Assembly: GCF_030362795.1 (NCBI RefSeq)
Contig: NZ_JAUCBM010000002.1
Span: 124,001-188,000, forward strand
Source: Pseudochrobactrum kiredjianiae
GTDB taxonomy: Bacteria > Pseudomonadota > Alphaproteobacteria > Rhizobiales > Rhizobiaceae
Direction of reading: 5' to 3'
Length of the DNA stretch: 64,000 nt
The notes beneath the pieces were generated by a model. That model saw only the letters and a list, made by a program, of their open reading frames with translations, ran no database searches and had not been told where the DNA came from. The translations under genes were made by a program, and so were the position numbers. This document shows positions 1-64,000 of this stretch, piece after piece (position 1 is the stretch's first letter; each line of letters begins with the position of its first letter).

Positions 1-1684
1 GCAACAAAACCATCACCATGCCCCACATTGTCAGCAATGTATTGCTGATTGCATAGGGAACTGTATAGCCAAGCATCGGGACATTACTCTTGGCGGCCTC
101 TGCCACCATTGCCACCGATGCGGTACTGGTGCGCGCACCACCACAGCAGCCCAAATTGATCGCCGGATCAAAACGGAAAATATATTTGCCGATATAAGGT
201 GCCAGAAGCATCGGAGTCGCGGTTGCAAAAATCCCCCACAGGAACATTTCAAAACCGACTTCTTTAAGCCCTGCGATAAAGGTCGGCCCTGCGGTGATAC
301 CAACAACGGCGATAAAAATATTCAAACCCGCCGTGTTCATAAACCAAACGGTCGCGCTTGGTACATTCCCGATCTTCGGCGTAAAACTACGCAGCCAGCC
401 GAAAATCAGACCAGCAATCAGTGCGCCGCCTGAAGTCGACAATGTAATCGGCACACCGCCGACCGGAATGACAATAGAACCGATCAGACCACCGAGAACG
501 ATACCTGCGCCCACCAGCACCATATCGGTTACGCTGGTCGGACGATCAGCATAGCCGATTGCATTAACAACAGCATCCGTATGGGTTTTGCTGCCCGTAA
601 TGCTGACAATATCACCGCGATAGACTTTGCTCTGCGCTTTAACCGGCACATCCACACTCATCGAACCGCGACGGATCCTCTTCAAAAACACACCGCGTGC
701 GTATGGTTCTTCAGATAGATCAATCAACGAACGACCGGCCAGACCTTTATTCGTCACCACCACATCAACATGCTCAATCGGAATATCGAGCAGCTCATGG
801 TCCGCCACTTCATCCGCATAATTCGTCCAGCGCACGATAGATTCATGCGGCCCGGAAACGGCAATAACATCGCCGACTTGCAAAATCGTCTCCGGCGTAA
901 AGTCGATAATCTTACCATCGCGCCGCAAGCGCTCCAGATAAATCCGGCTTCCTGACATTTCCTCGGCTTCAGCCACCGTTTTGCCCGCCACCATATCCGG
1001 CCGCTCCAGGATAAAGGAGCGGACAAGAAACTGATGCCATGCGGTTTCAATCCCTGTGGCCGGCGCACCGACCGACATTTCACGCTCATAACGCTGGCAC
1101 TCTTCCTGCAGATTAATCCGCAGCAATTTAGGCCCCAGAAATGCAACGATCATACCGGTGCCGATGGTGCCGAAGAGATAGGTCACCGCATAAGCAACCG
1201 GAATTGCATCAAGCTGTCTTTTAATCTCCGCAGGCTCCAGACCACTACGATTAAACGCATCTGTAGCAAGGCCGATAGAAGCCGAGATCGTCTGCGAACC
1301 GGCAAGCAGCCCGATAGCAGAACCCGGCTCGAAACCGGCGACAACGCTGGCAATATAAACGGACAACAGACAGAGCAGCGAAATCACCACCGCAAAAATG
1401 GCCTGCGGCAGACCATCGCTGGCAATGCCACGAAAAAACTGCGGCCCCACACCAAAACCCACAGCAAACAAGAACATAATGAAGAAAATAGATTTAATCT
1501 GCGGCGAAATTTCAATGCCGATCTGCCCGATGACGACACCGGCAAGCAGTGTGCCGGTTACTGCACCCAGATTAATCTTTCCGAATTTGATGGCTCCTAC
1601 CCAGAAGCCGATGGCGAGTGCCAGAAATATCGCCAGTTCCGGTGCCGCGCGCAAGGCATCAGCAAACCAATCCCACAAGGCCAT
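1..1684 (-). CDS. aspT: AspT-family aspartate:alanine-type antiporter (3' end beyond window)
   Basis: Translating the minus strand from the ATG at 1684 gives an open frame of 561 codons that is still open at base 1, so only the extreme C-terminus is missing. The protein has a hydrophobic N-terminal half, two central soluble TrkA-C-like segments (about residues 200-275 and 285-360) and a second hydrophobic half, which is the architecture of the AspT/YidE antiporters. Family members exchange a substrate for its decarboxylation product, so that decarboxylation plus exchange builds a proton-motive force. The gene lies 176 bases downstream of a PLP decarboxylase on the same strand, which fits such a pair. 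The actual substrates are not visible in the sequence; aspartate/alanine is the family name only. Confidence 0.85.
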   Translation of the reverse strand, partial: MALWDWFADALRAAPELAIFLALAIGFWVGAIKFGKINLGAVTGTLLAGVVIGQIGIEISPQIKSIFFIMFLFAVGFGVGPQFFRGIASDGLPQAIFAVVISLLCLLSVYIASVVAGFEPGSAIGLLAGSQTISASIGLATDAFNRSGLEPAEIKRQLDAIPVAYAVTYLFGTIGTGMIVAFLGPKLLRINLQEECQRYEREMSVGAPATGIETAWHQFLVRSFILERPDMVAGKTVAEAEEMSGSRIYLERLRRDGKIIDFTPETILQVGDVIAVSGPHESIVRWTNYADEVADHELLDIPIEHVDVVVTNKGLAGRSLIDLSEEPYARGVFLKRIRRGSMSVDVPVKAQSKVYRGDIVSITGSKTHTDAVVNAIGYADRPTSVTDMVLVGAGIVLGGLIGSIVIPVGGVPITLSTSGGALIAGLIFGWLRSFTPKIGNVPSATVWFMNTAGLNIFIAVVGITAGPTFIAGLKEVGFEMFLWGIFATATPMLLAPYIGKYIFRFDPAINLGCCGGARTSTASVAMVAEAAKSNVPMLGYTVPYAISNTLLTMWGMVMVLL

Positions 1685-1791
1685 GTTTCGATCTCTCTCA
1701 ATCAAACGCCGTATGCATTATCTGAAACACAAGCCGACGTTTCGTTGTAATGTCATGTCACGCAATGCGCATAAATGCTGTTTCCAGAAAT

Positions 1792-1832
1792 GAACTGTGC
1801 TTCCGGAAATCTGTCTGCCGGAAGCACAGTTC
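1792..1832. terminator. Perfect 15-bp inverted repeat between decarboxylase and antiporter genes
   Basis: Bases 1792-1806 and 1818-1832 are exact reverse complements separated by 11 bases. The hairpin lies between the decarboxylase stop and the aspT-type start on the same strand. No good T-tract follows on the minus strand, so it may be an attenuator, an mRNA-stability element or a weak terminator. Confidence 0.6.
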
Positions 1833-1860
1833 TGCATCTATGCATGTTCAAACAAAGCGA

Positions 1861-4572
1861 TCAGTTGCGTTTCAGAAGCTTGAGCCCCAAAGATTTGTCG
1901 TAACCGTGGATTTCCTTGACATCCAGTTTACGCATGAACTCGATAATCTCTGCGGTAATGACCTGTCCCGGCACCATAATCGGGAAGCCCGGCGGATACG
2001 GGATCACAAAATTCGCGGAAACAAGCTCAGGCCCCGACTTCAGGCGCTCATCAATGACATCGCTCTCAAGATGGATGTGTTCACACTCATCCATTTTATA
2101 GGCATCATAAAATGCCTTGCGAATATCACCGTGCAGCGTGTTGTGGCTCGGATCGCTACGATAACGCTCATCAAAACGACTGAAATTCGGCAGGTCCGGC
2201 ACATCCTCGATCAGTGAGCGCACACGCTCATTAAACGCGGCTTTCCGCACCTCATTACCTTCTTTAAGCGCTGTTTCAATTTCCATGGAAATTTTGAGCA
2301 GCACGCGGATCAACAGAGCAATATCACTGCGGGAATTGTTGATATTGGATTGCAGCAAAATACTGTTACGCGATGTTTTATTGACTTGAATATTGAACTG
2401 ATCGGCCAGCATCACTTTGAAGGCCGTACCGTCAAATCCGGCAGCACCACAGGTCAGTGTCATCCGTGTCGGATCAAGCAGAAATTCATCATCACGGATC
2501 GCATTGACCGCATCAGTCCAGCTGACATTCGGATCATTGACATCGCTCAGACCAGACGGTCGGTATTCTGCAGGTATCATTTCCGCATTGGTTAGTACTT
2601 TGAAATATTTCGAAATAACCGGATGAGAATTAATTCGCCGGCGAATTTCGAAAGCAATCTGCAAGGCATTTGCGACCAGACCATAACCTTCCAGCTCCAT
2701 CTGGCGGCGTGCCACATCAAGGGTGGCAATGATCTGCAAATTCGGGCTGGTTGAAGCATGGGTGAAGACCGCTTCATGGAACTGGGCTTCCACATCGGCA
2801 TAATCAACGTCACGCACCAAAACCACCGAGCCCTGACGCAGCGCAGACATGGATTTATGCACGGAGTTTGTCTGATAGACACGCAGGCGCACCGCATCGG
2901 GATTTGGCACAAGGCGCGTTTTCAGCAGTTGTTCGTCACTCGGATTATCGCCGAGTTCCTGCTGTTGTTTTTCCCATGCCTTTTTGGCTTCCGTTGTGCC
3001 GAGATATTCTTCGATTACCTGCGCGGCACCCATTGCCGTGCGCTGGCGCAGGAATGGCGACCAATGGGCAAAACCAAACCATGCCTCATCCCAAAGAAAG
3101 ATCAGATCAGGCTTGATCGCCAGACATTCTTCCATCACGCGGCGGGTATTATAGATATGACCGTCAAAGGTACAGTTGGTCAGATCAACCATTTTCACAC
3201 GGTCAAGCTGGCCATTCGCCCGCAAGGTCAGCAAAGCCTGTTTGATCGTGCTGAGCGGCACCGAACCATACATGGAATATTCTGTCAGCGGAAAGGATTC
3301 GACATAATAAGGAAGAGCCCCTGCCAGTACGCAGCCATAATGGTGTGACTTGTGGCAATTACGGTCAATAATCGCAATATCACCCGGCGCCAGCAGTGCC
3401 TGCAATACCATCTTATTACTGGTGGAGGTGCCGTTGGTGACAAAGAACACATGGTCTGCACCATAGGCGCGTGCAGCCATGGCCTGCGCTTCTTTAATAT
3501 TGCCTGTAGGCTCCAGCAAGCTGTCGAGACCGCCGGTGGTAGCGGAACTTTCCGCCAAAAACAGATTGGCTCCGTAAAATTCGCCCATATCGCGAATCCA
3601 ATGCGACTTGAAGACCGCTTTACCGCGCGCAATCGGCAAAGCATGAAATGTAGCGACAGGACGGGCGGCATAGCGTTTCAAATTATCAAAAAACGGTGTC
3701 TTATAACGCTTCTGCACACCTTCAAGTATGCTCAAATGCAGTTCCAGCGGCTCTTCTACCTGATAGAACAGACGGTTGAAGACACTGGCTTCCATGTCAC
3801 CGGCCAGCTCTTCCACTTCACGGTCGCTCAAAAGATATAAATCCAGTTCCGGACGCACCTTTTTGATTGCCTGCGCAGTCGTGAGCGCCAATGCGCCTTC
3901 ATCTTTAATCTTGCTGAAATTGGCCACTTCACCGATGGCATCGAGCAAAGGATTGTCAGTGGCAGATTTCGCAGAGAAACCTTCATACATGACAACGGCA
4001 GCGATTGACGGGTTCAACAACAAAGCCGTCAACGCATCTTCAGTATTGCCGACGATCACAGTTTCATAGACGAATTCATCTTCAACGCGGCGGATTGCAC
4101 GGGTCTGCTGCACAATATGCTGCCAGCGTGACGTCATATGCGGTACGATGCTCAGCACTTCAAAATAAGGCTTGTTTGCTACGTGATTAATCGCTTGCGG
4201 CAAGCGGTCGGCAGGGGCGCTCTCATCCGCATCCACGGCATCCCAAGCATTGATATCTGCCATATATTTCTGAGAGATAATGGTTGTTGAGATATTCTGG
4301 GCAACCCGCAGAAATCCCTTTTCATCGCGGTCGGTTAAGCGCGCATGCAAACGATCCAGCAACGCGGCGCCCGGATATGCAAAGAAACGCTCGATAGAAT
4401 TCAAACGCTGTAACGCCGCCTCAAGCTCGGCAAGAATAATCGTATTACCGGCAACCCAATCGCGCGCCATCGACAACACAGACAGCCATTGATCAGAACG
4501 CAAAGCTGGCGTTGCCAGTGATCTGCTAATCAATGAATGTTCAGACTGTAAATCTTCCGGAAACAAAGACAT
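1861..4572 (-). CDS. Orn/Lys/Arg-type PLP decarboxylase, long form (903 aa)
   Basis: A fold-type I PLP enzyme of the ornithine/lysine/arginine decarboxylase group. The central domain (from about residue 330) carries the cofactor motifs 'FFVTNGTSTSNK', 'DEAWFGFAHWSPF' and 'TNSVHKSMSALRQGS', with the Schiff-base lysine at residue 573. The C-terminal domain ends with the usual 'PPGFPIMVPGQVI' stretch. The protein is longer than the roughly 710-750 residues of the enterobacterial inducible enzymes: about 100 mostly helical residues precede the receiver-like wing domain. The neighbouring AspT-type antiporter suggests an acid-stress or energy role. Which amino acid is used cannot be told from the sequence. 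The start ATG is preceded by AGGG. Confidence 0.88.
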   Translation of the reverse strand: MSLFPEDLQSEHSLISRSLATPALRSDQWLSVLSMARDWVAGNTIILAELEAALQRLNSIERFFAYPGAALLDRLHARLTDRDEKGFLRVAQNISTTIISQKYMADINAWDAVDADESAPADRLPQAINHVANKPYFEVLSIVPHMTSRWQHIVQQTRAIRRVEDEFVYETVIVGNTEDALTALLLNPSIAAVVMYEGFSAKSATDNPLLDAIGEVANFSKIKDEGALALTTAQAIKKVRPELDLYLLSDREVEELAGDMEASVFNRLFYQVEEPLELHLSILEGVQKRYKTPFFDNLKRYAARPVATFHALPIARGKAVFKSHWIRDMGEFYGANLFLAESSATTGGLDSLLEPTGNIKEAQAMAARAYGADHVFFVTNGTSTSNKMVLQALLAPGDIAIIDRNCHKSHHYGCVLAGALPYYVESFPLTEYSMYGSVPLSTIKQALLTLRANGQLDRVKMVDLTNCTFDGHIYNTRRVMEECLAIKPDLIFLWDEAWFGFAHWSPFLRQRTAMGAAQVIEEYLGTTEAKKAWEKQQQELGDNPSDEQLLKTRLVPNPDAVRLRVYQTNSVHKSMSALRQGSVVLVRDVDYADVEAQFHEAVFTHASTSPNLQIIATLDVARRQMELEGYGLVANALQIAFEIRRRINSHPVISKYFKVLTNAEMIPAEYRPSGLSDVNDPNVSWTDAVNAIRDDEFLLDPTRMTLTCGAAGFDGTAFKVMLADQFNIQVNKTSRNSILLQSNINNSRSDIALLIRVLLKISMEIETALKEGNEVRKAAFNERVRSLIEDVPDLPNFSRFDERYRSDPSHNTLHGDIRKAFYDAYKMDECEHIHLESDVIDERLKSGPELVSANFVIPYPPGFPIMVPGQVITAEIIEFMRKLDVKEIHGYDKSLGLKLLKRN

Positions 4573-4783
4573 AGGAACCCTACCATTCTCATAATGTGAT
4601 ACGAGATATGATTAGAGTTCAGTAAATTATTACATGTCAATTAATAAGCATATTATAATATTAACATAATGAATATTGTTTTTTATATTCAGACAAATTT
4701 CAATTACGCAGAGATATTCTCATCTTGTGGAGATAATTTCTAAAAAATATTTGCATCCTTAAACAGTTTATTCTTGTCCCCTA

Positions 4784-5461
4784 TCAAGCCACAACCTCGA
4801 CCGCCAGGCCTGCGGCTTTCCACTCAGGAAATCCGTCTTGAAGACGGCGGATGCGAAAGCCTTTACTGCGCAATGCTGCCACGGCCTCAAAAGACAAGAC
4901 ACAATAAGCGCCACGGCAATAGGCGATGATTTCCGTGTCTTTCGGCAATTCGCTCAGGCGCTTTTCCAGCTCTTCCAGCGGAATATTGACAGCACCCGGC
5001 AAATGCCCCAGTGCAAATTCCTCATCCGGTCGCACATCAAGCAAAGTAACACCGCCATCGCGCATCGCGCTCATTAGCTCCTGACGGGATACCGGCTCCA
5101 AGCTGTCCAGATTATCAAAATAATCGGAAACAACTTCACGGACTTCGGCCTTATTTCGCTCGGCAAAATAGCGCAAAGCCGACAACAGTTCCAAAACCGG
5201 TCCGTCGCCCAGTCGATATAAGATCCTCTTACCGTCGCGGCGTGTATTCACAAAGCCGCCACGGCGCAATTGCTGCAAATGGGCAGATGTATTGGCAACG
5301 GACAAGCCGGTGATTTCTGCCAGCCTTTCGACCGAGCGCTCGCCCTGCGAAATATGCTCAAGCAAATCCAGCCGGTGCGCATGCCCGAGCACCCGCGCCA
5401 ATTCAGCCAGTTGTTCCAGTAAATATGTTTTCGTATTGATCATTGACCGCTTTTCTATCAT
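4784..5461 (-). CDS. ArsR-family regulator fused to a rhodanese domain
   Basis: Residues about 15-95 form an ArsR winged helix, including 'GLSVANTSAHLQQLRRGGFV', and residues about 120-220 form a single-domain rhodanese with the active-site loop C182-R-G-A-Y-C187. The classic metal-binding cysteines of ArsR/SmtB are absent from the recognition region, so the ligand is more likely a sulfur species handled by the rhodanese cysteines than a metal (inference). It is transcribed divergently from an MFS transporter 61 bases away, a layout typical of a local repressor. An alternative ATG at 5443 removes six residues; neither start has a convincing ribosome-binding site. Confidence 0.88.
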   Translation of the reverse strand: MIEKRSMINTKTYLLEQLAELARVLGHAHRLDLLEHISQGERSVERLAEITGLSVANTSAHLQQLRRGGFVNTRRDGKRILYRLGDGPVLELLSALRYFAERNKAEVREVVSDYFDNLDSLEPVSRQELMSAMRDGGVTLLDVRPDEEFALGHLPGAVNIPLEELEKRLSELPKDTEIIAYCRGAYCVLSFEAVAALRSKGFRIRRLQDGFPEWKAAGLAVEVVA

Positions 5462-5472
5462 GCCTTAAACGA

Positions 5473-5496
5473 TCAAACAAGTTTTTGAATGTTTGA
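5473..5496. promoter_or_regulatory. Candidate operator between arsR-rhodanese and MFS genes
   Basis: An inverted repeat, TCAAAC at 5473-5478 and GTTTGA at 5491-5496, lies in the 61-base divergent intergenic space. This is where an ArsR-type repressor controlling both genes would be expected to bind. Confidence 0.4.
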
Positions 5497-5522
5497 AATA
5501 ATAACATCATGAGGGGGAGATC

Positions 5523-6722
5523 ATGACGGCTGCAACGGTAAAAGGGCAGGTTTTTCTGCTGGCGACGGCACAGGCACTGTTTCAGACAGCTTCCGTTATG
5601 GTCATGACGATTGGTGGCCTTGCAGGCGCACAGATTGCCTCAAAGCCGGAACTGGCCACAATACCCGTCGCTGCGATGTTTCTGGGTACCGCCGCGACTA
5701 TGCTTCCCGCATCACTATGGATGGCACGCATTGGCCGGAAAGCCGGCTTCATCGCCGGTGCATTGCTAGGCACTAGCGGCGGCTTACTCGCAGCATTCGG
5801 ACTGTGGCAATCCTCACTCCTGCTGCTATCGCTCGGTACATTTCTGGTCGGTTCCTATCAGGCCTTTGCGCAATTCTACCGCTTTGCAGCGGGCGAAATT
5901 GCTGACGATGCCTATCGCTCCAAAGCAATTTCTCTGGTGCTTGGCGGCGGTGTTGTCGCCGCGCTCGCAGGCCCCATGCTTGCTCGTGCGGGCGGAACAT
6001 TGATGGTGCCGCCTTATATGGCCTCGTTCCTCTTGCTTGCTCTGGTGTCGCTGATCGCAGCCGGTATCCTCAGCCGCTTACACAGCCCTGCACCATCTGC
6101 ACCGGCAACCGATGTTGAAACGGGGCGAACATGGCGTGAGATCGTAACGCAGCCAGCCTATCTGGTCGCCTTATTCGCTGCGGCAACCGGTTATGGCATT
6201 ATGATTTTAGCGATGACAGCTACACCCATTGCCATGGGGCATCACCAGCATGAACTATCCTCGTCGACAATGGTTATCCAGCTGCATGTGCTGGGTATGT
6301 TTCTGCCGTCATTTTTCACCGGTTCACTCATCGCCCGTTTTGGCGTTATGCGCATTATGCTGACAGGACTCGCATTGTTCGGCGCGCATGTGGCGCTGGC
6401 ACTGACAGGCACCGGCTTTGTCTCTTTCGCCAGTGCCCTAATTATGCTCGGTATCGGCTGGAATTTTCTGTATATCGGCGGCACAACCCTGCTGACAACC
6501 ACCTATACTTCAGCCGAAAAAGGGCGCGCACAGGCAACAAATGACCTGTCCATTTTCATAGTTGGCCTTGCTTGTTCGTTCAGCGCCGGTGGTCTGCTGC
6601 AATATTTCGGCTGGCAGACGCTGAATATATTACTGATACCGTGGATTATGATTGCAGTCTTTGTCTTACTGCGCTTTTCCGCCCATCACAAAAGAACAAT
6701 AATGTCTCATCGGATCGGCTAA
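5523..6722 (+). CDS. Major facilitator superfamily transporter
   Basis: A 399-residue, very hydrophobic protein with about 12 predicted membrane segments. The loop after the second helix ('WMARIGRKAGFIAGALLG') is the MFS signature loop with its basic residues. The start is supported by a strong GAGGGGGAG ribosome-binding site. It is divergent from the ArsR-rhodanese regulator, so its expression probably answers to the signal sensed by that protein, perhaps a toxic sulfur compound or oxyanion. The substrate cannot be deduced from the sequence. Confidence 0.8.
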   Translation: MTAATVKGQVFLLATAQALFQTASVMVMTIGGLAGAQIASKPELATIPVAAMFLGTAATMLPASLWMARIGRKAGFIAGALLGTSGGLLAAFGLWQSSLLLLSLGTFLVGSYQAFAQFYRFAAGEIADDAYRSKAISLVLGGGVVAALAGPMLARAGGTLMVPPYMASFLLLALVSLIAAGILSRLHSPAPSAPATDVETGRTWREIVTQPAYLVALFAAATGYGIMILAMTATPIAMGHHQHELSSSTMVIQLHVLGMFLPSFFTGSLIARFGVMRIMLTGLALFGAHVALALTGTGFVSFASALIMLGIGWNFLYIGGTTLLTTTYTSAEKGRAQATNDLSIFIVGLACSFSAGGLLQYFGWQTLNILLIPWIMIAVFVLLRFSAHHKRTIMSHRIG

Positions 6723-6777
6723 CAACCTGTAAAAAATTGTCCCGCAGAAACTGCGGGACAATCCATTTCGATCACAA

Positions 6778-8652
6778 TCAAACCGGAATTTTGCTCAGTT
6801 TCAGTACTGATGGCCGGTCATGCTCAACAAACACCGTATTCATCGCAATCTGCTTACGATGGCTGGTGCCTTCAGGCTCGCCGGTATTCGGGTTCACATC
6901 ATATTTCGGGAAATTGGACGATGAAATATCCAAGCGGATCCGGTGACCTTTCTTGAACATATTTGCCGTCGCAAAAGGTGAGATCGTAATCTTAAAGACC
7001 TCGCCATTCGCAACCGGCTCCGGCTTGTCAAAGCCCTTGCGATAACGCACGCGGAAAATGCCGTCGGTAATATTCAGCGCATAACCGCGCGGATAATCCG
7101 CAGAAGGCGGATAGACATCAACCAGTTTGGCGGTGAAATCCGTATCCGGCGCATCCGTGCTGACCCAAAGCTCGATTTCAACCGGCCCTGCAATCGCGGT
7201 ATCCTGTTCCAGAAGTGCCGTCTCAAAACTCAATACATCATGACGCGCCGTCAGCGGCAGACCCGGACGTGTACAGCCGTAAAACTGTTCAGCCTCGACC
7301 TGATTGAACCCGCCGCCGGTGAAAATCGGTTCGCCCGATGTAAGAGAACCGCCAATCGTTGGCACCGGATTAGCCGGATCAAAATCATAGCTGATACTGG
7401 CCACAGCCAGTTCCGGCTGTTTATCGCTCAATGACATATCTTTTTGCAGATATAGATTGAGCGGTTCAGCATCCGGTAGCGGCCAGTCTGTGCCTTCAAT
7501 CCAGCGACCGCCGTGATTGAGATGTCCGGCCTCGGTTTTATTGCCCTGTCCCGTACCCATCAGGAAAATATGCACACGACCGGCCTGCTGATGCGTAAGC
7601 TCATCTTTAAGATAACGCGCAAACCATTTCTCACGATAGGTCAGCCAGTCTTCATCAACCTGCCCGTCAAAGACCGCAGCAGCACCGAAATCCACATCGC
7701 CAAAGATCGTGCGGGAGCGGTTACCATGCGTCCACGGCCCCATAATCAGGCTCAACGGACGTTCAGCATCGCCTTTCAGCGCTGTGAAATTCTCAAGTGT
7801 GGTCGTGACATAGGCATCATACCAGCTCGACATGAAAATCGTCGGCACTTTCGGGAAAGTGTCATAATATCCGGCGGCGTAAATGCCGACCTTTTTCCAG
7901 AAATCATTGAAGGTGCCGCTTTGCCATTGTTCAAGCAGATAGTCTTCATATTCCGCATTCCAGCGTACCGGCGAGCGCCCTTTCGTCCACGGCATTTGCG
8001 CGAACCAATAGGCCAAATCCTCATCGGCAACGGCAGCCGCTGTGCGTTCATCCGTGCCTTCCTGCGCACGGTGATAAGCCCATGTTGCCTGTTTCAGCTC
8101 AAATGCACCACCCTGCCGGATACCGCAGGTAAAAGCATTGGAGAAACCACCGGAATCCACGGCCATCGCGCTCAAGCCCGGAGGATTGAGACAAGCCAGC
8201 GCCATCTGGGTATGGGCATCATAAGACAGCCCCATCGTCCCGATGCGGCTGTTATTCCACGGCTGCGCTTCAACCCACACCATCGTGTCATAACCATCCT
8301 CACCTTCGGAGAGGTATTTGGTAAAATGACCTTCACTGTCATAGCGACCGCGGCAATCCTGCCAGATCACAATATAGCCCTTGCGCGCCAGATGAATCGC
8401 GAGTTCAGGACGCGACATGGAAACAGGTTTTTTCAGCGACAATTCTGTGCGTGGTGTCCCTGCTTTATCGTAGGGCGTGCGCTCCAGAATAACCGGCAAT
8501 GCCGTTTCAACCGGAGCACCATCGACTGCCGGACGATAAATATCTGTCGCCAGATGGATACCGTCGCGCATTGCAATCATCACATTACGATGAACAATCA
8601 CATCACCGGCTACCTCTGCCGCCGGTGTCAATTTATTGGCAATAAAATTCAT
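6778..8652 (-). CDS. CocE/NonD-family hydrolase (peptidase S15 fold)
   Basis: This 624-residue serine hydrolase shows an N-terminal alpha/beta-hydrolase domain typical of cocaine esterase, glutaryl-acylase and X-Pro dipeptidyl peptidases. The nucleophile motif is 'GTMGLSYDAHTQ', with Ser143. The C-terminal part (from about residue 390) is the jelly-roll domain of the family ('IELWVSTDAPDTDF', 'GHRIRLDISSSNFP'). Its ATG overlaps the stop of the upstream binding-protein gene by four bases, and it is the last gene of the peptide-type ABC operon. The likely role is intracellular hydrolysis of an ester, amide or peptide brought in by that importer. No signal peptide is visible. Confidence 0.85.
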   Translation of the reverse strand: MNFIANKLTPAAEVAGDVIVHRNVMIAMRDGIHLATDIYRPAVDGAPVETALPVILERTPYDKAGTPRTELSLKKPVSMSRPELAIHLARKGYIVIWQDCRGRYDSEGHFTKYLSEGEDGYDTMVWVEAQPWNNSRIGTMGLSYDAHTQMALACLNPPGLSAMAVDSGGFSNAFTCGIRQGGAFELKQATWAYHRAQEGTDERTAAAVADEDLAYWFAQMPWTKGRSPVRWNAEYEDYLLEQWQSGTFNDFWKKVGIYAAGYYDTFPKVPTIFMSSWYDAYVTTTLENFTALKGDAERPLSLIMGPWTHGNRSRTIFGDVDFGAAAVFDGQVDEDWLTYREKWFARYLKDELTHQQAGRVHIFLMGTGQGNKTEAGHLNHGGRWIEGTDWPLPDAEPLNLYLQKDMSLSDKQPELAVASISYDFDPANPVPTIGGSLTSGEPIFTGGGFNQVEAEQFYGCTRPGLPLTARHDVLSFETALLEQDTAIAGPVEIELWVSTDAPDTDFTAKLVDVYPPSADYPRGYALNITDGIFRVRYRKGFDKPEPVANGEVFKITISPFATANMFKKGHRIRLDISSSNFPKYDVNPNTGEPEGTSHRKQIAMNTVFVEHDRPSVLKLSKIPV

Positions 8653-10232
8653 TTTGCTTTCCGGACATCCTGACCGATGGTGCGTTCTGCAAGGTTTGGC
8701 GTAAAATCAATGCCGTCACGCGAAGCCCAGTAAATTTTCTGGAAATAGAGCGGCACAATCGCCTGATCTTTCATCGCAATGCGGGTGGCTTCCTGCAGTT
8801 TTTTCATGCGCTCGGCCTGATCGAACTCTTCCATCGCTGATTTAAGGGCTGCGTCAAATTCCGGATTGGCATAACGCATGCGGTTAAAACCGCCGGTGCC
8901 CGCATCTTTATTATAGCTTTGCAACAGCGAGCGCAGATTGGCTTCCGAATTTGGTGTGGATGCACCCAGCGAGAAAATAAACGCGCCGAACTCACCCTTG
9001 GTCGCAGCTGCCGCATAGACGTTATAAGGTTGGGTTTTAACGCCGTTTACTTTCAGGCCGCCACGCGCCAGCATCTGCCCCATTGCCTGCGCTATATCGC
9101 CGTCACCAGGGAAACGGTTGTTCGAGGAATAGAGCGTAATGCCAAAACCTTCAGGGAAACCGGCATCGGCAAGTAGCTTCTTGGCACCGGCACCATCGGC
9201 AGGCTGCGGCTGCAAATCTTCCGCATAACCGCCCAGTACCGACGGCACAACCTGTGCAGACGGCACGCCGGAACCGTTGAGAATACGATCAACCATGAGT
9301 TTACGGTCAACCATCATCGAAACCGCCTGACGCACGCGTGCATCGCGGAAAGGGTTCGGATTCAACGGCTTGCCCGACAAATCATCCACGCCCGGTGCTG
9401 TATCATCGCGCATGCTCAGAGCCAGATAGACCAGACGGCCTGAATCAATCGGGAAAACCTTGAAGCCTTTCTGGCCTTCAAGACGCACGATATCCGACGG
9501 CGATACCGCATCGATCAGATCAACCGAGCCTGACAGCAAGGCAGCGGTACGCGCTGCATCATTGGCGATGAAGCGATATTCCACCATGTCGTAATCCGGC
9601 TTTTCGCCCCAATAGCCTTCATAGGCTTTCAGCTTCAGAGATTCTGCCGGTTTCCATTCAACAAACTGATAAGCACCGGTGCCGATCGCCGCTTTACCGG
9701 AATTGAAATCTTCCAGCGTGGCATTTTCAGCAGCCGCTTTCGAGATGATGAAAACACGACCGATCTGCTCCATCAGTGCAGGGTTTGGCGCTTTGGTGGT
9801 GACGCGGATTTTATGGTCGTCAATCTTCTCAACCTTAGCAACAGAACTCACCACATCGGTGAAAGGTGCAGGGCTGTTCGGCACTTTATCCGTGCGATTG
9901 AGTGAGAAAATCACATCATCCGCGGTAAACGGCGTGCCATTATGGAATGTAACGCCCTCACGCAGTGAAATTTCCCATGTCAGCGGGTCAATATTATTCC
10001 ACTCTGTCGCTAGACTCGGACGCATCTGCAGATTGGCATCGGTCGACAATAGCGTGTCGAACATATTATCCGCAGTCATCTGGTTATTGCCGGTACGCGA
10101 AAATTGCGGATCAATGGCCGATGGCTCATTGGCACGGCCAATGATGATATTTTCAGCGAAGGCAGTCAGCGCTGAGCTGGCCAGAAGTGCGGTAACGATA
10201 ATGGCTTTGCTTAAATTTCTAACGATTTTCAT
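8649..10232 (-). CDS. Peptide-type ABC transporter substrate-binding protein
   Basis: A 527-residue periplasmic protein of the DppA/OppA (SBP family 5) class. It has an N-terminal signal peptide with an A-F-A cleavage site near residue 26, followed by 'IGRANEPSAIDPQFSRTGNN' and the family motif region 'LREGVTFHNGTPFTADDVIF'. It captures the substrate for the DppBCDF-like importer encoded just upstream. Its start overlaps the stop of the second ATPase gene, and its stop overlaps the start of the hydrolase gene, each by four bases. Here the binding protein is near the end of the operon rather than first. The ligand is unknown. Confidence 0.88.
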   Translation of the reverse strand: MKIVRNLSKAIIVTALLASSALTAFAENIIIGRANEPSAIDPQFSRTGNNQMTADNMFDTLLSTDANLQMRPSLATEWNNIDPLTWEISLREGVTFHNGTPFTADDVIFSLNRTDKVPNSPAPFTDVVSSVAKVEKIDDHKIRVTTKAPNPALMEQIGRVFIISKAAAENATLEDFNSGKAAIGTGAYQFVEWKPAESLKLKAYEGYWGEKPDYDMVEYRFIANDAARTAALLSGSVDLIDAVSPSDIVRLEGQKGFKVFPIDSGRLVYLALSMRDDTAPGVDDLSGKPLNPNPFRDARVRQAVSMMVDRKLMVDRILNGSGVPSAQVVPSVLGGYAEDLQPQPADGAGAKKLLADAGFPEGFGITLYSSNNRFPGDGDIAQAMGQMLARGGLKVNGVKTQPYNVYAAAATKGEFGAFIFSLGASTPNSEANLRSLLQSYNKDAGTGGFNRMRYANPEFDAALKSAMEEFDQAERMKKLQEATRIAMKDQAIVPLYFQKIYWASRDGIDFTPNLAERTIGQDVRKAK

Positions 10233-11275
10233 GACAATTTCTCCCCTATGTCATCAATATTTGAAAAATCAGGACGGTTTTCGAGATCGTTGAGGTGGCA
10301 GGCGCTTTCATGCAGCCCGTCCACAATACGCAGTTGCGGGCGTTCAAGTTTGCAGCGCTCAAAGGCATGCGGACAGCGCGGATGGAAATGACAGCCCGAC
10401 GGCGGGTTCATTGGTGAAGGAATTTCACCTTTGATCGGATTATAAGCGCGGTGACGGCGATCAATACGCGGCACCTCTGATAGCAATGCGGCGGTATAAG
10501 GATGATTAGGCTTGTCAAAAATCTCTGAAGCCGAGCCGCTTTCAACAATACGCCCCAGATACATCACCACAACACGGTCGGCGATATGTCTGACCACACT
10601 CAGATCATGGCTGATAAACAGATAGGTCAGATCAAGTGTTTTACGCAAATCCATGAACAGGTTGATAACCTGCGCCTGAATTGAGATATCCAGCGCCGCG
10701 ATACTCTCGTCACAAATCAGAAATTCCGGCTTAACCGCCAATGCCCGTGCAATGCCGATACGCTGACGCTGACCACCGGAAAACTGGTGCGGATAGCGAT
10801 TGGCCATCGACGGATCAAGACCAACGGTTTCAAGCAGTTTTTCAACCAGAGCCTGCTTTTCGCTGCGTTTAATCAGGCCATGAGCAACCGGCGCTTCGCC
10901 GATAATATCCACCACGCGCTTGCGCGGATTGAGGGAGGACATCGGGTCCTGAAAAATGATCTGCGTGTTGAGACGTGCCTGTTTGGCGGCTTTGCCACGC
11001 AACTGATTGCGCGGCTGATCTTCAATCAGCACCTCGCCTTCTGTTGCAGGCAGCATACCGGCAATCACACGGCCGAGTGTGGATTTTCCGCAGCCGGATT
11101 CACCGACCAGACCAACAACTTCGCCTCTGCGAATTTTCAGATCAACGCCGTCAAGCGCATGGACAACACGCCTGACAGATTTTGCACCCAGCATTGAGGC
11201 GAGTTTTTCAGCAAAATCCGGCTCGGTCGAAAAGCGTTTGGAAACATTCCGTGCTTCAGCAATATATTCAGACAT
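10229..11275 (-). CDS. Peptide-type ABC transporter ATPase (DppF/OppF-like)
   Basis: The second ATPase of the importer. Walker A is 'GLVGESGCGKSTLGR', the signature is 'FSGGQRQRIGIARAL' and Walker B is 'PEFLICDESIAALD'. The C-terminal oligopeptide-transporter extension carries the expected cysteines ('CHFHPRCPHAFERC'), which in relatives bind an Fe-S cluster. The start at 11275 is chosen because its ATG shares one base with the preceding stop (TGATG) and follows GGAGGG; a longer frame upstream is not needed. It pairs with the DppD-like ATPase. Confidence 0.9.
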   Translation of the reverse strand: MSEYIAEARNVSKRFSTEPDFAEKLASMLGAKSVRRVVHALDGVDLKIRRGEVVGLVGESGCGKSTLGRVIAGMLPATEGEVLIEDQPRNQLRGKAAKQARLNTQIIFQDPMSSLNPRKRVVDIIGEAPVAHGLIKRSEKQALVEKLLETVGLDPSMANRYPHQFSGGQRQRIGIARALAVKPEFLICDESIAALDISIQAQVINLFMDLRKTLDLTYLFISHDLSVVRHIADRVVVMYLGRIVESGSASEIFDKPNHPYTAALLSEVPRIDRRHRAYNPIKGEIPSPMNPPSGCHFHPRCPHAFERCKLERPQLRIVDGLHESACHLNDLENRPDFSNIDDIGEKLS

Positions 11276-12306
11276 CAATGTCCCTCCACGCTGATTGCGG
11301 ATGCGGCAGAACCTGCAAGCGGGTTGAAACACCGCCAGCGGTGACCACTGTCACTCAGCGTTTCTGCCGGTTCTTCGAGGCATCGATCCGTGGCAAAATC
11401 ACAGCGATTGCGGAAGGCGCACCCTTCCGGCCGCTTCAACGGATGCGGTGCCGCCCCGCGAATTTGGGTCAGGCGTGCGCCACGCGCATTAGCTGCCGGT
11501 GCGGAGCCGATCAGCCCTGCGGTATAAGGATGTTGCGGGCGATCCAACACATCATCGACTTTGCCCTGCTCGACAATGCGTCCGGCATACATCACTGCAA
11601 CATTATCCGCGAGACCAGCCACAACGCCCAAATCATGGCTGATCCAGATCAGCCCCATGCCCAGTTCACGGCACAGGGTCTGCACTTCCGCAAGAATCTG
11701 GCTCTGAATGGTCACATCCAGTGCGGTTGTCGGTTCATCGGCAATAATCAGATCGGGCTTGTGCAGCAGTGCAATGGCAATTGCCACACGCTGACGCATA
11801 CCGCCTGAAAATTCATGCGGATAGCTCTGAATGCGCAGCTCCGGCTGTGAGATACCCACCATGCTCAGCGCATCAATCGAGCGGCGCAAGGCTTCCGCTT
11901 CGCTGACATTTTCATGGGCGCGCACGGTCTCAACCATATGGGTTTTGACCGACAGAACCGGATTGAGCGTCATCATCGGATCCTGAAAGATCATCGCGAT
12001 GCGATTGCCGCGCAGACTGCGCAAACGCTTTTCCGATGCATTGAGCAGCTCTTCACCTTTGAAAGTGATCGACCCGCCGACATTGCGCCCCGGTTTGTCC
12101 ACCAGACCAATAATCGAAAAACCAGTAATGGATTTGCCCGAGCCGGACTCGCCGACCAGACCTAAAATCTCACCGCGTTTTACCGTCAGGCTTACGCCGT
12201 CAACCGACTTGATCGTGCCTGCCGGTGTGAAGAAATGCGTTTGCAGATCACGCACATCCAGCACGGTTTCAGGCTTATTGGTTTCAGTTTTCTGTTGTGA
12301 ACTCAT
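11275..12306 (-). CDS. Peptide-type ABC transporter ATPase (DppD/OppD-like)
   Basis: The first ATPase of the importer, 343 residues. Walker A is 'GLVGESGSGKSITGFS', the signature is 'FSGGMRQRVAIAIAL' and Walker B is 'PDLIIADEPTTALD'. A cysteine-containing OppD-type C-terminal extension follows ('CAFRNRCDFATDRC'). Its start overlaps the DppC-like stop by four bases and its stop overlaps the next ATPase start by one base, so translation of the operon is tightly coupled. Confidence 0.9.
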   Translation of the reverse strand: MSSQQKTETNKPETVLDVRDLQTHFFTPAGTIKSVDGVSLTVKRGEILGLVGESGSGKSITGFSIIGLVDKPGRNVGGSITFKGEELLNASEKRLRSLRGNRIAMIFQDPMMTLNPVLSVKTHMVETVRAHENVSEAEALRRSIDALSMVGISQPELRIQSYPHEFSGGMRQRVAIAIALLHKPDLIIADEPTTALDVTIQSQILAEVQTLCRELGMGLIWISHDLGVVAGLADNVAVMYAGRIVEQGKVDDVLDRPQHPYTAGLIGSAPAANARGARLTQIRGAAPHPLKRPEGCAFRNRCDFATDRCLEEPAETLSDSGHRWRCFNPLAGSAASAISVEGH

Positions 12307-13202
12307 TTGGCCAACCTCGGATTCAGGACTTCACGCAGGCGGTCGCCGACAATATTGATCGAGAAAACCAGTGTCAGCAGCAGCAATCCCGGAAACACGC
12401 TGATCCAGTACAGACCCGCGAGCAGTACCTGATAACCGTTGGAAATCAGCAGCCCCAGCGACGGCTCGGTAATCGGCAGACCGATCCCCAGAAAGCTCAG
12501 TGTCGCTTCTGCCGCGATTGCGCTGGCGATCTGGATGGTGCCGATCACGATCAGCGGTGGCAAACAATTCGGCAGCAAATGCCCGAACAAAATACGGATA
12601 CGGCTCAGACCAAGACAACGCGCCGCTTCCACATAGTCTTTATTAACTTCGACCAGCGCGGCTGCGCGGGCGGCACGGGCAAAATAAGCCCATTGCACGA
12701 AGACCAGCGCCATAATCACCTTCCATGTGCCCTGCCCCAGCACCGCCAGAATGAGCAGCGCCACCAGAATGGTCGGAAAGCCCAGCATCAGATCAACCAT
12801 ACGCATTAAAAATGCATCAAGACGGCCGCCGCTATAGGCAGCGAGCAACCCAAGTGCAGAACCGATAAACATAGCGAGAAAACCGGCCGTCAGGCCGACA
12901 CCGAGACTGGTACGCAAACCATAAAGCATCGCCGAGAGCATATCGCGGCCTTGCGCATCAGTGCCCAGCCAATAGGTCATGCCGTTCATGCTTTCCGACA
13001 AAGGCGGCAGCTTGGCATCGAACATATCGATCTGCATCAGATCATAGGGATTTTGCGGCGCAAGCAATGGTGCGAAAATTGCAGCCAGCACCAGCAAGAC
13101 ACAGAAAATCAGGCCGATTGTCGCTTTCGGGCTGTGTAGAATTCCGGACACAGCCGTTGAGACCATGCCTTCACCAAAGAGACGTTGTGTGAGAGTGGTC
13201 AT
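12303..13202 (-). CDS. Peptide-type ABC transporter permease (DppC-like)
   Basis: A 299-residue inner-membrane permease with the DppC layout: an N-terminal helix, a periplasmic stretch ('YWLGTDAQGRDMLSAMLYG', the DppC N-terminal family motif) and a five-helix BPD-transport core with the EAA loop 'EAARCLGLSRIRILFGHLLP'. Its ATG shares one base with the stop of the DppB-like gene. Confidence 0.9.
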   Translation of the reverse strand: MTTLTQRLFGEGMVSTAVSGILHSPKATIGLIFCVLLVLAAIFAPLLAPQNPYDLMQIDMFDAKLPPLSESMNGMTYWLGTDAQGRDMLSAMLYGLRTSLGVGLTAGFLAMFIGSALGLLAAYSGGRLDAFLMRMVDLMLGFPTILVALLILAVLGQGTWKVIMALVFVQWAYFARAARAAALVEVNKDYVEAARCLGLSRIRILFGHLLPNCLPPLIVIGTIQIASAIAAEATLSFLGIGLPITEPSLGLLISNGYQVLLAGLYWISVFPGLLLLTLVFSINIVGDRLREVLNPRLAK

Positions 13203-14170
13203 CAGCGTTTGCTCCGGATACGTGGATCAAGAAGCGAATAGAGGACATCAACCACGAGATTGATGACGATAAACATCGAGACGACCACGAGAATATAGGC
13301 TACGACAATCGGGCGATCGAGAATATTGATGCTGTCGATAATCAGCTTACCAACACCCGGCCAGGCAAAGATCGTTTCGGTCACCACGGCAAAAGCGATC
13401 AGTGAGCCGAATTCAATGCCGATCACTGTGATGATCGGGATGAGAATATTCTTCAAAACATGCACGAAAATAACGCGCGATGGTGCCAATCCTCTGGCGC
13501 GCGCGAATTTCACGAAATCCAGCGGCATGGTTTCCTGAACACCGGTACGGGTCAGGCGGATCACCAGCGAAATTTTCGCCAGCGACAGATTAATCGCAGG
13601 CAGGATCAGATGCTGAATACCGTTCCAGGTCGCCAGACTGGTTTCAATACCGAGGATAGTGCCGGTCTGACCGCGCCCTGTTGAAGGCAGCCAGCCAAGA
13701 TAGACCGAGAAAATCATAATCAGCATCATGCCCTGCCAGAAATTCGGCAAGCTGAACCCGAGAATAGAGCCGGTCATAATGGTTTCATCCGTGGCGCTGC
13801 CAGCTTTGAGGCCGGAGAGCAAGCCGAGCGGAATACCAATGACAATAGCAAGAACCAGCGCACAGAAAGCCAGTTCGAGTGTGGCTGGCAGACGCTGCAA
13901 AATAACGCTGATGGATGGCTGGTTATAGACAAAAGACGTACCCAGATCGCCCTGCAATGCATTGGCGAGAAAATGCCAGTATTGCACGATCAGCGGCTTA
14001 TCCAGACCAAGTGCCTGTGTCACCTGCAAACGTTCTGCCATCGTAGCATCGGCAGGCAGCAGGATTTCCAGCGGATCACCGATCGCATAAACGCCGGCAA
14101 AAACAATAACGGAGGTTACAAACAGGACAAGCAGCGCCTGAAACAACCGGCGAATAATAAACGCTGTCAT
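13202..14170 (-). CDS. Peptide-type ABC transporter permease (DppB-like), first gene of operon
   Basis: A 322-residue permease starting 'MTAFIIRRLFQALLVLF', the characteristic N-terminus of DppB/OppB proteins, with six predicted membrane helices and the EAA loop 'FVKFARARGLAPSRVIFVHV'. It opens a six-gene operon in which every junction overlaps by one or four bases. It is divergent from a LysR-type regulator 202 bases away. Confidence 0.9.
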   Translation of the reverse strand: MTAFIIRRLFQALLVLFVTSVIVFAGVYAIGDPLEILLPADATMAERLQVTQALGLDKPLIVQYWHFLANALQGDLGTSFVYNQPSISVILQRLPATLELAFCALVLAIVIGIPLGLLSGLKAGSATDETIMTGSILGFSLPNFWQGMMLIMIFSVYLGWLPSTGRGQTGTILGIETSLATWNGIQHLILPAINLSLAKISLVIRLTRTGVQETMPLDFVKFARARGLAPSRVIFVHVLKNILIPIITVIGIEFGSLIAFAVVTETIFAWPGVGKLIIDSINILDRPIVVAYILVVVSMFIVINLVVDVLYSLLDPRIRSKR

Positions 14171-14372
14171 CTCTTATGGACCCGAACATACATGATTTAG
14201 AACTCCTCCATTACGCTTCCCCGCGCATATGTCTATTTGGAAACATTCCAAACTTGCCATAGCAGAAAAATACTTGCAATATTATGAGATATAATGCCAA
14301 GTCTATGCGTTTAATGCATAGATAATTTTCTTTGCCGGAAAGCACCTTTATCTGTAAATAGTGTGAGACAGC
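14171..14372. promoter_or_regulatory. Divergent promoter region of ABC operon and LysR gene
   Basis: 202 AT-rich bases between two divergent starts. It contains TTGCAATATTATGAGATATAA-like A/T stretches near 14273-14293, but I could not assign a specific LysR box. By layout it should hold both promoters and the regulator's binding site. Confidence 0.4.
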
Positions 14373-15281
14373 ATGATTAAAATCATAGACTTAGAAGCCT
14401 ATCGCGCCGTCATGAGCACCGGCTCCACACAAGGGGCGGCCGAACTTTTAGGCATCTCACAATCGGCGGTTAGTCGCCGGATCAGCCAGCTTGAGGAAGA
14501 ATTGGGTATCCAGCTTTTCATCCGTGAAGGCGCGAGAATCGTCCCCTCACGCCTCAATGAACTGCTGGAAACCCATGTGGCGGATGTTCTGGAGCGCGTC
14601 CATATTCTTGACGATGCCGCGAATAAAATCCGCTCAGGCCGTTATGAAAATGCGTTGCTGCGCATTGCCGTGCCGCCGGGCATCTGCCGCAAGATCATGC
14701 CGAAAATTATTGCAGGGTTTCTCGATAAATATCCGCAAACCCGTTTTGAAATTCTGCACGGCACCTATGATATTATCAGCCGGATGCTGGATGAAAAACA
14801 GGCAGAAATCGGCTTTCTTCGCCTGCCGTTCCGCGACAGTAATTTCATGTATTCGGATGTGATCGTCGCCCGTTCCGTTTGTGTGATGGCGAAAGATCAT
14901 CCCCTGACCAAACATAAGATCGTCCGTCCTGAAAATCTCCGTGATGAACCACTGGTCCTGCTTGGGCGCAGACGCTCGCCGCGCCACGATCTTGATCTGG
15001 TCTTTTCTTCCCATGGTGTCCGGCCAAAAATCCGGCTTGAAGCTCATTCGGTCAGCTCAGCCTGCGGGTTCTCCGCAGAAGGGATCGGCGTCTCTATCGT
15101 CAATTCCCTGCTTGTGCAGGATTGTATGGATCTGGATACGGAAGTCCGCCTGTTCCTGCCCGATGTGCCGCATCACTTTGCATTTGTTTATCCGGACAAG
15201 CCAAGACTGCCGGAGCTAGGTGTAGAATTCATCACTTATGCCACGGGATATTTGCAGGCGCTGGAGCCGTTTCCGGCATAA
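14373..15281 (+). CDS. LysR-family transcriptional regulator
   Basis: A 302-residue LysR-type regulator. The N-terminal helix-turn-helix is 'GSTQGAAELLGISQSAVSRR' at about residues 17-36, followed by the linker helix and a periplasmic-binding-protein-like effector domain (about residues 90-295). It is divergent from the peptide-type ABC/hydrolase operon and is the obvious candidate to regulate it in response to the imported substrate or its hydrolysis product (inference from layout). Confidence 0.88.
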   Translation: MIKIIDLEAYRAVMSTGSTQGAAELLGISQSAVSRRISQLEEELGIQLFIREGARIVPSRLNELLETHVADVLERVHILDDAANKIRSGRYENALLRIAVPPGICRKIMPKIIAGFLDKYPQTRFEILHGTYDIISRMLDEKQAEIGFLRLPFRDSNFMYSDVIVARSVCVMAKDHPLTKHKIVRPENLRDEPLVLLGRRRSPRHDLDLVFSSHGVRPKIRLEAHSVSSACGFSAEGIGVSIVNSLLVQDCMDLDTEVRLFLPDVPHHFAFVYPDKPRLPELGVEFITYATGYLQALEPFPA

Positions 15282-15481
15282 TCAAAAATAATACAGTTTT
15301 AAGGATAAAATTTTATCGCCAATCTCACGACCCATAAGTAAAAAATTCAAAATATCCGGCAATTTATTGCTATGATACAATTATACAACATATTGATTTT
15401 TATGAATTAAACTCCCTATTTTTGCGTTTTTATTGCTGGCCGCATCGCTAACTGTCTTCAGGTGAAATTCTGGAGATAACA

Positions 15482-16651
15482 ATGTCAATCAAAACTATTT
15501 TAATCAGTTCCTCTGCAACTCTTATCATCAGTTCCGGCGCCTATGCAGCAGATGCAGTCGTTGCACCTGAACCTGAAGCCGTAGAATATGTGCGCGTTTG
15601 CGATGCCTATGGTGCAGGCTATTTCTACATTCCGGGTACAGAAACCTGTCTGAAAATCGGTGGTTATGTCCGTTATGATATCACAGGTGGTGACGATATC
15701 TCCGGTCATGGCTTTGAAACCCGTAATGGCAATTTCTACGCGAAAAACAATAAGCGCGATACCTATGAAGGCCTCGCCCGTTTCAGCCTGAAATTCAGCA
15801 CCGCATCTGAAACCGAACTTGGTACACTGAAAACCTACACAGATCTTCGTTTTCAATGGAAAGATGGTGTCGACGATAAATCCTCAGGCACTTTGCGCTT
15901 CGGTTATATGCAACTTGGTGGTTTGCGGATTGGTCTGGATGAATCCGCATTCGTCACCTTCCCCGGCTATCTCGGCAATGTCATCAATGATGACGTGATC
16001 CTTGCCGGTGGCTACCGTACCGGCCTGATCAGCTACACCTTTACCGGAGACAATGGTTTGTCCGCCATCGTGTCGCTGGAACAGGGCGGCAATAGCGATA
16101 TTGATGATGTACCTGCAAACTGGACCGGTAAGAAATGGGGCGCAACCATTAAAGACTACACACCGCATGTCGTTGGTGGTCTGCGCTATGCACAAGGCTG
16201 GGGTTCGCTGACTGCCGTTGCTGCCTATGATGCCTATAACAAGGAATGGGCCGGTAAAATCCGTGGTGACCTGAATGTAACAGACAGCTTCTCTGTCTGG
16301 GCAATGGGTGGTTACAAATCTAACAAAGACAATTACGCCGATGTGTTAGGTGACAATGATCAGGTTATCGGTCAGGTTCGTGCTGTCAGCAGCTTCTACG
16401 GTACATGGGGTGGTGACTGGGCCGTTTGGGGTGGCGCAGCCTATAAACTCAACCCTCAGACAGTGCTGAACGCTCAGCTGGCCTATGATGCTTCCAAGAC
16501 TTTTGCAGCAACAGCCAATATTGCTTATGAGCTGGTGCCGGGCTTCTCCATCACACCGGAAGTGTCTTACACCAAGTGGAACGATACAAAATCCATCCAG
16601 AACGGCAAAGATGCTGTTCAGGGTATGATCCGCTTCCAGCGTAGCTTCTGA
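15482..16651 (+). CDS. Omp2-type general porin
   Basis: A 389-residue outer-membrane porin of the Rhizobiales porin_2 family. It has a signal peptide ending A-Y-A at about residue 22, followed by the family hallmark '[19 protein letters not shown]' and '[12 protein letters not shown]'. It ends in phenylalanine ('IRFQRSF'), as expected for BAM-dependent barrels. The sequence closely resembles Brucella Omp2a/Omp2b from memory, including the '[11 protein letters not shown]' strand near residue 310. It is a single-gene unit: 200 AT-rich bases precede it and two hairpins follow. Confidence 0.92.
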
Positions 16652-16685
16652 TAAACAACTAATAGCTGGTCTGTTTCAGCGAGTT

Positions 16686-16719
16686 GCAGATCATTGATAC
16701 TGATGCTTCAATGATCTGC
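16686..16719 (+). terminator. Perfect 12-bp hairpin after porin gene
   Basis: Arms 16686-16697 and 16708-16719 are exact reverse complements with a 10-base loop. The T-run that follows is short, so it may act mainly as a 3'-end stabiliser ahead of the stronger terminator downstream. Confidence 0.6.
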
Positions 16720-16785
16720 CTTTAATAACGTAGAAGGACTGCGTTATTATCATGACATGCTGATCTCCCGTCATTGTCTAGGCAG

Positions 16786-16813
16786 ACGGCGGGTGTGAGC
16801 CCGCCGTTTTTTT
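16786..16813 (+). terminator. Rho-independent terminator of the porin
   Basis: An 8-bp GC-rich stem (ACGGCGGG at 16786-16793, CCCGCCGT at 16800-16807) with a six-base loop is followed by a run of T to 16813. It ends the plus-strand porin transcript just before the convergent hutC gene. Confidence 0.85.
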
Positions 16814-17552
16814 ACCCTTGATTTGGCGCAAAACGGGCGACCAGCGCATGGCTGTCACCGCTATAGGTTAGCCGCACATAGGTCACCGGCTGTCCGGCAT
16901 TCCATGTCTGGCGCTCAATCACCAGACAGGCAGCCCCCGCCGGAATCCCCAGAATTGCCGCCACATTTTCGTCAGCAGCCACCGCGCGGATTGCGTGTTG
17001 CGCATTGCTCCACGGCACGCAGGCCACCAGCCACGGGCTTGGTGATTGTTTGGAAAAATCTGTTTGCGCCGCATCCGGCACGGCCAGCAGATTGATGATA
17101 CGCTCTTCCAGCGCAAAAACCCGTTTTCCGGCATAATGACGGCAGGTCAGCTCAATCAGTGGTGTATTGCGTTCAATCTCGAGTTTTTTACCGTCTGTCG
17201 CTGTACTTTTTCGGCTCACGGACTTTTGCAATTCATAGCGATAAGGCAGTCCAAGCTGCTCGACTTCATCGCGAATATCGTGAATTTCCAGCACCGCTGC
17301 CTGTGACTGCGGCTTGGAAACAAAACTGCCAGAACGACGCTTACGCTCGATCATTCCGGCTTTTGCCAATTGTGTCAGCGCTTTATTGACCGTCATGCGC
17401 GAGCAGGAATACTGCTCCGTCAACTCGTGCTCAAACGGAATACGATAACCGGGCTGCCACTCACCGGAGAGAATCCGGCTCTCAATATCATCCAGAATCC
17501 GCTGATGCAGAGATGACGCCTGTTCGCTGTCTCCGGATGATAATGTCTGCAT
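16812..17552 (-). CDS. hutC: Histidine-utilisation repressor HutC (GntR/UTRA)
   Basis: A 246-residue regulator. Residues about 15-80 are a GntR winged helix ('LTEQYSCSRMTVNKALTQLA'), and the rest is a UTRA effector domain, which in HutC binds urocanate. It lies immediately downstream of hutF on the same strand (33-base gap), facing away from hutIHGU. A perfect ATGTATATACAT palindrome in the hutF/hutI promoter is the expected binding target. Confidence 0.9.
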   Translation of the reverse strand: MQTLSSGDSEQASSLHQRILDDIESRILSGEWQPGYRIPFEHELTEQYSCSRMTVNKALTQLAKAGMIERKRRSGSFVSKPQSQAAVLEIHDIRDEVEQLGLPYRYELQKSVSRKSTATDGKKLEIERNTPLIELTCRHYAGKRVFALEERIINLLAVPDAAQTDFSKQSPSPWLVACVPWSNAQHAIRAVAADENVAAILGIPAGAACLVIERQTWNAGQPVTYVRLTYSGDSHALVARFAPNQG

Positions 17553-17585
17553 TATGCGCTTAAGCCCGTTCTTTAATCCAACTCG

Positions 17586-18959
17586 TCAGTCTTCCAAAAG
17601 TGCGCCTAAAACCGCACGGAATCCTGCTTCTGCCTGTTCATGCAGGTGATGACGGCCATTTTCAACCTGTTTTACACCTCGCACCCAGACATGCGCCGGT
17701 TTGGCGCGGTTGGCAAAAATCAAACCGTCCAGCACCATATCCCCTTTGGCATGAGGAAGACGGCTGACATCCAGTGCCACAAAGTCAGCAGACGCACCGG
17801 TTTTAAGCCCCTGCCCGCGCACGCCCATAGCAATATGACCACCGGTAAGTGCACCGTCAAACAAAGCGCGGCCGGTTGAACCTTCCGCAACCGCCATCAC
17901 ATTCCGGGCGCGATGTTTTAGGCGCTGCGAATATTCGAGCTGGCGCAATTCATCACCCAAGCCGATCAGCACATTGGAATCTGAACCAATACCGAATTTG
18001 CCACCTGCCTGTGTGAACACACCGGCATTAAACGTGCCATCACCGAGATTAGCCTCAGTCACAGGGCAAAGACCGGCGATTGCACCGGCTTTTGCCATCC
18101 GTACTGTCTCGTCATCGGTCATGTGGGTGGCGTGGATCAGACACCAGCGATCGCTCAGATTGGCATTGTCCAACAGCCATTCAACAGGTCGCTTACCGGA
18201 CCATGCAATGCAATCTTCAACTTCTTTAACCTGCTCGGCGACATGAATATGCACCGGTGTTTCCGGCAGCATTTGCGTAACGATTTTCAACTCATCCGGT
18301 GTCACCGCCCGCAGGCTGTGCGGAGCAACACCCAGCACCGCGCCGTCCATGTCTTTGAGCGCAGAGCTACAACCATCCAGCAGGCGCGCATATTGATCTA
18401 TGCTATTGATAAACCGGCGCTGGCCTTCATTAGGAACAGCACCTCCAAAAGTTGAATGAGCATAGAACACCGGCAACAGTGTGAGGCCGATACCGCTTTT
18501 ATTGGCAGCAGACGCAATACGTTTGCCCATCTCGGCCACATCCGCATAAGGCGTACCGTTACGGTCGTGATGCAAATAATGGAACTCACCTACGCGGGTG
18601 AAGCCATTTTCCAGCATATCCACATAGAGCCGCAGAGCTACGGCTTCCGCCTGTTCCGGCGACATGGTCAGGGCAAAGCGATACATCACATCGCGCCAGC
18701 TCCAGAAACTATCGGCCGAAGGCCCGCGCTTTTCTGCCAGTCCGGCCATGCCATATTGGAACGCATGGCTGTGCAGGTTTGGCATCCCCGCGATGATCAC
18801 CGCATGGCACTCATCACCCGATTGCGCCTGCACGCCGCTTTCAATGGTTGTGAATTTTCCGGCTTCAACCGTCAGGCGGACATTCTCAGCCCAGCCGCTT
18901 TCCAGCTCTGTATTCAATAGGGCCTGTTGCGCATGGATAACATGTTTTTGCTGAAGCAC
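17586..18959 (-). CDS. hutF: Formimidoylglutamate deiminase HutF
   Basis: An amidohydrolase that converts N-formimidoyl-L-glutamate to N-formyl-L-glutamate and ammonia, the fourth step of the five-step histidine pathway. The metal-site motifs 'GMPNLHSHAFQ' and 'GIGSDSNVLIGLGDE' are visible. I choose the GTG start at 18959 because it follows a strong AGGAGGAGA and gives an N-terminus ('MLQQKHVIHAQQALL') in line with the family. A longer in-frame ATG at 19055 would run through the divergent promoter and operator and almost abut the hutI start, and is unlikely. The length from GTG is 457 residues. Confidence 0.9.
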   Translation of the reverse strand: MLQQKHVIHAQQALLNTELESGWAENVRLTVEAGKFTTIESGVQAQSGDECHAVIIAGMPNLHSHAFQYGMAGLAEKRGPSADSFWSWRDVMYRFALTMSPEQAEAVALRLYVDMLENGFTRVGEFHYLHHDRNGTPYADVAEMGKRIASAANKSGIGLTLLPVFYAHSTFGGAVPNEGQRRFINSIDQYARLLDGCSSALKDMDGAVLGVAPHSLRAVTPDELKIVTQMLPETPVHIHVAEQVKEVEDCIAWSGKRPVEWLLDNANLSDRWCLIHATHMTDDETVRMAKAGAIAGLCPVTEANLGDGTFNAGVFTQAGGKFGIGSDSNVLIGLGDELRQLEYSQRLKHRARNVMAVAEGSTGRALFDGALTGGHIAMGVRGQGLKTGASADFVALDVSRLPHAKGDMVLDGLIFANRAKPAHVWVRGVKQVENGRHHLHEQAEAGFRAVLGALLED

Positions 18960-19013
18960 GGTTCTCTCCTCCTGAAAATATCCGGCTAAAAATTTCCTTT
19001 GCCATTTTTTAAT

Positions 19014-19025
19014 ATGTATATACAT
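19014..19025. promoter_or_regulatory. HutC-like operator between hutF and hutI
   Basis: The perfect 12-bp palindrome ATGTATATACAT sits in the 98-base divergent space, 32 bases before the hutI ATG. It matches the TGTATATACA type of site known for HutC/GntR repressors, so one repressor could control both arms. Confidence 0.7.
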
Positions 19026-19057
19026 TATAGCCAGAGAGGGGAAGCGGGAAAACACTC

Positions 19058-20284
19058 ATGACAAAAGATACACGCCACCAGAGCGGCCATATTTTCACCC
19101 ATGCGCGCGTTGCTACGCTGCGTGAAAATGCGGATGGACTCGGCCTGATTGATGATGCGGCAATCGTGGTTGAGCAGGGCAGAATCGCTTATGTCGGCCC
19201 GCAGGCTGAAATGCCTGCGCTCTACGCGGACTATCCGGCAACCAATTGCGAAAATCGTCTGATTACCCCCGGGCTGATTGATTGCCACACGCATCTGATA
19301 CACGCGGGTAACCGCGCTCATGAATTTGAACTGCGCCTCGAAGGCGCGTCCTATGAGGAAGTCGCCAAAGCTGGCGGCGGTATTGTTTCTTCCGTCAAAG
19401 CGCTGCGGGCTGCCAGTGAAGATGATCTGGTACGCGAGAGCCTGCCGCGCCTCGATGCTTTGATTGCCGAAGGCGTAACAACTGTTGAGGTTAAATCCGG
19501 TTACGGTCTCGATACGGAAAATGAAATCAAATCGCTGAAAGCGGCCAGACGTCTGGCACAGGAACGTGATGTTGCAATCCGCACCACTTTCCTCGGTGCT
19601 CATGCCCTGCCGCCGGAAATGAACGGCGACAATTCAGCCTATATTGATTTGATTATCAATGAGATGCTGCCTGCCATCGCCGCTGAAAAACTCGCCGATG
19701 CAGTCGATGGTTTTTGTGAAGGGATCGCCTTCCTGCCGGATGAAATCGCCCGTGTTTTTGATGCCGCAAAAGCGCATAATCTGCCGGTCAAACTCCATGC
19801 AGATCAGCTGTCCAATCTGCATGGTGCCAAATTAGCCGCCTCTTATCATGCGCTTTCTGCCGATCATGTGGAATATACTGACGCGCAAGGCGCGCAGGCG
19901 ATGGCCAAGGCCGGCACAGTCGCAGTGTTGCTGCCCGGCGCCTATTATTTCATCCGCGAAACCCAAAAACCGCCGGTTGAAGCCTTCCGCCAAGCGGGCA
20001 CAAAAATGGCATTGGCTACCGATAATAATCCCGGTACATCCCCGCTGACCTCCCTGCTTCTGACCATGAATATGGGCGCAACCCTATTCCGTCTCACTGT
20101 CGATGAATGCATTGCCGGTGTGACCCGTGAAGCTGCCCGTGCGCTCGGCATTCTGGCTGAAACCGGCACAATCGAGGTCGGCAAATATGCTGATCTGGCC
20201 ATCTGGGATGTGCACCGCCCTGCAGAGCTTGTCTATCGCATTGGCTTTAACCCGCTCTGGAAGCGGGTTTTCCGCGGCAACTGA
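19058..20284 (+). CDS. hutI: Imidazolonepropionase HutI
   Basis: A 408-residue amidohydrolase catalysing the third step, imidazolone-5-propionate to N-formimidoyl-L-glutamate. The metal site '[20 protein letters not shown]' and the substrate loop '[15 protein letters not shown]' are present, as is the late '[15 protein letters not shown]' motif. It is the first gene of the plus-strand hut arm, followed by hutH after 55 bases. Confidence 0.93.
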
Positions 20285-20339
20285 AAATTTATCCGAACAC
20301 TCACACGTCATTCACATACACCTGAAGAAAGTATCCTCC

Positions 20340-21878
20340 ATGAGCATTATTCTTAAACCAGGTTCCGTCCCGCTTGCCACGCTCGAAGATATTTACCGCA
20401 ACGGCACTATTGCCCGTCTTGATCCGTCGTTTCATGCGGGCATTGCCAAATCCGCTGTCCGCATTGCGGAAATCGCCGCCGGTGATGCGCCGGTCTATGG
20501 CATCAATACCGGCTTCGGCAAACTGGCTTCCATCCGTATTGCGCCGGAAGATGTAGCCACACTCCAGCGCAATCTGATCCTGTCGCATTGCTGCGGCGTC
20601 GGTGCGCCTCTGGCTGAAAATATTGTACGCCTCGTCATGTCGCTCAAGCTGATTTCACTTGGTCGTGGTGCATCCGGCGTACGTCCTGAGATCATTGCGC
20701 TCCTCGAAGCCATGCTTGAAAAAGGTGTCATTCCGGTCATTCCGGAAAAAGGTTCCGTCGGCGCGTCCGGCGATCTGGCACCGCTGGCACATATGGCTGC
20801 GGCCATGATCGGCGAAGGTGAGGTTTTCTATCAGGGTGCACGTGTTTCCGCTGCTTCCGCATTGAGCAAAGCCGGTCTGACACCGGTTGTTCTGGCCGCC
20901 AAAGAAGGTCTGGCACTGATCAACGGCACGCAGACCTCCACCGCACTGGCACTGGCCGGCTTGTTCCGTGCTCATACGGCCTTGCAGGCAGCTCTGATTA
21001 CCGGCGCTCTGTCTACCGATGCTGCCATGGGCTCCACCGCTCCATTCCACGCAGATATTCATAGCTTGCGCGGTCATAAAGGCCAGATCGATACCGGCGC
21101 GGCTCTGCGCAAATTGCTTGAAGGCTCGATTATCCGCGACAGCCATCTGGAAGGCGATCAGCGCGTACAGGATCCGTATTGCATCCGCTGCCAGCCACAG
21201 GTCGATGGCGCTTGTCTTGACCTACTGCGTCAGGTCGCGGTTACACTTGAAATTGAAGCCAATGCGGTCACCGATAATCCGCTGGTGCTTTCCGATGATA
21301 CAGTGGTCTCCGGTGGTAACTTTCATGCCGAACCGGTGGCTTTTGCCGCCGACCAGATTGCGCTGGCGATTTGTGAAATCGGTGCCATTGCCCAGCGTCG
21401 TATTGCACTGCTGGTTGACCCTGCCCTCTCGTTCGGCCTGCCTGCGTTTCTGGCGAAAAAACCGGGACTCAATTCCGGCCTGATGATTGCAGAAGTCACT
21501 TCCGCAGCTCTGATGTCGGAAAACAAGCAGATGTCCCATCCGGCCTCGGTCGATTCAACCCCGACTTCTGCCAATCAAGAAGACCATGTGTCAATGGCCT
21601 GCCACGGCGCCCGCCGTCTGCTGCAAATGACTGATAATCTCAATGCGATTATCGGCATTGAAGCCCTGACCGGTGCCCTCGGCGTGGAACTGCGCGGCCC
21701 TCTGGAAACCAGCCCTGAACTGAAAGCGGCAATCGCCGTGCTACGCACTAAAGTGCCGACGCTCGAAGTTGACCGCTATATGGCTGATGATCTGGCTGCG
21801 GCTGCGGAAATCGTGGCAAACGGCTCGCTGAATGCAGCTATCACAAGCGGTATTCTCCCTGAAGTCTTCCCGTCATGA
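20340..21878 (+). CDS. hutH: Histidine ammonia-lyase HutH
   Basis: The first enzyme of the pathway, histidine to urocanate and ammonia. The MIO cofactor is formed from A142-S143-G144 in '[15 protein letters not shown]', at the same numbering as the Pseudomonas enzyme. I use the ATG at 20340, which follows a TCCTCC-containing leader, and reject an upstream in-frame ATG at 20127 inside hutI. The protein is 512 residues, normal for the family, with the downstream '[15 protein letters not shown]' motif. Confidence 0.93.
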
Positions 21879-21883
21879 TGACT

Positions 21884-21909
21884 AGTATTAGAAATACTTC
21901 AGTTTTTTT
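21884..21909 (+). terminator. Weak hairpin plus T-run between hutH and hutG
   Basis: A 6-bp stem (21884-21889 with 21893-21898) is followed, four bases later, by seven T residues (21903-21909). It may cause partial termination inside the hut operon; it looks too weak for a full terminator. Confidence 0.35.
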
Positions 21910-21925
21910 AGCCGCATTGTCCTTA

Positions 21926-21960
21926 CGCAAAACCGGTTCCCACTTTTGCGGGAAATGCTC
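21926..21960 (+). repeat. Dispersed 35-bp Rhizobiales-type intergenic repeat, copy 1
   Basis: This 35-base stretch (key parts CGCAAAACCG, CACTTTTGC and GGAAATGCTC) matches, in reverse orientation, bases 34019-34053 at 30 of 35 positions. Similar elements are scattered in intergenic DNA of Brucella, Ochrobactrum and Mesorhizobium, from memory. Here it separates hutH from hutG. Confidence 0.6.
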
Positions 21961-21976
21961 GAGTCTGGAGGCATAA

Positions 21977-22777
21977 ATGGTCGTTGACGTTCATCAGGGA
22001 ACCTCGCCGGTCATTCTCGGCCTGCCCCATACCGGCACGGAAGTGCCGGAAGATATTTGGGCGCGCCTCAATGACAATGGCCGGATTCTTGCCGATACAG
22101 ACTGGCATATTCACAAACTCTATGACGGGCTGCTGGATCATGTGACGACAGTGCGCGCCACATTCCACCGTTATTGCATTGATGCCAATCGTGATCCGGC
22201 GGGTGTGAGCCTCTATCCGGGGCAGAACACAACAACGCTGATACCGGAAACGGATTTTGATGGTCTGGCGATCTGGAAAGATGGTGAGCAACCGGCTGAG
22301 GCCGATATTGCTGATCGCAGAAATCGTTTTCACAAGCCCTATCATGAAGCACTGGCAGCAGAAATTGAGCGTGTGAAAGCCATTCACGGCATAGCCATTC
22401 TTTATGATTGCCACTCGATCCGATCCCATATTCCGTTTCTGTTTGAAGGCACTCTGCCGGATTTCAATATCGGAACAGACAATGGCAAAACCTGTGCGCC
22501 GGTCATTGAAGCAGCAGTCTTCGGTGTGGCGAAACAGGCTGAAGGTTACACGTCCATCCTCAACGGCCGTTTTAAAGGCGGCTGGACAACGCGCCATTAC
22601 GGCCAGCCGGAAACCGGTGTGCATGCCATTCAGATGGAACTTGCGCAATCAACGCATTTAGCAACAGAAGCTGTGCCATTTGCCTATGACAAGGCCAAGG
22701 CAACCAGATTGCGCAACCATCTCAAAAACATTTTGCAGCAGCTTGAAACCGCCGCTGCCGGTCTCAAATCTAAATAA
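21977..22777 (+). CDS. hutG: N-formylglutamate deformylase HutG
   Basis: A 266-residue N-formylglutamate amidohydrolase, the last step of the HutF-type pathway, giving glutamate and formate. Family motifs visible are '[11 protein letters not shown]' near the N-terminus, '[13 protein letters not shown]', '[17 protein letters not shown]' and '[13 protein letters not shown]'. It starts after GGAGG and is followed by hutU after 11 bases. Together with hutF it shows that the organism deiminates formimidoylglutamate rather than splitting off formamide. Confidence 0.92.
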
Positions 22778-22788
22778 GGGAACATTCG

Positions 22789-24462
22789 ATGACTAATCCG
22801 CGTCACAATGAACGTGAAATCCGTCCTGCAACCGGCACGGAAATCACCGCCAAAAGCTGGCTCACCGAAGCGCCGATGCGCATGCTGATGAACAATCTGC
22901 ATCCCGATGTTGCCGAGCGCCCGCATGAGCTGGTGGTCTATGGCGGTATCGGCCGTGCTGCGCGCACCTGGGCAGATTTTGACAAGATTGTTGCCAGCCT
23001 GAAAGATCTGGAAGGTGATGAAACATTGCTGGTACAATCCGGCAAGCCGGTCGGTATTTTCCGCACGCATAAAGATGCGCCGCGCGTGCTGATCGCCAAT
23101 TCCAATCTGGTACCGCATTGGGCAAACTGGGATCATTTCAACGAACTGGATAAAAAGGGACTGGCTATGTATGGCCAGATGACCGCCGGTTCATGGATTT
23201 ATATCGGTGCACAGGGCATTGTGCAGGGCACCTATGAAACCTTTGTTGAAGCCGGTCGTCAGCATTTCGGCGGCAATCTCAAAGGCAAATGGATTCTCAC
23301 CGGGGGCTTAGGCGGTATGGGCGGGGCACAGTCGCTGGCGGCTGTGATGGCCGGTGCCTGCTGTCTCGCGGTTGAGTGCGACGAAACCCGCGCGGATTTC
23401 CGCCTGCGTACCCGCTATGTCGATGAAAAAACCCACAGCCTTGATGAAGCGCTGGCACGTATTGATGCATGGACAAAAGCCGGTGAAGCCAAGTCGATTG
23501 CGCTGATCGGCAATGCGGCAGACATTTTCCCTGAACTGGTGAAGCGCGGTGTCAAGCCGGATATCGTGACCGACCAGACCTCCGCGCATGATCCGGTGCA
23601 TGGTTATCTGCCAATCGGCTGGAGCGTTGCCGAATGGCGTGCAAAACAGGAAAGCGACCCGAAAGGCGTTGCAAAGGCAGCGCGCGCTTCGATGAAAATT
23701 CAGGTCGCAGCCATGGTTGATTTCTGGAACATGGGCATTCCAACCCTCGATTACGGCAATAATATCCGTCAGATGGCGCTGGAAGAAGGTCTGGAAGACG
23801 CATTTGCCTTCCCGGGCTTTGTGCCTGCCTATATCCGTCCGCTGTTCTGCCGTGGTATCGGCCCGTTCCGTTGGGCAGCACTCTCCGGCGATCCGGAAGA
23901 TATTTACAAGACCGATGCCAAGGTCAAGGAACTGCTACCGGATAATAAGCACCTGCATAACTGGCTGGATATGGCGCGTGAGCGCATCGAGTTTCAGGGA
24001 CTGCCAGCGCGTATTTGCTGGGTTGGCCTTGGTGACCGCCATCGTCTCGGCCTCGCCTTCAACGAAATGGTCAAAAACGGCGAGCTGAAAGCACCCGTTG
24101 TGATTGGCCGCGACCATCTGGATTCCGGTTCTGTAGCTTCGCCAAACCGCGAAACAGAAGCGATGCAGGACGGTTCCGATGCCGTATCCGACTGGCCGCT
24201 GCTCAATGCCCTGCTCAACACCGCATCCGGTGCCACATGGGTGTCCCTGCATCACGGCGGCGGCGTTGGCATGGGCTTCAGCCAGCATGCAGGCATGGTG
24301 ATCTGCGCTGACGGTACCGATGATGCCGCCCGCCGCCTAGAGCGCGTGTTGTGGAATGACCCTGCCACCGGTGTGATGCGTCATGCCGATGCCGGTTATG
24401 ACATTGCCGTCAATTGCGCCAAGGAACAGGGTCTGCGTCTGCCGGGCATTCTCGGCAACTAA
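22789..24462 (+). CDS. hutU: Urocanate hydratase HutU
   Basis: A 557-residue NAD-dependent urocanase, the second step, urocanate to imidazolonepropionate. The catalytic cysteine falls at residue 410 in '[15 protein letters not shown]', exactly as in the Pseudomonas putida enzyme. The NAD-binding '[10 protein letters not shown]' is near residue 175. It is the last of the four plus-strand catabolic genes and is followed by a hairpin. Confidence 0.94.
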
Positions 24463-24474
24463 TGATCTGAATAC

Positions 24475-24507
24475 AAAGGCAGCCTGTGAGGAGGCTGCCT
24501 TTATCTT
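24475..24507 (+). terminator. Terminator-like hairpin after hutU
   Basis: An 11-bp perfect stem (24475-24485 with 24492-24502, six-base loop) is followed by a T-rich stretch. It suggests that at least part of the hutIHGU transcript ends here and that the next two genes have reduced or separate expression. Confidence 0.7.
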
Positions 24508-24610
24508 TCACATTTCCGGCTTTGGGAGAGGCCGTAACAGACAAAGGCAAAACAGCATCTGAGATTACGGTATCTCCTTCTGCATGAATAACAATAATCA
24601 GGGGTAAATC

Positions 24611-25939
24611 ATGACAGATACAACAGTTGGCAGCAGCGGCGGCTCCCGCGGCTCAGCCGCATTCAAACTGATTTTTTTCAGTTTTCTCGGTATCTTTTTC
24701 TTCTTTGTTCCGGTCACTATTGGTGGCAAATCCACCATCCTGCTCGACCATGCAGCGACAGCCATTGCTGTGCAATTGCGCCCTGTAGCGCTCACCTTTG
24801 TCTGTCTGCTGATTGCCTATGGCGCACTCAGCCCGTTTATTCGTGGTACATGGAATAAAAATCTGACGGAAAGCATTTTCTCCGTTCTGCGTGTGCTGGG
24901 TCTGGTACTCACCGGCATGTATCTCGCCGGTGTCGGGCCGGAGCTGCTGTTCACACCGGATATGCTGCCGTTTCTCTTTGATAAGCTCGTTCTTTCCGTC
25001 GGCCTGATCGTGCCGATCGGCGCTTTGGCGCTGGCGTTCCTGATCGGCTATGGCCTGCTGGAATTTACCGGCGTCATCGTACAGCCGGTGATGCGTCCGA
25101 TCTGGCGTACACCGGGCTGGTCAGCCATTGATGCGGTGGCTTCTTTTGTCGGCAGCTATTCTCTGGCACTGCTGATTACCGACCGCGTATATCGCGAAGG
25201 CAAATACACCGCGCGTGAAGCCGCGATCATTGCCACCGGTTTCTCCACTGTTTCAGCAACTTTCATGATTATCGTCGCCAAAACGCTTAATCTGATGGAT
25301 TTCTGGAACCTGTATTTCTGGACAACCTTCTTTGTGACCTTCATCGTCTCCGCGATTGCTGCCCGTCTCTGGCCGCTGGCACAAATGGATCATCCGGAAA
25401 CCCGCGATACACCGCTACAGGCTGGCAAGTCCCGCTTAGCAACCGCAATTGATGTTGGCCTGGAGCAAGCTGAAAAAGCGCCGCACATTCTGCCAATGCT
25501 GCGTGCAACCTTCATCGACGGCCTGCGCATGGCTTCAATGATCCTGCCAAGCATTATGGCTGTTGGTCTGCTCGGTCTGCTGGCCTCGAAATACACCCCG
25601 CTTTTCGATGTGCTGGGGCTGGCGCTGTATCCTTTCACATGGCTGGCACAATTGTCGGAGCCAATGCTGGCCGCGAAATCCATGGCAGCCGGTCTTGCTG
25701 AAATGTTCCTGCCTGCCATCCTGCTGAAAGATGCCGATGTGGCGCTCAAATTTGTGGCCGCTGTGGTTTCCGTCTCGCAGGTACTGTTTCTCTCGGCATC
25801 CATTCCTTGTGTGCTTGCAACTTCAATCCCGCTCAAATTCCGTGATCTGATTGTGATCTGGTATATCCGCACAGCGCTCAGCATTTTGTTGACAGCACCG
25901 GTGGCTCTCTGGGCGGTTTCCAACGGCTGGTTACAATAA
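24611..25939 (+). CDS. YjiH-family membrane protein (nucleoside-recognition Gate domain), candidate hut transporter
   Basis: A 442-residue integral membrane protein with many hydrophobic helices and Gate-type segments ('DAVASFVGSYSLALLITDRVY', first 20 residues, and the 'GFSTVSATFMIIVAKTL' loop). YjiH-like proteins recur beside hut genes in many bacteria, and a role in uptake or exchange of histidine, urocanate or a product is a reasonable inference, but no substrate is established here. It directly abuts hutD: its stop is followed at once by the hutD ATG. Confidence 0.75.
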   Translation: MTDTTVGSSGGSRGSAAFKLIFFSFLGIFFFFVPVTIGGKSTILLDHAATAIAVQLRPVALTFVCLLIAYGALSPFIRGTWNKNLTESIFSVLRVLGLVLTGMYLAGVGPELLFTPDMLPFLFDKLVLSVGLIVPIGALALAFLIGYGLLEFTGVIVQPVMRPIWRTPGWSAIDAVASFVGSYSLALLITDRVYREGKYTAREAAIIATGFSTVSATFMIIVAKTLNLMDFWNLYFWTTFFVTFIVSAIAARLWPLAQMDHPETRDTPLQAGKSRLATAIDVGLEQAEKAPHILPMLRATFIDGLRMASMILPSIMAVGLLGLLASKYTPLFDVLGLALYPFTWLAQLSEPMLAAKSMAAGLAEMFLPAILLKDADVALKFVAAVVSVSQVLFLSASIPCVLATSIPLKFRDLIVIWYIRTALSILLTAPVALWAVSNGWLQ

Positions 25940-26503
25940 ATGCAACTTCTCAAACATCATCAGCACCGCCGGATGCCGTGGAAAAACGGCGGCGGTGTTA
26001 CCGTTGAAATCGCTGTTTTTCCGGCAAATGCGTCAGTCGATAATTTCGACTGGCGTCTCAGCACCGCCACTGTGGCCAGTGACGGGCCGTTTTCGGTTTT
26101 TACCGGCATTGACCGTACTTTATCCGTACTGGAAGGTGACGGGATTACCCTGTCCGTTGAAGGTCTGGCAGACCAGCAACTGAAAGGTGAAACACCGCCC
26201 TTTTCATTTCCGGCAGACAGCCCGACCAGTGCGAAACTGCTCGGCTCCGCAATCACAGATCTGAATGTGATGACACGGCGCGGGCGTTTTACGCATCAGG
26301 TCAGCCGTCATGTGGTGACAGAGCCAGTCACCCGATCTCTGAACGGAGCAACTGTGCTGATATTCTGCGGCAAAGGTACGGTGCAAGCCGGAGATACACA
26401 GCTTGAAGTCAATGATTGTCTGCGGTTTGAGCACTGTAACCATACAGAGCTTCAGCTTTCCGGTAATGGCACAGTCTTTGTGATTGTGCTCAATCCGGCC
26501 TGA
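25940..26503 (+). CDS. hutD: HutD-family protein
   Basis: A 187-residue bicupin-like protein of the HutD family, recognised by the N-terminal 'HRRMPWKNGGGVTVEIAVFP' motif. HutD is not an enzyme of the pathway; in Pseudomonas it limits hut expression. It starts immediately after the YjiH-type stop (TAA-ATG), so the two are translated together. Its last 52 bases overlap the convergent gluconokinase gene. Confidence 0.88.
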   Translation: MQLLKHHQHRRMPWKNGGGVTVEIAVFPANASVDNFDWRLSTATVASDGPFSVFTGIDRTLSVLEGDGITLSVEGLADQQLKGETPPFSFPADSPTSAKLLGSAITDLNVMTRRGRFTHQVSRHVVTEPVTRSLNGATVLIFCGKGTVQAGDTQLEVNDCLRFEHCNHTELQLSGNGTVFVIVLNPA

Positions 26504-26988
26504 TCTTCAAGCCATGTTTTGCAGGTTGCAAGCATGGTGTTCACGGGTTGATCGCAGGACAATAGCAATGTCGCCGGTTCACCCTGCGGGATTTCGAAAC
26601 TTGCCAGTTGCGAAGTGAGTAAAGATGCGGGCATAAAGTGCCCGTGTCTTGCCTGCATTCTCGCAGCGATAATGTCAGGATCGCAAGTCAGGCACATGAA
26701 ATATAACGGTTCGACAGTCTGTTCACGCAACAAATCCCGATAGGATTTTTTGAGCGCTGAACAACTCGCAATAGCGCCCTCTGTCCCGCTTGAAAGAGCC
26801 GCTGCAATGGCTTTCAGCCAAGGCAGACGATCAGCATCATCCAGCGGCTGACCGGCCTGCATTTTCACAATATTACTTTGCGGATGCAGATCATCCCCCT
26901 CAATAAAGGGCAATGTCAGAGCCTGCGCCAAAGCTGAAGCCAGTGTTGATTTGCCGGAACCGGAAACGCCCATCACTATAATCCGCAC
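26452..26988 (-). CDS. gntK: Gluconokinase
   Basis: A 178-residue GntK-type kinase phosphorylating D-gluconate to 6-phosphogluconate. The P-loop 'GVSGSGKST' lies at about residues 7-15, followed by the diagnostic 'EGDDLHPQSNIVKM' and 'PLDDADRLPWL' segments. The start is a GTG preceded by GAGAGG. It lies 30 bases after the ThiY-like gene on the same strand, so it probably shares the riboswitch-controlled transcript, an unusual partner for a thiamine importer. It overlaps hutD tail to tail. Confidence 0.9.
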   Translation of the reverse strand: MRIIVMGVSGSGKSTLASALAQALTLPFIEGDDLHPQSNIVKMQAGQPLDDADRLPWLKAIAAALSSGTEGAIASCSALKKSYRDLLREQTVEPLYFMCLTCDPDIIAARMQARHGHFMPASLLTSQLASFEIPQGEPATLLLSCDQPVNTMLATCKTWLEDQAGLSTITKTVPLPES

Positions 26989-27018
26989 CGGTTCCGCCTC
27001 TCTGCTTAAGTTTTTATA

Positions 27019-28035
27019 TTAAGGCAGGAAATCATTGGTAAAATAGCTCGAAAAGTCCGGTTTTTCCTGCAACACCGCACCTTCTTTATCATAGAGAATG
27101 CCTGCCTTAAACAAGAACTCACCCAAAGCCAGCATGGTTTCCGGCCGCATTTTACCAATTGTACCGTTACTATCGCGCAGGAAATGCCCGTCATTCAATG
27201 CCTTCAGTGAAGCGCGGATCAGCTTGTCATCCGTCAGCACATCCTGATTGCCGCGAATGAGAATATCGGCCGCTTCATCGGCATGATCCGCTGCAAAAGC
27301 AAATCCGCGCTGCGTGGCACTCAAAAATGCCTTTGCCGTTTCCGGATTATCTTTGAGATATTTGCCTGAGGAAACCAGCAGCGTGGTATGCTGATCCGGT
27401 ATACCGTAATCCGAGTAGCGGAACGACCGCTGTTTCACACCTTCCAGCTTGTTTTTCACACCTTCCCATGTGGCGATTTCCAGCGTGAAATCCACCGCAC
27501 CATTGGCCAGCGCCTCATAAGCGGAGGTGCCGAGTGTCACAATTTCAAACTCACCTCTGCCGCCATCGGCACGGATCAGGGTTTCAATCAGCTTACGCTC
27601 CCAATTGGAGCCAAAACCAGCATAGGTTTTACCGTCGAGATCTTTCGGCGACTGAATATCCTGCCGGTCATCCATAAACACCAGACGGCCGGTTTCGTGC
27701 TGTACCACGGCATAGGTGCCGACAAGATCAGCACCGGCAGCGCGTTGCGCAAACAGACCGGTGGAACTGACAATGCCGAAATCCGCCGCACCATTGGCGA
27801 CCAGCAATCCGGCTGATGTGTCGGAATAAGGCAGGATTGTTACATCCAGTCCTGCTTCTTTGTAAAAACCCTGATCCCGGGCAATGAACATACCGATATG
27901 ATTGGTATTCACCGTCCAGTCGAGCGCGACAGTCACTTTCGCCATATCTTTGGCGTAAGCAGAGATTGGTAAAACGCTCATCGCGCCGGACAGAGCCAAT
28001 GCGGATAACAGGCGACGACGATTCAAAATTGCCAT
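27019..28035 (-). CDS. thiY: ThiY-like thiamine-precursor substrate-binding protein
   Basis: A 338-residue NMT1/THI5-like periplasmic binding protein with a signal peptide (basic N-terminus N-R-R-R-L-L, cleavage after A-Y-A near residue 28). It then shows the family pattern 'VALDWTVNTNHIGMFIARDQ' and 'SWE'-type pyrimidine-pocket region ('GFGSNWERKL'). The TPP riboswitch ahead of the operon supports a thiamine-precursor (formylaminopyrimidine or HMP) ligand over other NMT1-family ligands such as sulfonates. Confidence 0.85.
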   Translation of the reverse strand: MAILNRRRLLSALALSGAMSVLPISAYAKDMAKVTVALDWTVNTNHIGMFIARDQGFYKEAGLDVTILPYSDTSAGLLVANGAADFGIVSSTGLFAQRAAGADLVGTYAVVQHETGRLVFMDDRQDIQSPKDLDGKTYAGFGSNWERKLIETLIRADGGRGEFEIVTLGTSAYEALANGAVDFTLEIATWEGVKNKLEGVKQRSFRYSDYGIPDQHTTLLVSSGKYLKDNPETAKAFLSATQRGFAFAADHADEAADILIRGNQDVLTDDKLIRASLKALNDGHFLRDSNGTIGKMRPETMLALGEFLFKAGILYDKEGAVLQEKPDFSSYFTNDFLP

Positions 28036-28045
28036 GATTGCTTCC

Positions 28046-28795
28046 TTATGAATTCAAGAGGAGATCTAGTATTCCGGCTTCAAGCGCTGCGGCTTTTTCC
28101 AATGCGGTTTTGTGCATGCTGCTTCGTCTCGGGCGCGGCAAATCGACGGTCACCTCATGCACGACCCTGCTCGGACGAGAAGACAACACATAAATCCGGT
28201 CGGAGAGATAAACCGCCTCGCGCACATCATGGGTAATCAGCAAAGCCGTCCAGCGATGGCTCTGCCACATGCTTTCCAGCCAGTGCTGCATTGCAGCGCG
28301 GGTTAGGGCATCAAGCGCACCAAATGGTTCATCCAGCAGCAGCATTTTACGTTGCTGAACGACTGTGCGCAGCAAAGCCGCACGCTGGCGCATGCCCCCT
28401 GATAATTCCGCCGGATAAGCCTGTTCAAAACCGGCAAGGCCGAATTTCTCAAACAGCGGCTCAGCTAATTTGCGGGCATCTTTGCGGCTCATGCCCTGCA
28501 CTTCCAGCCCCAGCGTGGTATTATCAATCATGCACCGCCACGGCATCAAAGCATCGCGCTGCGGCATGAAAGCAAAGGCATTGCTTGCCTTCACTAAGGG
28601 CGCACCATCAAACAGGATTGAACCCTTTTGCGGCTGTTCGGCACCGGTCAGCAGATTGAAAATCGTGGTTTTTCCGGCACCTGACGGCCCCAGAACCGAG
28701 ACAAACTCACCCTCCGCCACATGCAGCGAAATATCCCCTAACACTTCCAGCGAGCCGAAAGATTTGGCGACAGATTGCAATTGCAGACGTGTCAT
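28046..28795 (-). CDS. thiZ: ThiZ-like ABC transporter ATPase
   Basis: A 249-residue ATPase of the nitrate/taurine/pyrimidine importer class. Walker A is 'GPSGAGKTTIFNLL', the signature is 'LSGGMRQRAALLRT' and Walker B is 'KMLLLDEPFGALD'. I use the ATG at 28795, which shares one base with the permease stop (TAATG); upstream in-frame ATGs lie inside the permease gene. Confidence 0.87.
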   Translation of the reverse strand: MTRLQLQSVAKSFGSLEVLGDISLHVAEGEFVSVLGPSGAGKTTIFNLLTGAEQPQKGSILFDGAPLVKASNAFAFMPQRDALMPWRCMIDNTTLGLEVQGMSRKDARKLAEPLFEKFGLAGFEQAYPAELSGGMRQRAALLRTVVQQRKMLLLDEPFGALDALTRAAMQHWLESMWQSHRWTALLITHDVREAVYLSDRIYVLSSRPSRVVHEVTVDLPRPRRSSMHKTALEKAAALEAGILDLLLNS

Positions 28796-29613
28796 TATTC
28801 TGCACCCCGCTCTGTTTTCAGCCACGGGGCAACCCATTTTTGTATCAGCAATGTCAGGCCAAACAGGCTTAATGTCAGCGTCGCGCTGATAAACACTGCT
28901 GCCAGCACCAGATCAGGCCGGAAGTTGTTTTTGGCATTGAGGATATAAATACCTAAGCCTTTGAAGGCACCGGCATATTCAGCAAATATCGCACCGACAA
29001 CTGCATAGGTAATCGAAATGCGTAAGCCTGCGAAAAAATATGGCAACGCCGAGGGAATACGCGCCAACCGGAAAATCGTCCAGCGACCAGCGCCCATAGA
29101 AGACAGCAAATGCTCAATCTCTTTATCTGTTGCGGCATAGCCCTGCACCAGCGCCACGAGCATCGGGAAAAAGGTGACGAGAGAGACCAGCAGAATTTTC
29201 GGGAGCAGGCCAAAGCCGAACCACAGCACAATCAGCGGTGCAATGGCGATCAGCGGCAGGGTCTGACTGATAATGAAAACCGGAAACAGCGCCCGCCGCA
29301 GCCAGATATAGCGATCAATCAGGACGGAGAGCAAACAGGCCGTGACCACCGAACAGCTGAAACCAATCAGCGTGGCACGGATTGTCGGCAGGGTATTGTC
29401 CCATAAAGCTTGGCGATGCAGCACAATCTGCTGCAAAATCCGGCTTGGTGCCGGCAATACGGATGGTGCAATGCCGGACAGAACAACATAGCTTTCCCAG
29501 AACAGAAAGATTGCGCCAACAGACAAGATTGCAGGAAGGATTCTGGACAGATGATCCGATGACTTGCGTACAGATTGCGTGCAATCTGCCTCAGTCGCTT
29601 GATAAACAGACAT
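28795..29613 (-). CDS. thiX: ThiX-like ABC transporter permease
   Basis: A 272-residue inner-membrane permease with about six helices and the cytoplasmic loop 'EHLLSSMGAGRWTIFRLARI'. It is the first gene after the TPP riboswitch, so the operon runs thiX-thiZ-thiY-gntK. Its stop overlaps the ATPase start by one base. The start follows a GGAAC sequence within a roughly 120-base leader. Confidence 0.85.
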   Translation of the reverse strand: MSVYQATEADCTQSVRKSSDHLSRILPAILSVGAIFLFWESYVVLSGIAPSVLPAPSRILQQIVLHRQALWDNTLPTIRATLIGFSCSVVTACLLSVLIDRYIWLRRALFPVFIISQTLPLIAIAPLIVLWFGFGLLPKILLVSLVTFFPMLVALVQGYAATDKEIEHLLSSMGAGRWTIFRLARIPSALPYFFAGLRISITYAVVGAIFAEYAGAFKGLGIYILNAKNNFRPDLVLAAVFISATLTLSLFGLTLLIQKWVAPWLKTERGAE

Positions 29614-29734
29614 GTTTCAGTTCCACAGATAAGAATAAAATCAAATTTGCTGTGAAATGAATCAGGTCAGCCGGAAACACGCCGCCGAAAATACCGTGAC
29701 AAAAGAAGTGGAAATTTGTGCGCCAGAAAACATG

Positions 29735-29832
29735 GTCCGCCTCGCTCCGCTAGAATTACCCAGATCAGCTTTAGAGTCCGCCAGTTTGTCACTGACATCT
29801 CAGCCCCGGCACTACGGAGCCCCCCTGTGGAT
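29735..29832 (-). ncRNA. TPP riboswitch (THI box)
   Basis: On the minus strand the leader of the thiX operon contains the THI-box landmarks in order: a G-run followed by a CTCCG/CGGGG P3 hairpin, the pyrimidine-sensing CTGAGAT (around 29798-29804), and the pyrophosphate-sensing arm CTGATCTGGGTAATTCTAGCGGAG. The last ends near 29745, with GCGA where GGGA is usual. It sits about 120 bases before the thiX ATG. Binding of thiamine pyrophosphate would lower expression. I do not see a clear terminator in the expression platform, so translational control is more likely. Confidence 0.88.
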
Positions 29833-29871
29833 GCGCGAGATTAAACACATATTGCAGCACTTTGAAAGAGC

Positions 29872-29914
29872 AATAAATAAAAACGGCGCATGTGATTGCT
29901 CACATGCGCCGTTT
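29872..29914 (-). terminator. Rho-independent terminator of the aminotransferase gene
   Basis: A perfect 15-bp stem (29881-29895 with 29900-29914) with a four-base loop, followed on the minus strand by TTTTTATTTATT. It separates the aminotransferase transcript from the downstream thiamine leader. Confidence 0.9.
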
Positions 29915-29935
29915 CATGAGATCTGTCCGAACAGA

Positions 29936-31306
29936 TTATTTCTTCACTTCAGCAGCCACTTGGTCCAATGCCTTAGCGAAAGCGCCAACCATTTCATCAA
30001 CCTGTTTTTCATTGATGATCAGCGGCGGGCAGAATGCAACCGTATCCAGCATGTTGCGGCAGATGACGCCGTTGTTGAGCAGCGCATTATTTGCCATCAG
30101 GCCGAGATTACCGGCTTTTTCCAGAGGCTCTTTGGTCTGCTTGTCAGCAACCAGTTCAACCGCTGCGATCAGGCCTTTACCGCGCACTTCACCCACCAGC
30201 GGATGATCTGCCAATTCGCGCAGACGTTTTTGCATATGCGCGCCAACGTTACGGGCATTATCGACCAGATTATTCTCTTCAATAATCTTGATATTTTCAT
30301 TGGCAACAGCAGCAGCCACCGGATGCGCACCACCGGTATAGCCATGACCGAATGTGCCAATACGGTTGCTCTCATCTGCCAATGGTTCAAACACCTTGTC
30401 ATTCACCAACAGTGCCGAAATCGGCAGGTAGGAAGAAGACAGCTGCTTGGAGAACACCATAATATCCGGCTGCATTTTGAAGGTTTCAGTCCCGAACATA
30501 TTGCCGGTACGGCCGAAACCGCAGATCACTTCATCCGCAATCAGCAGAATGTCGTATTTCTTGAGAACAGCCTGAATTTTTGCCCAATAGCTGTCCGGCG
30601 GCACCACAACACCACCGGCACCCATGATCGGCTCACCGATAAATGCAGCAATAGTATCAGGGCCTTCCGCAAGGATCATCGCTTCGAGATCAGCGGCCAT
30701 ACGGTCAGTGAACTGCTCTTCCGTTTCACCCGGCAGCGCTTCGCGCCAGTAGTGCGGACAGGATGTGTGCAGAATATTGGCAATCGGCAGATCGAAGGAC
30801 ATCTGGTTTGCCGGCAGGCCGGTGAGGCTTGCAGCAGCAATGGTCACACCGTGATAACCGCGCTTACGGCTGATGATCTTTTTGCGCTGCGGCTGACCGA
30901 GCGCATTGGAACGGTACCACAGCATTTTAATTGCGGTATCATTGGCCTCGGAACCGGAATTGGTGAAGAAGGCTTTGCTCATCGGCACCGGCGCCATCGT
31001 CACCAGTTTTTCTGCCAGATCGATCACCGGACCATGCGATTTATGGCCGAAATTGTGGTAATAAGGCAGTTTCTGCATCTGTTTGGTGGCAGCATCAACA
31101 AGACGCTGTTCCGAGAAGCCGACACCTACGCTCCACAGACCGGCCAGACCTTCAATATAGCGCTTGCCGTTATTGTCCTCGACATAGATCCCGTCACCTT
31201 TTTCAAGGATCATCGGTCCGATTTCCTGATGACGACGCGCATTCGTGTAAGAATGAAGGTGATACTGAATATCACGCGCTTCAGGTGAATTCGGCTGCTT
31301 ATCCAT
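29936..31306 (-). CDS. Class III omega-aminotransferase
   Basis: A 456-residue PLP aminotransferase of subgroup III (beta-alanine:pyruvate or amine transaminase type). Visible motifs are 'AFFTNSGSEANDTAIKML' for phosphate binding, 'GYHGVTIAAASLTG', 'ILLIADEVICGFGRTG' with the PLP-ring aspartate, and the Schiff-base lysine K287 in 'DIMVFSKQLSSSYLP'. The length matches characterised omega-transaminases. It moves an amino group from an amine or omega-amino acid to pyruvate or a similar acceptor. The donor cannot be told from sequence. A GntR-type regulator is divergent, 393 bases away. Confidence 0.88.
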   Translation of the reverse strand: MDKQPNSPEARDIQYHLHSYTNARRHQEIGPMILEKGDGIYVEDNNGKRYIEGLAGLWSVGVGFSEQRLVDAATKQMQKLPYYHNFGHKSHGPVIDLAEKLVTMAPVPMSKAFFTNSGSEANDTAIKMLWYRSNALGQPQRKKIISRKRGYHGVTIAAASLTGLPANQMSFDLPIANILHTSCPHYWREALPGETEEQFTDRMAADLEAMILAEGPDTIAAFIGEPIMGAGGVVVPPDSYWAKIQAVLKKYDILLIADEVICGFGRTGNMFGTETFKMQPDIMVFSKQLSSSYLPISALLVNDKVFEPLADESNRIGTFGHGYTGGAHPVAAAVANENIKIIEENNLVDNARNVGAHMQKRLRELADHPLVGEVRGKGLIAAVELVADKQTKEPLEKAGNLGLMANNALLNNGVICRNMLDTVAFCPPLIINEKQVDEMVGAFAKALDQVAAEVKK

Positions 31307-31699
31307 AGTTCCCTACCTGATTTTACTCCAGAACGGCCTGATCTCCCGAACAGGATACCGTTCATCGCTTTGCTCGGCGTAGCTTTTTACGCAAAAACAT
31401 TGCTGTTTCCGGCTCAAAGCTACTCTGAAATTTCTCCGCTGAAGCGATGATCTGAAATAAAACCCCGCCTCCCATTTGATGCATCATGTTTTTTATATAA
31501 TAGTTTGTCAAGCAGACTCATCGGGACAATTTACCGTTGCGAAGTCCTATGCAATCAGCGTAATCAATACCATTGCCGTGAGACTATTCATGGTTATGAT
31601 ACTGCATATTATTCAGGATAATCCGGTCGTAAAAGAGCCGGTTATAAAGTGAGACTATAAAAACAAAACAGTTCACTCACTGCGGGGGAAACATCTTGC
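31307..31699. other. 393-base divergent intergenic region (aminotransferase / GntR)
   Basis: No coding frame or RNA gene is recognised. The half nearest the GntR gene is AT-rich and should contain its promoter. An imperfect hairpin (GAACGG...CCGTTC, about 31331-31365) lies near the aminotransferase start. No clear GntR operator was found by eye. Confidence 0.4.
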
Positions 31700-32377
31700 A
31701 TGAATGGCATTTCAGAACTTCAGGCGCTTGAGCATCACAATCTCGGCGAAATCGTCTATCGCAAATTATCGCAGGCGTTGATGCGCGGGCAGTTTGCACC
31801 CGATACCAGACTGACCATCCGTGAACTTGCCGCGTCACTCGGCACCAGTGTTACGCCTGTGCGCGATGCTTTATTAAGGCTCATTCAGGATGAAGCGCTG
31901 ACCCAGAAGACCCCGCGCGACATTCGTGTGCCGGTGCTGGATCAGCAAAAATATGAAGAAATCCGCTCCATCCGCGTGCGTCTTGAAGGTCTGGCAGCCA
32001 GACAGGCCACAATTCTTGCCGATAAAAAAGACATTGCAAAACTCTGGAAGCTGGTCAAAGACAATGACAAAGCCATGGAGAAACAGCTCTGGGGCGATGC
32101 CTTGGCAATGAACCATATTTTCCACTCCGCTCTGGTGGAAGTAGCTGCTATGCCGGTGCTGAATTCCATTATCAACCGCCTATGGCTGCAAATGGGACCG
32201 CTGATTGCCGATGCCTATAAACATGGCGGGCGGGCAATGATTGATGATCATTATAAAATTGTAGAGGCAATTGAGAGACGTGATGCCGATGCTGCCGAAG
32301 CGGCCATTGCCCATGACATTCTCACAGCCAGCGATTTGATTATCAGCCGCATTCACTCCTACGCGCTCAGTGCATAA
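31700..32377 (+). CDS. GntR-family regulator (FadR/FCD type)
   Basis: A 225-residue regulator with an N-terminal winged helix ('IRELAASLGTSVTPVRDALL', about residues 42-61) and an all-helical FCD effector domain containing the usual metal-ligand histidines (for example in 'AMNHIFHSAL' and 'DDHYKIVEAI'). It is divergent from the omega-aminotransferase and is its likely regulator. The start follows a G-rich GCGGGGGAA sequence with long spacing. Confidence 0.85.
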   Translation: MNGISELQALEHHNLGEIVYRKLSQALMRGQFAPDTRLTIRELAASLGTSVTPVRDALLRLIQDEALTQKTPRDIRVPVLDQQKYEEIRSIRVRLEGLAARQATILADKKDIAKLWKLVKDNDKAMEKQLWGDALAMNHIFHSALVEVAAMPVLNSIINRLWLQMGPLIADAYKHGGRAMIDDHYKIVEAIERRDADAAEAAIAHDILTASDLIISRIHSYALSA

Positions 32378-32577
32378 CAGATGGAAACCAGCAAAATCCT
32401 GACAATTCATCCGCTTTTTATGCACATTCAGGCGTTTTAAGATTACAAATCGTTAAGCTTGGTAAAAAAACGCCTTTCGTGCTTTTTTTCAGCGCCAAGC
32501 TGTGACAAGACTGCAAACACGGCATGACAGCGGTGTTTGCATTGCTGTTTTTTATTTTTCAGGGATTTTGCCATTTC

Positions 32578-34041
32578 ATGACTGTGCTGTTTCTGCGCCT
32601 GGCAACATTATCAGCGATGCTACCGGCTCTTGCCGCTTGCGTGGCCGTCGGCCCCGATTATCAAACGCCGTCAACCGTTTTGCCTTCGTCCTGGAGCGGG
32701 CAGAAAGCTGCTCCCGCCAAACCGGCGCAGCTCGCACAATGGTGGAAGCGGTTTAATGATCCGGTGCTCGATAATCTGATCGAACAGGCGGTCGCAAATA
32801 ATAATGATGTCGTGAATGCTAAAGCCAAAATCCGCGAAGCCCGTGCTTCTGTACAACAGGCCGGCGGTGCGCTTTATCCGACATTGGACGGTAATGGCAG
32901 TGCTCAGCGCTCCAAAGCCAGCGGTGGCGGTGAAGGCACCAGTCTCAGTGCAGGTTTAAATACCAGCTGGGAAATTGATCTGTTTGGCGCCAATTATCGT
33001 GCAGTCGAGGCAGCCCGTTATGGTCTCGATGCCGAGCAGGAAAATATGCATGCGATACTGGTCACGATGATCGGTGATATCGCCAGCAATTATGCCGATT
33101 TGCGTGGTTTGCAGGCACGAATTGCGCTGACAGAGCGCACGGTTGCCTCGCAGCGCAAAACCGCCGAGCTGACCCGTACACGGTTTAATGCCGGTGATAT
33201 TTCTGAAGTCGATCTCGCCAAAGCAGAAGGTGAGACCAGCAGTACGGAAGCCCAAATTCCAGAACTAAAAACCGCCTATGCCAAGAGCCTGCATCGCCTG
33301 TCGGTTCTCACCGGACAAGCACCGACGGCACTGACATCACTGCTGACCAAGCCAAAAGCTGTACCCAATGTACCTGCGATTGTGACTGCGGGTATTCCGG
33401 CAGATTTATTGCTCAATCGTCCCGATTTGCGTGTGGCTGAACGCGGCTATGCCCGTACAACAGCGACGATCGGGCAAAGACAGGCAGCGCTTTATCCGGG
33501 TATCAGCCTCACCGGTAGTATCAGCACCGCCGGTGCGCAAATCGGTGATCTGGGCAAAAGCTCATCAATTGGCTGGGGTATCGGCCCGAGCCTGAGTGTG
33601 CCAATTTTTAAAGGCGGTCAGCTCAATGCAGCGGTAGATATGGCAAAAGCCAGCCGTGATCAGGCCTTTATCAATTATCGCAAGACAATTTTGACCGCTT
33701 TGGAAGAAGTCGAAAACGCCAGCGTTTCGCTCAATCAGCGGCGTATTCAATATGCCAAGACGCAAAAAGCCGTAAAATCCTTCCGTCGCGCCACCGATCT
33801 GTCACGCGATCTCTACACAAACGGCTCCAGCAGCTTTCTTGATTGGCTGACAGCTGAGCGCTCGCTTTATTCGAATGAAGGTAATCTGATCCAGCTCAAA
33901 GTCAGCCTGATGCAGGATTATATCAATCTGCACAAAGCCCTTGGCGGCGGCTGGAACGGAACCATCAATGCGGACAAGCCTGAAATTCAGGACGGTTACA
34001 CCGGCCCGCATTTGATTAAAGCATTTCCAGCAAAAGTGTGA
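32578..34041 (+). CDS. NodT-family outer-membrane efflux lipoprotein
   Basis: A TolC-like outer-membrane factor with a lipoprotein signal: from the ATG at 32578 the lipobox 'ALAAC' places the lipidated cysteine at residue 21, followed by the family start 'VAVGPDYQTP'. Two OEP repeats with long alpha-helical hairpins follow. An upstream ATG at 32524 would add 18 residues with no ribosome-binding site. It is the first of three genes with MacA- and MacB-like proteins, so it is the outer-membrane channel of that pump. Its last six codons and its stop lie in a dispersed repeat (34019-34053), so the native C-terminus has probably been replaced. Confidence 0.87.
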   Translation: MTVLFLRLATLSAMLPALAACVAVGPDYQTPSTVLPSSWSGQKAAPAKPAQLAQWWKRFNDPVLDNLIEQAVANNNDVVNAKAKIREARASVQQAGGALYPTLDGNGSAQRSKASGGGEGTSLSAGLNTSWEIDLFGANYRAVEAARYGLDAEQENMHAILVTMIGDIASNYADLRGLQARIALTERTVASQRKTAELTRTRFNAGDISEVDLAKAEGETSSTEAQIPELKTAYAKSLHRLSVLTGQAPTALTSLLTKPKAVPNVPAIVTAGIPADLLLNRPDLRVAERGYARTTATIGQRQAALYPGISLTGSISTAGAQIGDLGKSSSIGWGIGPSLSVPIFKGGQLNAAVDMAKASRDQAFINYRKTILTALEEVENASVSLNQRRIQYAKTQKAVKSFRRATDLSRDLYTNGSSSFLDWLTAERSLYSNEGNLIQLKVSLMQDYINLHKALGGGWNGTINADKPEIQDGYTGPHLIKAFPAKV

Positions 34042-34119
34042 AGCGGTTTTGTGTTGGATAATGCGGCAATAAAGAAATAGAGCGGTTCTGATCATTCAGT
34101 TTGAACTGAACCGCTCTAC
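34019..34119. repeat. Dispersed intergenic repeat, copy 2, with hairpin tail
   Basis: Bases 34019-34053 are the reverse complement of the 35-bp repeat in the hut operon (30 of 35 identical). The element continues to a second part with a 10-bp inverted repeat (34079-34088 with 34108-34117) enclosing a smaller hairpin (34095-34110). It provides the stop codon of the efflux lipoprotein gene and fills the 124-base gap before macA. Confidence 0.65.
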
Positions 34120-34165
34120 AAAAGACAACACCCTGACACCACAAGTGCAGGCTCACGAGGTATAG

Positions 34166-35395
34166 ATGAACGGTCGTCCCAATAAGAAACGCGGTTTTGC
34201 TAAAAAATGGCTCTTCTGGCTGCTTGTAATCGCAGGGCTTGCTGCTGTTCTCTATTACTTCACCGCCGGTTATTTCAAAACCGAAGCCCCGAAAATCATG
34301 ACGGCAACGGTGCATAAAGGTGATATTGAAACCACAGTGCTGGCCACAGGCATCCTGAAACCGGCGCGACTGGTGGCCGTCGGTGCACAGGCCTCCGGTC
34401 GTGTTCTGAGCCTGAGCGTTAAAGCCGGTCAGCAGGTTAAAAAAGACGACCTGATCGCCCAGATTGATGCCACCACCCAGCAAAATGAACTGCGTAAAGC
34501 CAAAGCGGACGAAGTTCGCAATCAGGCCGACCGTGAAGACAAAATTGCCAAGCTGGAATTGGCCAAACAGGATATGACCCGCCAGCAGCAGATGATTTCG
34601 CGCAACGCGATCTCCCGCGCAGATTTTGACAAGGCGGTCAGCACAGTCAAATCCGCGGAAGCACAGATTGCTTCGGCTGATGCACTGATTGTGTCCTCGA
34701 AAATTGCAGTTGAAACGGCAGAAGCCAATCTCGGCTATACCCAAATCCGTGCCCCGATTGACGGCACCATTCTGGCAACCGTTGTGCAAGAAGGCCAGAC
34801 GGTCAATGCGGTGCAATCGGCACCGACCATTGCCATTATCGGTCAGCTCGACACGATGACGGTTGAGGCTGATATTTCCGAAGCCGATGTGATCAATGTT
34901 AAAGAAGGTCAGGATCTGTATTTCACAATTCCGGGTCAGAGCGACAAGCGCTATACCGCGCAATTACAGACACTGGAGCCTGCACCGCAATCCATTGTCA
35001 GCGATAAAAGCTTTGGCACGAGCAGCGCTGCCAGCAGCAGCACCGCGAGCGCTTCGGCGATTTATTACAAGGGTATTTTCGACATTGCCAATCCGGACGG
35101 CGTGCTGAAGACCTATATGACAGCTGAAATTCACATTATTCTCGGCAGCGCAAAAGATGTGTTGCTAATCCCCTCCACCGCTTTGTCCGAGCCGGACAAA
35201 AAAGGCCAGATCACCGTCAGTGTGATGGGTAAAAACGGCATAATCACCCAAAAACCGGTTGAAACCGGCCTCAATGATAAGGTTATGGTGGAAATCCGCT
35301 CCGGCCTGACCGAGGGTGAAAAAGTTGTTACCGGTGATAATGCCGGCGGGCCTGCTGTTCCGCGCAGCAATCGCGGCCGCTCCATAAGGTTTTGA
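34166..35395 (+). CDS. macA: MacA-like periplasmic adaptor (membrane fusion protein)
   Basis: A 409-residue HlyD/RND-type adaptor. One N-terminal membrane helix (about residues 14-32) is followed by the split lipoyl domain ('GASGRVLSLSVKAGQQVKKDD'-type half, beginning 'GAQASGRVLSL'), a coiled-coil hairpin of about residues 100-190 and beta-barrel domains. It joins the inner-membrane MacB ATPase to the outer-membrane factor. GAGG precedes the ATG at good spacing, and the stop lies two bases before the macB ATG. Confidence 0.87.
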   Translation: MNGRPNKKRGFAKKWLFWLLVIAGLAAVLYYFTAGYFKTEAPKIMTATVHKGDIETTVLATGILKPARLVAVGAQASGRVLSLSVKAGQQVKKDDLIAQIDATTQQNELRKAKADEVRNQADREDKIAKLELAKQDMTRQQQMISRNAISRADFDKAVSTVKSAEAQIASADALIVSSKIAVETAEANLGYTQIRAPIDGTILATVVQEGQTVNAVQSAPTIAIIGQLDTMTVEADISEADVINVKEGQDLYFTIPGQSDKRYTAQLQTLEPAPQSIVSDKSFGTSSAASSSTASASAIYYKGIFDIANPDGVLKTYMTAEIHIILGSAKDVLLIPSTALSEPDKKGQITVSVMGKNGIITQKPVETGLNDKVMVEIRSGLTEGEKVVTGDNAGGPAVPRSNRGRSIRF

Positions 35396-35397
35396 TA

Positions 35398-37374
35398 ATG
35401 GGTAAGCCACTGATTACCCTTGAACACCTGTACCGGCACTATCCTTCGGGTGATGGTTTTACGACCGTATTGAAAGACGTTAACCTGACAATCGGCCATG
35501 GAGAAATGGTGGCGATTGTCGGTGCGTCAGGCTCCGGCAAATCCACACTGATGAATATTCTGGGCTGTCTCGACCGTCCGAGCGAAGGCAAATATTTCAT
35601 TTCCGGTCGTGAGACATCAGACCTTGATGCCGATGAGCTTGCTCAATTGCGCCGCGAGCATTTCGGCTTTATTTTTCAGCGCTATCATCTGCTCAACGAG
35701 CTGTCTGCCGTCGGCAATGTGGAAATTCCGGCAATTTACGCAGGCCACAGCCGCGAAAGCCGTCAGGAACAAGCCGTCCATATTCTCGACCGGCTGGGCA
35801 TGGGGGATCGCACCCATCACCGCCCGGGGCAGCTTTCCGGCGGGCAACAGCAGCGCGTTTCAATCGCCCGTGCTTTGATCAACAATGCCGATATTATTCT
35901 GGCTGACGAACCAACCGGCGCGCTGGACACTCACAGCGGTGAAGAAGTTCTGAAAATTCTTGAAGAACTGCATCGCGAAGGCAAAACCATCATCATCGTC
36001 ACCCATGATCGCAATGTGGCAGCCCGTGCTGAACGCATTATCGAGATCAGTGATGGTGAGATTATTGCAGACACAACGCGGGAACCCGCAGAACCAGCAC
36101 CCGAAAAGCCTGTCAGCGATATTGCCACCGGCGGACTGAAAACCAATGGCAATCAGTCATCGATCGGCACCTTAGCCGACCGCTTTAGCGAAGCTTTTCT
36201 GATGGCGCTGCGCTCTATGAATGCGCATCGGTTACGCACATTTCTGACCATGCTCGGCATTATTATTGGTATTGCTTCGGTGGTTTGCGTGGTTGCGCTC
36301 GGAAAAGGCTCACAAAAACAGGTTCTTGACCAGATCAGTAGTCTCGGCACCAATACGCTGGAAGTCTTTCCCGGCCGTGGTTTCGGTGACAGGATGTCTG
36401 CCCGCATCACAACCTTGACGATTGATGATGCTAACCAGCTTGCCAAACAGCCATATATTATGGCCGCAACGCCGACGGTTTCCACATCAACCACAGCACG
36501 CTTTCAGGGCATTGAAGCCAATGCGCTCGTCAATGGTGTGAGCGATCAGTATTTTGTCACCCGTGGCAGCAAACTGGCGGAAGGCCGCTTCTTCGACGAG
36601 CAGAGCACACATGATATTGCACTTGATGCGGTGATTGATGCCAATACCCGTAAAACCCTGTTTGCCAATTTTGAAGGCAGTCCGGTCGGGCAGATCATTA
36701 TTCTGAAAAATGTGCCGGTGCGGATTGTCGGTATTATCCAGCCGGAACAAGGCGGCTTTGGTTCCAGCGAGAACCTGTCGATCTATCTGCCCTACACGAC
36801 CGTGCAAACACGTATGACCGGTTCGCGGGTTCTGCGAAGCCTGACACTGCGCATTAATGACGATACATCGCCGGAACTTGCAGAAAAAGCCGTCACCGCG
36901 TTTCTGATCCAGCGTCATGGCGAGCAGGATTTCACCATTCTGAATACTGATGACATCCGCAAAACCATTACCAGCACCACACAGGCGCTGACACTGCTTG
37001 TATCTGCCATTGCGTTAATTTCCCTGCTGGTTGGCGGCATCGGCGTGATGAATATTATGTTGGTTTCGGTATCAGAACGGATTAACGAAATCGGTGTGCG
37101 GATGGCCGTTGGCGCAAGACGCAGCGATATTTTGCAGCAATTTCTGATTGAGGCGGTACTCGTCTGTCTGATCGGCGGTATGCTGGGCATCGCACTGGCG
37201 ATGAGCTTCGGCTGGATCTTCAAAATGTTCAACACACCGTTCGAGCTGATCTATTCGCCGTTCTCGATTATCGCAGCCTTCATCTGTTCAAGCCTGATCG
37301 GTATTTGCTTCGGCTTCCTGCCGGCACGCAATGCCTCCAAACTCGATCCGGTAGCAGCGCTGGCACGCGATTAA
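35398..37374 (+). CDS. macB: MacB-like ABC efflux ATPase/permease
   Basis: A 658-residue fusion of an N-terminal ATPase (Walker A '[15 protein letters not shown]', signature '[15 protein letters not shown]', Walker B '[14 protein letters not shown]') with a C-terminal FtsX-type permease. The permease has four membrane helices and a large periplasmic MacB domain between the first and second. The ATG at 35398 is preferred to an in-frame TTG six bases earlier. With the preceding adaptor and channel genes it completes a tripartite exporter for macrolide-like compounds, lipids or peptides; the substrate is not evident. Confidence 0.88.
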
Positions 37375-37392
37375 AGGCAAAGATAAAATCAA

Positions 37393-37426
37393 TTTTCAGG
37401 GAGTTTTCGGCCATTCCCCCTGAAAA
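37393..37426 (+). terminator. Hairpin after macB
   Basis: A 9-bp stem (37393-37401 with 37418-37426) and a 16-base loop, 18 bases after the macB stop. The T-run is poor, so this is a probable but weak terminator. The following 220 bases are very AT-rich and lead to the Omp31-like gene. Confidence 0.5.
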
Positions 37427-37652
37427 ACCTTACAGTTATCCATAAAATATTTTTCAAAGAAAAAATCACAGTATAGATATAAATTTTAAGTGAATTACAT
37501 TCAAATATTCGCAATAGTAAAAAATAAAATTTATTTTCTAATTAATATAAAACAGTAAATACAATTATTGAAAATTACATGTTGCATTTCTGTTACATCA
37601 TTAATTTCAAAAATAAATATACTTCTAAATATACTTAAAAGGAGTATTGTTT

Positions 37653-38345
37653 ATGAAAAATAAATTTTTATATTTAACAGTAGCTATATTTATCTCCGGT
37701 GTGAATATTACTCATGCCGCTGACGTTGTATATCAAACTCCGGAAGCCCCAGCATATGACGAAGCTACAATCTGGGGCGGCGCCTATATTGGTGGCCAGA
37801 TTGGTTACAACTGGGCAACGTCTAAGTTAAGCACCGGGTTCCTTAATGACGACTTGAAAGCAAGTCCGTCCGGTTTCATCGGCGGTGTTTATGCCGGTTA
37901 TAACTGGGAATTTTCCAACGCTTACCTCTTCGGTATCGAAGGTGACGTTAACTATGCTGATCTGAGCAAAACGACGAATACAATCATATCAGCCGTTAAT
38001 GTAGAATATACACCGCGCGTTGAGTTTGAAGGCGCTGTCCGTGCGCGCTTTGGCGTCAATTATGATCGCTGGCTGCCATATATCGCCGGTGGTGTCAGCT
38101 TTGCGCGGGTAAAAGACTTTGTTGCAGTAACAAACGCTACCAGTCGTAATTCTGTTGAGCAGTCCGATACACGTGTTGGCTTTACCATCGGTGCGGGTGT
38201 TGATTATTCCCTGACGAACAACTTATTATTGCGTGCTGAATATCGCTATGCCGACTACGGTAAAAAGTCATTTGGTGACGGCGATGATGATAAAGTTAAA
38301 TTAACAACCAATAATGTGCGTCTGGGTATCGCTTATAAATTCTAA
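37653..38345 (+). CDS. Omp25/Omp31-family outer-membrane beta-barrel protein
   Basis: A 230-residue protein with a signal peptide ending T-H-A near residue 23, then 'WGGAYIGGQIGYNWATSK' and repeated amphipathic strands, ending in phenylalanine ('VRLGIAYKF'). This is the eight-stranded OmpA-like barrel of the Brucella Omp25/Omp31 family. The ATG at 37653 follows AAAAGGAG at ideal spacing. The 5' leader and early codons are markedly AT-rich compared with the rest. It is a single-gene unit with a strong terminator. Confidence 0.88.
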   Translation: MKNKFLYLTVAIFISGVNITHAADVVYQTPEAPAYDEATIWGGAYIGGQIGYNWATSKLSTGFLNDDLKASPSGFIGGVYAGYNWEFSNAYLFGIEGDVNYADLSKTTNTIISAVNVEYTPRVEFEGAVRARFGVNYDRWLPYIAGGVSFARVKDFVAVTNATSRNSVEQSDTRVGFTIGAGVDYSLTNNLLLRAEYRYADYGKKSFGDGDDDKVKLTTNNVRLGIAYKF

Positions 38346-38431
38346 TCTCAGCATATAATTTCACAGTTTCAATTTATAGTCGCAAGAAATGCATGCCTCA
38401 GGAACTGTGAAAGTCGAAATTTCATTATAAC

Positions 38432-38476
38432 ATCTCTGGAATATTATTCAGGACGAATATTCCGGAGATTTTTTTG
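38432..38476 (+). terminator. Rho-independent terminator of the Omp31-like gene
   Basis: A 14-bp stem with one G-U pair (38432-38445 with 38456-38469) and a 10-base loop is followed by a run of T. The remaining bases to 38648 are AT-rich; I see no gene in them other than the promoter expected for the next small gene. Confidence 0.85.
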
Positions 38477-38648
38477 AATAAAAACAGAGTAAAAATCCAA
38501 AATATGAATCCAAAAAATAATTCAAAATTCCAGTCAGTAATCTTGCTTTTAAAATAGCTCTTCGTCTAATAGCACTCTCAAATTCTAAAACTTCTTTTGC
38601 ATTGAAGGAAGCAAGGATTTTACAGCTCAAACTTGCAAAGAGTGCTCA

Positions 38649-38804
38649 ATGTCCCTGATCGATATCTTTTTTATCGTTATACCACTCGTCATTGCTATGA
38701 TTATTGCGCTTCTTGTAAGCCTCAAGATGCTGCGCAGAGAATATTATTGGGCAGTCATTCCCTTTGCAGCAATCGCGATGATCACGCTTCTGCTCACAGC
38801 CTGA
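38649..38804 (+). CDS. Small two-helix membrane protein (51 aa), uncharacterised
   Basis: A short frame from the ATG at 38649 encodes 51 residues: a first hydrophobic helix (about residues 5-25), a basic turn 'LKMLRREYY', and a second hydrophobic helix (about residues 34-50). AAGAG lies just upstream at workable spacing. The pattern of two membrane spans around a positively charged loop is unlikely in random DNA. It is followed after 34 bases by a 167-residue uncharacterised protein on the same strand, with which it may form a small operon. I do not recognise a family. Confidence 0.55.
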   Translation: MSLIDIFFIVIPLVIAMIIALLVSLKMLRREYYWAVIPFAAIAMITLLLTA

Positions 38805-38838
38805 TGATTGAAATACCAGCTAATCATCTTAACGGTGC

Positions 38839-39342
38839 ATGATGCTCACTCTGCTTTACGCAATCAGTTTGTGGTATTTCTCACTGCCCGCTCCTCCCTC
38901 AACACCACCGGATATGTGCCTGGTTGAGGATGGCGATATTGCGCTATCACAAAAATCAATTGAAGCCTGGACATTGCTCTATGCAAAATGCTCCTGCTTC
39001 ATTGCTCTTGCCGGCTCAGATCAGAGTGAATTTTCAATTGTTATGGTCAAAGCATCTGCCGACCAGAAACAGCCGCGTTTATCCGCGATGCTGTCGGTTG
39101 CACAGGCTTTTCCTGAAACTACAGGTGAGCTGCCCGTTGTTCTTAATGGCCGCAACATATCCGCAACGGCCACCCCTTTGGCCGGCACTTTGACTGTTGA
39201 ACTCGACGGCGCAACAGACTGGATTGCCGCCATATCCGAAGCAAAAACACTCCAAATTGGTAATTATCACTTTACATCCGCTCAGTCTAAAACTGCAATG
39301 CAGGAGCTAAAAACCTGCTACGCGGGTCTGAAAGGCAAATAA
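38839..39342 (+). CDS. Uncharacterised membrane-anchored or secreted protein (167 aa)
   Basis: The protein begins with a hydrophobic segment (about residues 2-17) and a proline-rich linker ('PAPPSTPP'), followed by a soluble region with cysteines near residues 27, 52, 54 and 160. Weak overall resemblance to periplasmic 'invasion-associated locus B'-like folds is suggested by the late pattern of a beta-rich domain ending in a helix with one cysteine, but I cannot name a family. An alternative ATG three bases downstream is possible. It ends three bases before a hairpin shared with the convergent gene. Confidence 0.6.
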   Translation: MMLTLLYAISLWYFSLPAPPSTPPDMCLVEDGDIALSQKSIEAWTLLYAKCSCFIALAGSDQSEFSIVMVKASADQKQPRLSAMLSVAQAFPETTGELPVVLNGRNISATATPLAGTLTVELDGATDWIAAISEAKTLQIGNYHFTSAQSKTAMQELKTCYAGLKGK

Positions 39343-39372
39343 AAAGGCAACAGATTATCATCTGCTGCCTTT
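39343..39372. terminator. Bidirectional terminator between convergent small genes
   Basis: A 13-bp stem with one mismatch (39343-39355 with 39360-39372), four-base loop, lies between the 167-aa gene and the minus-strand small secreted gene. On the minus strand it is followed by TTTTTATTT, and on the plus strand by a weaker T-rich stretch. Confidence 0.7.
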
Positions 39373-39421
39373 CACATTTTCTGATTATTCAATGATCTGC
39401 AAAACACAGTAGGACACGTAA

Positions 39422-39787
39422 TTACTGCTTGGTCAGCATTTCATACTGGCTGCAATGGGCAGCAACAGTTGATCCCATTGCTGTCGCAATGTCTGTCAGA
39501 GAAACAGTCTGCGAACCGTCATAGCTATTGCCTTTGACACCTTCCGCTTCGTATTTCTCACTTGTCGCCGCATCTGAGGCCGCGGGAAGCATTGTGATGA
39601 TTTTCTCATAGGCAGCAACGGTTTCAGCGGGAGCATGACCATTTTCTACACAATATTTAATCAGACCAAGCTGATTGCGGGCAGAATTATAAACCTGATC
39701 GCTTTGCGCATCCGCAAAAGAAACAGCAGACAAAACCGGCAACTGGATCAGTGCCACTGCAACAACAGATAAAAATTTCATATTCAT
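39422..39787 (-). CDS. Small secreted protein, paralogue 1 (121 aa)
   Basis: A signal peptide (cleavage near A-D-A, residue 27) precedes a small helical domain with the motif 'ARNQLGLIKYCVENGH' and a late 'HCSQY' segment, giving two conserved cysteines. The neighbouring minus-strand gene encodes a related protein with 'RNDLGIIAFCSDKG' and 'VCKQY'. This pattern is shared with small periplasmic Rhizobiales proteins sometimes labelled 'pore-forming ESAT-6 family' in databases (from memory); the function is unknown and I do not endorse that name. Confidence 0.75.
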   Translation of the reverse strand: MNMKFLSVVAVALIQLPVLSAVSFADAQSDQVYNSARNQLGLIKYCVENGHAPAETVAAYEKIITMLPAASDAATSEKYEAEGVKGNSYDGSQTVSLTDIATAMGSTVAAHCSQYEMLTKQ

Positions 39788-39845
39788 GAGAAAATCCTGT
39801 TTATAGGAAGAATAATGGAATGATCATACGTATTAAGAACTGGTC

Positions 39846-40247
39846 TTACTGGCCACTTTTCTGCTTAGCAATCATGCGTCCCAAAGTCACCTGAGATTTA
39901 TACTGCTTACAGACTGCTTCCACATCAACATTATTGGCTTCTGCGAGCTCTTCAAGAGGCTGTTCATCCCCCTGCAAATAAGAAATACCATCACGCCCCT
40001 TTTGCTCATGCAGATCAGCCTCGTCTGAATCCGGCACTTCGCCGTAAATCTCATCAATACCGACCTGGAAAAACTCTTCGGAATCCTTATCCAGCAGGCC
40101 TTTGTCACTACAAAAGGCGATAATGCCAAGATCATTACGCTTTTCGAGATAGGAAGGATCGATACTGTCCTGTGCCTGCACAGCACTGCCGGTCATGGCA
40201 GTGAACAATGAAAAAGTAACAGCTGCAGAAAGATAGTAGCGGCGCAT
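39846..40247 (-). CDS. Small secreted protein, paralogue 2 (133 aa)
   Basis: From the ATG at 40247 (preceded by GGGGGAC) the protein has a signal peptide ending A-Q-A near residue 26 and a small acidic domain with 'RNDLGIIAFCSDKG' early and 'VEAVCKQY' late. It is a divergent paralogue of the gene 58 bases downstream, sharing the spacing of the two cysteines. A longer frame starting at 40388 exists but would place an unlikely basic extension before the signal peptide. Function unknown. Confidence 0.75.
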   Translation of the reverse strand: MRRYYLSAAVTFSLFTAMTGSAVQAQDSIDPSYLEKRNDLGIIAFCSDKGLLDKDSEEFFQVGIDEIYGEVPDSDEADLHEQKGRDGISYLQGDEQPLEELAEANNVDVEAVCKQYKSQVTLGRMIAKQKSGQ

Positions 40248-40422
40248 GTTGTCCCCCGTTTCGAGTGTATAGTCAAAAACATCGGGGAAACCTGCTATTT
40301 TCAAAGCCTCTCCCGTCGCCGGTTGTATTCTCATTCCCTTCAGACAATACAACCGTATCTTGCTGCGCAATGAGCTTTCCCGCGACAAAAGTCAATGCGG
40401 TTTTACACTCTTTTAACTCCCT

Positions 40423-41649
40423 TCAGATGGCCGTTATCATGCCCGCACCGGCCAACAGAACAACAATAATCCACGGCTGTATCTTCCAGACTGTCAGTAA
40501 CAAAAAGCCGGTGAGTGCCAGCGCAAAATCCTGCGCAGTCAAAATCGCGCTTGTCCATAGCGGATTATACAATGCAGCGCCTAGGATACCGACAACGGCC
40601 GCATTGGCACCACGCATCGCAGCCTGTGCTGTCTGGCGCCGCCGCAGCCTGTCCCAGAACGGCAATATGCCATAAACCAACAGCAATCCTGGCAGGAATA
40701 TCGCGACCAGCGCAATCAGAGCGCCCACAATCCCGTTGGGTTGCGGTTGCATCACAGCACCAAGATAAGCGGCAAATGTGAACAACGGCCCCGGAACGGA
40801 CTGTGCCAGCCCGTAACCGGCCAGAAACACTTCATTACTCACCCACTGCGGCGCAACCACCTCGGCTTGTAACAATGGTAAAACCACATGCCCGCCACCA
40901 AAAACCAGCGCACCGGCACGATAAAACGCATCAAAAAGCATAAAACCTTGCTGACCGGTGATGACAGCCAGAAGTGGCAGTAGCGCGAACAAGACAGTAA
41001 ACAGAATTAAGGCAGATATGGCAGTATTGCGCTTAACGGGGAATTTAAACGAACCTGCCGGAACGGTGCCATAATCACGGCACAACCACAGCCCCAGCAA
41101 TGCCCCGCTGATGATCGCAGCGAATTGTGACACTGCTCCCCCGACAAAAACCAGCACAGCAACCGCTATTAAAGCTATGGCTGCACGTGGTTTATCGGGT
41201 GTCAGGCTGCGAGCCATACCCCAAACTGCCTGTGCAACAATGGCAACGGCCACCAGTTTCAAACCATGCAGCAGGCCATCAGCAGAAGAGCCTGCCAGAG
41301 ATGTTGCACCTAAAGCCAGCACCACCAGAACGAGGGCCGAGGGCAGCGTAAATGCCAGCGATGCAGCCAGCCCGCCGGGAAGACCATTGCCACGCAACAC
41401 ACCCAGCGCAAAAGCCACCTGACTGGATGCTGGCCCTGGCAAGAACTGACATAACGCCACCAGATCGGCATAACCTGCTTCATCAATCCATTTGCGGCGC
41501 ACAACAAGCTCATCTCTGAAATAGCCCAGATGAGCAACCGGCCCGCCAAAAGATGTCAGGCCAAGTTTAAGAAAAACACGAAACACCTCCGAACAAGAGC
41601 CTCTGTTGGCAGCTGTTTCAGAACTGCTGACATCATCTGACTGCACCAT
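40423..41649 (-). CDS. chrA: Chromate efflux transporter ChrA
   Basis: A 408-residue, two-domain CHR transporter. The N-terminal half carries 'FLKLGLTSFGGPVAHLGYF' and 'CQFLPGPASSQVAFALG'. The C-terminal half repeats the pattern as 'YRAGALVFGGGHVVLPLL' and 'GYGLAQSVPGPLFTFAAYLG'. Such long-chain ChrA proteins use the membrane potential to expel chromate, or handle sulfate-like oxyanions. No chrB regulator is adjacent. It lies downstream of, and on the same strand as, the ABC exporter. Confidence 0.9.
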   Translation of the reverse strand: MVQSDDVSSSETAANRGSCSEVFRVFLKLGLTSFGGPVAHLGYFRDELVVRRKWIDEAGYADLVALCQFLPGPASSQVAFALGVLRGNGLPGGLAASLAFTLPSALVLVVLALGATSLAGSSADGLLHGLKLVAVAIVAQAVWGMARSLTPDKPRAAIALIAVAVLVFVGGAVSQFAAIISGALLGLWLCRDYGTVPAGSFKFPVKRNTAISALILFTVLFALLPLLAVITGQQGFMLFDAFYRAGALVFGGGHVVLPLLQAEVVAPQWVSNEVFLAGYGLAQSVPGPLFTFAAYLGAVMQPQPNGIVGALIALVAIFLPGLLLVYGILPFWDRLRRRQTAQAAMRGANAAVVGILGAALYNPLWTSAILTAQDFALALTGFLLLTVWKIQPWIIVVLLAGAGMITAI

Positions 41650-41782
41650 ATCCTGTTCACAAATTCCCGTTTTGCTTTCTGCAGACTATTTCTGGTTCTC
41701 CAGACCATGTCAGCTCATAATCAAACACAATGTCAGCCACATGACACAAAGTCTAAAACGTCCCTTCGAAGCACCAAACGCA

Positions 41783-43570
41783 TCAGGAGCCGGATTTAAT
41801 CAGTGCTGCATAGACACCGTTTAGGCGCTCCAGTTCTTCATGTGTGCCTCTTTCAACAATTCTTCCCTGTTGCAGAACAACAATCTGATCCGCCCGTCGA
41901 ATAGTCGATAAACGATGCGCAATGGTAATGGTTGTGCGATCTTTGGACAGGTTGGCCAAAGCAGCTTCCATCGTCCGTTCTGTCTTCGTATCCAGCGCAC
42001 TTGTTGCCTCATCCAGCAGCAGCACCGGCGGATTACGCAAGATTGTGCGTGCCAGAGCAAGGCGCTGCTTTTCACCACCGGAGAAGCGATAGCCGCGGTC
42101 ACCGACAATCGTATCATAGCCCTCAGGCAGTGCAGCGAGACTATCGTGAATCTGTGCGATCTTTGCCGCATTGATCAGTTCTTCATCCGTTGCTTCCGGC
42201 TTTGCAAAACGTAGATTTTCTGCAACCGAGGCATAAAGCAGATAGGGCTCCTGTGTTACCACACCCAGCATATCCGCCAATGTATCAAAGCTCAGGTCAC
42301 GAACATCAATACCATCATAGCGGATAGAACCGCTCCCAACATCATAGAGCCGCGCCAGCAGATAACCCAGCGTGGTCTTGCCCGAGCCCGTTGAACCGAC
42401 AATCGCAACACTTGAGCCCGCAGGCACATCAATGCTGATCTCAGACAAAGTCGGCTTTTCACTCTCAGGATAAGAGAAACTCACATTTTCAACACGCACG
42501 GCGCCCCGCATCTGAGATTTATCAAAGGTAACGGCATCCGCTGTTTCTTTAATCTCAACCGGCTTATCAAGATATTCAAACACTCGGGTGAATAAGGCGC
42601 GGGTCTTACGTACCTCACGCCCGATCGACAGCAATTCTTCCAGCGGCCAGAGCAATTGCTCTTGCAAAGCAATCATGGCAACCAGCGTCCCGATCGTAAC
42701 CGGAACACTGCTATTCATCAGAAAACCGCCAAGCAGCAAAGTCAGCGCAGGAAGAATGGACAAGATGAGATAGATCATCTGCCATTGCCATTCACCGGCC
42801 GTATGCGAACGTACTTCAAGGCGCGCCACATCCTCGGATGTGCGGGTAAAACGTCGTGTCAGATGTTCCCCCCGCCCCATCGTACGTGCCAGAATAATAC
42901 CGGAAATGGACAAAGATTCCTGCACGGCTGCAGACATATCACCAAGACGCACCTGCTGCTCATGCGTGATTGTTTCACGCAATCTACCGACACGATCACT
43001 CAGCAGGATCGATACCGGCACCGCAATCATAGAAAACAGCGCCAGACGCCAATCCAGAAAAAACATCGCGACTGCGGTCATCACCACAACACTGGTATTA
43101 CGTGCCAGTTCGTTGGCTGTATTAGTGACCAGCGTTTGCAAGCCACCAATATCACTGGCAATGCGCGACTGAATCTCACCGGACCGCGTTGCCGCAAAAA
43201 ACGACAAGGACAGTGATTGCAAATGCGAATAAAGCCGCACACGCAGATCATGCATAATCGATTGACCGATCTTGGTGGACATCACGATCTGCAATGTATT
43301 CAACCCTGCAGAAAGGGCAGCAATGCCAACCAGACCACCGGCAAGATAAATCAGCAATTGTATATCCGCTTTAGGCAAGGCTTCATCGATAATAGCGCGC
43401 AGCAAAAACGGCGATGCCATACCGACAGCAGAGCCAAACAGCAGCAAAATAACCACGCGCAAAACCTGCCGCTTATAGGGCTTAAACAGAGCTAAAATTC
43501 TGCCAGCCGACACATGGTTTGCAGCCAGATCGTGATAGGCATCATCTCTTGAAAAGTCAGTTTCAGACAT
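41783..43570 (-). CDS. ABC exporter, fused permease and ATPase (MsbA/LmrA type)
   Basis: A 595-residue half-transporter with six membrane helices (residues about 30-310) and an ATPase domain with Walker A 'GSTGSGKTTLGYLL', signature 'FSGGEKQRLALARTI' and Walker B 'PVLLLDEATSALD'. It would work as a homodimer exporting drugs, lipids or peptides. The ATG at 43570 follows GGGAAA; a longer frame to 43633 adds an unlikely leader. It lies 78 bases after an AdeS-like sensor kinase gene on the same strand and may be under that system's control. Confidence 0.87.
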   Translation of the reverse strand: MSETDFSRDDAYHDLAANHVSAGRILALFKPYKRQVLRVVILLLFGSAVGMASPFLLRAIIDEALPKADIQLLIYLAGGLVGIAALSAGLNTLQIVMSTKIGQSIMHDLRVRLYSHLQSLSLSFFAATRSGEIQSRIASDIGGLQTLVTNTANELARNTSVVVMTAVAMFFLDWRLALFSMIAVPVSILLSDRVGRLRETITHEQQVRLGDMSAAVQESLSISGIILARTMGRGEHLTRRFTRTSEDVARLEVRSHTAGEWQWQMIYLILSILPALTLLLGGFLMNSSVPVTIGTLVAMIALQEQLLWPLEELLSIGREVRKTRALFTRVFEYLDKPVEIKETADAVTFDKSQMRGAVRVENVSFSYPESEKPTLSEISIDVPAGSSVAIVGSTGSGKTTLGYLLARLYDVGSGSIRYDGIDVRDLSFDTLADMLGVVTQEPYLLYASVAENLRFAKPEATDEELINAAKIAQIHDSLAALPEGYDTIVGDRGYRFSGGEKQRLALARTILRNPPVLLLDEATSALDTKTERTMEAALANLSKDRTTITIAHRLSTIRRADQIVVLQQGRIVERGTHEELERLNGVYAALIKSGS

Positions 43571-43648
43571 AGGTATTTCCCGGCCAGCAAGGCCTGTTCG
43601 TAAAATCTGTACGGCACTTGCAGAAGTGCCCAATTTGTATTTTGGAAT

Positions 43649-44725
43649 TTAGTGCGTTGTGCCGTGATCACGCTTGGGCAGCGGCAAAAACACCTCAACA
43701 ATGATGCCGCAGCCCGCATTCGGCCTGATCTCAGCCTTGCCGCCATGGCTTTCAGCTATCGCGCGTACCACTGAAAGTCCGAGCCCTGAGCCGCCACGGG
43801 CGCGGGTGCGGGATGTATCCGCCCGCCAGAAGCGCTCGAAAGCATGGTCATACTCATCCGGCAGCAAACCGGCACCGGTGTCACTCACCCGCAATACAGC
43901 GTAGTGATCAATGATCAGTGTTTCTACCCGCACATCAGACCCTGCTGCATAGCGGCAGGCATTTTCCAGCAAAGCTAATAAGGCTTGTCTCACCCGCGCT
44001 GCATCGGCCTTAATCCACACAGGTTTGAATGCGGTTTCGAGCGTGATATCAGCAATCGCCAGATCCGGTGCCATGGAGCGCAGCACAGCCGTCGCTTCCG
44101 CGGCAAGATCCACGGATTGCGTTGTCAGCTCCAGTTTGCTGGCCGAAAACAAGCCCAATACGCGCAAATCTTCCACCAGTCGTGACAGTCCGTCGACATG
44201 CGCGACCAGAGAGTCAAATAACTCAGGACCCGGTGTAAACACCCCGTCATTCAAGCCCTGTAAACGGCCGCGCAAAATTGTCAGTGGCGTGCGCAATTCA
44301 TGGGCTATCGCCGTATTCGAATAACGCAGCTCTGCTTCTGCCGCTTCAAGACGTGCAGCCATCGCATTAAAATCTGTCAGCAGCTGTTCGGCTTCTCCGA
44401 AGCTTTTTCCATTTTCCATTGCACGGGCGCTGAAATCACCTTCTGCCACCGAGCGTGCCGCCATGCCGACAGCAGCGAGCGGAGCGGTAATTTTTCTGGC
44501 CAGACGCCAGCCAACGACAGCAGCAGTCAGCTGCCCGATCAGGATAATGCTGCCAAACACAACAAGATCGAAAGCCGTCCAGTCATCAGGATAGGGCGTT
44601 TTGGGAAACAACCAGTCATAAACGGCGAGAAAGATCATCCAGCCAAAAAACATGGCTGCAAGGGCAACAATATTGACGATCGTCATGGCCAGAACGATCT
44701 TCCAGATCAGACCATTCTTAAACAA
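43649..44725 (-). CDS. AdeS/BaeS-like sensor histidine kinase
   Basis: A 358-residue kinase with two membrane helices separated by a very short periplasmic loop (about 25 residues), a HAMP domain, an H-box 'AIAHELRTPLTILRGRLQGL' and an ATPase domain ('LLENACRYA', 'DTGAGLLPDE', 'GGSGLGLSVVRAI'). The start is best taken as a TTG at 44725, six bases after GGAGG and overlapping the regulator stop by eight bases; an ATG at 44761 has no comparable site. The H-box and following residues closely resemble AdeS of Acinetobacter, a regulator of drug efflux. The minimal sensor loop suggests detection within or near the membrane. Confidence 0.87.
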   Translation of the reverse strand: MFKNGLIWKIVLAMTIVNIVALAAMFFGWMIFLAVYDWLFPKTPYPDDWTAFDLVVFGSIILIGQLTAAVVGWRLARKITAPLAAVGMAARSVAEGDFSARAMENGKSFGEAEQLLTDFNAMAARLEAAEAELRYSNTAIAHELRTPLTILRGRLQGLNDGVFTPGPELFDSLVAHVDGLSRLVEDLRVLGLFSASKLELTTQSVDLAAEATAVLRSMAPDLAIADITLETAFKPVWIKADAARVRQALLALLENACRYAAGSDVRVETLIIDHYAVLRVSDTGAGLLPDEYDHAFERFWRADTSRTRARGGSGLGLSVVRAIAESHGGKAEIRPNAGCGIIVEVFLPLPKRDHGTTH

Positions 44726-45410
44726 AGCGATCCTCCAACCGGTATCCGACACCGCGCACACCAGTCAGCTGATTATCAATACCCGCCTCATGAAGCTTAC
44801 GGCGTAATTTACTGATATGACTGTCGACAGTGCGATCGACGGCATCGCCCTCCGGCAGACAGGCATCAACCAGTTCACCACGCTCGAACACACGGTTCGG
44901 CCATTGCGCCATATGGGCAAGCAGGCGGAATTCTGTGCGGGTCAGATCAAGATTGTGTCTTTGATGGTTGACCTCGGCAATGGCTGTATGGGCATCCATA
45001 TCGATCAACAATGCGCCGACCCTCATAACGCTTTTGCGATTATGGCCCGCACGCCGCAACACGACTTTTGCCCGTGCCACAACTTCCAGCGGATTAAACG
45101 GTTTCACAACATAATCATCGGCACCACTGCGCAAAGCCTGAAGCTTATCAATATCTTGCGCAAGTGCTGTCACCATAATAACCGGCGTGTCACCACGCTG
45201 GCGCAAGACAGACAAGACCTCAAAACCATCCTGACGCGGCAGCTTGACATCCAGCACCACCAGATCAGGCTTCAACCGCAAATGATGCGATAAACCCGTC
45301 TCGCCGTCACCGGCACTTACCGTGCGAAATCCCTCGCGCTCAAAATAGCGGCGAAGAATATCTGCAATTTCCGGCTCATCTTCAATGATGAGTATAAGCG
45401 CATTCGTCAT
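44718..45410 (-). CDS. AdeR/BaeR-like OmpR-family response regulator
   Basis: A 230-residue regulator with a receiver domain (acidic pocket E10-D11, phospho-acceptor D54 in 'LVVLDVKLPRQDG', K in 'VVKPFNP') and a winged-helix DNA-binding domain ending 'DSHISKLRRKLHEAGI...GVGYRLEDRF'. The stretch 'ALAQDIDKLQALRSGADD' is strikingly like AdeR. A longer frame to 45500 adds a cysteine-rich leader with no support. It is the first gene of a probable regulator-kinase-ABC exporter operon. Confidence 0.88.
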   Translation of the reverse strand: MTNALILIIEDEPEIADILRRYFEREGFRTVSAGDGETGLSHHLRLKPDLVVLDVKLPRQDGFEVLSVLRQRGDTPVIMVTALAQDIDKLQALRSGADDYVVKPFNPLEVVARAKVVLRRAGHNRKSVMRVGALLIDMDAHTAIAEVNHQRHNLDLTRTEFRLLAHMAQWPNRVFERGELVDACLPEGDAVDRTVDSHISKLRRKLHEAGIDNQLTGVRGVGYRLEDRFV

Positions 45411-45593
45411 AGCCAATGGGTGCCTTTCCTGAATAATAAAATCAGGCATTCCATGCCAGCCGTCAATCTGCGGCGTCGTTTCTGCACACAACCTACACAA
45501 TCACTACACATTGCCCGCACAAAAACGCTATTAATGAATAAGGGATACCAGCGCGGCTTTTATTCTGTCCTGCATGCATCATGAGAGACCCCC

Positions 45594-46316
45594 ATGTTTT
45601 CACCCATCATTACCGAGCTTTGGCAACAGTCCTTTTCAAAAGGTGATCTGCTTTATAAGGACGCTGATATTTCAATTTATGCCGATCATGAGCTGGATGA
45701 GGATGAGAGCGGCACCATCCTTGCAACAAAGAATAAGATCGCTGTCAGCCTCCATCCGCAACTTGCCAAGCGCTTGGATCTAAACTCTGCGCCAATATCT
45801 GATCAGAGTTTCAGACAGAAACTCACAGAGCATAATATTGGCCTGCATGGTGCTGACTATCTCTTTTACTTCCCAGCCGGCGCAGCAGCAGCGCTTGCCC
45901 CGCAATCCCGCACAGTGCGCCAGTTGACTACAGCCGATAAAACCACCTTTGCAGAATTTTGCGCCGTATCTTCTGAAGACGATCTGGATGCCGCTTATGT
46001 GGAACTCGATCACTGGCTGGTTTTCGGTGCTTTTGAAGGAGATCGCCTTGTTTGTGCTGCCAGTATGTATCCCTGGCAAGAATCCAAGCTGGCCGATATG
46101 GGGGTGCTGACGCTGTCAGCCTATAGAGGCAAAGGTTATGCACGCGATACAGTCCATGCGATCAGCAGACATGCTGCATCTCTGGGATATGAACCGCAAT
46201 ATCGCTGCCAGTTGGATAATCAGGCTTCGGTTTCTCTGGCAATATCTGCCGGACTGATCCAGTTCGGCACATGGGATATTATTCTCCCTACAAACAAAAC
46301 AGATATTTTTTTATGA
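45594..46316 (+). CDS. GNAT-family N-acetyltransferase
   Basis: A 240-residue protein whose C-terminal half (about residues 130-235) is a GNAT fold with the acetyl-CoA loop 'VLTLSAYRGKGYARDTV'. The N-terminal 100 or so residues are a separate acidic domain without recognised motifs, so the family is close to FR47-like acetyltransferases. The substrate is unknown. Its stop overlaps the start of the aminoglycoside phosphotransferase gene by four bases (ATGA), so the two are co-translated. Confidence 0.8.
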   Translation: MFSPIITELWQQSFSKGDLLYKDADISIYADHELDEDESGTILATKNKIAVSLHPQLAKRLDLNSAPISDQSFRQKLTEHNIGLHGADYLFYFPAGAAAALAPQSRTVRQLTTADKTTFAEFCAVSSEDDLDAAYVELDHWLVFGAFEGDRLVCAASMYPWQESKLADMGVLTLSAYRGKGYARDTVHAISRHAASLGYEPQYRCQLDNQASVSLAISAGLIQFGTWDIILPTNKTDIFL

Positions 46317-47125
46317 ATGATCTACGCGAAATCAGTGCTGAATTTCCGGAACTGCCGGACCATATTTTTAAGCTTGTGCAGGGTCGCCTTGCCAAGCGCA
46401 ATGTCGTTGGAATGTCCGGTGGTACAGTCTACAGGCTCTATGGCGTAGCTGGTGAGCCAGATCTCTATCTCAAATATGGCAGTGGATCAGTTGCAGCTGA
46501 TATTGCCGATGAAATGGCACGCCTGAACTGGCTGGGACAATATATAACCGTGCCGCACGTGGTTGCTTTCACAATACAAGAGGGGCAGGCATGGCTATTA
46601 ATGTCAGCTTTATCCGGCCGTACCGCCTATCAACGCTTGAGCGAAGAGCCGGAAGCGCGTCCGCAGATTGTCGCTGCGCTTGCGGATTTCTTACGTCAAA
46701 TTCACGCTATTCCCGCTCGATCCTGTCCATTTAACAGCGATCATCATTTGCGTCTTGCTCACGCATATCAGCGCTTAAAGGCCGGAAGCGTCGATACAGA
46801 TGATTTTGGTGCGCTTTATGAAGGGCAGACAGCCCAGCAGGTCTGGGATGACATAACAGCTCTGTTACCGTTACAAACAGAGGCTGTTGTCACCCACGGT
46901 GATTTCTCACTTGATAATATCCTGATGGATGGCGACAAAGTCATCGGCTGTATTGATACCGGCCGCGCTGGCCTTGCCGACCAATATCAGGACCTTGCTA
47001 TTTTATGGGATTGCCTTGGTGAATTCAGCCCCGCCCTTCAGGAGAGGCTGTTTCAAACCTATGGTATTACAACACCCGATCAGAAGAGATTACGTTTTCA
47101 TCTTGGATTAGATGAGTTTTTCTAA
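46313..47125 (+). CDS. APH(3')-family aminoglycoside phosphotransferase
   Basis: A 270-residue kinase-fold enzyme aligned by eye along its whole length with APH(3')-II: 'LYLKYGSGS' (ATP-binding lysine), 'CPFNSDHHLRLAHA', the catalytic 'VVTHGDFSLDNIL' with Asp197, 'CIDTGRAGLADQYQDLAIL' for metal binding, and the C-terminal 'LDEFF'. These are the hallmark residues of enzymes that phosphorylate the 3'-hydroxyl of kanamycin-type drugs. The ATG at 46313 overlaps the acetyltransferase stop. Composition resembles the neighbourhood and no mobile element is near, so it looks like a resident gene. Confidence 0.88.
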   Translation: MNDLREISAEFPELPDHIFKLVQGRLAKRNVVGMSGGTVYRLYGVAGEPDLYLKYGSGSVAADIADEMARLNWLGQYITVPHVVAFTIQEGQAWLLMSALSGRTAYQRLSEEPEARPQIVAALADFLRQIHAIPARSCPFNSDHHLRLAHAYQRLKAGSVDTDDFGALYEGQTAQQVWDDITALLPLQTEAVVTHGDFSLDNILMDGDKVIGCIDTGRAGLADQYQDLAILWDCLGEFSPALQERLFQTYGITTPDQKRLRFHLGLDEFF

Positions 47126-47128
47126 GTA

Positions 47129-47151
47129 CGGTGCCAATTTAATTGGCACCG
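47129..47151. terminator. Bidirectional hairpin between convergent APH and GntR genes
   Basis: 11-bp perfect arms (47129-47139 and 47141-47151) around a single central base. The GntR stop codon lies inside the structure. T-rich bases follow only weakly on the plus strand. Confidence 0.6.
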
Positions 47152-47903
47152 CCTTTATTATTTCCCTCGTTTAATTCATGAATTTCATTATTTGCAGTTA
47201 TAACGAGATCCACATGCTTATCGACGAATTGCGCTACCAAATCAAAGTCACGATTGAGCACAGCCTCTTTTAATTCTGTATATGTTTCTATTGCGTACAG
47301 AGTACGAAGTGCTTGCGACTTGTGCACCGCATCGGCAAACTCCTGCCACTCTACGGTTGGCATTAATATTCTTAACCCGCGACCATGCCTCCGGATATGT
47401 TCAGTTGTCAGGGTATAAAAACGTTTCAACCACGGTGCACGATGCGCCGCAAGGAGTGCGCTATCAAATGCATCATGTGCCTGCGCCCAGGCAATGAAGC
47501 CTTCAATTCTGCATGCATCATCAGCAGGGGATGGTTCCCGCACAAAACAATAATGCATTGCAACGATGTTTGCTTCCCAGCTTTTATCTCCGAAAAGCAT
47601 TGCCTCTTTCAAAAGTTGCTGTTTGATTAATCGCCTTGCCCGATACAATTCCATCATTTCTTCAATGGAAACCGGCGAGACAACATAACCTTTATTCGGA
47701 TGTAATATTACTAATCTATCAGCTTCCAGGCGTTTCAACGCTTCACGCAGCGGCGTTGAGCCAACATTATATTGCTTTTGTACCCAGGTCATTTTCAGAG
47801 GAGTATCAGGGGGAATTGTTAAATTTAAAATATCTTTTTTTAATAATTCATAAGCGCAATCAACTTTTGATAATTTATCGTTTTGCAAAACATTCCCCTT
47901 CAT
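47139..47903 (-). CDS. GntR-family regulator (FCD type)
   Basis: A 254-residue regulator with a winged helix ('KQYNVGSTPLREALKRLEAD', about residues 43-62) and a helical FCD effector domain with the histidine-rich pattern 'AHDAFDSALLAAH'. The ATG at 47903 follows GGGGGG at good spacing and is preferred to 47921. It is divergent from a RhtA-like exporter with 368 bases between them, so it may control amino-acid export. Confidence 0.85.
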   Translation of the reverse strand: MKGNVLQNDKLSKVDCAYELLKKDILNLTIPPDTPLKMTWVQKQYNVGSTPLREALKRLEADRLVILHPNKGYVVSPVSIEEMMELYRARRLIKQQLLKEAMLFGDKSWEANIVAMHYCFVREPSPADDACRIEGFIAWAQAHDAFDSALLAAHRAPWLKRFYTLTTEHIRRHGRGLRILMPTVEWQEFADAVHKSQALRTLYAIETYTELKEAVLNRDFDLVAQFVDKHVDLVITANNEIHELNEGNNKGGAN

Positions 47904-48271
47904 AAAACGCCCCCCCAACATAATATATAATTTGTAATATCTTATTTATATATGATGGAGATTTGCATTGGTATAGCCCCCGCTTGCCCTCCGTCTCAGC
48001 CCATGCATGCACTTTTTCACGTGCGTCAACAATCTCGCGCTAAAGCAGTCATAGTGCTTCGTCAAGAAACTCCGGCGAGAAACAATAATGGTGATAAAAC
48101 AATCATCAAGCTCTCATAAGAGCTGCTGAAGCGGATATAAAAATTACAACTACAATCCACAATCTTCTGATCTCAACAACGAGTTGAAATTTATCAAAGA
48201 CAGACGTAAGGACAGCGTTTCCCGTCTCTGAGCGCGCGCTCGCGGGACGTTTATGAAAGTGCAGGCATAGT
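47904..48271. other. 368-base divergent intergenic region (GntR / RhtA-like)
   Basis: No gene recognised. The part next to the GntR gene is AT-rich (promoter). The part next to the exporter contains GC-rich alternating sequence (GAGCGCGCGCTCGCG, 48229-48243) that could form a short hairpin in the exporter's leader. It does not match a riboswitch that I know. Confidence 0.35.
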
Positions 48272-49129
48272 ATGGACGCGGTTCACATTGAACGGAGCAG
48301 CGAAAGCAAACAAACATTCACAGCGATCGGGCTGACACTGGCAGCAATGATCAGCATTCAGCTGGGTGCCGCTATCTCCAAACCAATTATGCAGCAATTA
48401 GGCACCTTCGGCACCACCTTTGTCCGTCTGTCTTTTGCCGCAATCATTCTCCTGATCTGGATACGTCCGTCCTTCCATAGTTACAATCGCTCGCAATGGC
48501 TCTCCGCTTTCTCACTCGGCGCATCCATGGCTTTTATGACCATGTGCTTTTTTGCAGCCATCGAAACTATTCCGCTTGGCCTCGCCGTCGCTATTGAGTT
48601 CATGGGACCTTTGCTGGTCGCTACACTCTATGGCAGCGGCAGATTTCGCCTCATCTGCCCGATGATCGCCGCAGCAGGAATTATCTGTCTCACATCCGGC
48701 AGCAGCCTGTGGGGCAATGATATGACCGGCATGCTCTTTGCCTTCTGTGCCGCAATCGGCTGGGGTGCCTATATTATCCTGACAAAACGTGCGGGCGAGA
48801 AGTTTCAGGGATTGGAGGGGCTTGCAGTCTCCATGATGTTTGCCGCTCTTGTGGCATTACCGGTCGGCACCGGACAGCTCTATACAAATTTCAGCACCGA
48901 AGCCTTTATTATGGCCGGTTTACTGGCGCTGTTGACGCCGCTTATTCCCTATGCGTTTGAATTTATCGCATTACGTAATTTGAAACCATCAGCCTTTGGC
49001 ATTCTCGTCAGCCTTGAACCTGCAATCGGTGCAACGGTCGGCTTCCTTATGCTGCATCAGGCTCTGTCCCTTGTGCAGGTTACAGGCATTGCACTGGTCA
49101 TCACAGCAAGCGTTATTAGTACGCGCTGA
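48272..49129 (+). CDS. RhtA-like EamA/DMT-family exporter
   Basis: A 285-residue inner-membrane protein with ten predicted helices arranged as two EamA repeats. Family motifs similar to Escherichia coli RhtA include 'IQLGAAISKPIMQQLG', 'IETIPLGLAVAIEFMGPLLV' and the late 'PSAFGILVSLEPAIGA'. RhtA exports threonine and homoserine; substrate identity here is inferred from similarity only. The ribosome-binding site is weak. Two strong hairpins follow. Confidence 0.83.
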   Translation: MDAVHIERSSESKQTFTAIGLTLAAMISIQLGAAISKPIMQQLGTFGTTFVRLSFAAIILLIWIRPSFHSYNRSQWLSAFSLGASMAFMTMCFFAAIETIPLGLAVAIEFMGPLLVATLYGSGRFRLICPMIAAAGIICLTSGSSLWGNDMTGMLFAFCAAIGWGAYIILTKRAGEKFQGLEGLAVSMMFAALVALPVGTGQLYTNFSTEAFIMAGLLALLTPLIPYAFEFIALRNLKPSAFGILVSLEPAIGATVGFLMLHQALSLVQVTGIALVITASVISTR

Positions 49130-49152
49130 CACTATAAAACCGACATCCAACG

Positions 49153-49182
49153 CACTGGCCTGAAGAAAAATTCAGGCCAGTG
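49153..49182 (+). terminator. First terminator hairpin after RhtA-like gene
   Basis: A perfect 12-bp stem (49153-49164 with 49171-49182) with a GAAAAA loop, 23 bases after the stop; the T-run is short. Confidence 0.7.
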
Positions 49183-49191
49183 TTTCACGGG

Positions 49192-49234
49192 AATCATTTT
49201 GCAAGAGAGTTGCCCTTGCAAAATGATTTTTATT
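49192..49234 (+). terminator. Second, stronger terminator after RhtA-like gene
   Basis: A perfect 14-bp stem (49192-49205 with 49215-49228) with a nine-base loop is followed by TTTTATTT. The bases from here to 49539 are very AT-rich with no recognised gene and must hold the promoter of the next lipoprotein gene. Confidence 0.85.
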
Positions 49235-49539
49235 TAAATTAAGCTGATTTTATTATTATAATATTGAAAACAATTATCCACAAGCCAAGCATTTGAATTC
49301 TAAATGAATAGCAAAAAAATTCTCTCAAAATATCCAGATCATCACTTTGTATTATTGACATAAAATAGTGATTGAAAATCGAATATTAAACTATATTTGT
49401 TCTCGTTTTTAAATTTATCATCAAAATTCTAATTTTTATTCGAATAAGATAAATTTAATTGTGTTTCTCTCAAGAAATACGAAAGCATAAATCAACATTC
49501 AATAGATATAATCAAATGAGATATTTCGAGGGGGGAAGT

Positions 49540-50133
49540 ATGCGTTCGCCATACTTTATTCTATGTATACCTGTGCTGGCTTTGCTGCTCACCGCTTGTC
49601 AGACAACAAAACCGATTGCGATGTCTGTTAATGCCACTCCGACAGCTTCCGGTATTAAAAACGGTGATATGCTTGCCCCGCAACGTGCATCCGGTCAGGA
49701 TATTCCGCAGCTGCGCGGGCAGGAAATGGTCACCATCCGCACTTATGAGAGTATTAAAAAACCTGACGTTCAGTTCGCCACCCTCACGGAAATAGAGGGC
49801 GTTACCTGCGAGATTGAAAGCGACGGCTATAAGGCCAGCGTTAAAACACCGGCAGAAGTGCGCGTGCCGAATTACGGCTATGCATCAAGGCTGATTTCCG
49901 CCCGATGCAATGCCCCCGGTTATAAAACCGGATTTGAAAGCATCAAAGCCTATAATAAAACCGGAGAGCAACGCATGAGCAGTGCCAGCGGCGGCGGTCT
50001 GGCTGGTGTTGTACTTGTTGCCATGATTCATGCCGCAACAGACGAAAAGAAGCATGAATTTGCCTATCCGCTGCTAAAAGTGACGATGACTAAACCCATC
50101 ACTGCAACCACAAAACAAGTCGCCCGCAAATAA
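49540..50133 (+). CDS. Uncharacterised lipoprotein (197 aa)
   Basis: A type II signal peptide with lipobox 'LLTAC' (lipidated cysteine at residue 20) leads into a disordered stretch and a small domain 'GVTCEIESDGYKASVKTPAE' followed by 'SARCNAPGYKTGFESI'. This reads like a PEGA-type beta fold with two cysteines that could pair. A hydrophobic glycine-rich segment 'GGGLAGVVLVAMIHAA' follows near residue 150. The ATG at 49540 follows GAGGGGGGAA, and an upstream in-frame ATG at 49459 would destroy the lipoprotein signal. No function can be given. Confidence 0.78.
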   Translation: MRSPYFILCIPVLALLLTACQTTKPIAMSVNATPTASGIKNGDMLAPQRASGQDIPQLRGQEMVTIRTYESIKKPDVQFATLTEIEGVTCEIESDGYKASVKTPAEVRVPNYGYASRLISARCNAPGYKTGFESIKAYNKTGEQRMSSASGGGLAGVVLVAMIHAATDEKKHEFAYPLLKVTMTKPITATTKQVARK

Positions 50134-50174
50134 AACCGACCGGAGCAATCATTTCGTGGGTTGTAAAACTGCGA

Positions 50175-50209
50175 CCTTCTCACCTGAGGAAACTCCCCAG
50201 GTGAGAAGG
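50175..50209 (+). terminator. Terminator hairpin after the lipoprotein gene
   Basis: A perfect 12-bp stem (50175-50186 with 50198-50209) with an 11-base loop, followed by CTTTCT, between the lipoprotein gene and the convergent acetyltransferase gene. Confidence 0.7.
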
Positions 50210-50260
50210 CTTTCTGATGCGGAGAGAAAAGACCTTTACTCATCCGCCAATCAATTGCAA

Positions 50261-50782
50261 TTACAGATGGCGTTCCAACAATTGTCCCGGCCAGCCCTCA
50301 ACATCAAAGGTTGAAAGCCGTGTATAGCCGCAGCTTTCGTAAAAGCGCACTAAAGAGCCGTCACCGCCGCCATAGCAATCCACCCGTATATAGTTCAACC
50401 CTGCTGCGCGTGTCTGCTCTTCGGCAAAAGCCATTAAACGCCGTCCGATACCACGCACCTGCGGATCGCGGGAAGCGATCAGCAATAATACATAATTTTC
50501 AGGTCGTGTTGCCGCCGCCACATAGGGCATGGCATCGCCCAGCACAACAGACCCGCAAATGCCCAGTTCCGCATCTTCAGCAACCCATGCACCGGGCAGA
50601 GAGCAGGCATCCGTTATGCGCTGCACCCGCTCCGGAGAAATTGACCATGGTTCACTACCCCACTGACCTTCATTGCCGATACTGACAAACCATGCAATCA
50701 CCTCATCGAAAATACGTAAAACCGCAGGTGCATCGGCTGCACTTGCGCGCCTGATTGTCAGCTCATCTGTTTTTAAACGCAT
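50261..50782 (-). CDS. GNAT-family N-acetyltransferase
   Basis: From the ATG at 50782 (preceded by GGGAGAG) a 173-residue single-domain acetyltransferase with the acetyl-CoA loop 'DPQVRGIGRRLMAFAEEQ' and a following 'YIRVDCYGGGDGSLVRFYES' strand-helix that is typical of the family. Alternative ATGs at 50800 and 50827-50830 would lengthen it slightly. It lies at the end of a minus-strand group with PhzF-like and methyltransferase genes; the substrate is unknown. Confidence 0.78.
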   Translation of the reverse strand: MRLKTDELTIRRASAADAPAVLRIFDEVIAWFVSIGNEGQWGSEPWSISPERVQRITDACSLPGAWVAEDAELGICGSVVLGDAMPYVAAATRPENYVLLLIASRDPQVRGIGRRLMAFAEEQTRAAGLNYIRVDCYGGGDGSLVRFYESCGYTRLSTFDVEGWPGQLLERHL

Positions 50783-50850
50783 TACACTGAACTCTCCCAT
50801 TATCCGGTTGTCCCTCTGAACCGGCATCAAATTTCATTGTCACACAATGC

Positions 50851-51681
50851 TCAGGGCATCAGCCTTGCCATGCCGGAGACACGGATAGAACCACCCTTTG
50901 GTGTGAGGATATCCGCGTGCAGTCTTGAACGCATGCCCATATCCTCACCCTGAATAATGTCAATCGCACCATGATGCGGCCAGTTCACATCACGTAAATA
51001 GCCTGCAAGCGCGGCGGTGGCTGCACCTGTCGCAGGGTCTTCATAAACGCCGCCCGCTGCAAAAATATTGCGTGTATGAAACAATTGTGGTGTCTCGGCA
51101 TAGCTCAGCACAATTGTGACCCAGCCGTTTTTCAGCATCAATGCGCGACCACTATCAAAATCGTAATGCATTGCACTCAAAGTTTCACGTGCATTGAGCG
51201 TCAGGGAAACATGGTCCGCACCACCATGGATCAAAGCGGGCGGCAAATCAGGATTGAGATCACGTTCCGTCAGCCCAAGCAAATCCAACGCCTCTGCAAT
51301 CTGCTTCGGTGAAGCCGGTTTGCTGAAAGTTGGCGGCGATTGCAGGGCGGCTTTCAGGACATCGCCTTGACTGCTCCCTTCAACCGTAATCCGGCTTTGA
51401 TTGAGAATAAGCGGAAAAATGCCGTCTCCCTCGCGCATTGCAAGTGCAGCCCCTAAAGCAATCGTGGCATGCCCGCAAAACGGGACTTCAAAAGCCGGTG
51501 CAAAATAGCGCGTACGCCAGCCATCTTCTGTGCGTGCCGCAAAAACAGTTTCAGAAAAGCCGACCTCTGCCGCCACCTGCTGCATGATTTGCGCTTCCGG
51601 CAATGTTTCAGCAATCACTACACCGGCAGGGTTGCCGCCATCATTGCCCTCGGAAAAAGCCGCGATCCGTAAAACTTCCAT
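50851..51681 (-). CDS. PhzF-family epimerase/isomerase-like protein
   Basis: A 276-residue protein of the PhzF/DAP-epimerase fold. The N-terminal 'AFSEGNDGGNPAGVV' and the catalytic glutamate E44 in 'VGFSETVF' are present, as are 'FCGHATIALGAAL' and the C-terminal 'EDPATGAATAALAGYL'. No other phenazine genes are present, so this is one of the many PhzF-like proteins with unknown isomerase activity. The ATG at 51681 follows GGGGAGAAAA and is preferred to 51702. Confidence 0.85.
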   Translation of the reverse strand: MEVLRIAAFSEGNDGGNPAGVVIAETLPEAQIMQQVAAEVGFSETVFAARTEDGWRTRYFAPAFEVPFCGHATIALGAALAMREGDGIFPLILNQSRITVEGSSQGDVLKAALQSPPTFSKPASPKQIAEALDLLGLTERDLNPDLPPALIHGGADHVSLTLNARETLSAMHYDFDSGRALMLKNGWVTIVLSYAETPQLFHTRNIFAAGGVYEDPATGAATAALAGYLRDVNWPHHGAIDIIQGEDMGMRSRLHADILTPKGGSIRVSGMARLMP

Positions 51682-51852
51682 TTTTCTCCCCTCCCCGCAC
51701 AATCTCTATCTCGCCCCAAATCAGAGCACTCAACGACGAGACATAAAATCAGCTTCCCTGCCTATACAAATGAATTCTTTTTGAAGTTCAATCACCGGCT
51801 TTGCCGCGAGCTCCGATACAGCTGTGGAACCGGCAGTTTTGAAGATGATCTG

Positions 51853-52617
51853 TCATAGGCCTGCTTTCCAAGACCCTAAGGGGATAATTTCAACGGCATC
51901 CCCATGATAAGGATTGCCCTGCCAATCACCAAACCAATGATTCACGTGAAGCTTCGCCTGCGCGACCAGCGCTGCAATCTGTTCTTGTGTGGGAAAAGCA
52001 ATCCGCGATTTCGATGAACAGATCCGTCCATCCGCTATGACCTCATAATAAGTGCCGTATTCGACAATCATCTGCTGCGGATAAAAACTATAGTCATTCC
52101 AAGCATTTACAGCACCAAAATCCGGATGCTCAATGGTGCGGCCGGATTCTTGCGGGTTCCACTCCTGCCATTCTTTAATCTTCGGGTTGCGGCTGTCGAA
52201 AATGAATTTGCCGCCTTCCGCCAGATGCCGCTCAATTGTTTTGAGCAATGCCAGCTGGTCTTGTGCAGTCAAAAACACCTGAAAAGCATGGCCGCTCAAC
52301 AGGATGAGATCAAACTTCTCATTCAGATTCAGACTTGCCGCATCACTCTGCACCCATGTGACCTGATCACCGCCCTGCCGTTGTCTTGCAATATCAAGCA
52401 TCGGCTGTGCCGGATCTGCACCGGTTACGCGTTTTGTACCGTCAGCAGCAATGGTGGCAGCCAGCAGTCCGGTGCCGCAGCCAATATCCAGAACAGAACG
52501 GGCATCCGCCGCAAGCTTCAGTAAAAACGCACAAGCTGGGCTCCATTCATTTTCAAGATCGTAGAACTGTGCCAGTTCCGGATCATGATACAACTTGTCA
52601 CTCTTCATGCGTTTCAC
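51853..52617 (-). CDS. Class I SAM-dependent methyltransferase
   Basis: A 254-residue protein with a Rossmann-type methyltransferase core: motif I 'VLDIGCGTGLLAATIA' near residue 42, the acidic 'GADPAQPMLDIAR' after strand 2, and 'FDLILLSGHAFQVF' after strand 4. An N-terminal 'LYHDPELAQFYDLENEW' segment and a C-terminal beta-rich domain resemble proteins acting on small molecules. The acceptor is unknown. It starts 11 bases after the RND pump stop, so it may be read through from the pump operon. Confidence 0.83.
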   Translation of the reverse strand: MKRMKSDKLYHDPELAQFYDLENEWSPACAFLLKLAADARSVLDIGCGTGLLAATIAADGTKRVTGADPAQPMLDIARQRQGGDQVTWVQSDAASLNLNEKFDLILLSGHAFQVFLTAQDQLALLKTIERHLAEGGKFIFDSRNPKIKEWQEWNPQESGRTIEHPDFGAVNAWNDYSFYPQQMIVEYGTYYEVIADGRICSSKSRIAFPTQEQIAALVAQAKLHVNHWFGDWQGNPYHGDAVEIIPLGSWKAGL

Positions 52618-52627
52618 TCTTCTGTCT

Positions 52628-55600
52628 TCATATCGTCTTGCTGTTTAGCACCGTATTATCCTGAGTACTTAACATTACGTCGCCTTGCAAACGATCATCG
52701 TCCGTTACAGATGTCAGGCTGCCTAACCTTCTGCTCAGCCAGAGCTTCAGATCATCCATGGCGGTAAACATCACCGGCACAAAAATCAGGCTGAGTGCAG
52801 TGGAAGTAATTAGCCCACCGATCACCGCAATCGCCATCGGCGCACGGAAACCTGCATCTCCGCCAATCCCAATCGCAGCCGGAACCATACCCGCCACCAT
52901 CGCAATGGTGGTCATGATAATCGGCCGCGCACGCGTCATACCTGCTTTCAGCAATGCGGCATGGCGATCCAGTCCTTCCTTGCGGCATTCAATTGCAAAA
53001 TCCACCAGCAAAATCGAGTTTTTGCAGACAATGCCCATCAGCATCAAAATGCCGATAACTGATGGCAGATCAAGCGCCGCGCCATAGAGCAGCAAGCCGA
53101 GCGCTGCACCGCCGATGGATAGCGGCAATGCAATCAGGATTGTTAAAGGCTGCAGAAAATCCTTAAACAACAGGACCAGAACGGCTGTAACCATCAAAAT
53201 ACCGGTCAGCAAAGCCAGCCCGAAATTACTGAACATCTCCGTCATATATTCAGCATTGCCATATTCAATCTGGCTCACACCTTCAGGTAGTTCTTTATAG
53301 GCGCTCAGCTGTGCAATCGCATCCAGAGCCGTGCCCAATGTCGCACCATTATTGAGATTAGCCTCTACTTCAATCAAACGCTTACGATCAAGCCGCTCCA
53401 CACGGCTCTCGGCAGAACCGAATGTAATATCTGCAACAGAGCTTAAAGGAACCGGCGTTCCGCTTGCCGTTGCCACTTTCAAACTGCGCAACATATCCAG
53501 ATCACGACGGGCAGACCCTTCCAGCAAGACGCGGATCGGTATCTGCCGGTCGCCGAGATTGAACTGCGCCGAATTGGAATCTGTTTCACCCAAAGTCGCA
53601 ATACGGGACACAAGCCCGATTGCCGCCGGAGACACCCCCAGACGTGCAGCCTCATCAAGACGCGGTATAACGTGCAATTCCGGTGCCGGCAGCGGCTCAG
53701 ACGAGACAACACTGGCAAGCTGCGGCAATGTCCGCATTTGTGCCTCCAGCGCCCGTGCAGCGCGGGTCAGCGCTTCACCATCATTGCCAACAAGGGCGAC
53801 CGAGACTTCTTTGCCGCTGTCATTAGTGAAAGTGAACTGAATATCCGGCACTGCAGCAATGAGCGGACGCACTGCTGCTTCAAACTCTTTCTGACTTATT
53901 CCACGCTCTTCACGCGGCTTCAGATTAATCAGCAGCGAAAAATCGCTGACACTATCCGATGCGGTGGCCAGAACGTCCTTAACCTCAGGCCGTTTCAGCA
54001 ACTGCGCGGTCATCATATCCGCAACCCGGGCTGTCTCTTCCAGTCTGGAGCCCGGTGCCAGCGTAATCTTGACCTGTGAGGCATTGGTATCGCTTTGCGG
54101 CATAAAACCCGTTGGCAGCAGGGAAAGCAGATAGACAGAACCGGCAAAAATCATCGCAACAAGAGCAAAAGTCGTTTTGCGTTGCTTGAGTGTCCAGCCC
54201 AGTAGCTGCAAATAAAAACGGCTCAGCCATGACGGTTCGGCCGGTTCAAGCACAGCTTTATGCGGTTGTAGCAAATAGGCCGCCATTAGCGGGGTTAACA
54301 GGCGGGCAACCGCCAGTGAAACCAGCACGGCAATGGCCACAGTCAGCCCGAATTGCTTGAAATATTGCCCGACGGCACCGCCGATAAAGCTCACCGGCGC
54401 GAAAATGGCAACAATAGTCAGCGTGGTAGCAACGACCGCTAATCCGATTGCATCCGATGCCTCAAGAGCTGCAATATAAGGCCGTCTTCCCATATGCACG
54501 TGACGCTCGATATTCTCGATCTCGACAATCGCATCATCAACAAGAATGCCGATGACCAGCGTCAGTGCCAGTAAACTGATGCTGTTGAGCGTGAAATCCA
54601 GCCAATACATAGCGGCAAAAGTCGGCAGAATGGATAAAGGCATCGCGACGGCCGCGATCAGCGTTGCGCGCCAGTTCCGCAAAAACAGAAAGACCACAAC
54701 AATGGTCAGCAATGCGCCTTCAATCAGTGCGGTGATCGCATTATTATAGCTTTGCAACGTATATTCAACGCTTGAGCTCAGCTCTTTAATCTCCGTTTCC
54801 GGATATTGCTGACGGATCTGTTTCAGATGCTCTTTAACCCGCTCAGCAACAACTGTATCACTATAGCCTTTGGCGCGTGACACGGAGAAGCCAACCACCG
54901 GCTTACCATCAAGATGTGAGAAACTGCGCGCTTCAGAAGCACCATCTTCCAGTGTTGCAATTTCACGCAGCGGTATCCAGCGGTTGCCCGGAAGAGCAAT
55001 CGTCAAACGCGATAATTCCTCAACATTTCTCGCACTCGCAAGGGTACGTACAGTTTGCTCTCTGTCGCCAATATTACCACGGCCGCTCGGAACATTGACA
55101 TTGAGTTCGCGTAACGCGCTATTGACCTGATCCGCAGAAACGCCCAGCGCCTGCAGCCGCTCCGGCTTCAGAACAATCCGGATTTCACGATTCACACCGC
55201 CCAGCCGCTGCACTTTCTGCACACCGGTAACCGTCAGCAATTCACGGGTAATCGTATCATCCACAAACCACGACATATCCACGTCAGATTTTTGCGGAGC
55301 AGAAATCATATAATAAAGGAACGCACCGCCTTCGACATCGATGCGGGTAACAACAGGATCCTGAATGGTCTGGGGTAAATCCGTCCTGATCTGCGCAACA
55401 GCTTCACGCACATCATTGGTCGCGCGATCAGGGTCGATGCCAAGGCGGAAATCAATCACGGTGTTCGACACACCGTCAGCGATAGTCGAGCGGATATGTT
55501 TCACACCTGCAATGCCGGAAACAGCGCCTTCAATACGTCGTGTCACCTGTGTTTCCATCTCGGATGGCGCGGCACTCGCCTGTGTCACCGTGACATTGAC

Positions 55601-55738
55601 CACCGGAAAGGACACATTCGGATTGGCGTTGATCGGCAACTTATTAAACGCCATCCAGCCAGTCAATGTCAGCACAATAAACAACACAAGAACCGGCACC
55701 AGCTTGCGGATTGCCCAGGCAGAAATATTACTGGTCAT
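52628..55738 (-). CDS. RND-family efflux pump permease (HAE1-like)
   Basis: A 1036-residue inner-membrane RND transporter with twelve helices and two large periplasmic domains. The proton-relay helix 4 has 'VDDAIVEIENIERH' and the N-terminal half starts 'ISAWAIRKLVPVLVLFIVL'. It is preceded 10 bases upstream by its membrane fusion protein. It expels hydrophobic or amphipathic drugs, dyes or solvents in proton exchange. No outer-membrane channel gene is adjacent, so a TolC-like channel encoded elsewhere, or the NodT-type channel at 32.6 kb, would be required. Confidence 0.9.
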   Translation of the reverse strand: MTSNISAWAIRKLVPVLVLFIVLTLTGWMAFNKLPINANPNVSFPVVNVTVTQASAAPSEMETQVTRRIEGAVSGIAGVKHIRSTIADGVSNTVIDFRLGIDPDRATNDVREAVAQIRTDLPQTIQDPVVTRIDVEGGAFLYYMISAPQKSDVDMSWFVDDTITRELLTVTGVQKVQRLGGVNREIRIVLKPERLQALGVSADQVNSALRELNVNVPSGRGNIGDREQTVRTLASARNVEELSRLTIALPGNRWIPLREIATLEDGASEARSFSHLDGKPVVGFSVSRAKGYSDTVVAERVKEHLKQIRQQYPETEIKELSSSVEYTLQSYNNAITALIEGALLTIVVVFLFLRNWRATLIAAVAMPLSILPTFAAMYWLDFTLNSISLLALTLVIGILVDDAIVEIENIERHVHMGRRPYIAALEASDAIGLAVVATTLTIVAIFAPVSFIGGAVGQYFKQFGLTVAIAVLVSLAVARLLTPLMAAYLLQPHKAVLEPAEPSWLSRFYLQLLGWTLKQRKTTFALVAMIFAGSVYLLSLLPTGFMPQSDTNASQVKITLAPGSRLEETARVADMMTAQLLKRPEVKDVLATASDSVSDFSLLINLKPREERGISQKEFEAAVRPLIAAVPDIQFTFTNDSGKEVSVALVGNDGEALTRAARALEAQMRTLPQLASVVSSEPLPAPELHVIPRLDEAARLGVSPAAIGLVSRIATLGETDSNSAQFNLGDRQIPIRVLLEGSARRDLDMLRSLKVATASGTPVPLSSVADITFGSAESRVERLDRKRLIEVEANLNNGATLGTALDAIAQLSAYKELPEGVSQIEYGNAEYMTEMFSNFGLALLTGILMVTAVLVLLFKDFLQPLTILIALPLSIGGAALGLLLYGAALDLPSVIGILMLMGIVCKNSILLVDFAIECRKEGLDRHAALLKAGMTRARPIIMTTIAMVAGMVPAAIGIGGDAGFRAPMAIAVIGGLITSTALSLIFVPVMFTAMDDLKLWLSRRLGSLTSVTDDDRLQGDVMLSTQDNTVLNSKTI

Positions 55739-55748
55739 TGGAAATCTC

Positions 55749-56858
55749 TCACAATATCCGGTCTGGTGCCGCTGTTACAGTTTCACCGTCACGTAGCAAA
55801 GGCCCTGCTTTTTCAATAATCTGATCACCGGTCTGCAGGCCGGAGCGGATTTCAACCTCGCCATTTTTGTACAAGCCGAGCGCTACTTTACGCTTTACTG
55901 CTTTGCCATGGCTGATGATAAAGACTGCGGCGTCTGAAACGGCAGAACCATGTAAAATGGCTGAATCCTTAACCAGAATGGCCTGGTTTTGAGCGATAAC
56001 CACCTCGGCTTTGCCGAAACTGCCGGAAAAAAGAGACGCGTTTTCTCCACTCACAGTAATATAAATACTGCCTAACCGTGTTTGCCGGTCAATTTTGGGG
56101 GAAATTAAACGGATATGTCCTTTTGCAAGTGTTCCGTCCGGCAAACTCAATTGTGCGCTTTGGCCTGTTTTCAGAAAGCGCAATTCACTTTCCGGCACTT
56201 CTGCAGCAAATTCAATTTCACCATCACGGATCAGATTCACGAGCGCATTATTTCCGGCAAGCGCTCCGGTACGGGCATTGCGCTCCGATACAATTCCGCT
56301 GACAGGCGCGTAGAGCACGGCCCGTTCGCGCTCGCTTTTTGCTTCCGCCAGTTGCGCTTCAGCTTGTGCCAGCTCGGCAGCCGTGACCGCAGTTCCCTGC
56401 TCGGCAATACGGAATGCCGATAGTTTATCATCATAAGACTGCTCACTGACAGCCCCATTACCACGCAAGCGCTTTGTGCGATCCAGATTAGACTGTGCCT
56501 GCGCCTGTGTGGCTTGTTGCTGCGCCAAGGCTGCACTGGCACGGGCTACACGCCCTTCATGCTCTTTGAGTTTAATATCCAGCTTTATTGTATCAAGCCG
56601 CAACAGCACCTGCCCTGCGCGAACATGATCCCCAACCTCAACCTCGACAGCTGCAATGCGCTGATCCTGTAAACTTGTACCAACAGCCACTTCTTCTCGC
56701 GGGGCAAACAGCCCGTTAAAGGTCAGTTTCCACTCAACCGTTTTCTTCTGAGCAATTATAGTTGAAACAGTGCGGGCAGGCACCAGAGCTTCCGCAGAGA
56801 CCTGTTCTGGCAGAAATAAAAACGAAACGGCAAATGCGAGGCAATGCAGAAACCTCAT
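55749..56858 (-). CDS. RND efflux periplasmic adaptor (membrane fusion protein)
   Basis: From the ATG at 56858 (AAAGG upstream) a 369-residue adaptor with a signal peptide ending V-S-A near residue 22, a split lipoyl domain, an alpha-hairpin (about residues 90-165, rich in A-Q-A), and beta-barrel and membrane-proximal domains. It couples the downstream RND permease to an outer-membrane channel. It is the first gene of a two-gene pump operon, and no local repressor gene is adjacent. Confidence 0.87.
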   Translation of the reverse strand: MRFLHCLAFAVSFLFLPEQVSAEALVPARTVSTIIAQKKTVEWKLTFNGLFAPREEVAVGTSLQDQRIAAVEVEVGDHVRAGQVLLRLDTIKLDIKLKEHEGRVARASAALAQQQATQAQAQSNLDRTKRLRGNGAVSEQSYDDKLSAFRIAEQGTAVTAAELAQAEAQLAEAKSERERAVLYAPVSGIVSERNARTGALAGNNALVNLIRDGEIEFAAEVPESELRFLKTGQSAQLSLPDGTLAKGHIRLISPKIDRQTRLGSIYITVSGENASLFSGSFGKAEVVIAQNQAILVKDSAILHGSAVSDAAVFIISHGKAVKRKVALGLYKNGEVEIRSGLQTGDQIIEKAGPLLRDGETVTAAPDRIL

Positions 56859-57028
56859 AAATCGATACCTTTTATGTTGAACACCAGACAAAAATCAGGA
56901 GAGCAACACAAATAGTATGATTGTTAAGTTATAGCGGAGAGAATACGGGCGGTCTGTGTAAGGGTTTTTAAGTTCCTTCTTAATCTTTATGCCAACATCT
57001 GTAATTCTGTTTGTTCGAAATTAAAATT

Positions 57029-57796
57029 TTAACTTATTGATATTATTATATTATTTTTGTTTTTCATTTCATGGCGAATAAAAAACACTGCCATTGCTAA
57101 AACCATAAGCGCTAGTACAAACCAGGTCAGCGCATAAACCAGATGGTTATCTGCAAATTTAACCACAGTCAGTCCGCCTTCAGGGCGATCAGCAGTATTT
57201 TGTTCAGCATTGGCATCAATAAAGTAGTCAGGCACATTTTTTAGTTTTGCCCGTTCAGCAAAAACCTCAATGTCACGCGCGTGCCAGATGTTCTTTTCCG
57301 GATCATTCTGACGCAAAAAGAACCCTTTAGGCTCAGTCAGTCTCAAAAGACCGGTTACGGATGTTTCACCATCAATCTGCCCGCCAGCGCGGTTCTCTGG
57401 AGCTCGCTTTGCTGATGGTACATAGCCACGATTGATATAGATAACCTCCCCGCTATCACGCTGAAACGGCGTTACAATCCAGTAACCTGAACCTCTTTCT
57501 GTCAGAGCTGCAACGGCGGTTTCTTTATCATTGAGATAATGCCCTGTGACACTGACAGCGCGATATTCCAATGCTTTTTTGTCTGCCTGTTGCCAGTTGC
57601 TCAGATCCGGCGCTGCGATTGGGGTTGCATGAATATTTTGCTCTACCCGTGCAATCAGATCATGTTTCCAGCCAAGGCGCTGAATTTGCCAGCTTCCAAG
57701 GGCTGTCAAACCACTGACGAGCAGACCAGCGATGACAGCGACCAGCATAATTTTGCCGCGCCTGGTTTTCACCGATGATGTCTGATTATCAGTCAT
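57029..57796 (-). CDS. SURF1-family protein
   Basis: A 255-residue inner-membrane protein with the SURF1 layout: one helix at about residues 17-38 running into 'ALGSWQIQRLGWKHDLI', a periplasmic domain with 'GYWIVTPFQRDSGEVIYINRG' (first 20 residues) and a second helix at about residues 218-238. SURF1 proteins assist haem a insertion or assembly of haem-copper oxidases. No oxidase subunit, haem synthase or cox/cyo gene is nearby; the next gene is repC, 144 bases away. Confidence 0.85.
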   Translation of the reverse strand: MTDNQTSSVKTRRGKIMLVAVIAGLLVSGLTALGSWQIQRLGWKHDLIARVEQNIHATPIAAPDLSNWQQADKKALEYRAVSVTGHYLNDKETAVAALTERGSGYWIVTPFQRDSGEVIYINRGYVPSAKRAPENRAGGQIDGETSVTGLLRLTEPKGFFLRQNDPEKNIWHARDIEVFAERAKLKNVPDYFIDANAEQNTADRPEGGLTVVKFADNHLVYALTWFVLALMVLAMAVFFIRHEMKNKNNIIISIS

Positions 57797-57940
57797 AATT
57801 TATCCTTAAGTGCCATTTGTTTGATATGGCTTAGTTATGCTGGAACTCTGTTCAAACCAACAGAAATCGGTTGTCACACAGTGTTTTGAATATGTTCGTT
57901 CAAAGTTTTCAATAGTTCAGACTTTGCGACATTAGAAGCT

Positions 57941-59179
57941 TTAATGCTTTGTGTGTGAAAGCGCTCTTAAGACAGGTTGCACGCAATATTGGCCATTTTC
58001 GGCGCGTTGCGTGAGCTTTCGTAAATATCCACCGGCTGAGTGAATTTTATCTGATCGCTCAAGCATTGTTGCAATTGTCACGGCAGCATTGATCTCTCCC
58101 ATAATTTCACACGCTTCCCGCCATGCTGATGGGGTAATCCCGAGCATGGGGCGTATATGCCCAGCAGTTATGATCAGATCTTTCCAGTTTTGGATACCGC
58201 TCATTGCATAGTGCTTGATTTGCGGACAAGTCTTCAAAATCTCACTGAGATGTGGTGTCTTGTTTTGAATATCTGGTGCTGATGTTTGGCGTTTTGTTTT
58301 CGTTTCAGGATTTTCCGTTTTTGCAGCATTTGTATTATCAAAAGATTCTATATTTGAATTCTGAATGTGGTGCTCATTTTCACGCTCATTGCCGCTCATT
58401 TTTGGCTCTGAAACATTTGAAAGATAAAGATTTTCCACCTGAGAGCGTAAAATACTCAAAGCACGTTCACGGATACTGAGATTGGACACTGTGCCATTGC
58501 GTTCCACACGGCCTGAAAGAGCCTGTAACTGAGCATAGAGCGCTTCCCAGTCGCCTTCTCTGCTCTCGTTGAGGGCAGCAAGAATGGTTTTGGAAATATC
58601 ACGCAGATGAATGGTAATGCTGAAACGCAATTGCTGGCGGATCCGATTTTGGTCACGAATTTTCTCGGCCTGCGTTTCAATCTCATCTGCTCTGAATGTG
58701 AGAGGAGCAAGATCAAAGCCAAAAGCCATGGCAATTTCACCATTGCTGTCACGGCGAACAAAGCGCTTTCCGTTGGGACTATCACGCCGGAGGATAAATC
58801 CGGCATCGACCAGCGTAGCAAGATGACGACGAATGGTTGGCGCAGACATGCCACGCAAACGCATCGACAATTCTTGATTGGATGGAAATACAATCAACGG
58901 AGCACTGCCATCGAGCATTTTATCAGGATAAAAGCTCAATAAAACTTCAAGAACGGCAATGGTACGCGGAGATAGTTGATAGGCTTCACGCGCTTCGGTT
59001 AAAGCACGTAACAGCTTCCAGCGATCAACAGGCACAATTCGTTGTTCTGAATTATCTTCAGTTAGAAGAGAGTTCTGACGCAAATTTTGTTTTTGTTGAC
59101 GAAGTTTTTCGTAACTCAAAAAATGCGCAGCATTCATCATTCGTCCGCCAAATGGGGACGTCGCAAAATGCTCAGTCAT
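57941..59179 (-). CDS. repC: Replication initiator RepC
   Basis: The 412-residue initiator of a repABC replicon. The N-terminus 'HFATSPFGGRMM' matches the RepC start pattern, followed by the winged-helix DNA-binding region ('MRLRGMSAPTIRRHLATLV', about residues 132-150) and the C-terminal region ending with a conserved helical domain. RepC binds the origin within its own gene. It is the last gene of repA-repB-repC and is separated from repB by 314 bases holding the antisense RNA. Confidence 0.93.
   Translation of the reverse strand: MTEHFATSPFGGRMMNAAHFLSYEKLRQQKQNLRQNSLLTEDNSEQRIVPVDRWKLLRALTEAREAYQLSPRTIAVLEVLLSFYPDKMLDGSAPLIVFPSNQELSMRLRGMSAPTIRRHLATLVDAGFILRRDSPNGKRFVRRDSNGEIAMAFGFDLAPLTFRADEIETQAEKIRDQNRIRQQLRFSITIHLRDISKTILAALNESREGDWEALYAQLQALSGRVERNGTVSNLSIRERALSILRSQVENLYLSNVSEPKMSGNERENEHHIQNSNIESFDNTNAAKTENPETKTKRQTSAPDIQNKTPHLSEILKTCPQIKHYAMSGIQNWKDLIITAGHIRPMLGITPSAWREACEIMGEINAAVTIATMLERSDKIHSAGGYLRKLTQRAENGQYCVQPVLRALSHTKH
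58255..58440. other. Probable replication origin (AT-rich segment inside repC)
   Basis: In repABC replicons the origin lies in an AT-rich stretch in the middle of repC. This segment is clearly richer in A/T than the flanking coding sequence and encodes a low-complexity linker between the two RepC domains. Position is inferred from known repABC plasmids. Confidence 0.5.
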
Positions 59180-59493
59180 TTATTACCTCATAGAGGCAAG
59201 CAAAAAGACTGCCGGAACACTGCCGACTCTTGACTTTTGATCTCGAAAGTGATTCTCTCTAATTGCTACATTGAAAGAGGGCTTCCGGTTCGGTAACGTT
59301 CAGGGGGCCTTTTTTTTGCCGTTTTTTCCTATCTGTTCAAATTGGCTATGAAGTTCGCAGTGTCTGACATAGTCAGTATCTTTCTTACTTTATAGCTGTG
59401 ACTATTCCTCATTAATCTCATTGTGCTTCAGCCTTTGAGACTGAAAACGCTTGATACACATACTAAACGCATGGGCAAAAGACGGGGATAGAT
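59180..59493. other. repB-repC intergenic control region
   Basis: 314 bases without a protein gene. It contains the repC leader, the ctRNA and its promoter on the plus strand. The sequence GTTACCGAACCGG on the repC mRNA strand is part of the conserved ctRNA target. AT-rich DNA lies between the ctRNA terminator and repB. Confidence 0.65.
59256..59317 (+). ncRNA. repABC counter-transcribed antisense RNA (ctRNA)
   Basis: In the repB-repC gap, on the strand opposite to repABC, a -35-like TTGACT (59230-59235) is followed by a short region ending in a terminator. Its 9-bp stem (59278-59286 with 59303-59311, including G-U pairs) is followed by eight T residues. The position and size (about 60 bases) are those of the ctRNA that represses repC expression in this plasmid family. 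The exact 5' end is inferred. Confidence 0.75.
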
Positions 59494-60570
59494 TTATCCG
59501 TTTTTCTCTTGCCGATATTTTTCATAGAGCTCTGACATCTCTCTTGCGAGATATTCAGCAAAGCCCTCTGCATCATGGCGCTGCAGATCAAATTGCGCCC
59601 TGCCCTGTTGCAAACGTAACAGCCCAAGGCTTTCACCATTTACAGTTTTCAGTTTCTGTTCCGCAGGTTTGGATGTTTCCGCTTTTTCAACCCGTGTCAG
59701 TTTTTGTAATAGATGCTGAAAACGCAGGTCTGTTTCTGCATCGATAAACTCATGCTCAGTGATAATACGCTGAGCTTGTTTCAGAAGGCCTGTATCTCTC
59801 AGTGTATCGGCTAGCTGCATCCAACGCGGACGTCCGACTTTGGGTGCAGGACCAATTGCACGAATAATCTGCTCAGGAATGGCTGTTGCCACCTGTAAGA
59901 AGCGTGTCATTTCTGCTTTGTGTAAGGACAATGCATCCTGAACTGTTGAGCGCTCAAAGCCGCGTTCAATCAAGGCTTGAGCAAACAAAGCACGTTCGAT
60001 GAAGGAAAGATCGCGACGTTCGCTATTTTCTTTACCTTGTGCAAGAACCAACTCGGCATCGGAAAGTGGTTTAATCAGGGCTTTGACCGGCATACCAAGA
60101 CGAGCTGCGGCTCGCATGCGGCGATGACCATAAGCGGCTTGAAAGCGGCCTGCTTTATCTGGATGCGGACGCACCAGAATAGGAACTTGCTGGCCATGCT
60201 GATGGAGGCTCTGGATGAGCGACAAAAATTCGGGATCGTCGGTTTCCTGACGGGTTAGCCGATCTTCTATAAAAGAACCGTCAATCAGAGATGCATCAAG
60301 CTCAACCACCTGATCACCTTTGGCAAGGCTTTCAGAGAGCTGTTTTGCGCTTTCCAATTCACGCGACATATCCGCAAGTGACAGGCCCATAGCCTTCACA
60401 GCGCCGGAACGGCTTGCTGAGGAGCGTACGAGATTGTCTGGGGCCTTGTCGTGAACTGGTAATGCTTCAGTTGGCTGAGCGGGCGTAGCAACGTCACTGA
60501 CTTCAGCAGCAACAGGCAAAGGAGCGCCGAACAAGGCTTTCAGTTGGTTTTTACGGCTTGAGCTGTTCAT
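59494..60570 (-). CDS. repB: Plasmid partitioning protein RepB (ParB family)
   Basis: A 358-residue ParB-like centromere-binding protein. The N-terminal CTPase/ParB domain includes 'VPILVRPHPDKAGRFQAAYG' and 'GHRRMRAAARLG', followed by a helix-turn-helix region ('RDLSFIERALFAQALIERG'). It binds parS palindromes, two of which are present in this locus. Its ATG overlaps the repA stop by four bases. Confidence 0.93.
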   Translation of the reverse strand: MNSSSRKNQLKALFGAPLPVAAEVSDVATPAQPTEALPVHDKAPDNLVRSSASRSGAVKAMGLSLADMSRELESAKQLSESLAKGDQVVELDASLIDGSFIEDRLTRQETDDPEFLSLIQSLHQHGQQVPILVRPHPDKAGRFQAAYGHRRMRAAARLGMPVKALIKPLSDAELVLAQGKENSERRDLSFIERALFAQALIERGFERSTVQDALSLHKAEMTRFLQVATAIPEQIIRAIGPAPKVGRPRWMQLADTLRDTGLLKQAQRIITEHEFIDAETDLRFQHLLQKLTRVEKAETSKPAEQKLKTVNGESLGLLRLQQGRAQFDLQRHDAEGFAEYLAREMSELYEKYRQEKNG

Positions 60571-61850
60571 GCCTTCCCTCCTCTCGCCTGGCGGTTCCAG
60601 GCTGAATGGATCAAAGCTTCAATTTCAGCGTTGACAGCTGTCAACGATTCCATCGCACGATCATAAGTGACGCGACTGAAATTTTCCCGACCGACTTCAT
60701 AAAGTGTTTGTTTGGTGAGGCCGGCATCAGACACGGCTGTCGACTTGACCATAGGGGCTGTCAGAACCCGATCGCCGAACTGGGCGCGCAGGAAGCCAGC
60801 AATCTGCGCCTGCGGGCCATCATTTGGCTCGTAGCGGGTAATCAGATAGCGTAGGAAGTCAAAGTTCAACGAGCCACCGGCTTCGCGTACAACAGAAAGC
60901 AAATCCGATGTCATGAACAAAAACTGGCTCATAGACGCAACATCGAGCATTTGCGGGTGTACGGTGACAATGACTGAGGTTGCGGCACATAGTGCCGACA
61001 ACGTCAAAAAGCCGAGCTGTGGCGGGCAGTCGATAACTACAACATCATAATCATCGGCTACAGACTGCAATGCCGCCTGTACGCGGGTGAAGAACATGTC
61101 AGTCGCCGGACCACGGCGCTCAGCAAGAACGCGCGGTGTCGTATGCTCAAATTCCTGCAATTCCAGATTGCCCGGTATAAGATCCAAACCATCGAAATAA
61201 GTTTTGCGGATAATATCGCGTAACGGACGCTGCGCTTCATCATAGCGGATTGCACCATAGAGCGTATCATTGCCGCTGAGATCGAGTTCCGGCTGATAGC
61301 CAAACAATGCAGACATTGATGCCTGCGGATCGAGATCAACAGCGAGAACGCGCAGACCTGACAAAGCGAGATGCTGTGCGAGATGCGTTGTCGTTGTTGT
61401 TTTGCCGGAGCCGCCTTTAAAATTGGTGACTGCAATTACCTGTAAATGCTCACCGCGTTCTTCATCGCGCCATGGCAGATAATTGCGGTTCTTATTGGCA
61501 TTCTGTTCGGTCAGTAAATGGCGAAGGGCATTAATGTCCTCAAGCGTATAGAGGCGACGGCCGCCTGAGCCGGTTTCCGGTTGCGGGCCTTCCCCTGCGA
61601 TTGATAGCTGGCGAAGATAACTATCGGATACGCCGATCAGCTTTGCTGCTTCACTACTGCTGAATTTACGCAAGGTTTTATTGGAGGTTGGCGCAAACAA
61701 GCGTTCGCGCATTGCCTGCAACTGGGCAGACAAAAGTTCAGCGTCCGCTGCGATCGCCCGATCAGCAGCCAAAGGCGCTTCATTGCCCGTATTTGTCACT
61801 GCCATATGCTGCTGTGCATCAGCAACAATATCTGCCCAATTTGTTGTCAA
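60567..61850 (-). CDS. repA: Plasmid partitioning ATPase RepA (ParA family)
   Basis: A ParA/MinD-type ATPase with an N-terminal DNA-binding region ('FSSSEAAKLIGVSDSYLRQL', about residues 63-82) and a deviant Walker A 'KGGSGKTTTTTHLA' at about residues 145-158, Walker A' 'VLAVDLDPQAS' and Walker B 'DVVVIDCPPQLG'. It partitions the replicon and represses the repABC promoter. The start at 61850 is a TTG with AAGGG nine bases upstream; an ATG at 61805 (412 residues) is the alternative and lacks a ribosome-binding site. A parS site lies within the 3' end of this gene. Confidence 0.93.
   Translation of the reverse strand: MTTNWADIVADAQQHMAVTNTGNEAPLAADRAIAADAELLSAQLQAMRERLFAPTSNKTLRKFSSSEAAKLIGVSDSYLRQLSIAGEGPQPETGSGGRRLYTLEDINALRHLLTEQNANKNRNYLPWRDEERGEHLQVIAVTNFKGGSGKTTTTTHLAQHLALSGLRVLAVDLDPQASMSALFGYQPELDLSGNDTLYGAIRYDEAQRPLRDIIRKTYFDGLDLIPGNLELQEFEHTTPRVLAERRGPATDMFFTRVQAALQSVADDYDVVVIDCPPQLGFLTLSALCAATSVIVTVHPQMLDVASMSQFLFMTSDLLSVVREAGGSLNFDFLRYLITRYEPNDGPQAQIAGFLRAQFGDRVLTAPMVKSTAVSDAGLTKQTLYEVGRENFSRVTYDRAMESLTAVNAEIEALIHSAWNRQARGGKA
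60630..60645. repeat. parS centromere site (inside repA 3' end)
   Basis: The perfect 16-bp palindrome GTTGACAGCTGTCAAC fits the repABC parS pattern GTTNNNNGCNNNNAAC. It lies in the coding sequence near the end of repA, a known position for such sites. Confidence 0.85.
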
Positions 61851-62460
61851 TTTCTCTGGCCCTTATATGCACCGGTTACGGTAATACGCATTCCGTCGCT
61901 TATTCTGTGCCTAACATGCTACGATTCGGAGAAAATTACTAATCTGTTAACGCAAGTGTCTAAAACAACACTGGAAAACGCAAATAACAGCAGTGTGGCC
62001 GAGTAACGGTAAAGCGAAGAATATGCGCATTTATTCGTTACAGGATTGAGAATCCTGCGTTGAAAGTCAAATTATTTATGGTTAATGAATATTAACCTTT
62101 ATGCAACATCAGTGCAGGGTTCATTCGTCTTTATATGAAAGCTATGCCCAAGGTCGCGTTAAGTCTAACCGGCGTTTCAGTTGCGAAACGATTTATGGTA
62201 TTCGATCACTAGAGTGTATAGCACTTAACCAGACACACAGCACTCGCTCTAGATTCTTTTAATTGTCGCATGTTCGCATTAGCTCAAATGCACCCATTTG
62301 AGCCAGACATGCTGTTGGCGCGCTGATGCTATCTGATAATAGCGCTGAGCCAGATGAGTGCAAATACAACGTTGCTATTTAGGCTGAGTGAAAGATGTGT
62401 GAGCCCGCATGATGCGGTTGTCATGTTGTAATGTTGACAGCTGTCAACAGCAGGTCGTTT
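61851..62460. other. 610-base region upstream of repA
   Basis: No protein or tRNA gene is recognised. It must contain the repA promoter. A small hairpin with 7-bp arms lies at 62041-62057 and a parS site at 62433-62448. The segment is moderately AT-rich near repA. Confidence 0.5.
62433..62448. repeat. parS centromere site (upstream of repA)
   Basis: A second exact copy of the 16-bp palindrome GTTGACAGCTGTCAAC, 12 bases beyond the yigZ stop, identical to the one in repA. Confidence 0.85.
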
Positions 62461-63063
62461 TTAAAAACTCAAATCTTCGGCTTTGTCCGAAATCTGAACG
62501 CGACCGGCAGTTACATCCGTCAACATGCGTAGGACATTGTCTTTGTGAATCACAGGAATTTCCAGACGAAGGTCAGCGCCGGTATTGTGAAATGTTTCGG
62601 AACTAATGGTGAGGTGCTCGGTTGCTGCTAGTCGGGCTTTGATTAAAGCCAATTCTGAGAAATGCGTACGAATATAAATTGTTTCTGTCGGGATGAGTTC
62701 AATAAGTTCTGCTGCCCGCAAACATAAAGCAGCGGTGCCGCCATAGGCACGGATTAACCCGCCGCTACCAAGTAGCGTACCACCGAACCAGCGCGTCACA
62801 ACGACGACAACGTTGTCGAGTTCCAGTCCATCAATTGCTTGCAGGATTGGCTTGCCGGCAGTTCCGCTTGGTTCACCATCATCATTGAAACGATAGTTCT
62901 GTCCGATGCGCCATGCCCAGCAATTGTGATTGGCATCACTGTAAGATTCGCGAGCGATGAAATCTTTGGCCGCTTCTTCATCCGCAACGGGGAAAGCAAT
63001 GGCCAAAAAGCGGCTCCTTTTAATTTCCTGCTCAAAAACCTCTCTCTGGCTCAAGTTAAACAT
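62461..63063 (-). CDS. yigZ: YigZ/IMPACT-family protein
   Basis: A 200-residue protein of the YigZ family. The N-terminal domain shows 'KRSRFLAIAFPVADEE', 'ANHNCWAWRIG', 'FNDDGEPSGTAGKPIL' and 'VVVTRWFGGTLLGSGGL', the hallmark of the IMPACT domain with its conserved aspartate, glycine and glycine-rich loop. The C-terminal 70 residues are the DUF1949-like alpha/beta domain. The cellular role is not established; relatives have been linked to translation control. It lies between repA and a TetR regulator without obvious relation to either. Confidence 0.9.
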   Translation of the reverse strand: MFNLSQREVFEQEIKRSRFLAIAFPVADEEAAKDFIARESYSDANHNCWAWRIGQNYRFNDDGEPSGTAGKPILQAIDGLELDNVVVVVTRWFGGTLLGSGGLIRAYGGTAALCLRAAELIELIPTETIYIRTHFSELALIKARLAATEHLTISSETFHNTGADLRLEIPVIHKDNVLRMLTDVTAGRVQISDKAEDLSF

Positions 63064-63163
63064 GGCAACTCAATTTCTGCGGATTATGACTATGGGGACA
63101 TAAGATGTTTATGCGCCCTGATAGCAGATAAAGCGGAGAGAGCAAAATCAGATGGAGCCATTG

Positions 63164-63790
63164 TCAATGATTATGACGGTGCTGAAAACTTTCTAATTCT
63201 TGCTGAGAGGGCAGGGCACCGGAAAAAATAGCCACATAGGAGGGAACACGTAAAAGCCGCGTTGCGGTATCCTCTTGCGTGTTCATGCTGATATAACCGA
63301 TCTGGGTCAGATAGAGCGCACGGGAGCGAACATCAGCAACCAGCGGCTCACTGCCATGGCGAATAAACATGTGTTTAATCGCTTCCATCCGCATTGTGTC
63401 GGCTTCAGTGAGTGCCTGAGCGACAGTGGGGGATTGTACGCCCCAGCTGCGGATAGCGTGCTCCAACTGGCTGTCGAAGAGATTGTTGTTCAGCCAGCAG
63501 TCAAAAAGATTGAGCGTTGCTTCTGCAAGGCTAGCGGCATGGAGTTGAGATTGGCCGAGCAAGGCGCTGGTATTCTTTTCCTGCCAGAGCAGGAGCAGGG
63601 CGTCGAGCAGAGCCTTACGATCTTTAAAAAACCAATAGAAACTGGTGCGGGAAAGTTTCAGCATTTTGGCCAGAGACAGGATACGAACATTGTCGATTCC
63701 ACCTTCAACGAGTAGCTGATAAGCGGCTTCAAGCCATAGCTCTTTTGAACCGCGCCAACCGCTTTCCTGTTCTTCAGTGACTACAGTCAT
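63164..63790 (-). CDS. TetR-family transcriptional regulator
   Basis: From the ATG at 63790 (208 residues) a TetR-type repressor with the N-terminal helix-turn-helix 'LAKMLKLSRTSFYWFFKDRK' (about residues 41-60) and a helical ligand-binding domain. A TTG five codons upstream is an alternative start. It is divergent from a flavin oxidoreductase gene, and an inverted repeat lies in the space between them, so it most likely represses that gene and itself. Confidence 0.85.
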   Translation of the reverse strand: MTVVTEEQESGWRGSKELWLEAAYQLLVEGGIDNVRILSLAKMLKLSRTSFYWFFKDRKALLDALLLLWQEKNTSALLGQSQLHAASLAEATLNLFDCWLNNNLFDSQLEHAIRSWGVQSPTVAQALTEADTMRMEAIKHMFIRHGSEPLVADVRSRALYLTQIGYISMNTQEDTATRLLRVPSYVAIFSGALPSQQELESFQHRHNH

Positions 63791-63868
63791 CCACCTAACT
63801 CTCAATTATACATATATTTATCAATAACTTATACTGCGCACGCCTGATAAGATTAGTACAACTGCGGT

Positions 63869-63913
63869 AAAATGTACACTGCTGTATATAAAATTGACAG
63901 CTGTGTACATTTT
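63869..63913. promoter_or_regulatory. Candidate TetR operator with long inverted repeat
   Basis: 10-bp inverted repeats AAAATGTACA (63869-63878) and TGTACATTTT (63904-63913) lie in the divergent space before the oxidoreductase gene. Between and overlapping them is ATTGACAGCTGTGTAC, which matches 13 of 16 positions of the parS palindrome. Confidence 0.55.
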
Positions 63914-63946
63914 GCATAGGCTTTCTCCAAAATAAGGGGAACGACC

Positions 63947-64000
63947 ATGCAAAATGATCCACTTTTACAGCCCTATCATCTGAAACATCTCACATTACGA
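63947..64000 (+). CDS. NADH:flavin oxidoreductase (Old Yellow Enzyme family), 5' end only
   Basis: The ATG at 63947 follows AAGGGGA and opens a frame of 18 codons before the window ends, reading 'MQNDPLLQPYHLKHLTLR'. This is the typical first beta-strand of the FMN-binding barrel of Old Yellow Enzyme relatives (2,4-dienoyl-CoA reductase, trimethylamine or dimethylglycine demethylase type). Which of these it is cannot be decided from the fragment. It is divergent from the TetR regulator. Confidence 0.65.
   Translation, partial: MQNDPLLQPYHLKHLTLR

Follow-up and report, generated by a model that had tools for sequence, protein, structure and literature searches.

A ykoF-type TPP riboswitch with a truncated target gene ahead of thiXZY and gntK in Pseudochrobactrum

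The window, a stretch of 64,000 nucleotides from Pseudochrobactrum kiredjianiae, carries on its minus strand a TPP riboswitch, a 23-codon open reading frame that we read as the remnant of a ykoF start (hereafter the stub), and the genes thiX, thiZ, thiY and gntK. We propose, with a probability of roughly 55%, that TPP regulates the importer by way of a relay with two steps, from the stub start to a hairpin and on to thiX, with gntK as a more weakly controlled tail. The P4/P1 region of the riboswitch itself carries a Shine-Dalgarno-like sequence for the following start codon; judging from that position, bound TPP would block this start, and when TPP is absent or low, ribosomes would initiate on the stub. 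In relatives, this start belongs to ykoF, with thiX following in about half of them, and in Pseudochrobactrum, ykoF has been deleted down to 23 codons with its start retained. The ribosome-binding site of thiX would be concealed by a hairpin beginning at or just past the stub stop codon, which a ribosome finishing the stub would open, so that thiX could be translated by unmasking or reinitiation. TPP would thereby still govern the importer, and gntK would come last on what is probably one shared transcript, as a genus-specific addition under weaker TPP control.

Locus organization

The contig that contains the window is 385,876 bases long, and the whole genome comprises 4,461,386 bases. On the minus strand, a class-III aminotransferase gene is followed by a terminator-like hairpin, the riboswitch, thiX, thiZ, thiY and gntK (Table 1), and the riboswitch transcript presumably starts downstream of that hairpin. 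hutD and further hut genes converge on the thiX-gntK block from the opposite side; the 3' ends of gntK (minus strand) and hutD (plus strand) overlap by 52 nt (26452-26503), and a convergent overlap recurs in relatives within the genus. The same block is located in two relatives on replicons of 463,690 and 432,745 bases that are annotated as plasmids. A record titled Bacillus subtilis strain SK6B4 (L039) also bears the Pseudochrobactrum block, with a ThiY identity of 96%, and is probably mislabelled.

Table 1. Features of the riboswitch-gntK locus (coordinates are positions in the window)
Feature	Coordinates	Strand	Basis
TPP riboswitch aptamer, P1 to P1, ykoF-type, P4 GCU/AGC instead of CCU/AGG	29736..29831	-	covariance model, alignment; Rfam alignment span 29724-29836
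Shine-Dalgarno-like GGAGCGAGG, P4 3' strand and P4-P1 junction	29740..29748	-	sequence; columns (nearly) invariant in alignment
ykoF stub: ATG, 23 codons (MFSGAQISTSFVTVFSAACFRLT), TGA; leftover ykoF start	29662..29733	-	comparison with YkoF loci
Predicted hairpin, 5' arm at or just past stub stop codon, pairing with thiX Shine-Dalgarno (GGAA)	29613..29664	-	folding
thiX, ABC permease	28795..29613	-	ORF and profile searches
thiZ, ABC ATPase	28046..28795	-	start set from relatives; longest ORF starts 28837
thiY, NMT1/THI5-type substrate-binding protein	27019..28035	-	PF09084 E 4.2e-57; PDB 3ix1 E 1.3e-22
gntK, GntK/IdnK-type gluconokinase, GTG start	26452..26988	-	TIGR01313 174.8 bits, cut-off 113.75; PDB 3t61 E 3.2e-41
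Terminator-like hairpin behind upstream aminotransferase gene	29880..29915	-	terminator consensus scan

A TPP riboswitch below the Rfam gathering score

A sequence-only reading of this DNA had proposed a TPP riboswitch at 29735-29832, to be checked with a covariance model. The model RF00059 matched with 48.6 bits and a genome-wide E-value of 2.9e-8, which bears out the proposal, but the score is below the gathering score of 54.3, and at that cut-off Rfam's default search reported nothing in the window. At a permissive threshold on 351 bases, the match was full length (model positions 1-105; E 9.8e-9). The proposed boundaries were nearly right, each falling one base outside the aptamer as aligned. 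A pattern for the variant core matched once in the window and never in 100 shuffles. The riboswitch is present in six of the seven genus genomes, with scores of 48.6-51.2 bits; in the remaining one, a 61% complete assembly, the contig begins 112 nt before thiY.

To describe the structure, we used an alignment of 27 sequences of this riboswitch type, including the window, with 26 distinct rows entering the covariation analysis. Changes on both sides were seen in 40 cells, compared with 12.8 in shuffles, and 87.3% of cells were paired. The aptamer covariation score was 0.208, compared with 0.105 for shuffled alignments and 0.038-0.092 for slid structures. P1 was the weakest helix, with 65% of cells paired and one pair failing in 18 of 26 rows. 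In P4, the model's innermost pair was unpaired in 25 of 26. The CUGAGA and UGAUC cores, which serve in ligand binding, were invariant over all 27 sequences, and the window retains all 42 columns that are invariant across the 27 rows, a count that includes the window itself. On this comparative sequence evidence, we regard the element as a confirmed TPP riboswitch of RF00059. It shares with that family the P1-P5 architecture, both core motifs and the position before thiamine-transport genes, and differs in its swapped P4 pair, in a J2-4 shorter by 2 than in the model, in a Shine-Dalgarno sequence on the 3' side of the aptamer and in its truncated target gene.

The low score, together with a G-U and a G.G pair within P2, could also indicate a riboswitch that is decaying along with ykoF and is now non-functional, since scores range from 51.3 to 71.8 bits in relatives of the same type beyond the genus. 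However, among eight Pseudochrobactrum sequences only 6 of 107 positions of the aptamer and spacer vary, compared with 25 of 49 in the gap after the stub, and no invariant column has been lost. Decay is thus highly improbable.

The three other TPP riboswitches in the source genome score 66-77 bits. A 70-bit TPP riboswitch at L197 1606-1704 (source genome C2:280105-280203) precedes a gene for an SDR oxidoreductase together with one for an NtaA/DmoA-type FMN monooxygenase, neither of them a classical thiamine gene. Matches of equal length and equal score occur in 7/7 genus genomes.

A riboswitch type linked to ykoF

The earlier reading had also remarked on GCGA where GGGA is common. The letters are correct, but they are not peculiar to this copy and instead form a signature of the ykoF-linked type. 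GCGA is half of a swapped P4 pair, GCU/AGC here and CCU/AGG in the genome's remaining TPP riboswitches, and the swapped pair is G-C in all 26 distinct rows. Across 56 TPP loci from the source genome, the genus and 13 further genomes, AGC(G/A)A occurred at 19/19 loci with ykoF or thiX within 1.5 kb and at 0/37 others. Fifty of these assignments came from a regular expression, and the other six, four AGGAA loci, L234 (AGCAA) and L235, were read from the letters. Because the motif is exclusive to ykoF- or thiX-linked loci in this set, GCGA is a type marker and not damage.

The window contains the core AGCUGAU...GCGKAGCR, by which the ykoF type is defined in the present analysis. A search with this pattern was positive for 66 of 384 genomes in Rhizobiaceae and for 5 of 367 in Alphaproteobacteria, with the source genome counted in both. 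We collected 88 loci, comprising all Rhizobiaceae pattern matches, the Alphaproteobacteria matches and named records, in which some species are perhaps doubled and five genus genomes are represented through named records with identical protein identities. An ATG lies 3-11 nt downstream of the core at every one of them. The first ATG past the core opens a YkoF-like protein at 76 loci (full YkoF taken as at least 195 aa with BLASTP E < 1e-20) and a stub with the same start at the remaining 12, of which 8 are from Pseudochrobactrum and 4 are of a Rhizobium type. thiX follows full ykoF on the same strand at 39 of the 76 loci in the downstream DNA examined, which extends beyond 4.5 kb in 3 of the 37 loci lacking thiX, 0.9-1.4 kb in 33 and 0.2 kb in one. 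The type therefore belongs primarily to ykoF, and at roughly half of the loci to thiXZY as well. An independent PF07615 search of 297 genomes of the order agreed with this: the domain was found in 14, with both halves present in 12, and in all 12 genomes with full-length YkoF, the TPP match lies directly against the ykoF match or overlaps it, to within two bases.

Several loci depart from this layout. L205, L208 and L209 have ykoF and the same riboswitch type, and no thiX of the family was found in more than 4.5 kb downstream. In Mesorhizobium, a second YkoF type precedes thiXZY (L043 2200-4292 and L047 3772-4332); the protein of L043 shares about 36% identity with the first type, and its gene overlaps a luciferase-like monooxygenase gene, and no TPP riboswitch was detected at either locus at E 0.05 in the DNA examined. 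The thiXZY genes of Rhizobium tumorigenes and R. rhododendri (L246, L253, L254) showed no ykoF match and no TPP riboswitch at E 0.05, and strain K84 (L247) has no thiX match, with a transposase gene preceding a shortened thiZ.

An arrangement of ykoF-thiXYZ under a THI element may well have been described already in 2002 comparative work on thiamine genes. Known ykoF-thiXZY operons of Alphaproteobacteria, for example that of Ketogulonicigenium vulgare, share the riboswitch type (71.8 bits there) and the transporter with the Pseudochrobactrum locus, whereas here ykoF is cut to 23 codons and gntK is added after thiY. YkoF of K. vulgare rose 5.3-fold after glutathione, which its authors interpret as thiamin-transport demand (PMC3284542). 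The main text of a regulon paper (PMC3766115) names neither ykoF nor gluconate.

The ykoF stub

No intact ykoF follows the window riboswitch, and a PF07615 search of the source genome gave 0 matches. We thus describe the riboswitch as a derived form of the ykoF type with a truncated target and not as a full member. The stub, which the sequence-only reading did not include, starts with the ATG at 29733, 7 nt past the GCGAG of the aptamer; its predicted translation begins MFSGAQIS, and its stop codon is at 29664-29662. Full YkoF proteins have F at residue 2 in 73/76, G at residue 4 in 76/76, A at residue 5 in 73/76 and Q at residue 6 in 75/76, and the most YkoF-like stub in Pseudochrobactrum, that of L042, matches at 77% over 13 residues. 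From this N-terminal resemblance and the shared start position, we conclude that the stub is a remnant of the ykoF start.

The ATG, 23 codons and TGA are retained in 8/8 Pseudochrobactrum sequences, and the two parts of the stub vary very differently (1 of 21 positions in codons 2-8, 20 of 45 in codons 9-23; Fisher 0.0013). Codons 2-8 are as invariant as the aptamer, and the aptamer and initiation region therefore form one conserved block. Codons 9-23 vary at a rate similar to the gap after the stub (Fisher 0.54). They show 25 synonymous and 162 nonsynonymous pairwise codon differences, compared with 2143 and 501 in thiX, and no protein-level constraint was detected in them among the eight sequences. 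Fifteen random codons of the stub's composition remain open in 65% of cases.

The four Rhizobium-type stubs (L212, L248, L308 and L309) have 42, 57, 57 and 68 codons and are followed by thiX with 66-72% identity. In three of them, the stub stop overlaps an ATG of the thiX frame region by one or more bases; this ATG is the annotated thiX start in L248 and an inferred one in the other two. In L309, the distance from the first base of the stub stop to the ATG is 14 nt. A single genus handle covers L212, L308 and L309, and L248 comes from Rhizobium sp. NLR16a; the Rhizobium-type truncation may therefore be a single event.

These patterns raise the possibility that the start of a lost gene was recruited as a regulatory device, with the 23-codon leader serving only to ferry ribosomes to the hairpin that hides thiX, and with a separate truncation in the Rhizobium type. 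We hold this view tentatively, at a shade under even odds. Our searches of the openly accessible literature yielded no description of the stub, none of a TPP riboswitch governing gntK, and no publication on a Pseudochrobactrum riboswitch; work retrieved for TPP riboswitches together with gluconokinase concerned plants. Among the matches listed for TPP riboswitches with upstream ORFs or reinitiation, the organisms were plants, yeast and other eukaryotes, and nothing relevant was among those listed for truncated or pseudogene ykoF with a TPP riboswitch.

A predicted hairpin between the stub and thiX

We folded the segment from the stub stop to codon 5 of thiX (66-67 nt). In 8/8 Pseudochrobactrum sequences, the predicted hairpin pairs the thiX GGAA with bases just past the stub stop, and at least two stop-codon bases lie inside the helix in 7/8, with the stop codon of L039 outside it. 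The probability that GGAA pairs with the stop codon plus 12 nt was 0.97-1.0 in 6/8 sequences and 0.72-0.78 in 2/8. In shuffles of four of the sequences, mean GGAA pairing was 0.13-0.19, and 3.5-7% reached 0.8. The hairpin alignment contains 10 double-changed cells, compared with 4.7 in shuffles, with 0 of 500 as high, and a covariation score of 0.195, compared with 0.050-0.109 for slid structures. Pairs changed on both sides (4; reached by 155/500 shuffles) and further pair types (8; 182/500) were not above shuffles. These values refer to a structure drawn from one row and to eight sequences that represent only about two divergent versions, with L244 misaligned by a gap.

When the stop codon plus 12 nt was masked, a crude proxy for a terminating ribosome, the ensemble energy of the segment weakened from between -10 and -16 kcal/mol to between -3 and -6 kcal/mol. 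GGAA was still 0.55-0.92 paired, in weak helices, after masking of the 5' arm. Overall, the folding gives moderate support to a translational coupling between stub and thiX. The closest tested precedent for such a relay is the B12 riboswitch of Mycobacterium tuberculosis ppe2, with an upstream ORF, termination-reinitiation and an AUGA overlap, studied there by experiment (PMC11260477). Both cases have a short ORF after a riboswitch and a downstream gene that depends on it, or here would depend on it; the likeness is one of how the systems work, and in Pseudochrobactrum it is drawn from conservation and folding. The ligand and the RNA differ, and here 48-49 nt with a predicted hairpin take the place of the overlap and the ORF is a gene remnant.

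Alternatively, the stub could be a mere relic, with TPP acting through Rho-dependent or other termination, or through mRNA decay, when the first start is untranslated, and with the hairpin being incidental. The lack of coding constraint beyond codon 8, the weak single-sequence z-scores of the hairpin (-0.17 to -2.99) and the partial pairing of the thiX Shine-Dalgarno sequence that persists with the 5' arm masked would all fit this explanation. However, conservation of the start region equals that of the aptamer, and the hairpin is maintained with compensatory changes in two sequence versions. We regard a mere relic as less likely than the relay.

For the first step of the proposed relay, TPP hiding the stub start did not emerge from secondary-structure prediction, which rather points the opposite way and has the tertiary contacts of the bound aptamer outside its model. 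In the ligand-free predicted fold (-66.6 kcal/mol), the stub AUG is unpaired with a probability of 0.02-0.03 and GAGG with 0.08-0.50. Enforcing the aptamer (-55.8) leaves GAG fully unpaired and AUG partly open, with GGAGC and the last G paired. The stability of the whole leader was not above that of shuffles (z 0.37, 0.08 and 0.38). The minimum free energy fold pointed to a ligand-free helix that would join GCUCCG of the P3 5' strand to CGGAGC of the P4 3' strand. This alternative was rejected: 96.7% of its cells are paired, with L234 and L249 breaking pairs within it, and 55/500 shuffles matched its covariation.

The thiXZY importer and thiamine physiology

The sequence-only reading had assigned the NMT1-type importer to uptake of a thiamine precursor, and the assignment held. 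An NMT1/THI5 binding protein related to pyrimidine-binding ThiY is encoded together with a permease and an ATPase, as in ThiXYZ importers. The nearest solved relatives of ThiY are 4nmy (E 2.4e-40) and then 3ix1, which binds N-formyl-aminopyrimidine. ThiC was absent from 7/7 genus genomes in a search whose control found it in 13/14, and of the remaining TPP riboswitches in the genome, one precedes the genes for ThiM, ThiE and ThiD and another a ThiB gene. With ThiC missing and ThiM/ThiE/ThiD behind a TPP riboswitch, import of a pyrimidine precursor fits, and the substrate would be formyl-aminopyrimidine or hydroxymethylpyrimidine.

gntK as a proposed genus-specific tail

The gene after thiY was the sole TIGR01313 match of the genome, 61 bits over the cut-off, and its solved relatives include the gluconokinase 3t61, which is the best match, and 1knq. 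By sequence, the product is a GntK/IdnK-type gluconokinase, differing from others of this family in its place behind a thiamine-precursor importer. The four genes are co-directional, and the 30-nt distance between thiY and gntK stated in the sequence-only reading is right if gntK starts at the GTG at 26988; in two relatives, the annotated gntK start lies 15 nt past thiY. Across the genus, the gap measures 30-33 nt and its sequence varies. The same reading had placed no terminator between these genes, in agreement with a terminator consensus scan of 26300-30100, which returned three sites (shuffled mean 5.1), none of them in the gap. A scan for sigma-70 consensus alone found no promoter-like site directly upstream of gntK.

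Synteny, which had been proposed as a check, supported a stable linkage within the genus: thiY-gntK order was found in 7/7 genus genomes and at 0/24 thiY loci outside the genus in the DNA examined, where one contig (L044) ends about 0.8 kb past thiY. The order thiY-gntK-hutD was also present in two named plasmid records. No gntK was found at the 76 full-ykoF loci in the downstream DNA examined. Among the family genomes searched, 36/61 have gntK above the TIGR01313 cut-off, and neither thiY nor hutD lay within 1.5 kb of it at any of 30 family loci outside the genus; four of those 30 showed distant ATPase matches to thiZ (26-42%).

Co-transcription of gntK with thiXZY is likely. The sequence-only reading had also suggested that TPP represses gntK. 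Such control is possible and may be weak, because the switch probably acts on translation of the first start, so that its effect on a distal gene that has a separate start would come only via polarity, mRNA decay or Rho. gntK might instead be a passenger, expressed from its own promoter in the 3' end of thiY or otherwise independently of TPP, with no regulatory meaning to its position. The confinement of the order to the genus (0/24, 0/76 and 0/30 loci outside it) and the separate start region of gntK are in line with this explanation, and we know of no link between the known role of gluconokinase and TPP. On the other hand, the gap is short and free of terminator-like sites, the order is retained throughout the genus, and the sigma-70 scan was negative just upstream. 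We place the passenger explanation somewhat below an even chance.

A third explanation is that gntK serves thiamine metabolism, either by phosphorylating a precursor or by supplying ribose units for pyrimidine synthesis. Its linkage to thiXZY is genus-wide, which this explanation would account for; however, the wide margin over the gluconokinase cut-off and the gluconokinase as best solved match argue against it, as does the absence of ThiC, which removes that route of de novo pyrimidine synthesis. The gluconate-to-pyrimidine role, with ribose for de novo synthesis, was dropped on account of this absence, and a thiamine-related function as a whole is the least probable explanation considered here.

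Implications

The AGCU/AGCG core may serve as a marker for ykoF-linked TPP riboswitches, part of which fall below the Rfam cut-off. The gntK case illustrates that operon distance alone is no proof that a distal gene obeys a translational riboswitch. If the proposed relay is true, riboswitches can retain a start codon after the coding sequence behind it is gone. This would suggest an origin route for bacterial leader ORFs, in which a regulated start outlives its decayed gene and the remaining stub links to the next gene.
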